A DNA stretch of 64,000 nt from Sipunculus nudus (lineage: Eukaryota; Annelida; Sipuncula; Golfingiida; Sipunculidae): assembly GCA_026874595.1 (NCBI GenBank), contig CM049306.1, positions 78,704,142 through 78,768,141 of the forward strand. The letters run 5' to 3'. Both the position numbers and the translations under genes were made by a program. Shown here piece after piece: positions 1-64,000 of this stretch (positions are counted from its first letter, which is position 1; every line of letters begins with the position of its first letter). The notes under the pieces are model-generated. The model saw only the letters and a program-made list of their open reading frames with translations, was not told the origin of the DNA and made no database searches.

Positions 1-368
1 TGGAGCCATCACAGATGATGATATATGTGAGGTTTTACAAAATCATGAAAGTAATGAAGAAACCGTATAATTAAATCTTTGAAAAGTAATTATTTTAATG
101 CGAAATTTTCAATGCCAGTAGGAAAAACACAGCTAGGAAGAAGACCCCATAGTAACATATAGGAAACTATGGTAACATGATGAATATTATAGTCAATTTT
201 CAATAACTATAGAATAATTTTAATTTACTGCAGGAGTCTATAGTCACATATAGGAAACTTTAGTAACGTGGAGTATTTTTGTCAATATTTAAAGCATATA
301 GTAAAGCTATAGTTTCCATTAAAATAACTATCATTTTATATAACACAATATATGATACTAATAATAAA
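1..368. repeat. AT-rich DNA with a two-copy ~87-bp repeat
   Basis: No gene is visible. Two diverged direct copies share the phrase ATAGT(A/C)ACATATAGGAAAC, at about 152 and 239, followed by similar text ending in ATAG. The rest is AT-rich and unassigned. Confidence 0.5.
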
Positions 369-1175
369 ATAATCAGATAAATAAAATTTTATAAAATATT
401 ATTTAATAAAAATTATTTCTCATCTATATTATTAAATATTTTTTAAATATTCTATTTTTTAATACTTTAATATTATTATTTTTATTATAATTATAATTTT
501 AATAACAATAATTATTTATATTATAGAATGAAATCATAATATAATGTCCTTATTATATAATTAAAGATTTTATAATCAAATTTATATTGATAACTTAATA
601 TTGTCATAATAATGATAATAATTATGAAAATAAAAAAATTCATAATAATTTTAAAAAATATATAAGATATAAGATATTAATGATGAATAATCAGATAAAT
701 AAATACTAAAAAATATTATTTCTAGTTCATTTTTATTTTTATTTTAAATGATATTTGTATTCATTATCTTAATATTAACAGATAAATAAATATTATAAAA
801 TATTAATAAAATATTTCTAATTTATATTATTAATTTTTTTTAAATATTCTATTTTTAAATACCACAAATATTATCTTTTTCGTTATAATTATCATTTTAA
901 TTACAATAACTATTTATGTTACATAATGATATCATAATAAAATGTCATTAATATATTATTTCTGATTTTATAATCAATTTTAATTTGATAACTGAATATT
1001 GTAATAAAAGGCCAAATGATATTTATAATGAAAATAATAATATTTATTGTATTTGAAAAATATAATATTAATAATATATAATAAATATTTTAAAATATAA
1101 GTAAAATAATTTTATTTCTAGTTTATTTAAATTTTTGTTTTAAATGATATTTACATTCATTTATCTTAATAATAA
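369..1175. repeat. Two-copy ~400-bp AT-rich direct duplication
   Basis: The block starting near 369 (CAGATAAATAAA, then TTTAAATATTCTATTTTT) recurs near 779. The block near 530-600 (ATCATAATA..ATGTC, GATTTTATAATCAA, TTGATAACT) recurs near 925-1000. Text near 700-760 (TTTTAAATGATATTT..ATTCAT) recurs near 1135-1165. The offset is about 395-410 bp throughout, so this is one diverged tandem duplication. No coding potential is seen. Confidence 0.6.
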
Positions 1176-2031
1176 CAACTTATATCAGGTTTTAATATAT
1201 CTCATATTTTCAGGAAACCCTTAACTAATCTTCAAAATGTCAGTTTTATTTCTTGACCGTTTGTTTAAACTGTGTAATTTCAAGCAATTTAAATATATAA
1301 ATACAACGTTCACACAGTCTGACGACATATATGCTAACCACAAAAGAAATATTTCGTGTAGCGTAATCCGCTGTCCCCTTGACGTCACGCTCCGTAGTGA
1401 TAAGAAAGAGTGCGCTATAGTCATGTCGTGGGTGGGAATGTCAGGCGTGGATATTTCGGCATGTGTAACACTAAGTTTCGTTGAGAAAATCATAATTTTA
1501 TAGTTTCTACGTTCTAAAGACTTCATTTTCACAGAGGAAACAATATTACTGGGGTCCGCTTTCTCTTCAGTGTGTGATATACAGATAAACGGTTAAGCGC
1601 AGACAGTTGAGGTATTTTTTGGCGTCGTCAGCCCGGACGGCTTTGTCAAGGTCTCAAGGACGCTGGTTTGTATTCCGGGATGTCCGGTGTCCGAAGTCGG
1701 AGGGCCTGCAAGACGCGAATAAATTTCTGTGGTGAGCTATGGATTACTAACAAACTATGCCATATGACCATGAATAATCATGTCATGCTCTTCAAATGAA
1801 TCAATAAAGTTACATTTTCACATTGTTCATCTATTACTTAGAGATAACGGTTAGTGTTATTGTTAATGATTGTCATGTTAATTTTAAATTTTAATATATT
1901 TTTTATTTTATACAAATTACAATGTCACTGTAACTCTAAGTATATAGAAGTATATGTAAATGCTTATTTTTCACAGATGAGCATATAGGCTGTCATGTTG
2001 CTTTTTTTTACTCTATATTTCATGCCTTATC

Positions 2032-2034
<3 letters not shown>
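1176..2034. other. Unassigned stretch without recognised gene
   Basis: Composition becomes less AT-rich between 1330 and 1740. Overlapping open frames of 88 and 103 codons on opposite strands at 1221-1532 show no recognisable domain. AATAAA-type hexamers occur near 1719 and 1803 but nothing upstream looks like an exon. Confidence 0.5.

Positions 2035-2098
<64 letters not shown>
2035..2098. repeat. (TA)n microsatellite
   Basis: Uninterrupted TA dinucleotides for about 64 bp. Confidence 0.95.
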
Positions 2099-2102
<4 letters not shown>

Positions 2103-2760
2103 ACCCATTTTTTAAAGGTTATTGCCTATATTGGGCTGGTTATTATTCAGAATTTGTAACATCATGACCATATTTCGAAAATTTTGAAACATATTGTCAT
2201 TCTGGAGGACACTGCAGTGAATGTCCAGGCAAGCAAAAAAACAATGGAACTGGACCCTATGATCTAAACAGTTGATGAGTTTAATATAAAAATGCACTCA
2301 CAATATGGATCCATATGATATGGCAGCAGAAACTCAGTTTTTACGGACATATATTTCGAACCTTTTCATGGAAGATTTAGTGATACCAGGAATTACTCTA
2401 TCTTTCAAGAATCTTTAATTTTTGCAAAAGAAGGGTTATTGATGTACTGTTAAGTTTTAAAAGGTTAAAGTGGAGCCTAAATTGATGAATAGTGAATTTC
2501 TTGTTAAAAGAAACAAATTTTCAAATGGAAAGTGACACATATATAAAGGACCATTGAAAGGCGTATAGAATAATCCCTTGGTAGATATAGTACTTTCATG
2601 TTTCAGATGTACATTATCCATGTTATTTTGTATTACTAAATAATGATTGTAATTTACATTCTGGTGAACCACTAATAAAGTATGAAGTCCTTGATATTAT
2701 GTTCAGAGTGATTTATTTGCTTTGAAAATTTCCCATTCAGTCTAGGGATTATTATATGTT
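2099..2760. other. Unassigned AT-rich stretch
   Basis: Only frames of 61-71 codons without recognisable similarity are present. I see no repeat structure. Confidence 0.5.
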
Positions 2761-3150
2761 TAGCTCAGCTGACTATATCATCTGAGCTATATATAGCCAT
2801 GGCCCATTGTCCGTCGTTCAGTCGTCCGTCCGTTAGTAGGTCATTTTTGTAACCGTTGGACATTTAATCAGAAATTCGGCATATGGTAAGACTAGATGAT
2901 AAACCCGGTATACCGGGCTTTTTACCGCGCTTTGGGAGATATATTTACTGAGACATTGAATGTTGGCTCATTTTTTATTATGAAAGTTAAAAGAAAATAT
3001 AGATTTTTAGTGAGATACTCTCGGAATACGATATTTAAAAATAATTTTTTACTGTTATTTTGTGGCGCTGTGCTCGTGGCAAAAATCAAATCCCGGTATG
3101 TTTACCTTGAAGACCTGGTCAGTGATGGTTTACATTGCGAACCGGAATGA
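2761..3150 (+). repeat. GTCCGTC-headed dispersed repeat fragment
   Basis: It opens with a perfect 8-bp hairpin (TAGCTCAG...CTGAGCTA), then GTCCGTCGTTCAGTCGTCC. This resembles the heads at 7913, 31217 and 48937. A 14-bp perfect palindrome, CCCGGTATACCGGG, lies at 2904-2917. The right boundary is unclear. Confidence 0.45.
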
Positions 3151-4199
3151 GACGCGGAGGCATACAGTGTTTCGTTGATATTTGGCTGGTTTCTATCGTT
3201 GGACGTATAAAGAATAGGTTGAAGTGAGGAACACATGAAAGATTAACTAAATGTAGGTTGCAAGGAAAATGATCCTGAAGAAAGAAACAGAAATATGCAT
3301 ACATCATAAATAGCAGAAGCGGACCCAGCGGGACTCCATGCAGTGGGTCCGTATCCCATTTTCAGCCACCGCAACCTTTTTTTTCATCGTATCAGACAAA
3401 TTTTGAGGCCTGAAACCGCCGACACCACCCCAGCCCTGTTCCTGAAATTGGGACCTTGAAATAGGTTTTGTCATTAATCCCCCTGGGTTGAACTCTCCAT
3501 TTCATAAAGCGAGAAACATGTGTTTTTCTCTTTTACTGACCACGCACGTGGGTCAAATCCCTCATTGAAAGCAAGCGTTATTCATATGAACAACAGTCCT
3601 TAGTGTTGGAGGTTAAGTGACCACGATGCACGCATTCCGGTGATTGCCGAAGGCAGTTCGGCTGTGCTCGGTAAAAAAAAACGGAAAAATCACTCAAAAA
3701 TCAAAATTATACATGTATTAAAAATTATTTATTTTCATATCGCCTATGTCACTGCGGGGATAATAACCTATAAAATGATGTTTGGCACAATATTGTACAC
3801 AACGCGGTTTTAGAGAACATTGCGAACAAACGTGAACTGAATTCCTTTTATAAGTATTAGATGTCCCCAAAATCTCCTACCATACCGAAAATTGGGTCGC
3901 TAGACTTGGTTCTTTTGAAATATTTAGATAAAATTCAATTATCCATTTAAAACCCATTCCTAACTTTCAAGATCATCAAAACTACTGATCTGATTTTGAT
4001 CATATTTATTATAAATATTTCTATATATATTTGCCAAGTACATACCAGAAATTAGTCAGTATTGTGTAATATCTTGAAGTTTTGAGCCCTTACATAATTA
4101 TAACCCTTACATATTTAATAGTTTCTCGAACGAAGAAATGAACAGTGGTCGGAAGGAGGAGGGAAAATAAAAATAAATATAATTCAAACTTTAAAGATA
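3151..4199. other. Unassigned stretch with a short hairpin
   Basis: No gene is recognised. At 3320-3351 the arms CGGACCCA and TGGGTCCG form a perfect 8-bp inverted repeat around a 16-nt loop. Confidence 0.45.
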
Positions 4200-5270
4200 T
4201 AAAAACCTCCATTTTTCCTGCAGCCGGAAAGTGTATGTAGATGTAGCACAAAATCAAGAAATGTGTCTAAGTTGAATACATATGCAAAATTTTAGGCAGA
4301 TAAGTCAAACCGCTACTTGTATATGAGTGATTTTATCCCAAAGCAGACAAACAGAAGGACACTATGGCGCCACCAATTTTGTGTATGATTAAGAGCTATG
4401 TGAGATCTATACATATGCAAAATTTCAGGGGGATATGTCAAACAGTCCTGAGATATAAGCCTGGATGTCTGCAGCGTAAACATAAATGTAAGTGGCGCCA
4501 CCTGCCATAAAATCGAGAAGGCTTTCTAAGATGTATAAACATGCAAAATGTTAGGCAGATATGTCAAACTACTGCCGATATATGAGTGATTTTATCCCAA
4601 GACAGACAAACAGACGGACGCTGTGCATACAATGGTTGCAAATGGCGCCACCAGTATTGCGTATGATAAAGAACTATGTGAGATTTATACACATGCAAAT
4701 TTTTGGCTCAATCGGTCAAACGGTTTCCCAGATATGAGCTTGGTTGTCTGCAGCATAAACGTGAATGAAGGTGGCGCCACCTGTCATAAAATCAAGAAAG
4801 CTGTCCAGGATGTATACACATGCAAAATTTCAGGTGTATAAGTCTAACCAATGCAGAGACATGAGTGATTTTATCCAAAGGCAGATGAACAGATAGACGC
4901 TGTGCAAAAATGGTTGCAGGTGGCCGCCACCATTTTAGTTAATGTTAGATAGCTTTCCAAAGGGCTACATTTGTGCAAAATTGTGAGCCTGATCGGTCAA
5001 AGCGTTACCGAGATATGTGGGTTTATATGTGGAAACAGTCGCACAAATGGACGCTGGGCAGAGAGGAAAGGTCAAAGGTCAACCAAAAATAAGGGCGCAG
5101 CAGTTCACATGTGACCCGATCATAATTCCGAATTTCGAAAAACTCCGCCCAGTGGTTACTCTGTTTTGGCGGATACAATTACAAACGCACATTATAGCAA
5201 TATCAGGGTTCATCTGGGTCACCAAGTCAGAAATCAAGAAAAATAAGCAAACAGTCTTTTTATTTTGAAT
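4200..5270 (-). repeat. GGTGGCGCCACC palindrome repeat array, inverted copy
   Basis: Variants of the 12-bp palindrome GGTGGCGCCACC sit near 4364, 4491, 4642, 4770 and 4919. Spacing alternates ~127/151/128/149 bp, so the unit is a ~278-bp dimer. Flanking text such as CAGACAAACAGA(A/C)GGAC and TGCAAAATTTCAGG repeats with it. The reverse complement of the array is at 33,480-34,340, so the two arrays are inverted relative to each other. No coding function is seen. Confidence 0.75.
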
Positions 5271-6638
5271 ATCACTTAAATCATCTTTAAGATAGGATCT
5301 ATCTGTTGTCAATCATCGGAAAAAAAACTCAGAAACACATTATTGAAAACACAATATATCAAATATGGTAAAAATATACCAGTCGGGAATTAAATCAAAT
5401 ATATCCAATGAATTAAAAGTTTTTTCCTCAGAAATGTTAACAAATGCAAGGAAAAATATCAAACTTAAATAAACAAATATATCAAACGTAGGTATAAACT
5501 GATGAACATCATTTTAGAATGTTTTTGCAACACACGATTCGGAGCCCTTAAAATAGCGGTATGACGCGGTAGCGGTATAACGCGGCATTGGCCACGAATA
5601 ACACAGGCGCCTAACGCTATTTTTCACATTTTCATTGTGTGTATATTTGATTAAAGATTTATTTGCATATGACGACCTACAAGGGCTTCAGCGCGATTAG
5701 CTGCGATCGCCCAGCAGCCATAGGAAGAGCGCCAATCAGAGATACATAGTATACTACGCGCATGCGAGTGTATAGTTTCATTCATGTGGTTTCATGGCGG
5801 GAAATAGTCCGTGCATGTTCAACAATTCCAGTGCACACATATGCGATGCTGCAAGCATAGGTATATAGCGATCGGATATCCAAATTAGCTTATTTTATTC
5901 TGAATTTTCATAATCAGAACCTCTTAGTCACATGTTCGCAGCCATTTTAACGAAGAGATTTAAATAAGTCGGCATTTTCCGCCTTCGGCCTTAGAATTGC
6001 CTGTAGAGGATTTATCCACGCGATGTCGAAAAGGTCGCTATAGTCTGTGACCCTTCGTGAAGGTTCAATCCGAAATTGAGCTTGGCTGGACCGTATAAAA
6101 GCCGGACATTTTCGGAATATTTGAATAATATTACAAACCCCGCTGATATATTATTTTGAATGTTTTCAAAAGTAAGCGGTCTATCAATACAAGAAGAATA
6201 ACTGGCTATTATCAGATTATTTTAATTTGCATAATACGTAATAATTATGGGGGAAAGAGCCGCGTTAAAATATACATGCTCGGAAATAACCCTATACCTC
6301 CCGTCTTCTCGATCGGACACTGTTTTGTACGCGCGGTCACCAATCCAAAAGCAAACCGAGCTCAATCAAGCTTAACTAATATGATCATTCCAATTAGGTT
6401 ACCTTTGTTCTGCCATGCAGCCGTACGAAGGGTTTGCAAGAAAGACTTTAGTGTGTAATGGTAATTTAAGCTTGTTATTGAAATTGTTTTTGAGGCTCTT
6501 ATTGTATCAATTGCATAGTCATGCAGCCCACTTTGGTCACTGGAGGTCATTCAATGCATCTCTCTCTGCTAACCTTATTCGTAATGGGTCACTGGGGAGA
6601 TCCCCTACTGTAACAATTGACATTAATTTTCATATCAA
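5271..6638. other. Unassigned stretch
   Basis: No gene is recognised. A 15-bp pair AGCGGTATGACGCGG / AGCGGTATAACGCGG lies near 5554-5586. Small frames at 6156-6672 lack domain similarity. Confidence 0.45.
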
Positions 6639-7078
6639 CCCCCCCCCCCCCCAACCACCAAATGTAATGTGAAACATATTGTCGTTTGAATTATTTCCTT
6701 AATTTGTTAAGCTATTTCCACTTCACTGTTCTAAATCAAGGAGTGATCCTTAATGGCATGTTATCGTAATGTAATATTCTAAATAAATTAATTCCCTTTT
6801 AAATAATTTTGAGGAATTAAACTAAAATTAAACCCATCAGGAAGCGTAATTTAATAGTATATGAGCCAAATTGTGGATTAATGAAGGTGCAATTTAAAAT
6901 TGTAAATTCTGAATCAATTTGAAATTTCTTATATTTATTGTTTCGCAAATTTATAAAATATATAAATATATTATTTGTAATGAAAATATATACATGTAAA
7001 TGTATAATGTGTTGTTTTTGGACAAAATTTGAGATGAATGAAGATGCCATTAAGAATTGTAAATCAACTAATATATTC

Positions 7079-7129
<51 letters not shown>

Positions 7130-7654
7130 ATATATATATATTTTATATATGATATATTGCAAATGTATAACATTTATAAACTTGAAAAAAAAAGATTGAT
7201 GTAATGAAAAGAATGAGGATCTTATGCAAATATCTGTTCATTATTTTCCTGCCTCCGCATAAAATATAATAAAGTGATTGGCTTTGTTTTTCCACCTCTC
7301 TCTGTTTTTAAATATGTTACAATAATGAATAAACTTTTCCACCTGTAAGCACTGTTTGCCTTAAATTTCACCGCCTAAATTTCATATGCAGAGGTGTTGT
7401 AACTCTCACCATTAACAACCCCTTCCCCTTGCCATTGAGCCCTTGCACCTGTGGACTGGCCGATTATTTTTATAGTAAATATATAAGGATTTATTAAATG
7501 AAAAAAAAATCAGTGTAATAAAAATGGATATAATTGAAACATATTATATTCTTGCCTCAGCAGTATGTGACATAAGGGGACCAGCTCCATCTGTCCATCT
7601 TTAAAACAACTATTTTTCGTGGAAGCATTGTTGAATGTCCCCCCCCCCCCCCTC

Positions 7655-7710
<56 letters not shown>

Positions 7711-7912
7711 AGGCTTATAAATAACATTAACACATTTTTGGTTGGTCAAATGTATCTTTCATATAACTCTTAAGCAAATAATTTTTTTTTATATGATTGC
7801 ATTATTAATGGTTAGAGGCCAAAATATTCATGTTTTACACAGTGAGTACAATATACATGTATACTTCTCAGATTTAGCTTATGCTCATTTATAAATGAAA
7901 TTTTCAATTTTT
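6639..7912. repeat. Simple-repeat-rich stretch (poly-C, TA, CT)
   Basis: C14 at 6639-6652, an (AT)n tract at about 7079-7141, C14 at 7639-7652 followed by (CT)n to 7706. No gene is recognised between them; the open frames over 6817-7204 are TA-repeat artefacts. Confidence 0.8.
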
Positions 7913-8456
7913 AGCGAACCTATGAGCTTATGCAATGGTTTGACATGGTCCGTCGTGCGTCAGTGCGTCGTGTGTCGTGCGTCGTCTGTACGTTAACCAT
8001 AGCTAACTCAAAAATGGCAGGAACTGGCATCACAATTTTTTTGGGCAAATAATCAGTCATCTGAAAAACTCTATCGGATTTTGTTATTTTTTTTCTAACT
8101 GTATTTTCTTAGAATTTTTAGGGGAAAAGCTGCAAGAGCTTTTAAATCTTCTTCTCCGAAACTGTCGAGCCAAATTGTTCAATATTTCACATAAATGATC
8201 CCTGGAATGACATCTCTCAAGTTTGTTCGAATGGTTCTAGTTCGGAGATTTTTGGCCGAGTTTCAGGAGGCTGAACTTAGTCATCTGTCCAAAAAAAGCA
8301 CACTAAAATTAAAATCTCAGAAACTGCTGGAGCTATCATCACCAAATTTTATGCCAATGTTTTATCACCAAAGTCAAATCTGAAATTGAGGTATTGGTGG
8401 TGCCACCTATATTGATCTTTTTTTACAATCAAAAATGTAAGTTTCGACTCTTCTAG
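7913..8456 (+). mobile_element. Short copy of GTCCGTC-headed nonautonomous element
   Basis: It begins right after a T run with AGCGAACCTATGAGCTTATG and continues with GTCC/GTCG repeats. It then matches, in the same order, the body of the longer copy at 31,217: CTTCTTCTCCGAAACTGTC, CAAGTTTGTTCGAATGGTT and GAAATTGAGGTATTGGTGG. It ends TTCTAG like the other copies. No protein is encoded; transposition would need proteins supplied elsewhere. The class is not certain; Helitron/Helentron-like is one possibility because of the T-run target and CTAG end. Confidence 0.55.
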
Positions 8457-8594
8457 CTTATACACTGTTTTATGATGAAACTGTTATGCTGATTGGTTTA
8501 AACTTTACAAGAATTATTCTATGGTTCTGCCAGTTTTATAAGAATAGATTGGGTAAATGCAGATGTGTAGCCAATTGAAAAAGGCTTTCAGCGT

Positions 8595-9729
8595 TTGAAA
8601 ACAGATATATAAGTACGGCTAACGTACTGGAATTGTTCAAAAACATCCCAGATAAAAATCATGTTTGACATCATGGAGTTTTACCCTCCATCACCAAACA
8701 ACTACTCACGGACGCTATCAAATGGAACAACTAAAATCTCAGACGTAGAAATGGAAGTGATAATGCCTTCACGAGAGTCCGTCCTATTTAACAACGGCAT
8801 GGCATGGGCAAAGAAGGGCGCCGCAGAAAACTTTGATTTTACGATGGGAAGCCTAGATGGGGCGGAGGTGTGCGAACGAGTTGGCCTCTACATTCTCAAC
8901 GGACTCTCCGCCACTTCGACAAACAGTCAATCGGATTGTACGGAGACGACGGGCTAGCGGTGTTCAAGGACCTCGACAAATATTACATTAAAATTAAAAG
9001 ATTTGTTCTCGGAGTACGGCCTCAGAATCACCACAGAAGTAAGCAAACATTTGTAAATTACCTGGATGTTACACTCAACCTCCAGACGGGCTCTTAACAG
9101 CCAAACAGAAAACCCAACGACCGCCCCCTGTGCGTAAACACAAGCTCAAACCACCACCACCCCCCCCCCCCCCCAAACAGTACTAAAACAAATCTCCGTC
9201 GGAGTTTCAAGACGCATTTCCCAGCTTTCAAGTAGCATAGACGCATTCGTCAATACAAGTGTACACCGACGCACTAGAATCGAGCGGATATCGTCAGCAG
9301 GCCCGGGAAATGACATACCAACCACTACCATCAAAATACCCAAGAGAACAAAAAATGTCGAAGGCGGAACATTCTTGGTTTAATCCACCATTCAGTTTAA
9401 ATGTAAAAACGAATGTTGCCAGTTTATTTAAAAACTTGTAAAAAAACATTTCCCGCCCAACAACATACTACACAAAATATTCAATAAGAACACTGTTAAG
9501 GTCAGCTACAGCACCATGGCCAGCATGCATAATATAATCCAGAAGCACAACAAACAACTACTCTAGCGACAACAACATAACGAAAAAAAAGTGGATGCAA
9601 CTGCCGGAACAAAGCAGAATGCCCCCTTAAAGGTGCATGCCTTCAAGCCGGCATTGTCTATGCCGCCACGATAACAACGCCGACCATCGAAAAGACATAT
9701 ATAGGACTTGCCGATACCGATTTCAAAGC
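8595..9729 (+). pseudogene. Decayed retroelement: reverse transcriptase plus GIY-YIG start
   Basis: Reading across frames gives a recognisable order. First comes NVLELFKNIPDKN, then FDIMEFYPPSP (RT motif A region) at about 8661. FDFTMGSLDGAEVCE and GLYGDDGLAVFK follow, the latter a YxDD-type catalytic box, near 8935. VNYLDVTLNL is near 9050 and SRRISQLSSSIDAFVN near 9210. SWFNPPFSLNVKTNV is near 9373. Finally NAPLKGACLQAGIVYAATI and KTYIGLADTDFKA near 9618-9729 match the Cys-rich linker and the opening of a GIY-YIG nuclease. Such RT plus GIY-YIG pairings are known from Penelope-like elements, but I assign the exact clade only tentatively. Several frameshifts and stops and a C15 run at 9160-9174 break the frame. 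The nuclease is cut by the repeat starting at 9728. Not functional. Confidence 0.75.
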
Positions 9730-10013
9730 CCCACGTCCTAGCCAACATTGGACCCGGGAGCAAAAAGTCACTGGTGCCAACAGGGTTAGCCCATATGGGG
9801 CCCATGGATATGTACCATATGGGTCCCTTGTTTGCATACAGTGACAAACCCTTAAAGGACCCTTGTGTCTGCCCCTGTTTAGCCCATTGGTAGCCATTCG
9901 TGGGCCCCATATACAGACCCCGCCTGGTATCCTCCATGGGCCCACATGTGTACCCATGTTGGCCCCACGTCCTAGCCAACATTGGACCCGGGAGCAAAAA
10001 GTCACTGGTGCCC
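9728..10013 (-). repeat. GC-rich dispersed repeat with 51-bp direct copies
   Basis: A 51-bp block (start GCCCCACGTCCTAGCC, end GTCACTGGTGCC) is identical at 9728-9778 and 9962-10012. Between them are many CCCATATGGG and GGGCCCA-type words. The minus strand gives a 162-codon open frame rich in G, P, M, W and Y (MGP, GPIW) that I take to be a by-product of the repeat. The repeat cuts into the GIY-YIG fragment to its left. Confidence 0.65.
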
Positions 10014-10090
10014 ATTTTGGACCTATGGGTTTGTACATATCGGTCCCACATGGGTCCCTAGTTTGCATGTTATCTGGGATACATTTTTTA

Positions 10091-10192
10091 CAGCGGCGCC
10101 ATATCCCCCCATCCCCCCCCCCCCCAAACCCCAACCCCCACACACACACTTTTTTGCAGGGGTGGGATGGTCAGTGTAACCCCCCCCCCCCC
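10091..10192. repeat. hAT-like end module with poly-C tracts
   Basis: CAGCGGCGCCATAT is followed by C6, C13 (10113-10125) and C13 (10180-10192) tracts. The CAG(N)GGCG start resembles hAT terminal repeats, but no partner end is found. Confidence 0.3.
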
Positions 10193-10845
10193 AACTTTTC
10201 AGAGAATAATATGTATATATTGCAAAGGAAATATATGAATACATAGAATTATAGACTTTAGTTCATGACATGAGTTTACCTAACTATGAAAAAAATTAAA
10301 TGTGTTCAGAATAAACTTATATTTGAAACATAATACCTTATTTTCTAAAACCTTATAATTGATTGTAATATATTTTAAATGTGATGAAGTATATAAATTT
10401 GAAATGAGCCAAAGAGACGCTAGAAACATAATACTTTATTTTCTGAAACCTTATTATTGATTGTAATTTTTTTCGTTATTTTTAATTTTTGTGTATGTTT
10501 TGATAAAAATGTCAAATGATAAGGAAAAACATGATAATAACATATTTATTTTGCCAGCATGATAATAAATATTTATCTTGCTAAACAGGCAAAAGAACTA
10601 CATAACAAAGGAAATTTTATCAAAATTGTATGATTTTATCTTCTTGAAAGAAATGTCCGAGTGGCTTGAGCTCAAAATTGGTAAATTTATATTGAAAATC
10701 AAATTTAAAAAAAATTGATGCGGGGGTTAAAAATTGACGCGGGAGGTGCCCGAGAAGCATTCCTTTTATTTTGGGCCTAATATATTTGAAATGTGATGAC
10801 GTATATATATTTGAAATGTGCCAAAAAGACGCTGAAATGGTATAT

Positions 10846-10900
<55 letters not shown>

Positions 10901-11838
10901 TCTCGGTGTGTGTGTGTGTGCGCGCGCGCAAGTCAATTACGTTCCAGTCAGAGGTAGATCGATACGACGCATGTTGTTTCACAGTACTCGCAGAGACGCG
11001 GCTCGAACAGACGCGGTTCACTGCTCATGCCTAGAACGCCCTCATAAACTTAGCTCGGTACGACGCGGTTAATTCGCGTCGGGCAGCCTATATCCTGCTC
11101 ATGATATACTAAGGTTATATTCGCTGTTAATTTGTTAATAAATATAACACCGTGGTTTGTTTATTTGCATATTTTATTCATATTTGACTTGAAATTAACT
11201 GTTTTGTTGAATGTCCCCGGAACACAGGTAGGTACTGATATTTATGGAATTTGAAAGGCCAAAGGTGAAAATTTGAAATGTTCATGATACTCCATGCACG
11301 AATATAAAATATCGTCCTTCTAGATAGGTCACATGGACACCAAAAATCAGATAGAATTAAAGCTGATGCAAAACGTGTTGAAACGTGTGGGCCAGAGTCT
11401 GAAAATACAGAGAAAATTAAGGGAGAGAGGCATTCGAACTGGACGACTTCGGTATGGGTTACATCGGTATTGACGACACGTCATTCTGAATGGAAGACAT
11501 TTTGAATGGACGACAATTTAACTGAGTACTTAATAAGGAGTAAAAGTGTAGGTTATTGTGGGCCAACTTCCATTAAATGAAGCCGTTTCATTTATTTTTA
11601 TTGAAAAATTCCAGTTATTTTCAATCACGTTTGGTCTTGTTATGGTGGGCCTCTGGCTCACAGCCGACCTTGTGGGACGACACGCGTGACGGGTGGCCTG
11701 CTTTTAACCAGAATGATTGCCGCGGTCGATGGCGGAAAAATATAAATTGTACCAATAAAGATTTTTCTACAATTGTACACGAGTATGGTTTTTGTACATG
11801 TGTGTGTTTGCGTGTTTAATCTCATCAGTGGGTCAACA
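10193..11838. other. Unassigned stretch with TA/TG/CG microsatellite
   Basis: A compound microsatellite lies at about 10841-10929: TA, then TG, then CG. GACGCGG words cluster at 10980-11070. No recognisable gene. The 133-codon minus-strand frame at 10,620-11,021 runs through the TA tract. Confidence 0.5.
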
Positions 11839-11980
11839 AAGACAGAGAGAGGGAAAGAGAGAAAGAGAAGAAAAAATTTATATTGAAACAAGAATGTTAA
11901 TTTTTTTTGTAAATCATTTACGAACTTCGATTAAGATAGGAAAAAAAAAAAAATACTTTTCTAAAAGACCGCAAAATTAA
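11839..11980 (+). repeat. Left arm of inverted repeat around MULE remnant
   Basis: It starts with a GA-rich tract, then CAAGAATGTTA, GTAAATCATTTAC, GATTAAGATAGGAAA, and ends AAAAGACCGCAAAATTAA. The reverse complement with few changes is at 15,208-15,353, including the outward GA/CT tract. Confidence 0.75.
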
Positions 11981-12189
11981 TATGTTAATTGAATACTATA
12001 GCTAATTATGTCGGAATACATTTAAAAAGACTGTAAAAAGAATAAGATGAATAAACAAGGAAAACAAACAAAAAAGGAAAAAGGATGTTATTTAAAAAAA
12101 AAGAAAAAAAACAAGAAAATATGTCGTCAAGTGCATGGTCAATCAACCAAAGAGAGAAACAGAGACAGATATATAGATGGACACAGGGA

Positions 12190-12250
<61 letters not shown>

Positions 12251-12600
12251 GGGAGTGAGTGAGAGAAAGGGAATGAAATGAATATATATATATATATAAA
12301 TATATTATATATATCTTATGTATATATTTAAATTTAAATCAAACCCACTCTTGTGTGATATAATTAAGCTGTTTTGTGCAGCCGAAAACCGCTCTGCCGC
12401 GAAGGGTTCTCGTAAAGTGTTATATAAACAAATCCGTCCCGATCATGTAACCTTTGATGTGATTATTAAGGCACGTTCAACCATCACTATCTATAAAAAA
12501 AATCAAAACATCTGCATTGTCCATAATTATTATACGCAACATCTTATTACCGACATCATCAAACATAAAAAATCCGTTTATATATATATCGAACAATATT

Positions 12601-12640
<40 letters not shown>

Positions 12641-12725
12641 ATGTATTTTTCTATGAGACATTCTATGATTATTTAAGGCTTTCTCTCTGTATGTATTTGA
12701 AATAAATTATGTATTTATAGTGGCG

Positions 12726-12764
<39 letters not shown>

Positions 12765-12931
12765 TCCTTAACTCTCTCTCTCTCCCACTCTGAATTATAT
12801 TGTATAAGACGCGTCATATTTATCGTTATCGGACAAAGTAATTTTATTTCATAAGACAAGTCTGGGATCCATTAGTATTTAATGAACTCTCCTTAATTAA
12901 CTAATTGGCTCTCTCTTTCACTCTCTCTCTC

Positions 12932-13003
<72 letters not shown>

Positions 13004-13065
13004 TTTCTCCAGTTCTCTCGCTCTCACTCTATTTTTCTTTCTTTCTTTCTATCTCTCTCCCCCCC

Positions 13066-13102
<37 letters not shown>

Positions 13103-13192
13103 TCGGACGAAAACTGGACGAACAACATATAAGTTAAGGTTTTATATGAGACAAGTCTGGGAACCAAATAATGGAAATTAAATTAACTGACC

Positions 13193-13251
<59 letters not shown>

Positions 13252-14029
13252 TATTTCGATCTCTCTCTTTCATTCTTAAAAAAATGAAAGTGCCAGAGCA
13301 CATAATATATATCCCAAAACTGAACCTCTCTCTTACTCTCGAATAAACATTCAGTCTGGTTACGTAACTGGAATTAAAATTATATAGATTAATAAATTAA
13401 TATGAGTATCATCACCTATCAGTATCAAGAGGAAATAATTAATATCCAGTCAACCAGTTGTTGGTTCACAGTTACCGTAGAGTATGATGTACGCATCCAT
13501 CAAAGAGGGCCGGTTCCCCTTTTATGACCGTAGATTAAGGATAAACAAAGGAAGCTTTATTTCAGCGCCGTAAGTACTCATTTCGAACTGCTCAATTTTA
13601 AAAAGTAAAGGTGTGAGATGGGAATGGGTATATTAAATCGAGCATTTCTTAGGGTCATCATAATCACATTGTGATTGGGAAATAATCGCGAAAATAAAAC
13701 CTCGGGAATAATTGACCAATTAAGTATATATGTACTTCTTATTCAGTGAATCCAATACTTTTATGTGAATAGCTTAGAACAGTGAGATATTTTATAATAA
13801 ATTACATCTATGCAGGTATAGGGAAAACGTTCCCTTAAATTTGAACTGAACTACCTGTGCTGTGAGTACGGGACCATCGTTATATGAGTGGAATACCACA
13901 AACTCATGACTTATTTTCATTTTATAATACCAACAGGGATGGATTTACCAAACAATTGATAAAGGTTCTGGTGAGATCGCGAAAATGACACCCTCGCAAA
14001 ACATTCAAAACGGAGAAATCGCGAAATTT
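11981..14029. repeat. CT/GA and TA microsatellite cluster
   Basis: (GA)n at 12,194-12,250; (CT)n at 12,603-12,636; (TA)n at 12,727-12,762; a long imperfect (CT)n at 12,904-13,101; C13 plus (CT)n at 13,191-13,250. Frames of serine-leucine repeats here are artefacts. Near 13,684 and 13,976 the phrase ATCGCGAAAAT...CCTCG recurs. No gene is recognised. Confidence 0.8.
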
Positions 14030-14578
14030 CAGCCTCGCGAACATGAAGCCAACCACAGTGTGTCGGCCAAAATCAAGTCTGAACTCTTCGCCAAGGCAGC
14101 CGAGGACCCATCCCCTCAAGCCACTGCCACATTGCCTTCCTTCCTGTGATATCCATCAGATCGGCCTTCCTTCAGCTCAGCACCAGGGACGCCGCCCTCC
14201 AGTTCCCCGCGCTGGCACCCTAGTTCAACTACTACCGTCAGACGTGGCTGGATGGCCTGTTCCCCATCCCCATGTGGTCTGTGTATAGACTGACGACCAG
14301 AACGAACAAAATATCGAAGGATGGCACAGCAGGATTAATCGTGGACTGCGCTATCACCATCCCAACGTCTTCTTGCTGGTGCACTACCAACGTCGCGAGC
14401 AGGCCGCCACTGATCTCACGAGCATCCGAGCCAGACTAGGTGCACGACCCACCAGGAGGCGATACCGAAACCTCAACAGGAGAATGGAGAGGATCACCAA
14501 AAGCTTTAGAAGGGGAGAACATACTCTGGAAGAGTACCTCCAGGACCTCTGCCACATAGTTCATCGATTTTGAGTTAA
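14030..14578 (+). pseudogene. C-terminal remnant of a MULE-type transposase
   Basis: Three frame pieces read as one family. EHEANHSVSAKIKSELF near 14,038 matches the segment following a FLYWCH-type domain. YYRQTWLDGLFPIPMWSVY near 14,228-14,287 and NIEGWHSRINRGLRYHHPN near 14,313-14,365 form the 'W..G.FP...W..Y ... N..EGWH' signature of animal MULE transposases. The run ends with REQAATDLTSIRARLG and an RRGEHTLEEYLQDL-type tail closed by TGA at 14,576-14,578. At least two frameshifts and a stop (after ATLPSFL) break it, and the N-terminal DDE portion is missing. It lies inside the inverted repeat arms at 11,839 and 15,208, consistent with a decayed MULE. Not functional. Confidence 0.7.
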
Positions 14579-15207
14579 TAGAAACCGATGACACGTACTT
14601 GCCCCACACCAGTTCGAAACGATTTTATTTTATTTTTTTTAACATGACATTTGTTTTATTCGTATGTGTTTTATTCTTTTTAAATTCTGTCATTCATTGG
14701 GTATACACTTGGTTTACACACAGTTAACTTTACCGAGCTACTTTGATAAACTGTTTGAGATGCTTGTATATAAACGGTGCATATACTGCACGTGTAAATA
14801 TGTTTTATAATAATACGTGTTATATTTTTGTTTAAGCAAATTAGTCAGTTTTGTTTAAATACAAGAGGTACTAAATTGTATACAGTGGCTGGATATTATG
14901 ATAGTTTTCATTTAGGCGTTCCTTAAATAAGTTAGGTTCAGCGTGCTTATTTTGTACTATTTTGTAATTAATGGCTAACATACAGTGGTATTTTTTAAAC
15001 TGACTCGTAATAATGCCTGTAGGGAAACTTTGTATATATTGCTCGTGTAAATATGTAATATATTAAAGATTTTCGTAACACATTCAGTTATTTTTCATTC
15101 TTAACCTTCATATAAAGAACCTGTGTATCAATAAATGCGTGGTGGCAACAAAATGACTCCTTGGTCCAGACTGAATGTTCTTATTCTTGAAGCACGCTTT
15201 CTCAAAT
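14579..15207. other. AT-rich stretch after the MULE remnant
   Basis: Probably the 3' noncoding part of the same element. It contains a short duplicated phrase around GTATATATTGC(A/T)CGTGTAAATATGT (near 14,780 and 15,033). No gene is recognised. Confidence 0.4.
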
Positions 15208-15295
15208 TTAATTTTGCGGTCTTTTATTTCCTATCTTAATCGCAGTTTGTAAATGATTTACAAAAATGTAACATTCTTGATTCATTATAAATCTA

Positions 15296-15353
<58 letters not shown>
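15208..15353 (-). repeat. Right arm of inverted repeat around MULE remnant
   Basis: Reverse complement of 11,839-11,980, ending outward in (CT)n at 15,302-15,353. The pairing suggests a ~3.5-kb terminal or subterminal structure. Outer ends and target duplication were not found. Confidence 0.7.
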
Positions 15354-15356
<3 letters not shown>

Positions 15357-17610
15357 CAATAAATCATTTCTGCTCAGTTAGCACAAGCAGCGAATACACC
15401 ATTCAATTCAGGTCATTTTTTTAAGTACAGGACTTATCTCTTAAATGGCCTAACAAAAACCGTAGAGGCCCTTTGATCCCGAGTAAATCAGTAATAAATT
15501 TGTAGAAAAGTCAGGTTTTAAACTGTTTATAAATTAAACACATTCACGCATGTTTTTTTTTCACGTTATATTTTTCATTTGAGGAAACATATTAACATAT
15601 ATATGTGCAAAAAATAACAGAAAATAACAGACATACGTGTTAAAGTATAAAATGGTTTAATATGTGTTTTTCTAGCTTGTATTTTTGTTGCCAGGGCTCA
15701 AGTACAAAGATCTGTTAATTCTATACACAATCAGTAATCAAATAATCACACACTTGCATCTTCACGATCGTATATGTGAAACGTCGTCAAGCTGAGATGT
15801 CGTCAAGCAGGAAATTGTCCAGCTCAATTATTATTTAATCATTTCGACACCAATTATATTCTTGTTTGGGATATTTATGTGATTTATTTATATCCCATAC
15901 GTAGATATATAGTCAGACCACGCGTATTTGTTTTTAGTGGCGCGAATTTGTTTGTTTCATACTCATATGAAAACATCTTTATCCGGACAGTTTTTTTACT
16001 TTGGTCATGACCATTTCATACATTTACAAAAAATTGATAAGAATGGTTAAATTATAGTTTTACAAATGTTAATACTATTGAATTGAACCTCCATATCGTT
16101 CAAATGGACTACGCCGGGCTACGTCTCAACGGGCGCCGCTATGGTTAACTGGGCGGCGCTTCTCAGCGGGCTGCGTCGTAACAAGGAGTGATATCAGCCA
16201 TACGTCCTATCGGTCAGCGTCGTTTAGGGATGACATCGTGCAAGTCAACCCCCCCCCCCCCCCCCCCCCACCTTGGTAGAAAAAATGACGCCACTGCATA
16301 TAGGTCTTACCTTTGTCCACAGTAGCCGTGTTAATGAACTGGTAAACTTTTCTTCAGTTTTATCCTCATATTAGTTGTGACGGATTCTTCAGTCTTCATC
16401 GTTCATGTTTGATCTCAGAGAGGCTGAAGCGAGCAGAATGAATTCGTTGGACGACGTTTGCCTTAATATACAACTTAAACTGTAATGGTGATGTAATATC
16501 TAAAAATAACCAATGACAAAAGCTGTCACGTGCATATGCGTTAATGATCATCTTAAACATGTACACTTGGCCGCCGTCTGTAACTCCAGACACGTAGTCA
16601 GTTGCATCAATTTTAAGTGTGTGTATGGGGGGAGGGGGGGGGACTCGCAGGCGTGCGAAGGTAATCAACTTATGACTTTTTTAATATATATCTAAGCAAG
16701 CAGAATAAATTCATTGGCTCACATATATTTGTTAAGATCCGTTGTCTGTAGTGACGGTGAAACATGAAAAATATCACCAGTACATCTTTAAATTTATAAC
16801 AAACTAGAATCTGTAGTCAGGGCGTACAGACCTCTACCAGAATCTCCTTTAATATCAGTAATGTGTTCATTCAAGGAATGGTCCTTTGTCATAATGGTTT
16901 ATAAGAAAATATATATTGTAGTGATTCTTATTACCTCCAAAATGAAATGGACTATTGATATGTTTTTATCCTAACCCTTTACAAATGTTCAGCAAAACAT
17001 TTTTCGCCTGTCACGCTTTTTCAGGAGGCGACCTGTAATCCCCGCTAAACCCCATTTCCATTATATCGCCTGCTTAGGAATATTACCTGGTCAACAGGAA
17101 GCAAAAATTTTAAATTCAAGCGTCCACATGAATCTTTTAATAGGGAGCACTTTTCCGTTGAGTGGATAATAAGAGCTGAGACCCTCTACACTATCCCAAT
17201 TTTATAGTTTAACAGGTATGTTCATTTATATACATTCAGAAGTATCTTTCCATGAAAACCATGTTGTTAATAGTTCGGCCGATTTATGGGTTGTTTGAAA
17301 AAAAAATTTTTAACGGAGCACGGGAGCAAAATAAAAAAGGAACCCCCCCCCCCCCCCCCCACACACACACACGGACCATCAAAGCACAAAGATTAATTTA
17401 AAAAATAAAATGAAAGCCCCCCCCCCCCACTAAATCGTTTTATATTTAGCGTGAATCAATAAATAAATTTGGTTCCTTGAATAATTATATTCATGAACAC
17501 TCAACAAATCAACTTACCTACATTTATACCTGATCTAAACTTAAAACAGAGTAAATGAAAAAATTTGAAAACAATGGCATGTACTTCCGGAACGAAAGAT
17601 TACGATATCC
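15354..17610. other. Unassigned stretch with poly-C tracts
   Basis: C21 at 16,249-16,269 is followed at 16,286 by TGACGCCACTG, a hAT-like end. C18 lies at 17,343-17,360 and C12 at 17,417-17,428. No gene is recognised. Confidence 0.5.
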
Positions 17611-17850
17611 ATGCATTCGGTAATCGTGCAAAATAACGGACCCAAATTTCTCTCTCTCACAAATAAGTGTGACCACAGTTCACTAAAATTGTTTTTGCAT
17701 GATAAAGTTGACGATCCGGCGCATATAATGATATCATATTTTTGTATGTTATTTATATATTTATTTTGCTACAAAATGTCGAAAAAGGGTAGTTTGCCGA
17801 AAATACCCAAAATGACGTCGTGTCAAAGACGTTCTGAGCCGACGTCATGA
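17611..17850 (+). CDS. Small open frame in left inverted arm (doubtful)
   Basis: A 79-codon frame starts inside the target duplication (ATGCATTC) and ends at TGA in GACGTCATGA. The right arm holds a mirror frame with no gap over the last 72 codons. Shared blocks include VIVQNNGP, KCDH, DPAH, SKKGSL and KIPKMTSCQRRS. I recognise no domain. It may be a chance frame kept by arm similarity rather than a gene. Confidence 0.2.
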   Translation: MHSVIVQNNGPKFLSLTNKCDHSSLKLFLHDKVDDPAHIMISYFCMLFIYLFCYKMSKKGSLPKIPKMTSCQRRSEPTS

Positions 17851-18638
17851 ATCCACAGTAATATACATATATACCATGTTAAACATTTAGATGATGTCTT
17901 ATAAAATTTACAGTCAATATATAATATAACCCATATATGTTCATACTTTTTACCTCTTTTTATCCACATTTCACTTGATGTACGCACAAGGTGACGACGC
18001 CCTGCCGCCAGAACGTAAACAAATGTCGAGTGTCACGTGACAAGTCATGCACTTAAAATCAAGAGAGACACGGGAGAAACACGATCGTCCGCATTATGTT
18101 ACAACATTTTTTGTTATACTAACATAATTTTTAATAAAATAATTATTAAGTGTGACAACATTTATTTGTTATAATTAATGACATTATTAAGGTGTGATCT
18201 CTTTTTTATAAATTGTTTGACCACATATAGTAGTTAGAAATAGTAAAAATAGGTGTTGTGACCACATTTAAATATATTCTTACATCATCATATCCCTTAT
18301 TTTTTTCTAAATTTAATCCTGAATTTTTTTCAAACCAAGAGACCATATTTTTTACAATAAAAAAATAAGTTGTGACCACATTTTATTTGACCAGCCATAT
18401 AAGTTTGTATTATATATAGAATATGATAAAATGTGGTCACATATGGTGTGACCACATTTTTAAAAATAAATTTTGCCAAAAATAAGTTGTAACCACATTT
18501 TACCTGACGAGCCATATAAGTTTGTATTATTTATAGAATAATATAAAATGTGGTCACATATGGTGTGACCACATTTTTCACCAAAGAATATTGACAAAAA
18601 TAAGGTGTGACCACATTTTGACCGGCCATATAAGTTTG

Positions 18639-18701
<63 letters not shown>

Positions 18702-18800
18702 TATAAAATGTGGTCACATGGTGTGACCACATTTATTACCAATAAATATTAACAAAAATAAGGTGTGACCACATTTTATTTGACCAGCTATATAAGTTTG

Positions 18801-18849
<49 letters not shown>

Positions 18850-19927
18850 ATATATTATAAAATGTGGTCACATGGTGTGATCACACTTTTTTCAATAAAT
18901 ATTAACAAAAATAAGGTGTGACCACATTTTATTTGACAAGCCATATAAGTTTATAATAAATATATAATATTTTAGAATGTGGTCACATATGATGTGACCA
19001 CATTTTTTACAATAAATATTGACAAAAATAAGGTGTGACCACATTTTATTTGAACAGCCATCTATGTTTGTATTATATATATAATATTATAAATTATGGT
19101 CACATATGGCGTGACCACATTTATTACCAATAAATATTAACAAAAATAAGGTGTGACCACATTTTATTTGACCAGCCATATAAGTTTATATTGTATATAT
19201 AATATTATAAAATGTGGTCACATATGGATGATATGCCCAACATGGTCCCGTGTTTCTCCCGCGTTCGTCTCGATTTTAAGGGCTACCGGTCTGTTACTCA
19301 TGGGGAGGGGATGTTCCCATCTGATTGTCCTTACATAAAGTAGGACAAAAAAATAAATAAGATAAATGACATGTCTAAAATGTAGTCTTTATACTCTGTC
19401 CACAAAAATGACTGTTTATTACACAATTTATGTTTATTTGACATATAAAACGTACATAGAGACAAAGCTGAATAGAGCAAGAGTTAACGTGATCAGTCGA
19501 ATACATTCACAGACGACAGTTGCATGTTTATGTTTTTGGCGGCACGACGTCGTCAACTTTTATCAAATCTTGGGAAATGTGGATCTTTAGAGGTAAAATT
19601 GTCTCTCTATCTATGCATAAAAAGATATATTGACTGTAATTTTTGTTAGACATCATCCTTTTTTTAACATGGTATGCACGTACAGTACTGTGGATTCATG
19701 ACGTCGGCTGAGAACGTCTTTGACACGACGTCATTTTGGGTATTTTCAGCAAACTACCCTTTTTCGACAGTTTGTAGAAAAATATATTTATATCAAACAT
19801 ACAAAAATAGTATATCATTAGATGCGCCGGATCTTCAACTTTTACATGAAACAGTTTTTTTATTGAAATGTGGTCACACTTTTTTGTGAGACCATGTAAG
19901 ATAGGTCCGTTATTTTGTACGATTACC
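17619..19927. mobile_element. 2.3-kb TIR element with 8-bp target duplication
   Basis: Both sides carry ATGCATTC (17,611-17,618 and 19,928-19,935). The ends are GGTAATCGT(G/A)CAAAATAAC and its reverse complement. The inverted arms extend several hundred bases: GTTTGC(C/T)GAAAATACCC, GACGTCGTGTCAAAGACGTT and GACGTCATGAATCCACAGTA occur in both. Similarity can still be traced to about 18,080 and 19,240. An 8-bp duplication fits hAT, Merlin and some other superfamilies. The GG start is unusual for hAT, so the superfamily is left open. No transposase is present, so the element is nonautonomous. The centre is a satellite. Confidence 0.85.
18245..19225. repeat. Internal satellite with TGTGACCACA palindromic pairs
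   Basis: About seven diverged units of 110-155 bp. Each unit has AAGGTGTGACCACATTTTAT, GCCATATAAGTTTGTAT and a variable TA tract. The unit closes with ATGTGGTCACATATGG followed by TGTGACCACATT. TGTGGTCACA and TGTGACCACA are reverse complements, so each unit carries them as paired inverted sites. The arms of the surrounding element also contain AAGTGTGACCACA. Two (TA)n tracts lie near 18,643-18,692 and 18,805-18,846. Confidence 0.85.
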
Positions 19928-19929
19928 AT
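19696..19929 (-). CDS. Small open frame in right inverted arm (doubtful)
   Basis: A 77-codon frame, mirror of 17,611-17,850, with about 60% amino acid identity and no indel over the last 72 codons. It starts at the ATG formed where the element end (GGTAATC) meets the target duplication. No domain is recognised. Most likely explained by arm homology, but retention of both frames is notable. Confidence 0.2.
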   Translation of the reverse strand: MVIVQNNGPILHGLTKKCDHISIKKLFHVKVEDPAHLMIYYFCMFDINIFFYKLSKKGSLLKIPKMTSCQRRSQPTS

Positions 19930-19935
19930 GCATTC

Positions 19936-22679
19936 TAATGGGTCTTAAGAACTCCTGGCCTATCAAGGCCATTTGTACCATACGGGTTAAATCTTGCTAA
20001 TGCTATTTAAGACAAATAAGAGACTTAAATTTGAGTCTTCATCGTCATGTCTGTTCTCGTGCCCTTGGGAACTCCTGGGCCAGGAGTCTCAGAGGCCCGA
20101 TCCCTTCCGATTAAAACTATAAGCTAAAACCAATGAGAAAACACAAAGTTCCGCATTAACAATTAAGTTTAACTGGGCACTATAAGAGGCAAAGCCCGAG
20201 CCGGGCCTGTTTGAGTCGTCCTGATGACAGCTAAATAAATGCAAGTTAACATAAAAACCAAAAGAGATTTTTCTCATTTTCAAGTATTTTTTGGTGCTCT
20301 TCACATAGGAAACTCCTGACGGGCCCGGGCCCCTTTGGATCACCCACTATTAGAAACTCTGTATTTACGTTTCGTAAAACATTGGGAAGTCCTAGTCTAA
20401 AATAAAACTAAGTGAGACCTTTACATTTTCAAACATTTCATTGGGTCCTATAGAAAAATCCTGGTCCTTTAATAAGGGTTCTTTAATATAGGCCCTCAAT
20501 ATCGTTTAAAATCTCCGTACCCATGCTTCTCAAATGGCAGACATGATCTGCTTTATAGGACCCGGACCCTCGCGGGGTCTCTTAACTAAAATTCATATGA
20601 GCTAAAAAAACTATATGAGTTCCCGTTCAGTTCTGGTACCTTGTGCCAGCTGACCCCACCTTTCATAGGGCCTGCTTTAAGTCAGATAAACCACGGCGGG
20701 GATTGAACACTACACATTGACGTTACTTGAACCAATCACAGAAGTTAGAACCGGTATCTATTGGCTATAACCACCAGGACTGTCGTGTTCCATGCATAAC
20801 ATGATATGCCCTATGCATGAGCAGCAGCTTCTAATGGGGATTTTGTTTGGTCCATTATAGCCACTAAAGGGTGTCATCCTATACTGTTACTGAAGTTAAA
20901 CTAGTTTTAACTACGGCCTGGGCCTTACAAATACGACTTTGTGAGCTTATTTTGCAAAAGGTTTCTGTACGCCCTGACCATTTACGAAATTGGATGCCTC
21001 CTAAAACATTGTTAAACAGATTTGGGGGGGGGGGCGCCTGTTGTGCCCTCTCTAAACACGCCCCTGGATATATAATATAATATTTCATAGTTAATTAAGA
21101 AATGAACCAAAGTGTATAATTCTAATTATCAATACATGGTTTTATTGACCATGCGCCATGTTAAAAATGGGGGATTTATACCTCCTTCCAGCCTGTGATC
21201 GGGTCCAACGGATTACAATGATGGATAGAGAGTACTGCAGACATACCATCAATGAAGGTGCACTCTGGCCTAACAAAAATAAACAAAAATCGGCCGACTT
21301 TGTCGCACACATTGGCTCATGTAATGATTATGGCGACACCTGGAGTCAAATATTGGTATTAACACGTAAACCCTTGTATTAAAACATGTATTGCTGGTGG
21401 CGGCATCTACAGGCAGGGTAAAGGTATTAATGTATTCATAAAAACTGGTATAGCAGGGATAACACCAGATTAAATGTTGCATGTTCTTTTGTCTTTATAT
21501 GGGGCGCATGCGCGTAGTTCATGTCCCAGGTTTTCTTAAAATTTTTAGTCAGTTGGTACTCGAGCCGGTGCGAAATAAACATCTATAATCGTTTACTGGA
21601 GTCCATTGTCAGACTGATGTTTGTGTGAGAAAGAACACCTCTACACTCACTATACGCGATTCCGCTAATCCCGAGACACAATCGGCCGATTTTATTTGAC
21701 AGTGGCAGACTCTTGGCGACGGCAATTTTTTTTACGCCGACAAAATACAGTCGCTTGGGCTGTCACACTACACGACAATGTACCCCCGTCGGTACAAAGT
21801 CGGCCGATCCTATGAATCCGCCGATTAAATTGGTAACCGGCTATAGTGTTTTCTGTGTGCATACATGGGAATACATCTATATGTTGCCGATTACGCTCAT
21901 GCATGGTTTAAGTTCAAAGTTTCAGAAACACTTTTTTAAACCTCATTATGAAAACACCGACGGCATTTTATAAAACTCTAATGCATTGTCATCATTTTTT
22001 TACATAACAGGAATTTTGGCGCTGAAGGTTTCAGGCATTCCTGAAATATTTGATAACAGAAATGACGTAAGAAGCGTGTGTTCATTCACATCTGTTAGTG
22101 CGGCGGCTAATGGAAAAATTGTTCAAATTGTGATAAAAGTAGCAAATGTGGTACATTTGCAGTATTGTACACTGGCTTTCAATTAAGAAATAGTTCCACG
22201 AAATATTCATTGTATTTCAGGGGTGGATCCTGCAATTGCTTTGGGGGTACCGATGAATAAATTAAATAATTGATAAATAATGTCTAATCTAAAGGTGTTC
22301 GATCAAGGCCTTAATTTTACAGCACATGGAATACAGAAGTCTGCTGATGCTCAAACTTTACTTTCAAGTGAAATTAATTCAGTTTAACAAGCGACCAGAT
22401 TAATGGAGCAGGATGTATTTATTTATCAAGTATTGTGCAGAACTAACGCGATTTAGCACGCCTTTTTAATTTTTAACATGTATATATCGCAAACATGTTT
22501 CATGTAAATCATAACAAACGTAGGCATACTATTAATTGAATAATTAACTAAATAAAGGGTATGGTGACAGCATGAATTATTACATGGATATAATTAGAAC
22601 TATTTATGTTTGTCAATCAGCCTACTAAAGAGCAAATTAATTATTCAGTAAAAATTTTTCGGAACTCTGCCTGTCTACT
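19936..22679. other. Unassigned stretch with degenerate small repeats
   Basis: Variants of GAACTCCTGG recur near 19,949, 20,069, 20,311 and 20,383, with a GGGCCCGGGCCC palindrome near 20,320. G11 at 21,024-21,034 is followed by CACGCCCCTG at 21,057-21,066, a hAT-like end. TCGGCCGA occurs at about 21,291, 21,682 and 21,802. No gene is recognised. Confidence 0.45.
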
Positions 22680-23345
22680 TTTCCTGTTCATATGAGGGCT
22701 CTAGACCTATTGAATAACAGACCAGTCAGAATTCCAATATGGCCATCACAGCTCAACGTTGATTTTCTTTCGCACGTGATAACTCAACAACAACAACATT
22801 CTTCAGCTTCCCAAATTCAAAGGGATGATTGGTACATATGAGGGCTTCAGACCTATGGAAATACAGACTTGTCGGAATTCCAATATGGCCACCAGATCAT
22901 AATGAGTGATTTTCTTTCGCACCGGATATCCCAAAAAGAACATGCTTGATCTTTATCATATTCTCAGGGATCATTGGTGCCCATGCGGACTCAATCCCTT
23001 TCCAATAACAGACCTGTCAGAATTCCAATATGGCTCCCAGAGCACAATTAGGGATATTCTCAGCGCGATATCTCAACAAGAAAAAGCTTGATCTGTCACA
23101 TTTACACAGAGATGATTGGTACCTAAAAGCACTCCATCTTTATCGAATTGCAGACCTGTCGGAATTTCAATATGACCACCAGAGCACTATCGTTGATTTT
23201 CTTTTGCAACAATATGCTTGATCTTTCTCAAATTCACAGGGATCATTGGTGCCTATGAGGGCTTCTGACCTATTGAAATACAGACTTGCTCAAAATCAAA
23301 TATGGCCAACAGAATACAATCCGTGATTTTCTATTGCACTCATTA
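22680..23345. repeat. Diverged tandem repeat, period ~130-146 bp
   Basis: The phrase (G/A)GAATT(C/T)CAATATGGCC and relatives precedes positions 22,741, 22,887, 23,032, 23,173 and 23,303. Each is followed by GTGATTTTCTTTCGCAC-like, ATGCTTGATCTTT-like and GGGATCATTGGTGCC-like text. About 4.5 units. Frames through it are not gene-like. Confidence 0.75.
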
Positions 23346-23481
23346 TTTCAGACATATTTTCTTTAATATTATTTGAACCAGTAGGATTTTTTCCCCATGC
23401 ATATGGATAAAAACCTGTTTCTGTTTGTCATTTTTAACTTAATTTTTCACCCATATGTAAGCAAGTCCAGCACTAGCAGAA

Positions 23482-25744
23482 ATGCTAATGCAGAAAATAG
23501 CAACATGGAATGTACGTGGACTTAAGAACAAAATTAAATCAGTAGAAGTTAGAGAATTGATAAATAATCACAGTATTGTATGTATCACTGAGACAAGGGC
23601 AACCACGGATGAATTATCTGATGCATTCCACGGGTACTATGGTTATGGAATAGTCAGGAAGAGTATAGGGAGAGGAGGGGTCTTAGTTTACGTGCAACAG
23701 AAATTAAAGGGTATGATGGTACCTTAAATAATGAAGATAAAGATTTGGCCATAGTTTACTGCTGTATTGCACCAGCAGGTTCATCATTCTATGCTGATGA
23801 AGATGAAATAAATGGTATCAACAGGCTAGAAAATTTTATTGGTAGATGCTTTAGCAGAATTTGATGAATTTAATTTAATTCTCCTTCGTGATTTGAATGC
23901 TATAGAACTGTAAATATAACAGATATACCAGATATACCAGGAGACTTAATTATGTGTTTAACTCCTTTTGGTAGCAGTGTAGTTGATTATGTAATTGTCA
24001 GTAGTTGTCTTCTTCATAAGGTAGATGGATCCTGTTAACTTAATATTATCAGACCAAAGATACATATAGTCCCATATCGTCTCATACATTATTTAAAGTG
24101 TATTAGGAAAATGAATTTTTCCCAGCCTCTTGGAGCAAAGCATTTATTATACCAATTCACAAAAAGGCTTCCACCATAGATCCTAAAACATTATAGAGGT
24201 ATTTCATTACTTAATACCGTGGGTAAATTTACAACAATATTGGCTAACAGAATTAAATTTATGTTGATCAAGCAGGATTATTATGTTAAGCACAAGCTGG
24301 CTATAGGAAAGATTATTCAACAGTAGACCATACATTTTCTTTAATGGGGTGTGTGCAGAAATATTTAACAAAAAAGAAAAGAAGGTTTTATTACACTTTT
24401 ATTGATTTTTCAACTGTTTTTGATAGTGTACAGCATGATTCATTGTGGTATGTTTCAGTTAAATCTGGGATAAAAGGGAAACTCTTACAGACACTTCAGT
24501 CAATATATAGTCAAATGAAATCATGTCTTCTTACAGAGGAAGGATTAACAGTTTATTTTGAATGTACTAACGGAACTCGACCAGGGTGCATGGTGAGTCC
24601 TTTTCTATTTTCTTTATTCATAGATGAATTTTGTGAACAGTTTAATGAAACAGGTTGTCATGGTATAAATATTGATGAATATTTGCCGAACTTAATTACA
24701 TTAATGTACGCTGATGATTTAGTATGCTTAAGCGATACAATAGGACGTCTCCAAGAACAAATAAACCAGTTGCAAGGTTTTTCTGTCAATTATGGCTTAA
24801 AAGTTAATCTAGGAAAGACAAAAATTAAGGTTTTTAGACACGGGGGTTCATTAAAAGGAATAGAGAAATGGCACTATCAAAAATACTCAGATTGAAACGG
24901 TAAATGACTGTAGATACTTAGGGGTAATATTTACAAGTACATTGTCATTGTATAAAACAAAGAAAGCGCAGGCAATGTATAGGCTGAAAGAGCAGTGACT
25001 CTCATAAAAAAACTTTTATAGGAAATAGAGTTGTTTATCAGTGAGCCAGCTATTTTATCTATATTTGATTGTATGGTTACACCGGTATTATTATAGGGTT
25101 CAGAACTGTGGGGCTATGAAAGATGTTAAATAATTGAAAAGGTGCAATATAAATTTTGAAAGCACGTCTAAAAATTAGCTCTTCAGCTCCGAACGCAGCA
25201 TCATTGGGAGAGTTTGGAAGGCATCCAATATATGTCAGTCTGTTATTAAGATGTGTAAAATACTGGACAAAACTAGTACATTATGGTAATAATAGATATC
25301 CAAAGCGTATATATGACATGTTGTTTAATCTAGATATGAATGGAAAACAAACATGGGTTACTCATATAATAAGCAAAATATGCAGCGCAGGTTTTGGGTA
25401 TGTGTGGATGAATCAAGAAGTAGGAGACATTAGAACATTTTTGGCTAAAATAAAGGAAAGAATTATTGATATGGCAGAACAAAACTGGTCTTGTGATGTC
25501 GAAGTATATACTAAATTAAATTTATATGGTACTTTTAAATTCATGCTCTCAATTAATGGAGAAATATTAACTGTGTGTGACTAATACCAAGCATAAACAA
25601 GCGCTAGCCAGATTGAGATGTTCATGTCATGATTTGATGATTGAAAAGGGAAGGTATACGCAAATGGATAGTGTTTGTTGGTTTTCAAGATTTGTTTGTA
25701 GAAATAAAACTTTAAAACGCTGTTTAGTTGTACATTTACGATAA
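23482..25744 (+). pseudogene. Non-LTR retrotransposon remnant (EN-RT-C terminus)
   Basis: An APE-type endonuclease begins with KIATWNVRGLKNK (23,488) and includes VCITETRA (catalytic Glu region) and GRGGVLVYV. Degenerate later motifs are RDLNAI (~23,888) and VDYVIVSS (~23,970). The RT region starts with FPASWSKAFIIPIHKKAS near 24,117. It continues with QAGYRKDYSTVDHTFSLMG, YTFIDFSTVFDSVQHDSLW and NGTRPGCMVSPFLFSLFI. The YADDL catalytic box is near 24,710. The C-terminal part continues at 25,156-25,584 (LGEFGRHPIYVSLLLRC) and closes with ARLRCSCHDLMIEKGRY near 25,610. Frameshifts at about 23,725, 24,200, 24,900 and 25,580 and a gap between EN and RT make it dead. The clade is CR1-like or RTE-like; I cannot separate these by eye. 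Confidence 0.85.
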
Positions 25745-25762
25745 CATTTTAAAAAAATGTAC

Positions 25763-25814
25763 CCTGATAATTAAATATGATCCGCCCCTGATAATTAAAT
25801 ATGATCCGCCCCTG
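25763..25814 (+). repeat. 24-bp tandem duplication containing a hAT-like end
   Basis: The unit CCTGATAATTAAATATGATC plus CGCC occurs twice, with a third partial start CCTGG. Each unit ends in ATCCGCCCCTG, the reverse complement of a CAGGGGCGGAT start. Confidence 0.7.
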
Positions 25815-26983
25815 GAAATTCAGGGGTTTATTTCAGTGCTAATATGGAAATGTCCATAAGCTCATTAATACAAACAATACAGATTTTGCACTAAGAACAA
25901 TAAAACTGTACATGATTTTTAAGCACAAAGCAACATACACATTGTATGATGAAATATGTAATATTTTACAGTAAACCCATACTACGTAAGTAGTACACCC
26001 CCCCCCCCCCCCACCCCTTCTTCATTGCCCTCCCCCACCGTCTCCTATATTCATCAAAGGAGACATCGACGAGATGTGAATTTAGAATAGTGATTATACC
26101 TTACTTTAAAACGGAAGATTCATGTCATATTTAAAATAAATTAACTTCAGTTAAATACATGTCATTGAATGGCAAATAGTCATCTTTTAATTACAAAATG
26201 TTTACATTAATAAATCACAAAGGTAATTTTACATTTCTCATTATGATGTTAATTAAATAGAACCAAATATTCCAAAATTTTACCCTGTCTATAAGGAATG
26301 TATAAGATGTAATGTAACTATGATGATGTTCCGTGTATTTTTCATATAAATTTGAGTTCCCCAAATTTAACATAGGATCCGCCCCCGTTACACTGAGAAG
26401 ATTTGGTGGAACTAATAAAAAAATGAAAATGTATTATCCAAACTTCATCTCCACCAAATTTGGTACTTTTATCACAATCTGAAACAATTCTTCTGTATTT
26501 TGCCGTTAACCGCTGCACTATGTTGTCATATGTTGGTATTGACTAAATTTGTATGTTTCAATAATACCATTTAAAAAAATCAGATTAAATTTATGCTCAT
26601 TTGGGTCACCTTCCCCTTAAAAGCTGTTAATTTGAATATAAAATATAAAGTATCAGCTTTAGCTACAAAAATTCGAGAAATGAGTTCAGCTTGCACAGAC
26701 GAGTTGACATAGTTGGCGACAACATAGCAGACAAATTATCCATATTAATATGATGCTGATGGCTATATGATGATGATGGAAGCTAGCTAGCAGCATTTTT
26801 ACATGTATCTGTTTATTATGCGCAGGAATTTGCACTAATAATCATAATTTCTCAGATTTTAGTGTAATGTGTTAAGAATATTCTGTCTAATAATTTATAC
26901 TGATGAGGCAGATTGAAGCGGATTAATATTGTATCTCACCATCCAGGCTTAAATGGTGGCCATTTCCTGTCACACTCTAACTG
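25815..26983. other. Unassigned AT-rich stretch
   Basis: C15 at 25,998-26,012 and GGATCCGCCCCC near 26,376. No gene is recognised. Confidence 0.5.
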
Positions 26984-27796
26984 CACTGTAAAAAAAATTG
27001 CTGTATTTTAGCAGAATCTTACTGTAAATTTTTACAGTAAATTACTGTAACTATTGAATTACGGTATATTCTTACTGTAAACAACAGAGCACTGTGGGAA
27101 AACAACAGTGCATGATGGGAAGTACTGATCTACTGCTGTATTTTTACAGCATTGGTTGTTGATTTTACTGAGATTTACAGTAAATTACTGTATTTCATAC
27201 TTTTGCAATGCATTTCGGGAAAGTGATGTCACGTCCGTTTATGTTTGAATGAATGCAAGATTTCAGACCACTTGCCGGTAAGATCATAATAAGTGATGCC
27301 TTCTCATATACTCATTGCTGTTTATAACATTAACGTTCAACGCCATCTCACGCGTGCATTGCCTGTATATAATATGAGCACATAGATAGACTGGGCTCGC
27401 TCTAGGAACACATACCAACGCGCAGGCAGGCCAGTGGAGTGGAGGGGGGGGGGGGGGGGAGGAGTTCTCTGTTAGGCCTTCAATAGTACAATACTAATAG
27501 GCCTTTCATTGTGACGTTGGTGAAAATACATGTTACATTTATGTTATCTTATTGCTGTTATCTTTATTTTGTATGTAAACGCATGGATACTTGACATGGG
27601 ACTTCGAGGATAGCGGCAATTCATTCAGTGCTTGGTGATGATAATCTGCAGGCCAATATAATAAATAAATGGAAACATGTACAGCTCAAGATTTATTTGC
27701 GTATCTCGATATGAATTCCACGACGCTGCAGCTAGCTACAGTGAAGCTGATAAGCCATCAGTATCGAGGGGGGCATAATCACCTACGTTTTAGCAA

Positions 27797-27851
<55 letters not shown>

Positions 27852-28187
27852 GTAATCATTCCCCCACCCAACTCTTCAAAGATTTATATTTATATACTGA
27901 AAATTAAATATATAAATAAATTGATTTAAAAACTTTGGCTCCGTTTCTGAGTTTACTGTGAATGATTATCAATATAAAATGAATACGGTTTAGCATTAAC
28001 CTATCGTGGAAACATAATACAACATAATTTTTTTAAACCTAATCCATAATTCTAATATATTTGAAATGTGTCAGGCATGCAGATATAAAAGGTATATACA
28101 TGTCCCAACTTTGATTAACCTACAGCCACTTTTGCTTAGACCTCTATTCTGACAGCTGTTTGTGCTGTATAGCCCAAGCTTCAGCCT

Positions 28188-28260
<73 letters not shown>

Positions 28261-28964
28261 TATGAAAAAATTAACAATAATAATACGTACATATTGCATT
28301 TGCTAACATTTGACAAAATTCGACTGAGCGCCTTGACCCATGGATCCCTTTTTCATCTTGGTATATATGAAATTTTATGAATGGACTTTGTTGATAAATT
28401 TTAAATCGCATGAAATGTGTGGTATTTTGCAGCTTAAGTTAAAAACTATCCCTTATGCACACTTTTATAAAACATAATATAGACGTTGATATTATAGATT
28501 TCAGTGTTCAGTTCAAACAGCCTGATGATGACTCACTGCACGGACAAAGAATTCAGAAGCTGACTCTTACGTTACTTTAAAGCAGTGTGCAACACAAATT
28601 AACGTGTTTACTTACCACTATATTATAATTTGTAAATTTACAGTAATATACCGGCAGCAGAGTTGCCAGTACATTACTGCAAATTTACAGTACCGTACCG
28701 GCAGTTTAGTTTACAGTAAGTTACTGTAAAATCTATAGACAGTAGATTACTGTAAATTTACAGTAACGTATTGTAATTTCACAGAATATTTTACAGTAAA
28801 GTACTGAAATTTTCTCTGTAAAATTACAGTAATCTACTGCCAATGGATTTTACAGTAACTTACTGTAAAATAAGCTGCCAGTAAGTTACTGTAAATTTAC
28901 AGTAATGTACTGGCAACTCTGCTGCTAGAATATTACTGTAAATTTACAGCAATTTTTTACGGTG
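26984..28964. mobile_element. TIR element rich in TTACTGTAAATTTACAGTAA palindromes
   Basis: The left end CACTGTAAAAAAAATTGCTG pairs with the reverse complement of the right end, CACCGTAAAAAATTGCTG. Subterminal DNA on both sides (27,000-27,210 and 28,630-28,960) is packed with ACTGTAAA/TTTACAGT words in both orientations. The middle holds two (TA)n tracts (27,796-27,848; 28,190-28,252) and a poly-G (27,444-27,459). No transposase is seen, so it is nonautonomous. Flanks TCTAACTG and TAGAGCTG agree at 5 of 8 positions, which does not settle the target duplication. Confidence 0.75.
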
Positions 28965-29189
28965 TAGAGCTGGCCCCGGGCAGTATCTCATTGAAGACTG
29001 GTCGTGTCTTATAAGCTCTATCGGCCCCTCTTTCTTTTCAAAGACAAGGACACCTACCTGCTACTGATATATACATGTAGCATCCGCAGGGGCCCACGCA
29101 GAAATCCGGGAGGGCCGCACGTATGGTAGGGGGACAATGATAATGTCTGGCTCACATATACATCGGGCGCCGTACGATTTTTTCAACCC

Positions 29190-30648
29190 GCCGGCATGCC
29201 GTGAGATTTCGAGACCGTGATTTTGGCAAATGAAATTTTTTATTTATCAATAAATCATAGAAAAAATGTTGTTTTTGTTTATCAATGTTAACGGTTTTAT
29301 TACCTGTAAATATTGAAATTTCGTTTTTAGTGCTCAATTTAGTCGTTTCGACCTCTGTAATAATATATTTAAATATTTTTTTCAACATATTTTAAAGAAT
29401 AGAATATTCAATAATTCAGTTTCAAGTATCTTTAAGTCTATTCAGAACTTCTTTCTCTGAAATAAACTGAATTTATTATTAAATCATGAAGGCGTGTTAT
29501 ATTTGCGCTAACCCATGCTTTAAAAAGAAGGGGCTAATTTCCTTTATATAAAATGTTTTTATTTCCCCAAATGAACTGGCTTAATATTTTATCTGGTGTC
29601 ATTTTACTAAATGGAAGAATTACCATTCCAATGTGTCAAAAGCTTTGGAGAAATCGAGCTGAATTAAAGCACCTTCTTTATTACATAATTTTGTATAATT
29701 AATAATGTCCTGAGCTAAACGTATATTGTTACCAATATAGCGCCCCTTAATATAGCCTGTTTGGTCTAAATTAATTATATGATCTACTACTTTCTGTATT
29801 CTTTTTGCAAATATAAATGTTAATATTTTGTAATCTGTATTACACAGGCTTATTGGTCTGTAATTATTAAGTTCTTCTTTATCTCCCTTTTTAAAGATTA
29901 AAGAGATAACGGCTTTTCTCATTGATATTGGCATTTCCTGTTTAATATAGATTTAATTTTGGAGGTCATAGAAAATTGGCCCAAGTATTTTCCAGAACTT
30001 ATTGGTAAAATTCATTGGGAAGGCCATCTAAACCAGGGGATTTGTTATCTTTTAACTGATTTATAATATTATCACATTCTTGTTTTGTTATCGGTTTATC
30101 AAATAGTTCATGTTGCTTTTCAGATAATTTGGGAAATACCCCTGTTTCATTAAAATATGTATCTATCTCAGATTTAGATGGTGCTGATGACGTGTAAAGT
30201 TGTTAATAACATTCTGATATTATTTGCAGAATCCTATCATCATCAGTATAAGAGATATTACGATATTTTATACAAGTGATTGTATTCATCATTTGATGTT
30301 TTCTTTCTAAAGAGAAGAAATACTTGGAACTTCTCTCTCCATCCTCGACCCATCTTGCTCTAGATCGGATTTGGGCACCTTTTGTTTTTTCATCATATAG
30401 AACATTTAAATCTAATTCAGACTTGGTAATTTCTTCTTCTTTTCCAGTTTCCTTTTCCAGATTCAATATCTTCTGTTCAAGACACCTTATTTTGTTTTTC
30501 TTATATGAAGCTTTTTCCTTTGAGTAAACAATTGAAATTTCTCTTACTTTAATTTTAATGAGATCCCACAATAATAAAAGTGTAATAGTACCTTTATATT
30601 CTGTAAGACACTGGTTTATAATATTTTCTCTTAATTTTATGTAAACGG
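29190..30648 (-). pseudogene. LINE ORF2, downstream part (linker, RT, C-terminal segments)
   Basis: Continues the ORF2 started at 36,984 after the inserted element. In order on the minus strand: VYIKLRENIINQCLTEYKG (30,648 down), then RSRARWVEDGERSSKYFFSL near 30,355. DNKSPGLDGLPNEFYQ is near 30,040. RT motifs KAVISLIFKKGDKEELNNY and YRPISLCNTDYKIL are near 29,910-29,840. QTGYIKGRYIGNNIRLAQD is near 29,760, and LIQLDFSKAFDTLEW ends near 29,620. The frame then jumps to SQFIWGNKNILYKGN near 29,560 and a later FFYDLLINKKFHLP near 29,240. The fingers/palm-to-thumb segment with the YxDD box is therefore deleted. The motif set fits the L1/Tx1 group. Dead copy. Confidence 0.85.
30641..30648. repeat. 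Left 8-bp target duplication GTAAACGG
   Basis: Identical to 36,178-36,185, flanking the hAT-type element. In the LINE it encodes part of ...DTVYIK.... Confidence 0.9.
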
Positions 30649-30659
30649 CAGACATGGGG

Positions 30660-30815
30660 TCTATTACAGTTGTTCTATTACTATTACTATTACTATTACT
30701 TTCAATTTCTGATATTACTATTACTTTTACTATTACCACATTTTATCTTCTATTACTATTACTATTACTATTACTGGGGTATCTATTACTATTACTATTA
30801 CTATTACATAAACTG
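30660..30815 (+). repeat. Left subterminal CTATTA hexamer array
   Basis: Several runs of CTATTACTATTACTATTAC broken by short spacers. Likely transposase contact sites or a microsatellite born in the element. Confidence 0.85.
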
Positions 30816-31003
30816 ATGGGAGGATTCTAGACCTTGCGCAGCCATGAGTGCTATAAACTAGCACTGCAATCACATTTTTATATTATATATTAATATTAGA
30901 AGCACCTATATCATCCAATTACCTACACAATTTTCTCATACTGTGTCTGTCATTAACAATAAGCCTAATGATACTGGAGATCTTAGTTATTTCAGCTTCT
31001 TTA

Positions 31004-31064
<61 letters not shown>

Positions 31065-32664
31065 AAACCTCAATGATTATTGGGGCGTTTCAAGTCGAAA
31101 TTATAAGATAATTGTATGAACTCTTGAATGCATGTTATTTAAAAGCAACCCATTGTAAAGACCCTGGCAAATGTAAAATATTGATTTATAATTATATGCA
31201 TACTTGTACATTTTTTAGCGAACCTGTGAGCTTATGCAATGGTGCGGCGTCGTCCGTCGTGCGTCGTGTGTCGTGCGTCGTCCGTCGTCTGTACGTTAAC
31301 CATAACTATCTCAAAAATGGCTGGAGCTAGAATCACCAAATATTTTGCAAATAATCAGTCATCGAAAAAAACTATATCGGATTTTGTTTATTTTTTTTCT
31401 AACTGCATTTTCTTAGATTTTATAGGGAAAAAGCTAAAAAAAGCTTTAAAAATCTTCTTCTCCGAAACTGTCCAGCCAAAATGTCCAATATTTCACAGAA
31501 ATGATCCCTGGAACAATTTTTCTCAAGTTTGTTCGAATGTTTTCAGTTCGGAGATTTTTGGCCGAGTTACAGGAGGTTGAACTTTGTTACCTGTGCAAAA
31601 AATGCAATGTTATGCCAATGTTGGTCACATAAGTCATATCTGAAATTGAGGTATTGGTGGCGTCACCTGCATCTGCCTTTTTTGTACGGGGTCATCAGTG
31701 CCTGTATTACACTGAGGGCTCAAAAAACTTCTTCTCTGAAACCATGTGGCCAAAGTGTTTAATATCGCAAAGAAATGATCCTAGGGTAGTGCTTTCCACA
31801 GTTTGTTCAAATGGTCTCAGTTCAGTGACTTTTGGCTAAGTTATGGGAAGCTGAATTTATAGTCATATGCCATAACAGCCCATTTTAGCTCAGTGGCTAC
31901 AAAGATCTTCTTCTCAAAAACCACTGGGCCAAATTCTTAAATCTCACACATTAATTATCCTCAGATGTTGATAATTCAAGTTTGTTCAAATGGTTTTGGT
32001 TCACTGCTTTTTGGCTGAGTTACGGGAAGCTCAACTTAGCCAGTTTGCTGTATCTTCCTATATGAGTTATAAACCTGCAAAACGTTTTTCGACTGATGCC
32101 ACTGAAGCCAGTTTGTTAAATATTTTACAAGAATAATCCCTACAATTATTCTTATAATAATTGTCATTACTGGTTCCACATGAATGATTTTTAGCTGAAT
32201 TATGGAGCTTGAATTGAGTCATTTTACCATATATGTTAGCTGTGTGATGCTGTTAAATCTAGCCTGGCACCATTTTATCAGCATCTATTACATCATGCCA
32301 CTAGACATTTAGATTTCAGGTTATCTTTGGTTAATATTGACAAGAAAGTTTTTTTAAAAGCTTTTAAAAAAAATTAGATTGATGATTTAAGTTATTTATC
32401 ATACCAGGCAATGTTACAATCATGGATATTCAGCTCTCTGTGGCTATATAAAGACAACTGTACGTGGATTATAAATTATTGGTTTCCCTACTCAACTTAA
32501 TTCAAGAGTTTGCCATCAATGAGATATATCTGTATTTTAATTTTGCATTCAGTATGTATCCATAATAATTTTACATATATTCCTGATTTCTTTTTTATAA
32601 AAAGTCATCTGAAAAGCATTTTGTATTGGGAAAATAAATTTCAAAGTTATTACAAGTAGGGACC

Positions 32665-33060
32665 ACTTTTGTGCACAGATGGCAGCACTTGGTTTACCAT
32701 TGGCAGATTGCCAGTGCCTTGATGTTGGCCATGTGCCAAGATGATGTCAGCTCTATAAATAGTTTTGGCACAGTGCCAGGATTGGAAGAAGTGCAGCCAG
32801 GTATAGGTCAAGAGTTCACTCAGTGCAGTAGCTACATTCTATTTATAGCTTTGGCAGACTGCTCACTACATCATATTTGGCACCAAAGAGCAGCCTGAAT
32901 CTATTTATAGCTCTGGCAGACTGCCAACTGTGTCAGATTATGCAACAGGTCAAGAGTTCACTCAGTGCAGCTAGGTACAGGTCAAAAGTTTACCCAGTCT
33001 AGCCAGGTGCAGGTCAAGGATTCACTCAGTGCAGTAGCTTGAGGCAGCAATTTGTCACAG
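32665..33060 (+). repeat. Short-unit tandem repeats
   Basis: AGGTCAAGAGTTCACTCAGTGCAG recurs with small changes near 32,806, 32,948 and 33,012. TCTATTTATAGCT(T/C)TGGCAGACTGC recurs near 32,838 and 32,900. The set lies inside the nested element. Confidence 0.7.
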
Positions 33061-33189
33061 GTCACTCGGGGGCAACTGCCTTACTCACCTAAGCCTTGTC
33101 AGCTCAGTGCATCAAACTCTGGGAAGTTTGCTGTATTGGACTGATATTTTGACCTGTCTATGCGTCTTTGATGGTATTCTCATTTACAA

Positions 33190-34310
33190 GACAGGTGGTG
33201 CCACCTACATTGACTTTTGCAGTGTATGCACCTGCTTATTTCTACAGAGGATTTTTATACATCAGCCTTAAATTGGGCATGTTTATACATATCAGGTAGC
33301 TTTATAGTGTACAAAACTGGTGGCGCCACGTACAGTAATTTTTCCACAGTGTATGTCCCTCCTTATTTCATAGGAGGGGTTTGTTTGACAGACTGGTGGT
33401 GCCAGCTACAATCATTGTATCCACCAAAACAGAGTTTTGTGGATACTATGTTTTCAGTCGGACGCCGCATAGGTTTCCGAACTTCATACCCACTGGGCAG
33501 AATTTTTTAAAATTTGAAATTATGATCGGTCACATGTGAACTGCTGTGCCCTCATTTTTGGTTGACCTCTGACCTTTCCTCTCTTCCAAGCGTCCATTTG
33601 TGTGTCTGTTTCCACACATAAACCCACATATCTCGGGAACCGTTTGACCGATAAGGCTAAAGATATTGCACAAATGTAGCCCTTGGAAAGCTTTATAACA
33701 TACATTAAAATGGTGGCGCCACCTGCAACCATTTTTGCACAGCGTCCATCTGTTCATCTGCCTTAGGATAAAAACACTTACATCTCAGCATTGGTTGGAC
33801 TTATCCACCTGAAATTTTGCATGTGTATACATTCTGGATAGCTTTCTTGATTTTATGACAGGTGGCGCCACCTACATTCACGTTTAAGCTGCAGACATCC
33901 AAGCTCATATCTCAAGAACCGTTTGACCAGTTGGGCCAAAATTTTGCGTGTGTATAGATCTCCGATAGCTCTTTATCATATGCAAAACTGGTGGTGCCAC
34001 CTGCCACCATTTTTGCACAGCGTCCATCTGTTCATCTGCCTTGGGATAAAATCACTCATATCTCGGCAGTGGTTTGACATATCCTCCTGAAATTTTGCAT
34101 GTGTATAGATCTCACATAGCTCTTAATCATACACAAAATTGGTGGTGCCACCTGCCACCATTTTTGCACAGCGTCCGTCTGTTTGTCTGCCGTGGGCTAA
34201 AATCACTCATATCTCAGTAGTGGTTTGACTAATCAACCTGAAATTTTGCATGTTTATACATCTTGGATAGCTTTCTGGATTTTAGGCAGGTCGGTGCCAC
34301 CTACATTTAT
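33190..34310 (+). repeat. GGTGGYGCCACC palindrome array, forward copy
   Basis: Palindrome variants occur near 33,194, 33,319, 33,395, 33,712, 33,861, 33,990, 34,140 and 34,291. The last five are spaced 149/129/150/151 bp. Shared text between them includes GCACAGCGTCC(A/G)TCTGTT and CTGAAATTTTGCATGTGTAT. Inverse orientation of the array at 4,200-5,270. Confidence 0.8.
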
Positions 34311-34452
34311 GTATTTGCTGCAGACATTCAGGCTTATATCTCAGGACTGGTTTGACTTATTCCCCTTGCCACTCAATCTATGCCTGACTTCACCTTTCCC
34401 ACTCTGATTTTGGCAGATACACATAGTCGCTTGTTGACTACTCATATTCTAG

Positions 34453-36009
34453 TTTTTGTGTTGTGTGCACCCATGCCAGAATTGCAGCAGTGATGTTTGT
34501 TTAATTGTTTCTTGTTCTAAGTGTTTAGTACTTGCATTGTTCATATACATGTCACACATGTTCTTGAAAAGTAATGGTCCAGCATTGAAGCATTAGGCCT
34601 ATAGGCCTTGTTATTATTTTCATATATATTTCACATAAATTTTTTTATAGTACATACTTCTGTTAAGATTTAATCTTCTTTCGCATAATTAATAAATAAA
34701 GTTTTCAGTGTAACTAAAAATGGTCTCCAAAAGAATCATTCATGATTATATGTCATATTAATATTTAGTATCAAAGCTGACAATTTAGTCCTTTATGTAT
34801 GTATCAGGAGCGGAATTTTGGTAGGGCTGTGTCCTGTTTCTCCTGTTTACATCAAGATTCTGGACAGATTCTAAACTGGAGACTAAAGAACCCCATCTTC
34901 TCAAGTGTATGTATGTTCATTTGGATATGATGCCATGTTTTATTTTATCACATAGTACATCTTGAGAGTGAACAGAGAGGTAGTAAACTTTACAATAATG
35001 GTAGCATGCATGGCTTTTATTCTTCAGGCATGCTCTCCTTATTGCAGCAAAACCAGCATAGGATAATTTAGGAATATGGAGAGTGATTTAAACTTATCAA
35101 TTAATCAATTTTACAAAACAAATAAAATATTATTTATATCACTTTCACAATTAATTTGGTATTCAACAATCTTATACTTTAAATTTTGTACATAACAAGA
35201 TCTAATTATTTGATATCAAAATTTCAGATATTAAATAATAAAATATTATTAACAGTTACTTATATTCTCATATTATATAATCAAATAAATTAATATCTTA
35301 AAAAAATTGTTCATTTAATTTTCAAAATATAAATTAACATAATTTTAGATACTGAATGAAGGTCTGCAAAATTGGTACTATGAAATAACAGACAAGTATT
35401 AAAAGAATTATTTTAAAAGAATATTTATATAAATTAAATAGATAGTACATGTGCCTGCAATATGACTTTATCAAAGTGATTGTAGTACTGGTATGAGTTT
35501 ATATAGCATTGTAGGCTTCCATACGTTATGGGTAGTGAAAACAGCATAAGCTTATCATGAACATTTTGGGTCTGCACTGCAACTACATCTGGTTCCATAT
35601 TCTATTTTTCTTAAATGTGTGTTATTGCAATCTGTATGATTAAAATGCAAACTGGCTTGTGAAAATAAATCTAGGTACATTTCAGAATATGCATATGGAT
35701 TGATGGATGTGAGATAAGATGTACATGTCAATATAATAATACACAATTTATCTGTCTCATAACATCAAACATTCCTCTGTTTATCCATGGTTTACAAATC
35801 AAAGGTCAGATTGTGCCAGGTTACCTATTTGGCTGTGACCTGCTTTGTCCAGTACTCTTATGTAATTAGCACTAGAGGTCACCAGCAGTGTGGCAGCTGG
35901 CCCATGCTTGCCTCAACAATAGGCACTTCCTGGGCAATTGCTGGACAAGAATTGAGTGTGTTCAGCATTATTTGCTGATATGCTTCATGATCAAGGGGCT
36001 CACAGGAAG
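34453..36009. other. AT-rich interior of the hAT-type element
   Basis: No gene is recognised; only frames up to 63 codons. Confidence 0.5.
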
Positions 36010-36170
36010 TAATAGAAAGTAATATGTATTACTCTTTTACTTTGCCTTCTGTTTCTATTACTATTACTATTACAGCTAAAATGTTTGAGTATATTACTAT
36101 TACTATTACTATTACATGGAAAAAGCTGTAATAGTCTATTACTATTACTATAACTTATTACTATTACCCC
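36010..36170 (+). repeat. Right subterminal CTATTA hexamer array
   Basis: Runs of CTATTACTATTAC on the plus strand, the same orientation as the left array even though the element ends are inverted. Confidence 0.85.
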
Positions 36171-36177
36171 ATGTCTG

Positions 36178-36185
36178 GTAAACGG
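36178..36185. repeat. Right 8-bp target duplication GTAAACGG
   Basis: Identical to 30,641-30,648. Confidence 0.9.
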
Positions 36186-36984
36186 TGTCATTTAAAACCT
36201 GGATATTTAACTTCCAATAGCCTTGACCTCTGTTGTTCATGCAAGTTTCTATGTCAATGCCAACCGCATTGTGATCGGTCAAACGATCTCCGATTTTACC
36301 GGTAATTACTGTGCAGTTAGTGTAATTTCTAATATGGGATTTTAATGTTTTTGAAACAAATATATAATCAAGTCTGCTTCTGAGTTTCCCACTGTTGTCG
36401 GCACATGTAAAACGTTCATCATTATCACTTAAAAGAAAAGTGTCTACTAAATCATGAGTACAAACAAAGTTTTTAAAGAGAGTCGTACATTTATCCTTTA
36501 AATGGAATTTAGTATCAGTATCTGTGTGTGTAAGAATACTGTTGAAATCTCCAGCAATTATTAAATTTTCCTAAGCCTTGCAGTGTTCAGTGAGCCAGTT
36601 CAGTGTCTCTGTTATAAACTCACAGCGATGTTTATCCTGGTTTGGTGCATACAAACAAACCAATGTGTACAAGTGTTCTGATATTTCTAAGTTAATTAAT
36701 AATTTTCTACCCAATTTATCTTGATATTCATCTATAATTTTAAACCCAACATTTCGGTTTATTAAAATAGCTACCCCTTTTCCATGAGAAGTATCTGACG
36801 TTGAATGTTAAACTGTACCATCCCACGAGCTGTTAAATAATCTGATAAAAGCTGAAACACAATAGGTTTCTTGCAAGAAAGCAATATCAATATTACGCCG
36901 TTTCAACCAATAGAATATTTTCTTTCGTTTAAAGTGATTGTTTAGTCCTCTGACGTTCAGAGATCAGATACGAAGACTGGCCAT
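36178..36984 (-). pseudogene. LINE ORF2, APE endonuclease part
   Basis: Starts at ATG 36,984 (MASLRI, then a TGA), 13 nt after the ORF1 stop. Motifs in order: SLNVRGLNNHFKRKK (metal-binding Asn), IAFLQETYC (catalytic Glu), KGVAILINRNV, LVCLYAPNQDKH, IIAGDFNSIL (Asp and Asn), GKLRSRLDYIFVS (Asp) and DRLTDHNAVGID (catalytic His). It ends YWKLNIQVLNDTV at the hAT target site. All the usual APE catalytic positions are visible, but three in-frame stops (in MASLRI*S, DGTV*H and CKA*E) inactivate it. The frame is otherwise unbroken, so the copy is not very old. Family: L1/Tx1-like. Confidence 0.9.
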
Positions 36985-36997
36985 TTAAACAACATAT

Positions 36998-38285
36998 CTA
37001 AAAATATTCTGTATCAGTTTCCAAATCGATGTCCGATAAACAGGAAAATCTATTGTTGTCGGCAATTTTCTGAGTTTTCCCAGCTTTTTTGTGGGTATCT
37101 ACATCATTTGGCGACCTTGAAGCGAGTCGTTTTGGACGGGACGAAGTTCGTCCAGGTTCGTCGTCCTGTGGTTTGTCCTGATTTATTTCATACGTGATGT
37201 ACTGGCGTTTTACGTTTTGCAGTTAACGACCAAACAAGTTTTTCCCCTTCCAGCTTGTTTTGGTGGTAACTTTTGATAAGTACCTAGAAAGCCCGGTCCC
37301 TAAATGAAAATCTGGGGAAGCGAGTGCTAAGCTTGATGAGCCAGTGGCAATCATTCATCCTTAAATTCAGGGATTTGTTGAATTTTTTCAAATATGAGGT
37401 TTTCTAAAATGTCTCGGGTATCGTCTGGGGCTAACTTGTCGTCGATTGACGAGCCCAATTTTCTCGCAATTCCAGCATGTTTGGCATTTGCGATTTGTTG
37501 AGCTAGATCGTCACAGTCATTTTCAACGGCACGGCGATATTGAAAGGCATGCTCCAGGGAGGGAAAGTTTTGACCATAAACGTCAAGTGTACAGGGGAAA
37601 TCACTTGATAGAATATCAGTGTGCCCTGATATGATCTGAACGTCCTGGTCTCTCACATACCTAGAGCATTTAGGACTTCCAGCTTTATGCCCTTTCTCAT
37701 TACAGACTGAACAGATTGTATCTGCAAACTGGTTTAAATGGAATATACGGCATTTGGATGGTCCGATCATAATGTTACGTGGGAGAGCTTCTGGTATGGG
37801 GTTGTCAACGAACACAAACCGATTTCCGTTTTTGTATGAGGTTAACAGACCGTCCTTGGTTCTTTCATATTCATATTTGACCTCAGATACCAGAGTGAAG
37901 TTTTTTTCTCTGAGGAAATCTACGATATATGAGTTATCGTATGAGAGGGGTAGATCACAAACTTTGATTTTGATCGGACGGGGAGAAGTTGGGTCAGATC
38001 TAATAGTTAATGGATTTCTATCTGACAGAGTAATGTGTTTACCCTAAGGATTATACCTTCTGCGAGTAATTTTACTCTTGCTTCGGTAGATTTAGCGTAT
38101 ATACGCCACAAATTTTGTACCTGTTGACCCTCGTCAATGTTTACAGTCCCGACGACTCTAGCTGCGGCGGAGCACACCTCGAAAGGTCTCATTACGTCGC
38201 CTTCCTCTGAGTAATCCTTTCTTTTAGGGATTACTTGGTCATTTGTAAAGAAAACCGGTAGCACACTTTCCGCTGTCATTATCAA
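36998..38285 (-). pseudogene. LINE ORF1 with RRM-like, CCHC knuckle and NADAR domain
   Basis: About 429 codons from ATG 38,285 to TAG 36,998. The N-terminal ~80 residues include QNLWRIYAKSTEARVKLL. After a 1-nt frameshift near 38,041 the frame resumes at GKHITLSDRNP. An RRM-like region follows (IKIKVCDLPLSYDNSYIVDF to VFVDNP), as in many L1/Tx1 ORF1 proteins. The zinc knuckle is CSVCNEKGHKAGSPKC, CX2CX4HX6C, at 37,713-37,666. From 37,614 the text reads as NADAR/YbiA: SSDFPCTLDVYGQNF, SLEHAFQYRRA, AKHAGIARKLG and IFEKIQQIPEF. After a 1-nt frameshift near 37,350 it continues SPDFHLGTGLSRYL and TSWKGKNLFGR, matching the family's C-terminal W-G-N-LG motif. One in-frame TAA lies at 37,223-37,225. 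A basic tail ends the protein. Expected role of ORF1: RNA binding in the LINE RNP. The role of NADAR here is unknown. Confidence 0.85.
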
Positions 38286-38500
38286 TGCAATGAGTTCCTT
38301 TCAATTCACAATAAATCACAAATATCAGTTTTTGAATAGAGGAATTTTCTATCTTGACATGTATTCTGAGAGTTAGTACTATAAACAAGTTCTCAGCAAA
38401 AACTTACGAAGGTTGTCGTTCAGTTTCACGCGTTTGTGATCAAAATTTGTCAGAGCAGTCGAGAGGCGAACTCTACGACACCTGCATCACGTGACCGTTT
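38286..38500 (-). promoter_or_regulatory. Probable LINE 5' UTR / internal promoter region
   Basis: Lies directly upstream of ORF1 on the minus strand. It contains a CACGTG E-box within TCACGTGAC (near 38,486). Non-LTR elements of this type carry internal promoters in the 5' UTR; that role is inferred from position only. Confidence 0.4.
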
Positions 38501-38704
38501 ACTACAAATTATAATTATTTGAAATCATTTATTGATATTATATTTTTTTGTTGTGCCAAACCTGAGCGCTATACTTATTCAAATCAATTTTCAAGGTTCA
38601 ATAAAACACTTGACACGTTCAGAGAAGTTGGCTTCAGCGCACAGAGGTTCAGTGTTTATAATATATATATATGCCGATGTGGCTGTATTTATGCATCCGA
38701 TAGC

Positions 38705-38995
38705 TGAGATTCAGGGCACCGTAAGGACACCGCACGGGCAAAATTTACATCGCAAGGGAGCCGTGCGGACCCCACAAAACAGCCATTCGATTTTCACATA
38801 TCTCGCCGAGCGCACGGTGCCCGTACGGCAACGGCGGACACCACGCCGGGAGAATCGAGAGCAGCCAACTCAGCACCACGGCGCCCGTGCGGCGAGTAAA
38901 AATAGAACCGGCGCCCTTGAAAATCGTACGGGTACCTTGCGGGCACCGTGCGAATATAGCGAAAAATGCTGATTTTACTCACCGTACGGATCCTA
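38705..38995. repeat. GC-rich island of CCGTACGG/CCGTGCGG words
   Basis: Within 290 bp of otherwise AT-rich DNA, variants of CCGT(A/G)CGG, GCACCGTGCG, CGTACGGGTACC and GGCGCC recur on both strands. CCGTACGG is self-complementary. A 146-codon plus-strand frame crosses it but has no recognisable domain. Probably a dispersed GC-rich repeat. Confidence 0.6.
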
Positions 38996-39340
38996 GCTGT
39001 TGGCTATATGTGATAGCGGCATTACACGCTTGTTGGACCCGCATATATGGAAAGGCACTCTAACGCATCTACACTCGCTGCGGCGGCACCATTTTAACCC
39101 CTTATTATATATGTTTCTGTAAATATTTTTTTATTCTTCGAAGTTTCAATTGGTTTTGTCGTTATTGTGATCTTATTATTGTTGATATTACACATAGCTT
39201 GAGAGACACAGATTGTTGTGTGAGTAACCATTTGTAGGTTGCTTGCCTTGAGGTTATACGGGTGCCTGCTAAGACCTGCATATGCTTATGACAAAAAAAC
39301 TTGCTAACGTTGTCTAAATGGCTTAAACTGCAAGTATAAA

Positions 39341-39616
39341 ATGGCATTCGTCTCGAACTTTTTTCGTTTCATTGAACGGGTTCGGCTCTGGATTGGCATG
39401 GCTCGGTCTCCGCTGCTAGGATCGGTGGAGGGAATGCATGCTGCTTCTGCCTTTGTGGTTGTGGGTGCTGTGGCTTTCCTAAGGTCACCGGTACGGGTAA
39501 AACGGTGGCGGTCTCTCGCGGCTTCCTGCTTGGCTTGGTGGCATCACGTCTATTGGCTCTCAAAATTATGCTTAGGGAGCGCACCGGGTTGGGGTCTTAA
39601 CCACAGCAACCTGTAG
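39341..39616 (+). other. GC-rich 91-codon open frame, unrecognised
   Basis: The frame MAFVSNFFRFIERV... has a hydrophobic middle (ASAFVVVGAVAFL). No known domain is recognised. GC content rises only over this span, and the opposite strand is also open for 71 codons, which argues for a GC-rich repeat rather than a gene. Confidence 0.2.
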
Positions 39617-40522
39617 CTGCTTGATAAAGCGGAAACATCTAAAGCAAAAGCAAGACCTGCATATTTGACTTTTTTTCAGTTTAGCATAGTGGATAAAGTA
39701 TATATATGAGAATAAACTTGGCAATAAATGCAGAAAAATTATGCATCCCTGAATTACATTCCATTCTTTAGTATAGCGCTTCAGTAAGTAGATAGCCTAC
39801 GATTTAATGTTTGGTGGTCAAGAATCAAAGGGGGGGGGGGTTGGGGTTATATAGATAATAGTGCAACTGTCGACATTTTTTCGGCCGAAAAGGTTGGCGG
39901 GGGGGGGGGGGGTGTACAATGTCAGAACATTTTCGCTCGTGAACCCCCCCCCCCTCCTCCACCCCACCCCTTATGCTAAAATCTCGCGCACGCCCTTGAT
40001 ATCTTTAAATGTTTTTAAATTTATATATACCGGAAACATGATATCTCACTCTTTTAAACCTTATACTCATATAAGTAGTACATATGAAATATGTCACATA
40101 CACGGACAATAATATATATATATATACTTGATGTTTACAGGTAAACCCAATATTATTCATGGGGCCGGATCCCTAACACACGTTATTCATTTAGCTACCG
40201 GCAGGGATTTCCCAAAATAGCCATGTTGTACTTAAATCCATTTATTATATTTGAACTTATATATTATAGACAGTCAACGGATATTTAATTGATCATCCCA
40301 ATTCTTCGGCATATCATAATAAAATGTAAAACCTAATACACAAAGTATCTGCTGCTATTGACGTTTTTTGTAAGTAGCAGTCAAATGTGAAAGGCTGAGA
40401 AAGTTTAAGCTGATTTCCACAGGATAGAATAATACATGTAATTTCCTTTAATTCCTATAGAAACAGGAAATCCTAAAAATCACACAAACGTGCACGTAGC
40501 ATATCATTTTCTAAATTTGACT
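39617..40522. other. Unassigned stretch with poly-G/poly-C runs
   Basis: G11 at 39,830-39,840, G14 at 39,899-39,912 and C11 near 39,944-39,954. These are followed by GCGCACGCCCTTG ending at 39,998, a hAT-like end. No gene is recognised. Confidence 0.5.
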
Positions 40523-40940
40523 TTAATGATTACGTATTCCCCAAACCATGTGTGTTTCTGCAGTGTGCGGAGATAACTTAGTAAAATTGATGACGGACGG
40601 TTTATTCTTTTCTCTCAGTTCGCATATATGCAAATTGTATACCACTAGTTCCTCTCTTCTCTCAAGGCTTAACCCGCAAATCAAGATTTTCCATCGCGTA
40701 TTTCTGCCGACAAGCCACATAGCGAAAGAGTATACCCTTCGGTTTTCCTGCTGTAGCCAGCTCAGTAGCAGATCGCCATCTTGAACGATAATCGAGCAAG
40801 AGGTGGGAATATGCGCATCGGCAAATGTGACACCGAAAATCGGCCACCTAAATCGAAACCGATTTTGAGAAAATCTGTGGGAAAAATCTCCAGACAATGT
40901 CGCGCAATAAAATCGTGTAGTGAGCACCCGGCTTAAGATT
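40523..40940 (-). repeat. Candidate Harbinger-like terminal fragment
   Basis: The minus strand starts GGGTGCTCACTACACGATTT (near 40,928) and continues with TGCGCGACATTGTC, which resembles PIF/Harbinger-type ends seen in invertebrates. TTAA lies just outside. A 141-codon frame covers the span (VQDGDLLLSWLQQENRRVY) but I do not recognise a transposase. The second end was not found. Confidence 0.3.
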
Positions 40941-43789
40941 ACATGCAATTAATCGTATAAAATTAAGCTGGCACATATAGAAACACGTAACATAATTAGT
41001 AATGTCAAATTTTGATCTGTGAGATGATATCGCAAATTAAGGAATTTATACTTGTATCTAAGAGACTTGAAAATGCAGACAACAATATGAGTTGCAGTGA
41101 ACAGCCTATGACTAAAATATCGCTAATTAATTACTCATATACATTTAATAATCCATCAATTAATGCACAAGGATGATGTAGCTACATTTCCCAAAAAAAT
41201 AAAAAAAACGATGATGACCTTGGACTTTATATATAAATGGTCTTATGGGGAAGGAGGCTTTTATCTCAAGGAATGGGTTGGGACACGGATATCGAGTATA
41301 TCTCAGTTAAGCTCATGTTACATTAAAGTCAACTATATAAATAAACGCACAGCCAAGGCTGTGGGTGGCATGCATAAGAAAAGAAAACATTATTAAGGAA
41401 TTTCACCAAATACATTCTTTTCCTTATTGCTATATGAAAATTTATGAGAATTAAAATGTATTGTCTACCTTATTAAAAAATGTTGCCAAACTCATATGTC
41501 AGCTATACAATCTTATTTCAATATAAATTAATATTTACATAATATTTTTTTCAGCATTCCTCTTTGTTTGCACCTAGAGTTCTGAATTTGAATAGGAAGT
41601 GTTCATATTAGGGTGCAATTAAAACTTTCCTTACTTTAAAGAACTAATATGATTGATAAATGAAATTCACGACACTAAAACGGTGCTAATGATGAGAAAT
41701 ATTACAGGTCTTGGACTTAAAACCTTAGCCTATACTGCTGATTCTAGATTGGTCAGGAAATAATTTCCCATGAAATTTTTTTTTTCAACAAGCCCCCAAA
41801 AGATCATACATGCTCCAGCTAAATGGAGGGCCGAGTACATGTCAGTTGGGTTGAGACTTTACTAGCTGATTCCGAGATCCGTCCGTCTGATCTGTGTAGC
41901 CGTGTTCCTTCCTTACCCAGAGGCATTGTTTTCCCATTTACTGAGTTTCTGTTTCTCAAAAGATATTTATCTATGTTCTGGTGGCACAGTGCTACTATAC
42001 TTTAACAAAACCTTTTGAAGAGTTTGGAGCATATTTGTGATCTGAGTCGGACAGATACATTACCAGGATATCATCAAAAAGTTGAAAGTAGTCAAATACC
42101 ACTGATTCCACCAGGATTTCATCAAACTGTGCTGTGTGTTTCATTGAAAATGTGTTTCACGGTAAATAAACTCCATGCATGGTTGGCGCTGAAAAATTAC
42201 CATGGGCTTTGGTTGGGATAGAGAAATCTCATGGTGGTAAGCATGCAAGATCGTCTTCAGAATTTAAAGGATTGTTTCCTGTGTATCACCCTATTCCTCT
42301 ACAAAATTGTGTACTGAAGATGCTCATATATAGACAGAGCAAACAAATAACAAACCAGGGAAGTAAGGGAGGTAAAACATAAAAATATACATCCTAAATA
42401 TGTGAATGTTAGCGGCCACATATGGAAGTCCACAGTTATATAACCTTTGACAGCATATGTAAAGACTGTATGGAAGTCATGGAGAAGGGAGTGGGGGGGG
42501 GGGGGGGGGACTTCAAGTATGACTTAGGTGTCTGTAACGCTTTTTGACCCCGCTTTTATCATATATAAATAGTTTTGAGAGACCAGTTAGTTTTCCATGC
42601 ATATGACAGCTTTGTCCATTCGTATATACACCATTCATAATACACTCTTCAAAAACTTGCACAATCATTTGTCATGCATGTTCCTTTAATATGTTATACA
42701 AACACATACAACTGTTACAATTGCCACGAATAAAGATGAATTTCCGCAAAGGTGCTATTTTGATTAAATGAACCCAAATTAAGCTCACATAATCCCCCTC
42801 CAACTAAGATAAATATCGTATAAGTTGTAAATATCGGGCCTCGACGTGACACAAGGGGGAAAATAAAAACTGGCAGTTTCGCTCTTATTGTATCATTATG
42901 ATGGTCATACATAGGTTACCAAAAAGCATATTACTGTTATAATGTATAACAGCTGTTTTCCAGAAATTTTTATCATCCCATCTTCATCTTTACTTGAGTG
43001 TTTAATCAGTTTTATTTATTACCTTCGATCTGCAGAATGCTTTGGAACATAGTACTGACCAAATCATGTGTTCAATATAATTACAGTTTTTTTTTTTTGT
43101 TTTTTTTTAATGGGAGAACAGCAACACTGAAAATGGTGGGCACTATGACTAAAACAATATCAAAATGAATTCTCTAGGTCATAATACCCCAGAATTCATA
43201 TAGTGGATTACCCCCTATGTCAAACGTAAAGGTAATTATGGCATTTTTTGCTATTTTCGCATTATTTTGGCGGCTATTTTGTTTTATGCTCATTAGCAAA
43301 GATTGCCCAAGGCTGACAGAGGGCCAACCAACATTTGTTTTTCACACCTGATATGTCGGCAAACAAAATCCACAAAGAAAAAAACTTAAGACCATAAAAC
43401 AACGTAAGTAAAAAAATGACGTTTGGCTGCCGGACTATATGGTGTTCCCTATTGGTCACATAAATGAATGGGCCACGCACACATAACATTCAACTGAAGA
43501 TATATTCGATCAAGGGATATACTTGGTATTTTGTCGATCGTCCATATGCTACATAAACATACAACGCCTTTTGGCGCATTGTGAATTAGCCAATCCGCCA
43601 AATGTAATCGTGACATTTTATAATCATGATTTAATTTTTTAATAATAAAAACGCATGTAAAACCGTTAACAAATAGAGGTCATATCCATATCATGATTAT
43701 TCATGATTATGGGCTAAAAAGACCTGAAAATATATATTATAGTGCCTTATTAGAAGTCCATATACCCCTTGGCGATAATGGTTATGCAT
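40941..43789. other. Unassigned AT-rich stretch
   Basis: No recognisable gene. G17 at 42,493-42,509 and an interrupted T run at 43,087-43,108 are the only marked features. Confidence 0.5.
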
Positions 43790-44540
43790 CAGGGGCGTAG
43801 CCCCCTCCCCCGGGTCGCAGCCAGAACTCGCTGTCCTCTCGGAATATCACTTAATCTAATACTTTCTAATATTTCTTGTTATGAATAAGCAATTAGACTA
43901 TTTAAGTATATGCAGTTTATTACTTTCAAATTTATTAGTTGAATATTAGGATATTTATGAACAGCTGCAGAACAACTGCAGATCGATCGAGCACAGGCCC
44001 TGGTTGTGGTCGACCATGAACAATCTTACTGCTCCTCTGGTGATACCGGTACTCGAACTCGCGATCTGTGCTCTTAATAGTCCTGTGTGTGCTGTCAAGA
44101 CCACGGAACTCGGTAAAATGCAAAGTTTAACATAAGAATTCAACTTATGAGTTATTTCACTACGAGCATTACATTTAAAAGATAATATTTTGCAAGTTAC
44201 AAACGTAATTGCGCCTTTGCGCCACTGACTTCTTTGAAAACGACTGAAATTTTATATCCTTATTTTGAAGAAATATAAATATAAAATATTGAACCTCTCT
44301 ACAGTTTGACTACATAACGCAAAGACATAAAGGGAACAGAAAATCCTCATATTTTTTGTGAAAATTGCCTTAAAATGTCCTCTTTACATTGTATATTCAA
44401 AAAATTTCCCAATATGGGAGGGGGATATACCCCCTCCCATACCCCCATGTACCTGTAACTAACCTCAATAAAACCATGGTTCATAATTAAAAATAAAAAA
44501 AAAATATATATTTTTTCATAAACTAAAATATATAACGGAA

Positions 44541-44583
<43 letters not shown>

Positions 44584-44736
44584 TACTTATATATACCTGT
44601 ATATATAACAGCTTTCATAGTACCGTTACATGCATATTAGCGCCCCCCCCCCCCCCCCCCCCCCCCCGTTTTCGAATTTCTGGATCCGCCACTGATCATG
44701 GCCCCCTCCCCTCCCTCAATCCTGGCTACGCCCCTG
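43790..44736. mobile_element. Candidate hAT-like MITE with nested end
   Basis: The left end CAGGGGCGTAGCC matches the reverse complement of the right end, GGCTACGCCCCTG. Just inside the right end is a second end, CTGGATCCGCCACTG (44,680-44,694), preceded by C25 (44,643-44,667). Flanks TTATGCAT and TCATATAC agree at only 4 of 8 positions, so the target duplication is decayed or the pairing is wrong. It contains an (AAT)n tract at 44,543-44,581. Confidence 0.45.
44036..44112 (-). other. tRNA-like SINE head
   Basis: The minus strand reads GTGGTCTTGACAGCACA (A-box-like) then, 28 nt on, GAGTTCGAGTACC (B-box-like). Overall layout resembles a tRNA with a degraded acceptor stem. Better explained as a SINE promoter or tRNA pseudogene than a working tRNA. 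Confidence 0.4.
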
Positions 44737-44799
44737 TCATATACATTAAAATGCATGTCTTTTACTTTATAATCGTCCAATTCCTATGTTCTCCTAGAT

Positions 44800-45010
44800 T
44801 GGATGTAGTCTATCACTATAAATATCTTTGGATCACTTTCCCTTCAAAATCATCAAGGACCAGGAACCACCAACTGCAGGCAATGAAGGCAAATAAAGCT
44901 TGTAGTATTATTAGGTATTTTAATTGAAGGTATAAGAAAGTATCTGTGAAAATGTGGAAATTGTGGATTCATTTTGCTGTTTTTTCAGGATTCTTGTGAA
45001 GTGAAATATT
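44800..45010 (+). pseudogene. Scrap of a LINE RT thumb region
   Basis: In shifting frames it reads YHYKYLWITF, RNHQLQAMKANKACSIIRYF and SVKMWKLWIHFAVF. The layout 'Y.YLG..F....A..A.KA...I....' followed by 'S.K.W.KL..' is typical downstream of the YADD box in CR1/RTE-like LINEs. Too short to classify. Confidence 0.4.
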
Positions 45011-46133
45011 CACTATAATGTTGTTCCAGATTGGAAATAGTGCACGCGTCCTGTTGTACAAAAATAGAACAGGTCATGCCGGTTCAAGACAATAACAGCG
45101 GGACAAGTTGAAAACATGCCTGTAAATCACATAAAATAACTCAACAACCGACGTTCGAAGGATCTCATAAAAATTAACGAGGCCCTTGTCTTGGTTGAGT
45201 AGTCCTTAATGATATTTTACCTCCAGCACACCTCCCTTAAAGAATTTGGAGTGGTAAATGTGGGCCTAAGATTATGGCTGTGAATTCAAAACACGATCGG
45301 AAGACTAAAAAATAGGATACTTAAATACCAAAGTAAATATCTTAGCAGTAATAAATGCCACAGTATCAATATAAAATTCTGGTTTATTTCTAACTAGGTA
45401 ATCTTAATGTATCTTTCATGTGGTTTAAAATTGAAACTCATCATCAAACATTGCATAAGGAGTGACATTAAAAATGATGACAAAATGCATGATTTTAGTG
45501 TAACACGATGTATTTGCCAAATTAAACAAATGCCCCAACCTAATGAAACAGCCCCTTGTTTTGGCCTTCGAGTTCTCAAAGCGAGAGTGGGTAATACATG
45601 AAGACAGGGACATGGACGTTCAAAAGCGGGAGGTGCTTACGGGCCTATAGATCTCATCAATCAAACACACGAATCACGCCGATACCCAGTACAGTCAAGC
45701 CCGCCTATTGTCATGTATGTGATGTACATCCTCAGTTCATTTGATTCATGTCTTATGATGCCAGTATATCAAACATATTATTATAACATTGAGCTTTATT
45801 TAAAAACAAATGACCCGTTGTTATTGTGACGCTGACTAGCAATTCACAAATTTCTGACATTTACAGCAGTTTACAATAGTCTGCCTGCATATTGATTTTC
45901 AGCATTCGTGGTCTAATGGATAAGATCTGTGTATTACTTAGTATCATGCTGCTGACTCTATTCTGTCATTCTCAACAAGCAGTGTATTATGGGTTATGAT
46001 GTTGACGGGAATGACATAGCCTGCATGACATTTATTCTGTTAGTAATATAATTATATTTTTAAGAACTTGGTTTACAGGAGAACAGGAACATTTGTCTAT
46101 AAAGCATATTATTTGATAGACCAGGACAAACTA
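45011..46133. other. Unassigned stretch with one A-box-like site
   Basis: TGGTCTAATGG at 45,909-45,919 matches a Pol III A-box, followed by a tRNA-like ~60 nt without a clear B-box, perhaps a SINE scrap. No gene is recognised. Confidence 0.4.
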
Positions 46134-46200
46134 CAGTAAAGCCTCGCCTAACGAGCGTCCCTGTTTAGCGACAACCTCACAACAGCGACCACTCGTTCAC
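46134..46200 (+). repeat. pogo/Tigger-like terminal repeat fragment
   Basis: TA followed by CAGTAAAGCCTCGCCTAACG, then CCTGTTTAGCGACAACCT and GGTCCC. This is the familiar layout of animal pogo-like ends (CAGTA-A-CCTCG...). The partner end is not in the neighbourhood. Confidence 0.5.
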
Positions 46201-46544
46201 GGTCCCAATTCTTTTTGCTCTTTATATAAAACTTTGTTTACTTGGCCACCCTGAAAATCCGACCGCTTTATCGTGTTGATATTGGTGGTCATTGTGGTGT
46301 GATTGACATTAGCAGTCTCAAGAGAAGCATCATAAACTAGCCAGAAATGAAAATGTGGTTTAGGGGTTCTAATATAAAATTCCATTTGAGTGACCATCGT
46401 CCGTTTTAACTGAACACTTATCCCCCTCCAGATTGTTTTCCCCCATGTATCCGCTTCTGATAAGTGTCTTGCACATTGTGTTTTCGCATAATTCTTCTTG
46501 GCCTTGCAACAGGAACTTCTTGCCATCCACGAGCTGAAGGCCAG

Positions 46545-47395
46545 TAAAACCTGACGAGTGCTGCCACCTGTTGGAGCGGTGTTTGATTGACCGACACGCA
46601 CCTGTCACTGGCCAGTGGCTAGGACCCTACAGGGAGTGGCTCAAGTGTAGACAAAGGCTTGCTAAAAGCCTACAGGTTCTACAGGAAGCAGCTACAGGTG
46701 CTGGGGCTCAAAGAGGGTAAGTATACAGTAATACACCTGAATTGATACCTCACAATACAATACCAAACAGGCACCATGTGTTCGCCATTTCGAAAGCCTC
46801 GTTGCAGGGAACTGGAACATAGTGGAGCCAGAAAAAAAAGACCTAGTATTCAAAAGAATACGATAAAGTGAGATCTCTCTTCTTCTCTCTATCTGATCAT
46901 AAACTAATGAAATTGTTCAAACATAACGTATAACTGTTAGCGTTATATATCCTTATGTTACCCAAGGTGCATTCACATAACAGCTTCATTTGGCTCACTA
47001 ATTAAGCGTATAAAATGCAATGTATATGATATATTAATGAATGCATTTCCAAATCTTTACTTGAAGATATGACAGACCGGAGATGGGTGCTGAAGGACGC
47101 GGCACACATGTTAAGCTTGGAAGCCCCTGTTTGCCACGTTCTCTGACGCGCTCATCATCACGACACACCGCGACCCCGCCATCGTCCTGGCGTCTTCTCT
47201 CTCCGGGGCGCTGACCATCAGTTCATTCTACTACAACCCGCTGGACATCATCCGATGCCCGCGAGATGAAGCAGTTCAGAGCCATGACGGAAAAACTAAT
47301 TCGTTTTAGACAAAATAAAAAAAATGAACGAACGCTTCCTAGATTTATCGTTTGAACAAATACTGAAGAACCCAGGAGCCACTATTGTATAAAAG
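46545..47395 (+). pseudogene. Broken sulfotransferase gene, two exons
   Basis: The only host-type gene recognised. Exon A (about 46,545-46,716) reads PDECCHLLERCLIDRHAPV and YREWLK, then in another frame LLKAYRFYRKQLQVLGLKE. It ends at a GTAAGT donor (46,717). Exon B begins after ..TTACTTGAAG at 47,067. The split codon joins G with AT to give D, and the frame continues MTDRRWVLKDAAHMLSLEA. After a frameshift comes LFATFSDALIITTHRDPA and VLASSLSGALTISSFYYNP, containing the HRDP..V..S motif that binds the 3'-phosphate of PAPS. Next come REMKQFRAMTEKLIRFRQN and FLDLSFEQILKNPGATI, each after a further frameshift. The layout matches the Sulfotransfer_3 family of cytosolic-type or Golgi sulfotransferases. 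The 5'-PSB loop exon is absent. Four frameshifts and early stops mean a pseudogene, unless the assembly has indel errors. Confidence 0.75.
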
Positions 47396-48350
47396 ATAAC
47401 CCGGTGCACAATACGGAAGTAGACTTCTTCTTTGGTAAATGTCTTCACACAAGCTCAAACAAAACAGTCATTATTTAGTATTTTGAAAATTATTAACACA
47501 TGATAAAGATTAAATGCAGTAGAATGGCTTTGTTTAAGATATAAATGTCTTCAATCCTAAGCCCCCCCCCCCCCCCCATCCCTAATTGTTAAAGAAAATA
47601 TCTCAAAAGTAACTGGGGTTACATGCAATTATCCTAGATTTCTGCAGATTTGACCTTGAAGAATAAGATCACAAGCCACCAGTTTTTTAAATCTCCTCTG
47701 ATACTTGAAGGGAACATCTTGTGTGTTAGTTTTAAGGAAAATCTTCAGTACCTCATATGTGACAGGAATCACAATTAAAATAAGATTTCCTCAGATTTAA
47801 CCAAGAAATGGGTGGAATCAACTTTTGTTCCACATTTAAGGGGGGGGATGCAATAATTTATCATGTTTTGGACTGATGACTATAAAACAAGGGAACCATG
47901 GGTCACGCTGTTCAGCTGAAGTTTACTTTGAAAGTAAAAAAATAAAAATAAGAATTAGAGATGTCTGTGAGAAAAGGTAACATAGGCCATGGTTGGTTGA
48001 TATATAGGCTTGTATTAATGAGTAAGAGAAATATTTTTTAATGTTAAAATTTAATGTATACAGTTGCAATAATAAATAAATGTCCCCAGTGCACAGGTGC
48101 AAAGACCTGCATGATTGTGGAGACCGGGGGGGGGGGGGGTGTGGATCTAATATTAATTGGATTTTTTATAATATATTCCATGGAAATAAAAACTCTCCAG
48201 ATTCAACATTTAGGTACATTATGTTCTGGTCATAACGTATACTATAACACAATATTGACCTTATTTCTGGCATTACAGAGTCCTGGAATGTAAAGTCTAG
48301 AGGAATATTAATGCCAAATCGAATATAAACAAAACATCATGGATGCTTTT
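47396..48350. other. Unassigned stretch with poly-C/poly-G
   Basis: C16 at 47,562-47,577 and G14 at 48,126-48,139. No gene is recognised. Confidence 0.5.
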
Positions 48351-48356
48351 GATATC

Positions 48357-49935
48357 AGGCTCCTGAACATGGAAAATTTCATGAAAAAAGGACATTTACA
48401 TTACAAATATACATGGAGAGCCTTTTTTTTACAGTGCCTGCAGATATTTACCTGATTATTTATGTTTGGGCAGATAATGACCAGTTACAGATCGAGTTCG
48501 CGTTTCGTCCCGGCTGACCTTCTTTTGACCGTTTTACGGCTCCTGAACATAGAAAATTTCTTTAAAAAAGCCATTTTCATAACAAATATAAATGTACGGC
48601 CTTTTTTTCGCAGTGCCTGCAGATACTGGCCTGATTTTTGGTGTGCGGGCAGATAATGACCAGTTACAGATCGAGTTCACGTTTCGTCAAAGTTGACCTT
48701 TTGACGGCACCCTAACATAGAAAATCCCATGAAAAATATAAATTTTCATGACAAGTGAACAAGCACGGATTTTTTTCGCGATGCCTGCAGATACTGCCCT
48801 GATTTTTTTATGTTACAGATTGAGTTCGCGTTTCATCCAGGTTGACCTATTTTTGACCGTTTAACGGCTCCTGAACATAAAAAAATCATGAAAAAAAGTG
48901 ATTTTCATGATAAATGTATATGTACAGCCTTTTTTTAGCCATAGGCTGATGGGCTATTGTCGTCACCCAAGCTGTCCGTCGTGTCGTCTTGCCGTACGTC
49001 CGGCGTCCGTCCGTCCGGCGTCCGTTAACTTTTACCTTGTGAGCGGGATTTCTCTAAAAGGATTCATCATTGGAAGTTCATTTCATCAGTGAAGATGAAT
49101 ATCGACAAAATCTCGGTCAGGTTCGAAAATGGATGACCTTGACCCATTTTTCCACATTTTAGAGCTGATTATAGAAAAACACTCAGAAGCTTATATATCA
49201 GGAACCATTGTGAGGATTTTCATAAAACTGATTATGATCATTGGACTGATTGTCTGTATCTGCTGCACAAGTTTGGTGGTGCCACCTACAATTTCGGATT
49301 TTTTAAATGAATTTTTTTCGGATTTTTCACCTTTGGCCTTGTGAGGAGGATATTTCTTAAAGGATTCGCCGTAGGAATGTTTATTTCTTCGGTGAAGATG
49401 TATATCAACAAAATCTTGGTCAAGTTCGAAGGTGGGTGACCTTGACCCATTTATCTTTGTTTTAGAGCTGATTATAGAAAAACGCTTAGAAGCGCCACCT
49501 ACAATTTCTGATTTTTCAATGAATTTTTATTGAATTTTTCAATTTTAGCCTTTTGTACAGGATATCACCAAAGGTATTAAACACAGGAACTTCATTTCTT
49601 CAGTGCTACTGCATATTTACAAAATCTTGGTCAAGTTCAAAGATGGGTGATCTTGACCTACTTTTCAAGGTCACAGAGCTTAGAATAGAAAAAAAACTTA
49701 GGAGCTTATTTCTCATGAAGCATTTGGTGGATTGTTATGAAACATGGTACATACCTCTCTAATTTAATTTTATAACCAATTATCAGATTTTGCTAATATT
49801 CTAGTTTCGCAATGCAATGCATAAAGATACTGGCCTATTTTTAGTCTGTTGGCGCATAATGTCCACTTACAGATCAGGTTCGCGTTTCGTCCCAGTTGAC
49901 CTATTTTTTGACCATATGACAGATCCTGAACATAT
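48357..49935. repeat. ~160-180-bp satellite, interrupted
   Basis: Units begin GGCTCCTGAACATAGAAAAT near 48,357, 48,538, 48,704 and 48,865. Each unit has CCTTTTTTT(A/C)(C/G)..GTGCCTGCAGATA, GGCAGATAATGACCAGTTAC and GAGTTCGCGTTTCGTCC. The fourth unit is split by an insertion (48,937-49,804) and resumes with CGCAATGCAATGCATAAAGATACTGG-type text to 49,935. Confidence 0.85.
48937..49804 (+). mobile_element. GTCCGTC-headed element inserted in a satellite unit
   Basis: It begins AGCCATAGGCTGATGGGCTA, then GTCCGTCGTGTCGTC and GTCCGTCCGGCGTCC, and ends AATATTCTAG. The intact neighbouring units show the empty site (T7-CGC). The occupied site reads T7, element, T3-CGC, so only about three extra T remain as duplication or end ambiguity. 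The inside has three diverged ~200-300-bp repeats (CTTGTGAG.GG.ATTTCT) and one GGTGGTGCCACCTACA. No protein is encoded. Confidence 0.75.
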
Positions 49936-51261
49936 AGCTATCTAAAAATTCAGTAATGTATATCTGTAAGACACATCTCTACAATTTGTAATACTGTGTT
50001 AACATATATCAAGCATCCCTGTCTTCTTTTTCACTGGATCTGAGATGGACTCCGGCTGACTATGACTCAAGTCCAATCCTGATCATATTTTGTCGCATCC
50101 CATACGTGAAAGTGAATTTTTACTGCAGGTCGTTAGGTGGGATTTCTCACATTTGTTTTTTTTTTTTTGTCCTATAAGCCAGCATCGGGAATTCTACCTC
50201 TTATAGTGCATCACGATTAATGATTCTTGACAGCAGAGCACTATACAAAATAAAAAATGTTCATTGAAATCACCCATCGATAACGATCTTTGTGCCCATG
50301 GCGTAGAAGGATTGAACATCGTAATTCGCCAAGAATCTAAGGGGCGTCTTATGTAAGTCGTAACGAAGTCATCATATTTCGTGGAAATATCGTATTAGTT
50401 TCATGGGCATGGTAACGAAGTCCTTGACGTTCTTAACAGTTTCGTGACACATCGTGCTGGCATCAAGTAAATGTCGTATCATATTTTACCGGCATCGTAC
50501 TTACTTCGTACAAATTCGTAATTCTCATGGAGTCAAATTCGTGGAAGTGGGAACGGGGCTAACTTTGAACACTTCAAAAATAGCAACCCGAATTCAAAGT
50601 GCCCTATATAATGCTACAAGCACTGCTAATGTCCAAGACACCCCGTGACCTCCCTGCGGGTATGGGGCTTACGCTGTGAACATCAGAGTTAATAAAAGTG
50701 TTGTGTTTGCTAATAAAATAAGGCCACTGTTGAGGTGTCCTGATTCTCAGGGTGATTCTTTTATGTTTATTACCCCCACGCCAAGGGGCGGGATCATGTT
50801 TTCCGTCTGTTGCTTGCCGGAAATCGAAGATTTCTACAAGCATTTTGGTTGGTTGCGCATGCCTGTTTGTTGTTGCGTCTGTGCGTTTGTAAGCACTCTG
50901 TTGGCCACGTATTTTTAGCAATCGATCTGAAACTTACCACAGTTGATTGATAATAAAAAATACTGGAAGCCTATTGCTTTTGGTCAGTATCAATGTTTGG
51001 TCAATATTTGGTTAATGTTAAAAATCAAGCTCATCCAAATTGTCAAAATTTTATTTTCGTCACAACTCCGTCAAAAATAGGCCTATCTACATAATTTATA
51101 CGCTCTGAACACAGCGTGTGACCTACTGGAACCTTCCCGTCACGTGCTGTGAGAAATGGACGTTTTTTAACAGGTTTGGCCACAAGGGGCTTATGGGGAA
51201 ACACCAAGCAAATCAAACGCTCCGTTAAACAAAATCTGATTGGCTCAGATTCTAAACAAAG
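49936..51261. other. Unassigned stretch
   Basis: TCGTAACGAAGTC-like words recur near 50,358 and 50,410. ATTGG (reverse CCAAT) lies at about 51,238, just before the RecQ-like frame. No gene is recognised. Confidence 0.45.
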
Positions 51262-51420
51262 ATGGTTGCGCCAATGCGGAGCTCGTTGTGTGGCACTGCA
51301 AGGGAGGATATTTGCAAACAGTGGGGGATAACTGAACTCAGGCCACACCAGCAGGTAAGTTTAGAGACTGTCCTGAAAGGTGACGATCGCATCTTGTATA
51401 TTCCAAGGGGGGGGGGGGGG
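51262..51420 (+). pseudogene. Short RecQ-like helicase fragment
   Basis: The frame from ATG 51,262 reads MVAPMRSSLCGTAREDICK then WGITELRPHQQ and LETVLKGDDRILYIPRGG. 'LRP.Q.....VL.GDD......P' is the layout of RecQ motif 0 running into the Walker A loop. At the point where TG.GKS would follow, the sequence becomes a G15 run (51,408-51,422) and similarity stops. GTAAGT at 51,355 could instead be a splice donor. RecQ-like sequences are often multicopy in invertebrates. Alternative: chance similarity over ~35 residues. Confidence 0.4.
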
Positions 51421-51422
51421 GG

Positions 51423-53677
51423 CGGGGGCGGTGGAGTCTGTGCTACCAAGCACTTTCGACCGCAGTGCAAATCAACCGGCACCTCCAGGATACCTGCTAC
51501 AGGATCGGTTAAATATTTGCGCAGGAGGGCATTCGACAGAGACGGCACCGCCTGTTGGTCAATCCTGAGGGACAACCGCGGTTTCGTGTAGCTGTCACAG
51601 CGGAGCGGATAGATGAGCATAGCGTAACCGCTGCATATGGAGCGTACACAAACTATAGCTCAATGTGGTCCTCTATGTTTTTTTTTTTTTTCATTAATAG
51701 AGCCCAATCGCCTCTCTGACCTTTATAAACTAAAGGAAATTCCTTCGAGCTTTTATAAAAATAGGCCAGAAAACGTGGATTTGACTGCACACAGGCTGCT
51801 TATTTTGTTTATATCAAAGTGTTTATAATGTAGGGAGATATGCAAAAATACAATATAAATCAATACAAATTCAGCAAGGGCATTTGACGGCAAGTAAGAT
51901 AAGCCAGAGCTTTGCAATTGACGTTTTGCAACAGTAGACCTTCCTACCTCCAGAAATATGCAACCTGCCACCCGGGGTCACATGTTTTTATCGTTTGTCA
52001 AGATAACTGTGTTTACAAACACGTTTTTGATAAACAAGTTCATATATCCTTCACGGAGGCGTTATAAGAACTTATCACAACCTGAATTATCCTTAGATCA
52101 TTATTATATAAACAGAAGAAGCCAGAAATCACATAAATTCTTTATGTTAGATAGGTGAATGGCCAGCTTTAATTACAGGTTCACTGGGAAGGGTAATTAT
52201 ATGTTCAAGTAGAATGTTAAACTTGAACAGGACTTAACAGAGCTCAGGTTGTGAGTATTAGCTGAGCTCTGTCTTGCCTGCAGTCACAGGCGCAAGCCTG
52301 GGAGGGTGGACGTGGTTCCTGGTGTTATGACCCAGAAGATAGTCTCGCCCAGTCGATGCAATGATTAAAACACTAATTCCTCCCACTAACAGATTCATCA
52401 AACTAACTTTGCTGTGTTGCAAAGCCTAAACAGCTGTTGCCATCTAACTTAAGTACGGCTCTCTGGCCGACTTTTTCAGCGACTGGTAAACTCCACCGGT
52501 TATGGGACGGTCAGCGTTACACATCACCGCCTTGCTGAACCTAGGTATTGTTCAGTGACGTCAGCACTAATTGGTGATCTTTCCCGGAATCTTTTTCAAA
52601 ACCAGCATGGATCAGTTATTGCCTATTGCGGGCTTCCAGTTGGCTAACCATATTCAAATTTAATCAATCTTAATATATTTAGGTCCTCGCCTATGTTGAG
52701 TTAGGAAAACTTTCAACACTAAAAATTAGTATTAACGTTTATCAGATATTCTATACTATATTATTACTATATATTATTATATACTATACTATTACTCTAT
52801 ACAGTTGGCCTGTTAAACAAAATGTAGGCCAAACAAACTCTGACTAAGCCAGTCAGAATGAGCTAGATAATCAGGTGTACACGCGACGAACGCAGTCAAA
52901 ATGTAATACATGTACCCGCTTGCTGAAACGATCACGTGTTGGCAAATTTGTAGTGGCTAAGGGAACCAATACGCGGGTTCACACAAATGCTGCCAGCTGC
53001 TCCTGTCATCTCGGCAGTGGAAATTTAACTGGACCTATCTTTGCAGAATTGTTGCGATCATGTGTGTCTACATCGCACTTACATTTACCCCATGAACCGT
53101 TATATCCGTGATATATCATAGAACACGAAGGTCCATGTATTGACTACCTGAATACATGATTTCAGTACGAATGTTACAAAGCGGGTTGAGCTGTCAATTG
53201 CTAATGGGACCCCTGATGGCATTTTCATAGCAACGATCCCATTCGTATGATTCGTGACGGCCTGCGGGGGAATCCTCGAGCCTTTAAAGGGCCGTGTGAC
53301 GCCCTTATGTGGAAATATCAAGCATTCACCATATGGACTTACAGGGCCTTAGTGATAAGAGCTGGCACTGGGTTACGTCTATCGCTAAATGGAATCACGC
53401 TTTATTTTAAGCATTTAATTAATGAACGCAAATACTAAAGATCAGGCAGGGCTAACCAGCATAGTGTAATAACCGCTCTAACCCTCAGTGTAGAAACAGT
53501 TGGATGCTATCTTAATCACAGGGCTGCTAATTCTCAACTTCTCGATTAGACTGTATTAAGTGTAGATAATTTAATGATAAATTGCTAGGAAATTAAAAGA
53601 TATCTAAAACTGAAATTAATAGTATAGCTGGGAAAAGAAAAAGATAATATGAGAGATGTTATATACCTCAAGGGGGT
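51423..53677. other. Unassigned stretch with two adjacent hairpins
   Basis: At 52,203-52,228 GTTCAAGT...ACTTGAAC forms a perfect 8-bp stem. At 52,237-52,272 ACAGAGCTCAG...CTGAGCTCTGT forms a perfect 11-bp stem with a 14-nt loop. No coding gene is recognised. Confidence 0.5.
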
Positions 53678-53733
53678 GGGGGGGGGGGGGGGGGGGTCGC
53701 GCGCCGAGGGCGCCCCCATCTGGATCCGCCTTG
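53678..53733. repeat. Poly-G with hAT-like end
   Basis: G19 (53,678-53,696), then GTCGCGCGCCGAGGGCGCCC-like text and CTGGATCCGCCTTG, the recurrent end module. Confidence 0.5.
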
Positions 53734-55505
53734 TTGTGCACAACAGTCCGTGACCCAATGATGGGTTAAGTATTCACGCGTGGAAACCTATCTGTTACTT
53801 AAACAGGTCGGTGTTCTCGACAGATCCGAATACGATGAAGGCGTTCTTTTACATGGTCATACATATGACGCGGTTGGCTTCATATTTGTGATGTAACACT
53901 TAGCGATTCTCAATTAATGTAGATTTCACGAGAGTAACATTTTCGCGATTCTTACCACAAAGAAATTTATTAAAACGTGGATTAATTATTTCTTCGAGAG
54001 TGGGAAAATAATCATTAACTTTAGTGTGCGGCCAAATCTTAGGAAAACCCAAGGAAATATCAAACAAGAGCAAATTCTTTTTCATAACTGTCTTACTTCC
54101 TTATTAAGAATATCGACTTCGATAAAAATAGACCGCAGTATTCGCAGGTACCGGGCTGTTTTCTGCTACGCAAAAGAGACTTCGACCAGGGCGGGTTCGC
54201 CACAGTAAATTTTAAATGTTTTCATAAGCAAGGGAACTTGTCTGAAAGAGCACCTGTCTAATAAGACCACGTGTCCATTATGATCATCCTTGAGTGAACC
54301 AAACGAATTAAAATCATAAGGCAAAATTTGTTTTTCGTTTCGCTTGTTTAGTTTTTGGCAAGGTAAAATAAAGCTGAAGTCATTAAAGTGTACACAGTGA
54401 GGATATACGAATATTGAGCATTTCACGTCGGTCGGAAGATAATCGCGCGACATATGTACGAATGTGTCAAGATTGTTGCACGACGTTCGTTATTCCCATC
54501 CTCATCAGTATATATATATCAAAAGGTTCCTCTAAATTATTGGTCAGGACAGGTTTCAGAGCTTGCTGGTCCCTCGACCGTCTCTAATCTCTGGACAAGA
54601 ACTGATGCTGGGATTGCATTTCCAGGTTTTTTCATGCTGCAAATGCAAGCGATCGTTGTATTGCCTGTCGCATGATAATTACGCGACATATGTACAAAGA
54701 TCGCTCCAGGTTCGTTTTTCTCCAAGTATACGCAACAACTTCGCATGTGTAGCGAAATGTCCGCGAGAATGTTGCCCGAGATTTGTGAGATATTCTCGTG
54801 TTCGCATTTTAGTCGCGTGTCTTTCGTGGATGTGGACTGGCCAGAGTTCGTCAACCCTACACACTACATTCGCACATACGTTGTGAGAACTATGCACATT
54901 GCAAAAAAAAAAAATCTCAGAATGTTCGACTTTCCATAATTTCGATATTTGCAATCTTCCCAAATCGTTCGCGTGGCCCATGAAATCCCTACTTTCGGGC
55001 GCCATTATATTGTAACTGATCAATGGATGTTTTACTGATTTAAGAACTATGTATAACCAATGATTAACGGGGAGGGGGGGGGGAGGGGTTAGTTCGCCGA
55101 CTTCTTGTTGCTTCTATAATGCTGCTTCCGTCCATGTTTTCTGTCATAACCAAAATTTTCTAACCTGATGATTTCGGGGAAAAACAGCCAATGTTCAGAA
55201 TCATCAGCTGTGCACCGATAACGCATCTTTAGGGTACCCAGACGTCTTCATATTAATCGAGCCCCTTTAACGTTTATGTTAATATAAAAATAAAGTACAA
55301 AGAAAATAACGAAATTTTCTCGTTTAAGTATAACGTTGTATGTTTATTACACACACCGCCTAGCAGTTTGGCCATATGCCTGCAGCGTGCTAGAGGAGCT
55401 TACGCGGCATTGCACGCTTGCACACTGAGGTGTATCATTTTTTTTTTTTTTGGAGAGGTTTGATTGGCTTGGATATGGTAATCGATCATATAGTGTCATA
55501 AACAG

Positions 55506-55509
<4 letters not shown>
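53734..55509. other. Unassigned stretch
   Basis: CGCGACATATGTAC occurs at about 54,447 and 54,683 with similar flanks (GATAAT(C/T)..), so a diverged duplication is likely. Overlapping 60-114-codon frames on both strands between 54,450 and 55,023 show no domain. An A12 run near 54,904 and a G-rich tract near 55,070-55,087 are present. Confidence 0.45.

Positions 55510-55582
<73 letters not shown>
55510..55582. repeat. (TA)n microsatellite
   Basis: Uninterrupted AT/TA dinucleotides for about 70 bp. Confidence 0.95.
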
Positions 55583-55585
<3 letters not shown>

Positions 55586-56461
55586 ACTCAATTTAATTCT
55601 ATATTTTCATTAAGAAGGGGCCTATGTGACTGCACTTGTGCCATTTGCTCACGTATAAATCCTCATTTTATAAATGAAAACTCTGAACAATAACAAAAGA
55701 AAAAAAAAATAAAAAATGGAAACTGCATGTGCTGCCGTAATACCAAAAAATATTTTTTTTTAAATCAGAACATTAAATTACAAACAATTATCTCAACGCA
55801 AACTATGCCATCCTCACTATAAATGTACAGGATGGGGAAAAACAAGGCAGTGGTATTTACTGATAATTCCCTTGACTGGATAATTATGTGGATCCTGTTA
55901 ATCTTAGTGTTATAGACTCACTAGCCCATGACTATTGAAACAATTTAACTACAACATTGAGTGTGTGGGTTTACGTGTCTTATTTAGATTAATTTTATAA
56001 TGATGGGGGGGTCTGTCAAGAGGAACATTTATGCCGGCCAACTAGGCCCACGCGGTAACCATCCCCGAACTGTCAGTTCTGAATACCCGGAGGCCGTAAA
56101 AGTGACGTCCGGATACTCCGGTTATCGAAGTGATAGTGTGAATAATGTTTCGCCCAAACCTAATTTTCGAAAATCGATTGCTGCCTGCCGATTTAGGCTT
56201 CCAAAAGGTTAAAAGTGTTTGTCAAGTAAGTTAAGAGCATTTGTGTGTGTGTGTGAGGGTGTGTGTGTGTGTTTGCATTGGGTTTTTGAAACGAAAGTGC
56301 AGAACAGAGCAGTTGACGACCTCCACCCTCTCCCCTTACGTCATTCTCGATCTGCCTATAATTGCATTAAATATAAGCATACATCTAAGGCTTTTTGTAA
56401 CACGCACAGGGAGAACTCTGAGGATTTTCATGTAAATTTATTGTAAAATCTAGTAAATGTT
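55583..56461. other. Unassigned stretch
   Basis: An imperfect (GT)n lies near 56,241-56,274. No gene is recognised. Confidence 0.5.
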
Positions 56462-57287
56462 CGTAACTCTAATAAAATGGCTGAATGAACGTGTCACGTC
56501 GGATGTTATAGACAAGACCTTAATTATCTGAATTTAACTCAAACCTTCCATACTCAGCAAACATGTTGATCGCTCTGAATTTAGATTTCAGAATACATTT
56601 ATAGGTACATTAACGCATCTCTATCATTAAAAATATAGATCCTCGCCCAACTATCTGCCCGTATATCACAATGAAAAGCCGTTAATTGGAAAATAATTAA
56701 TGAAAGAATTAATGAATTGTTCCTTGGATGTTATCCTAACCACCAACGAAATTTCCCCACGATCTCTACAAAACTGTTGCATAAAATTGTTCACATAAAA
56801 ACCAGGGGTGAAATATAATACCTCTCGCCAGAGTAAATATTGGATAGCTGACAATGGCGAACCTATCCACTCAAATGGTCAAGAAATATTCTGAGATACA
56901 AAGATATCACTGATATATTCAGTGATATGCTTAAGATGATGGCCAAATATGCAGTGTTGTGTTTAGATCATTTAACGCCTCTCGAAACGCAGAATGCTTG
57001 AAGCGTCCCTCCTTATTTGAATGACACGAGTGAACATTTTCCTTAATTCAAGCTAGTGTTCTGTGGGTCCAGCCTCACAACTGAACATACACACCTGAGA
57101 CAATAACCATTTTTTTCAGCTTTTTTCAGGTTCCGGTGTATGCCTTGATATATGGGTGATGATTAATCAATCTATTCTACATGTTTTATCTAATCTGTTA
57201 TTTTTATTTTATTGTAGACAGGCCTACATGTTATGACCATGTTTCGATCCTCGGACAACGAGGACGTTTATGCGAAGTTAGTTTAAA

Positions 57288-57301
57288 GTGCCCTCTGCTG
57301 G
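57288..57301 (-). promoter_or_regulatory. CTCF-consensus-like motif, copy 1
   Basis: The minus strand reads CCAGCAGAGGGCAC, matching the bilaterian CTCF core (CCASYAGRKGGC). Conserved in the tandem copy. Function is inferred from sequence only. Confidence 0.4.
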
Positions 57302-57416
57302 TAATATTGGCAGACGAAACGAAATTAATATCAGATTTGAACCAGTGGAGCCACCTGCTTGTAAATTTATAAACAAATGTCCAAAGACGACAAACTACAT
57401 AAACAAGTTCAACTGG

Positions 57417-57463
<47 letters not shown>

Positions 57464-58337
57464 CTTTCTCCCGACCATTTTCCTGGTCAAGTTGTGAATT
57501 ATGTTAAAAAATGTGTTTCAGAACTAACATACACTATTTTCCCTTTAATTCCACATGATTTGATGCTAGGTAATAGGTTTTATAGATCCTAGTACAGCTA
57601 GCCCCAGTCTCAGCTTTTTATGTGGACCAATAAAATGTCCAAATGAACGTGTTACGTCGGATGTTAGACAAGACCTTATATATACATTGCACCTAGATCA
57701 TTAAAAAAAATTGGCCCAACCATCTGCCCGTATATCATAATTGAAAGCCCTTGATTGGAAAATAATTAATGAAAGAATTTCAGTGTCATCCTAACCACCC
57801 ACGAAATTTCCCCATGATCTCTACAGAACTGTTGCAAAAAATTGTTCACATAAGAACCAGGGGTGAAATATAATACCTCTCGCCGGAGAAGAAAATTGGA
57901 TAGCTGACAATGGCGAACCTATCCACTCAAATAGTCAAGAAATATTCTGATGTAACCAATGTATCGCTGATCTTTATAGAGACATGCCTGAGATGATGCC
58001 CTATATGTTAGGGGGGTATTTAGCTCATTATTGCCTCTCGAAACGCAGAATGCTTGAAGCGTCCCTCCTTATTTGAATGACAAGTGAACATTTTCCTTAA
58101 TTCAAGCTAGTGTCCTGTGGGTCCAGCCGTTCAACTGATCATACACACCTGAGACAATAACTAAATTTTAACGTTTTATTTAAGTTTCCGGTGAATGCTT
58201 TGATATATAGGTGACGATTCATTAATTGTTTACATGTTTTATCTATTCTGTTATTTTTAGTGTTTTTGTACAGGTCACATGTTAGGACAATGCCTCATAT
58301 CCGGTTAACGAGGAAGATTATGCGAAGTAAGTTTAAA

Positions 58338-58351
58338 GCGCCCTCTGCTGG
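58338..58351 (-). promoter_or_regulatory. CTCF-consensus-like motif, copy 2
   Basis: The minus strand reads CCAGCAGAGGGCGC, a perfect match to the commonest CTCF core. Same place in the duplicate unit as the motif at 57,288. Confidence 0.45.
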
Positions 58352-58491
58352 TAATATTGGCAGACGAAACGAAATTAATCAAAGGTTGAAACCAGTGGAG
58401 CCATCTGCTTGTAAATTTCTAAACAAATGTCTACAGCCGACAACAGACATAAACATATTCAATTGGTCTATCTCTCTCTCTCGCTCTCGCT

Positions 58492-58771
58492 TTTTAGCTG
58501 GACCATTACATTGCGTATGCGTGATTCTCCCGCGTAACTGTATTTATTATATGTGCGGCATTTCTTGTCATTCTATTAGTTCTCAAAAGATAATGACGGG
58601 TTGTCACTGATGCATGAGAAGCCAGGAGCTGAAATTTACAGATTATCAAAATCCCCTCCCCCCCGCCCCATGCAGTGTCTGGTCATGTTGTATAGATTAC
58701 ATGCATGTATACTATAATATATAACATGTAATTATTATATATTTAAAACATATATTTTATTTTACACAAAC

Positions 58772-58807
<36 letters not shown>

Positions 58808-59423
58808 TCTGTGGCTGACATGCTATGACCCCCGTGGAAAAATCCCTGGATCCGCGCCTGTTCTCCATCCCTCCTTCTCTTTCTCTCTCTCATTCTCTCT
58901 CTCTTACACACACACACATACACAAACGAACGCATGTTTCACTCCCGATCGTGGTATGTTAAACATGACTCCCCAAACTCTCCAAAAATAGAGAGTGAAT
59001 TTAACGTCTGACCCATAGATGTAATTATATTTAACACAGACGGTCCCCTTACCTCCTGCCCTGAAAGGACCCGAAATAAGCATCACAGAGCCTGGATAAA
59101 AAATAAGTATAAAAAATCAGCTGTGACACCGAAACTTACAAGACATGAGTAGTTGATTTCAGGTACCTCGACCCACTTGTATGCACTTACAACCAGGTTC
59201 AATTCTTCCAGTGACCTCGCTTTAATTTGTTAGGCTTAAAAGACCATTTCTTCGCGGATACCGGATAAGCCCACTAAAATCGACAATATGGAACATGATT
59301 TAGGCCTATCTTATTTGCCCAAAGATCTAGAATGAATTTGGGATCATCACACCATCAATCATTTACATCAGTATATCAGTATAAATCAGTATAAATGTTA
59401 TAAATATATTGTATATATATTAC

Positions 59424-59481
<58 letters not shown>

Positions 59482-60639
59482 TAGAGGGCTTTGCTGACAT
59501 TTTATTTCCATGAGATTATTATATGAGACGGGTGTAAATGATGAATGCCGTTTGACAGCCTGGTTGTACAATTAACGGCCATACACACATACACACATTT
59601 TTTTTTGTAGTGAGCAAATATGAAGAAAAGAAAATAATTGAAAGAGTTCATTTAATAAAATAATATAATACTGTCCTGTCTAATATATTGAATAATTCGA
59701 AACAACCTACAAAGCTTATAAGAACAGAACAATTGCATGCATATAATCTTAACATTGTCATGGAGGGTAATATGCAAAACAACAAGATGGTCGTGTTAAA
59801 TATAATTATATTCATTTTTTTGTATACATTGAAGATATTGGAAACTGAATGAGATAACCAAATACCAATACTTAAATCCGCTGTCAGTTAAGGAGAAATT
59901 AGACCTGGGACTAAACATATATTCATGCGTCACTGACTCCCTCAGATGAATTAAATGCTTAATTCGTTATTCTGTATGTTTAAATAATGTTAACAAGTAA
60001 GTTATGTATTTATCAGAGCAGCTAGAACTGTTATATTACTTTGTGCACTGCAAATTTCTTTTACATCCGGATTCAATGTGATCATTAATTAAGTCGAGCA
60101 TGTCAAATGCGACCAGCCAAGGGAATGGTCTGACGTAGTCGTTGTATATCTGTTGATGTTTTATATTTTTAATACACATATTGATACACCGTATACATGA
60201 ACTTTACGTGTTTGATTCCTGTCCTTGCGTAAAAAGCAAACAAAAATCCTTGACATGGATAGGGTAGAAAAAGTTATCATATTTGAGCCCACTAAGGCCG
60301 TTGACGGTTGCTGTATTATAAACAGGGTCACTCATATATTATCTAAACCGTATAGGTATATAACGAATCCGTTGATGGTACAAACAATGTCGGTCTTAAC
60401 AGCTATATTTTTGTAATACAGACGTCAGATTGTCATTATGTTGCAGCTCAACATAATTAATTTAAATATTTAAAATATAAAAGATATATTTTGATTTCTT
60501 GTTGGTCCGATACATGAATCTAAACAGTATGTATATAATAATTACAGTTCAGTATTTATTCAGAATGACAAGATAAATGTGGCTAAACTTCTGTGCGTGT
60601 GTGTGTGTACAAAGTCAGGAGGACTATAAAATCTGCCAT
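58492..60639. other. Unassigned stretch with simple repeats
   Basis: (TA)n at about 58,771-58,805 and 59,420-59,476. A hAT-like end CCTGGATCCGCGCCTG lies at 58,845-58,860. CT and CA tracts lie near 58,877-58,922. No gene is recognised. Confidence 0.5.
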
Positions 60640-63600
60640 ATACAACTACAATATGGTTCGACGTCAGATGGATCCTTAATTCTGGTATAAGCAGACACAA
60701 TGTTGTCACACGTTACATAGACTCTAAATTCTGGTATAATCAGCAACAATATGGTCCAACGTCAGAATAACCATAAATTATGGTATTTAAAACATCAAAG
60801 TTGTCAAACATCAAATGGAACCTTAATTCTGGTAATTATAACATCAGTATGGTCCAACGTCAGATGGACCCTTAATTCTGTATGTACAGCCGCAAATGGT
60901 CTAACGTTAGACGAATATTTAATTTTACTATATCATTCTGGTATATACATAAACATTGTCAAAGGAACGCTTAATTCTGGTATATACAACAAGAAACTGT
61001 TCCAAGTTGAGGTGGACGCTAAAGTCTGTCATATACAGCAGCAATTTGGCCTATGGTCAGATGGAATCTAAATCCTGGTATATACAACAAAAATATGGCC
61101 CAACGTTAAATTAACAAAAAAATGTCCTGACACATACAATATTGACCAACGTTGCAACGTCCAAATAGAGAATCTATATATGGCTCAAGATCAGACTTTA
61201 AATGCCGGTATGTAAAACAGCTGTAAGGTGAAATATCCGAAGGACTCATTTCACTCAAATATACATCCTAAACATCCTAATCTTGGTATATACAATATCT
61301 ATCTGATCTAATGTCAAATATCTCTATATCATGGTAAATTCTACATAAACAGGTTCTAAATCTTTTACCTAAATTATCAGTATGGCCCAAATTTCAAACG
61401 GAATCATTCTCTATGCAATACGAATAGTTGGAATTTAAAACTGATACAGACATCAATGACAATATCCAGATTCAACCTCTGTATCCTGCTACATACAATT
61501 AGTCATTCAACAGCATTAGATGGGCACCTGGTCATAATATAAACAAAATAAACATTGTCGAAAGTCATAGGTATTCAATGTAATTATATACAAGCAGTAT
61601 ATGGGAAAATTCAAACAAGTTCAAACCCTCTATCTTAATGGTCAATATGGCCAAACGGCAGGTGGACAGTAAATTTTTGCATATTCAGCTTCAATTTGGT
61701 CAAGTGTCAGATTTATCTAAAGTTCTTTGTATGTAAAAGATCAGATTGGCCCAACGTGAACTCTTAAATATAGTATACACACGACCTATAAGATCAAATG
61801 TCAGATTTACTCTGAATCCTGGTTTATACAACAAAAATATGGTCCTACGGCATAAGGTACTAAATCCTGGTATAAACAACATACAAATTGTGTAATGTCC
61901 TATGGCCCTGATTCCTTTTATATACAACTTCCTTACGGTCAAACATCAGAGGGACTTTTAAATCCTGGTATATACAACAACAATATGGTCCTACGGCATA
62001 AGGTACTAAATACTGGTATAAAAAACATAAAAATTGTGCAATGCCCCACGGCACTGATTCCCTATATATACAACTTCTTTACGGTCAAACATCAAGGAAA
62101 CTTTTATATCCTGATATATACAACAACAATATGGTCCTACGGCATAAGGTACTAAATCCTGGTATACACAACATACAAATTATGTAATATCCCATGGCTC
62201 TGATTCCTTTTATATACAACTTCATTACGGTTAAACATCAGGGGGACTTCTAAATCCTGGTATATACAACCACAATATGGTCCTACGGCATAAGATATTA
62301 AATCCTGGTATAAACAACATACAAATTGGGCAATGTCCCGTGGCTCAGATTCTTTTTTTATACAATTTCCTTACGGTTAAACATCAGGGGGACTTCTAAA
62401 TCCTGGTATATACAACCACAATATGGTCCTACGGCATAAGATATTAAATCCTGGTATAAACAACATACAAATTGGGCAATGTCCCGTGGCTCAGATTCTT
62501 TTTTTATACAATTTCCTTACGGTTAAACATCAGGGGGACTTCTAAATCCTGGTATATACAACCACAATATGGTCCTACGGCATAAGATATTAAATCCTGG
62601 TATAAACAACATACAAATTGGGCAATGTCCCGTGGATCAGATTCTTTTTTTATACAATTTCCTTACGGTTAAACATCAGGGGGACTTCTAAATCCTGGTA
62701 TATACAACCACAATATGGTCCTACGGCATAAGATATTAAATCCTGGTATAAACAACATACAAATTGGGCAATGTCCCGTGGATCAGATTCTTTTTTTATA
62801 CAATTTCCTTACGGTTAAACATCAGGGGGACTTCTAAATCCTGGTATATACAACCACAATATGGTCCTACGGCATAAGATATTAAATCCTGGTATAAACA
62901 ACATACAAATTGGGCAATTTCCCGTGGCTCAGATTCTTTTTTTATACAATTTCCTTACGGTTAAACATCAGGGGGACTTCTAAATCCTGGTATATACAAC
63001 CACAATATGGTCCTACGGCATAAGATATTAAATCCTGGTATAAACAACATACAAATTGGGCAATGTCCCGTGGATCAGATTCTTTTTTTATACAATTTCC
63101 TTACGGTTAAACATCAGGGGGACTTCTAAATCCTGGTATATACAACCACAATATGGTCCTACGGCATAAGATATTAAATCCTGGTATAAACAACATACAA
63201 ATTGGGCAATGTCCCGTGGATCAGATTCTTTTTTTATACAATTTCCTTACGGTTAAACATCAGGGGGACTTCTAAATCCTGGTATATACAACCACAATAT
63301 GGTCCTACGGCATAAGATATTAAATCCTGGTATAAACAACATACAAATTGGGCAATGTCCCGTGGATCAGATTCTTTTTTTATACAATTTCCTTACGGTT
63401 AAACATCAGGGGGACTTCTAAATCCTGGTATATACAACCACAATATGGTCCTACGGCATAAGATATTAAATCCTGGTATAAACAACATACAAATTGGGCA
63501 ATGTCCCGTGGATCAGATTCTTTTTTTATACAATTTCCTTACGGTTAAACATCAGGGGAGCCTTTAAATCCAGGTATATAAGAAACCAAGATGGTTCTAC

Positions 63601-64000
63601 GCCAGAGGGGTTCTTAAATCTGGCATTTACAAAATTTATGGTCCAACATCATATGGATTCTTATTAATGCATATACAATATGAATACGGGCAAACATTAA
63701 ATAGGCTCTAACTCTTGTACATTAAGCATCAATATGGCCTAAATACAAACGGAATCACTTTCAATGTAACATGCGTTTGGCCAAAGTTATAGACGGACTT
63801 TAAACCTGAAACAGACATCAACGAAATGACTTTAGACTCAGTATCTTGTTATATACAAATAAGCATTATTCAACATTAGAAGGACTTCCGGTCAAGGTAT
63901 AAACATTGTCATATGTATAGGTTCTCTATGTAATAAATATAAAAGCAACAAATGATCAAACTGCAAACCAGTTTTACAGCCTGTATTTAAATCCTAAATA
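60640..64000. repeat. Satellite of ~49-bp monomers, runs off window
   Basis: Monomers follow the layout (A)AATYCTGGTATATACAAC, then a short A-rich stretch, then ATGGTCC(A/T)ACG. They are diverged at 60,640-61,810 and again after 63,565, and homogenised in between. The array continues to the last base, so its true length is unknown. Frames over it are repeat artefacts. Confidence 0.85.
61813..63564. repeat. 146-bp higher-order repeat, 12 copies
   Basis: Unit starts (TAAATCCTGGTATA...) fall at 61,813, 61,959, 62,105, 62,251 and then every 146 bp to 63,419; the next boundary is 63,565. The first three are diverged and the last nine nearly identical. Each unit holds three ~47-51-bp monomers (48 + 51 + 47). 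One site, GTGG(C/A)TCAG, varies c,c,a,a,c,a,a,a,a across the nine units. Confidence 0.95.

Follow-up and report, generated by a model that had tools for sequence, protein, structure and literature searches.

The window analyzed here, a 64,000-nucleotide stretch of the Sipunculus nudus genome, contains a Tx1/L1-like LINE copy that, to judge from its sequence, is dead, and comparison with related copies showed that the NADAR domain in its ORF1 was passed down with the element. NADAR was reportedly named in a paper of 2012. We favor, with moderate confidence, a joint reading in which this dead LINE belongs to a family whose NADAR would be non-catalytic, the NADAR of LINE families retaining a Glu/Lys/Glu triad would be a hydrolase, and the NADAR of certain TRIM genes would be a captured LINE cassette.

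Layout and decay of the LINE copy

On the minus strand, the ORF1 of the window copy begins with an ATG at 38279 and ends with a stop codon at 37000-36998. Its frame changes twice and is interrupted by one in-frame stop, so that it is read in four pieces at 38279-38007, 38043-37351, 37354-37226, and 37222-36998 (Table 1). The preliminary description of this DNA had proposed an RRM-like region and then a knuckle ahead of NADAR. This order was borne out, as the AlphaFold model of the related protein P0001 and its PDB matches revealed two RRM folds, and the knuckle was found where Table 1 places it. The three NADAR motifs listed in that description are all present in order (37560-37528, 37485-37453, and 37258-37226), with the first and last in different frames; their span is about 112 residues and not the 130 residues given. 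The 13 nt reported between the ORF1 stop and the ORF2 ATG at 36984 were also recovered. The NADAR assignment in the window rests on a Pfam match of its N-terminal part (PF08719, E 0.0033 and 18.1 bits for the 230-amino-acid ORF1 piece alone, below the cut-off of 35.1 bits), on the 53.0 bits of the same-family locus L044, and on an alignment of 53 domains.

The endonuclease domain of the window copy was detected by tblastn with the L028 endonuclease domain (E 1.5e-51), and Pfam Exo_endo_phos just missed its cut-off of 24.5 bits on 36148-36570 (E 4.9e-5, 23.6 bits). The LINE extends past 36148, and ORF2 goes on beyond a 5,529-bp insert, with similarity resuming at 30652-29629 (tblastn E 8e-55 with L028 and 1e-25 with L024). 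Only the N-terminal part of the reverse transcriptase is retained in this copy. The copies of the 8-bp target duplication GTAAACGG lie at 30641-30648 and 36178-36185, and by general criteria the insert is tentatively hAT-like. GTAATA-type repeats were seen close to the ends of the insert.

The L1/Tx1-like affiliation proposed earlier held in the window by tblastn and in relatives by their endonuclease and reverse transcriptase. The ORF2 endonuclease is of the APE type (48.0 bits in L023 and 44.8 bits in L028; cut-off, 24.5), and the reverse transcriptase is nearest to the L1 group, with the L024 ORF2 scoring 157.8 bits against LINE-1 ORF2p and 59 against the next chain in a comparison with solved structures only. 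The Tx1 label rests on the naming of such elements in Crassostrea gigas in the part of PMC12477816 that concerns them and on similarity to P0018, a protein of the oyster Saccostrea cucullata.

Table 1. Features of the window LINE copy and of the TRIM genes discussed in the text
Feature	Location	Strand	Basis or remark
Decayed Tx1/L1-like LINE copy	29629..38496	-	97% DNA identity to L044 over 36178-38496, plus resumed ORF2 similarity
ORF1	36998..38279	-	Four pieces in shifted frames, without an intact frame
Two RRM folds, region	37714..38279 (approximate)	-	Homology to P0001 residues 5-184
Zinc knuckle CSVCNEKGHKAGSPKC, CX2CX4HX6C	37666..37713	-	Sequence
NADAR domain	37181..37662 (approximate limits)	-	Spans one frame change and one stop
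ORF1 C-terminal tail, less conserved	36998..37180	-	dN of L043 versus L044
ORF2 start and endonuclease domain, with stops	36178..36984	-	tblastn, Pfam
5,529-bp insert splitting ORF2	30649..36177	.	12-bp terminal inverted repeats CAGACATGGGGT, 8-bp target duplication GTAAACGG
ORF2 continuation to N-terminal part of reverse transcriptase, frame-shifted	29629..30648	-	tblastn
TRIM L027	L027:6132-8159		Genome C5, 28.2 Mb; RING and B-box, knuckle, NADAR
TRIM L050	L050:96-2024		Genome C5, 28.9 Mb; RING and B-box, knuckle, NADAR
TRIM-like L049	L049:527-1999		Genome C3, 12.3 Mb; knuckle and NADAR

NADAR as an inherited part of LINE ORF1 proteins

Searches of the genome (1.43 Gb in 153 contigs) identified two same-family copies with 97% DNA identity to the window, L044 over 2,322 bases and L046 over 2,148 bases. 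Neither has a fully open ORF1; in L044, the reading frame is uninterrupted from the second RRM onward, up to the stop. Locus L043 represents a sister family (69% protein identity) and has an open ORF1 of 448 amino acids. Both L044 and L043 (53.5 bits) surpassed the gathering cut-off of PF08719, and the YbiA fold was recovered. Other loci scored 64.3 (L038), 91.1 (L032), 93.1 (L028), 97.5 (L024), and 98.7 bits (L023). When the genome was searched with the 230-amino-acid piece, at least nine further rows with 85-97% identity extended into the NADAR part (the shortest with 27 residues), and among the matches listed, every N-terminal-only row at 85% identity or above has a neighboring row that does so. 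An uninterrupted ORF1 frame spanning the RRM region, NADAR, and the tail is present in L028, L032, L038, L040, L043, and L047, and in every case endonuclease sequence comes next on the same strand. In each of five LINE families, copies are 95-99% identical at the DNA level, which suggests that the elements moved fairly recently with NADAR in place. The same ORF1 build recurs in proteins P0001, P0003-P0019, and P0025, which are of other origin, with the X6 knuckle incomplete in P0007 and P0014.

These comparisons decide against the alternative that NADAR merely adjoins a LINE or stems from a host gene struck by an insertion. The window copy, broken and below the Pfam cut-off, would by itself allow such a reading. 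It is refuted by the related copies, among which dispersed ones have open ORF1s of 424-464 amino acids with knuckle and NADAR; the proteins of the same build from other sources and the printed report of NADAR ORF1s in C. gigas (PMC12477816, relevant passage) also count against it, and its probability is negligible. The earlier claim that NADAR is part of the element is thus confirmed by open ORF1s with NADAR in sister copies. Sister copies free of NADAR had been named as an observation that would overturn this claim; none was seen within the family among the matches listed, and the NADAR-free RRM-knuckle LINEs that were found are more distant elements (L056 and L057).

In L056 and L057, which are from the same genome, an ORF1 with an RRM region and knuckles is followed by an endonuclease. 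The Branchiostoma lanceolatum protein P0026 is likewise an RRM-knuckle ORF1-like protein without NADAR sequence, and Pfam found no NADAR in P0026 or L056. We infer that an RRM-knuckle ORF1 is the older form, to which NADAR was added as a module; loss of NADAR in the NADAR-free lineages may have occurred instead. A second LINE build, with an L1-type ORF1 fused to NADAR, is present in P0020 and in L013, L012, and L014 of this genome, with L013 matching both LINE-1 ORF1p (2ykp; E 0.005) and NADAR (8bau; E 8e-12). Constraining the Tx1, TRIM, and L1 types to a single clade gave a p value of 0.117, and constraining the L1 type alone to one clade gave 0.11; L1-type and Tx1-type NADAR may share one origin. 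The window piece had no match in phages, and one scan each of genome contigs and viral contigs gave no relative.

Across the genome, there are at least 141 NADAR matches (150 of 204 candidates scored), and 44 of these loci were examined. This sample, selected for score and an open frame, is unrepresentative, with some loci matching reference modules cut from themselves; it comprised 21 loci with an RRM-knuckle module before and an endonuclease after NADAR, three with an L1-type ORF1 before it, nine with an SGNH hydrolase after it, three of TRIM (L027 and L050) or TRIM-like (L049) build, and eight with none of these builds.

The combination of NADAR with an SGNH/GDSL hydrolase forms a repeated ORF at L016, L017, L018, L019, L026, L048, L015, L021, and L022. 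It adjoins a PHD-finger ORF in L017 and L018 and lies near a fragment of one in L021. The PHD-finger ORF resembles the terminal part of a MULE-type transposase, with SWIM and Ulp1 recognized by eye, and NADAR may therefore be carried by a DNA transposon too. On the Planktothrix plasmid NZ_LR882945.1 (L053), a bacterial NADAR gene adjoins an SGNH/GDSL hydrolase gene, a pair that is fused in the repeat of this genome.

Whether this architecture had been described before was left open by the preliminary description, and in its basic form it is already in print. PMC12477816 describes, in its relevant passage, several Tx1 families of C. gigas whose ORF1s appear to be YbiA-family NADAR domains and suggests a role in RNA processing. 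Those elements share with ours the LINE clade, as named there, and the apparent YbiA-family NADAR in ORF1; that account, one sentence with a supplementary figure, does not mention a knuckle or RRMs, loss of residues, fusion to an L1-type protein, or capture by TRIM genes. Among the titles and abstract beginnings searched on NADAR, LINE/Tx1 ORF1, and TRIM, PMC12477816 alone links NADAR with LINEs, and no report of a TRIM-NADAR protein, an L1-ORF1p-type NADAR fusion, or pocket loss was found. The main text of PMC10294476 does not mention "NADAR." A NADAR-carrying LTR element is also a retroelement that acquired NADAR, but it is of the LTR type and has the domain in another protein and another place.

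Catalytic pocket and possible roles of NADAR

In the structural account of PMC11543638, as far as excerpted here, the residues surrounding ADP-ribose are E43, K50, R79, W89, R93, E125, D130, and W133. In L044, E43 and D130 are kept, K50 is Arg, R79 is Ser, W89 is missing, R93 is Thr, and E125 and W133 are Leu. Two of the eight residues are kept in L044, L043, and L047, three in L038, four in L028, L024, and L035, and five in L032; all eight are kept in L001 of this genome and in two bacterial proteins. Position 125 is Leu in L043, L047, L044, and L038, and position 133 is Leu in the first three of these. The signature of an active NADAR, E43/K50/E125 (or Asp/His), reads E/R/L in L044, L043, and L047.

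Among 28 Tx1-type LINE rows, E43 is kept in 27, and Glu/Lys/Glu occurs together in 15. All nine Tx1-type rows of this genome have lost E125, and P0001 has His in its place; the remaining 18 (P0003-P0019 and P0025) retain it, as read from a spacing of 7 or 8 to Trp, the alignment column being one off in P0006-P0009 and P0011-P0019. Since His serves in this role in phage NADARs, P0001 may be active. On the tree, position 125 changed at least four times, with Asp counted as kept. In the L1-type build, the triad is Glu/Lys/Glu in P0020, Met/Lys/Glu in L012, and Asn/Arg/Asp in L013 and L014.

For L043 versus L044, NADAR has a dN of 0.247 and the part preceding it 0.237, dS being saturated in either region; in the ORF1 tail, dN is 0.594 at a dS of 1.52. 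The lower dN of NADAR relative to the tail indicates that the domain of the window's family is held by selection though the pocket is gone. Within LINE families, there were too few changes for dN/dS, and dN comparisons with L046 were excluded because its frame is out of register within NADAR, which likewise mars some within-family comparisons.

LINE ORF1 proteins are known for RNA binding, and some are described as having an esterase (PMC3905857, in part). The ORF1 protein of the window type would be an RNP component with two RRMs, an X6 zinc knuckle, NADAR, and a disordered tail. NADARs strip ADP-ribose off guanosine in DNA and RNA (PMC11543638, as excerpted), and shellfish pierisin orthologues ADP-ribosylate guanine in DNA in vitro. 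In LINE families with Glu/Lys/Glu, NADAR would most likely de-ADP-ribosylate guanine in RNA or cDNA of the element itself, on which the RRMs and knuckle would keep it, as fits the P0006-P0020 type; removal of ADP-ribose would undo marks set by host ADP-ribosyltransferases. A de-ADP-ribosylation role is plausible for LINE families keeping E43/K50/E125. A PF22596 search for a guanine-ADP-ribosylating host enzyme gave no matches, and its control likewise matched nowhere, which makes this negative uninformative.

The preliminary description had suggested such an enzymatic counter-defense for the window element itself. This part of it did not stand up: with two of eight ADP-ribose contacts identical and the catalytic Glu replaced by Leu, enzymatic counter-defense is unlikely in the window's family. 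A working hydrolase there would fit the retention of E43 and the low dN of NADAR against saturated dS, and the change of Lys50 to Arg is tolerated in vitro by the E. coli C7 NADAR, in which K95R retained hydrolysis in vitro and did not rescue cells (PMC11543638, same excerpt). It conflicts with Leu at E125 in all four loci named above, with the loss of W89 and R93, and with Leu at W133 in three of them; D171 of the C7 NADAR is the structural equivalent of E125, and its change to Ala or Asn abolished efficient activity in the same partial source. We consider a hydrolase in this family improbable, and loss of hydrolysis in the window's lineage is a prediction, as other residues could replace E125.

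In the window's family, the sequence is conserved and the pocket is not, so NADAR would most likely act there as a structural or partner-binding part of the ORF1 particle and not as a hydrolase. The net charge of NADAR is 0 to -12 in nine Tx1-type LINE domains of this genome and +6 to +9 in three TRIM or TRIM-like domains. The neutral to acidic charge argues against direct nucleic-acid binding by NADAR in the window's family, leaving particle building or partner binding. By eye only, the ORF1 C-termini of L028 and L032 have short PIP-box-like ends (IQAFFHKK and LRDYLKK).

The substrate of LINE NADARs might also be small ADP-ribose derivatives or ADP-ribosylated proteins of the ORF1 particle and not nucleic acid, as has been proposed for viral NADARs (PMC9503650, in part). 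We regard this as unlikely, since the RNA-binding modules beside NADAR put nucleic acid within its reach and the NADAR substrate tested in PMC11543638, as excerpted, is guanosine of RNA and DNA. RNA viruses with NADAR or macrodomains are, like these LINEs, RNA-based parasites with an ADP-ribose-related domain thought to serve counter-defense (PMC9503650, in part), whereas our element is a retrotransposon with one lineage in which catalytic residues were lost. YbiA and DarT1-NADAR hydrolases share the fold and, to the extent counted above for E43 and the triad, the residues, but, as far as the cited excerpts describe them (PMC11543638, PMC11833690, and PMC11125620), they differ from the LINE NADAR in its fusion to RNA-binding modules and in the absence of the catalytic acid and most contacts from the window's family.

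TRIM genes with a LINE-type knuckle and NADAR

Two TRIM genes and one TRIM-like locus end in a knuckle and NADAR. RING and B-box were above Pfam cut-offs in L027 (676-amino-acid frame) and L050 (643-amino-acid frame), whose C-terminal ends consist of CVRCRKSGHEPGDP(I/V)C and NADAR. L049 has CRRCRELNHDVEGTVC and NADAR; Pfam matched no RING or B-box in it, the N-terminal part of its frame lying beyond the stretch analyzed, and we call it TRIM-like by eye and from its tree position. The CX2CX4HX6C knuckle occurs in 17 of 19 P-numbered LINE ORF1s with NADAR, in the window, L043, L038, L032, and L028, and in the NADAR-free L056 and L057, and it is absent from P0026. It lies 18-21 residues before the NADAR start motif where this motif was detected (it was missed in L038) and 21 residues before it in the TRIM rows. 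When the window piece was used to search the genome, at least four places on C5, including L027 and L050, matched residues 110-228, and the knuckle of the piece starts at 111.

The three TRIM or TRIM-like rows form one clade (97/83) within a LINE clade (98/90) of the 53-domain tree, and L032, L035, L028, and L024 fall outside this main LINE clade in the free tree. Constraining the 28 LINE rows together gave p 0.038 without and p 0.392 with the TRIM rows, so a LINE-only clade excluding TRIM is weakly rejected and one that includes TRIM is not. Between L027 and L050, omega is 0.09 (0.04-0.15) in NADAR at a dS of 1.57 and 0.15 before NADAR. Given the nesting in the tree and the LINE-type knuckle, the TRIM knuckle-NADAR is probably a captured LINE ORF1 cassette, with capture by the host as the simplest reading.

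Transfer in the reverse direction, with TRIM genes giving the cassette to a LINE, would be compatible with this weak rejection (p 0.038) and with a tree whose midpoint root serves for drawing only. The nested position of the TRIM versions speaks against it, as does the X6 knuckle in two NADAR-free ORF1s of this genome, though not in the Branchiostoma protein. Furthermore, RING or B-box is listed in none of 19 proteins matched by a TRIM query, few of which are from named eukaryotes. We judge TRIM donation very unlikely and retain capture from a LINE.

In TRIM5-CypA, a TRIM protein likewise acquired a fused domain by way of retrotransposition, whereas the cassette captured here derives from the retrotransposon's own protein. 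By inference, TRIM-knuckle-NADAR proteins could act in restricting LINEs. As a tentative and rather doubtful extension, there may have been a two-way ADP-ribose arms race, in which LINEs gained a guanine de-ADP-ribosylase and TRIM ubiquitin ligases of the host captured the cassette and came to recognize and restrict the LINE particles, much as TRIM5-CypA acts on retroviruses, with loss of catalysis in the window's family as escape or as re-use of NADAR as a particle-building module. If an ADP-ribose enzyme in ORF1 is real, it would suggest that invertebrate hosts ADP-ribosylate the RNA or cDNA of retroelements, and TRIM capture, if true, would represent a host making an immune-type gene from a transposon's own protein, probably outside vertebrates.
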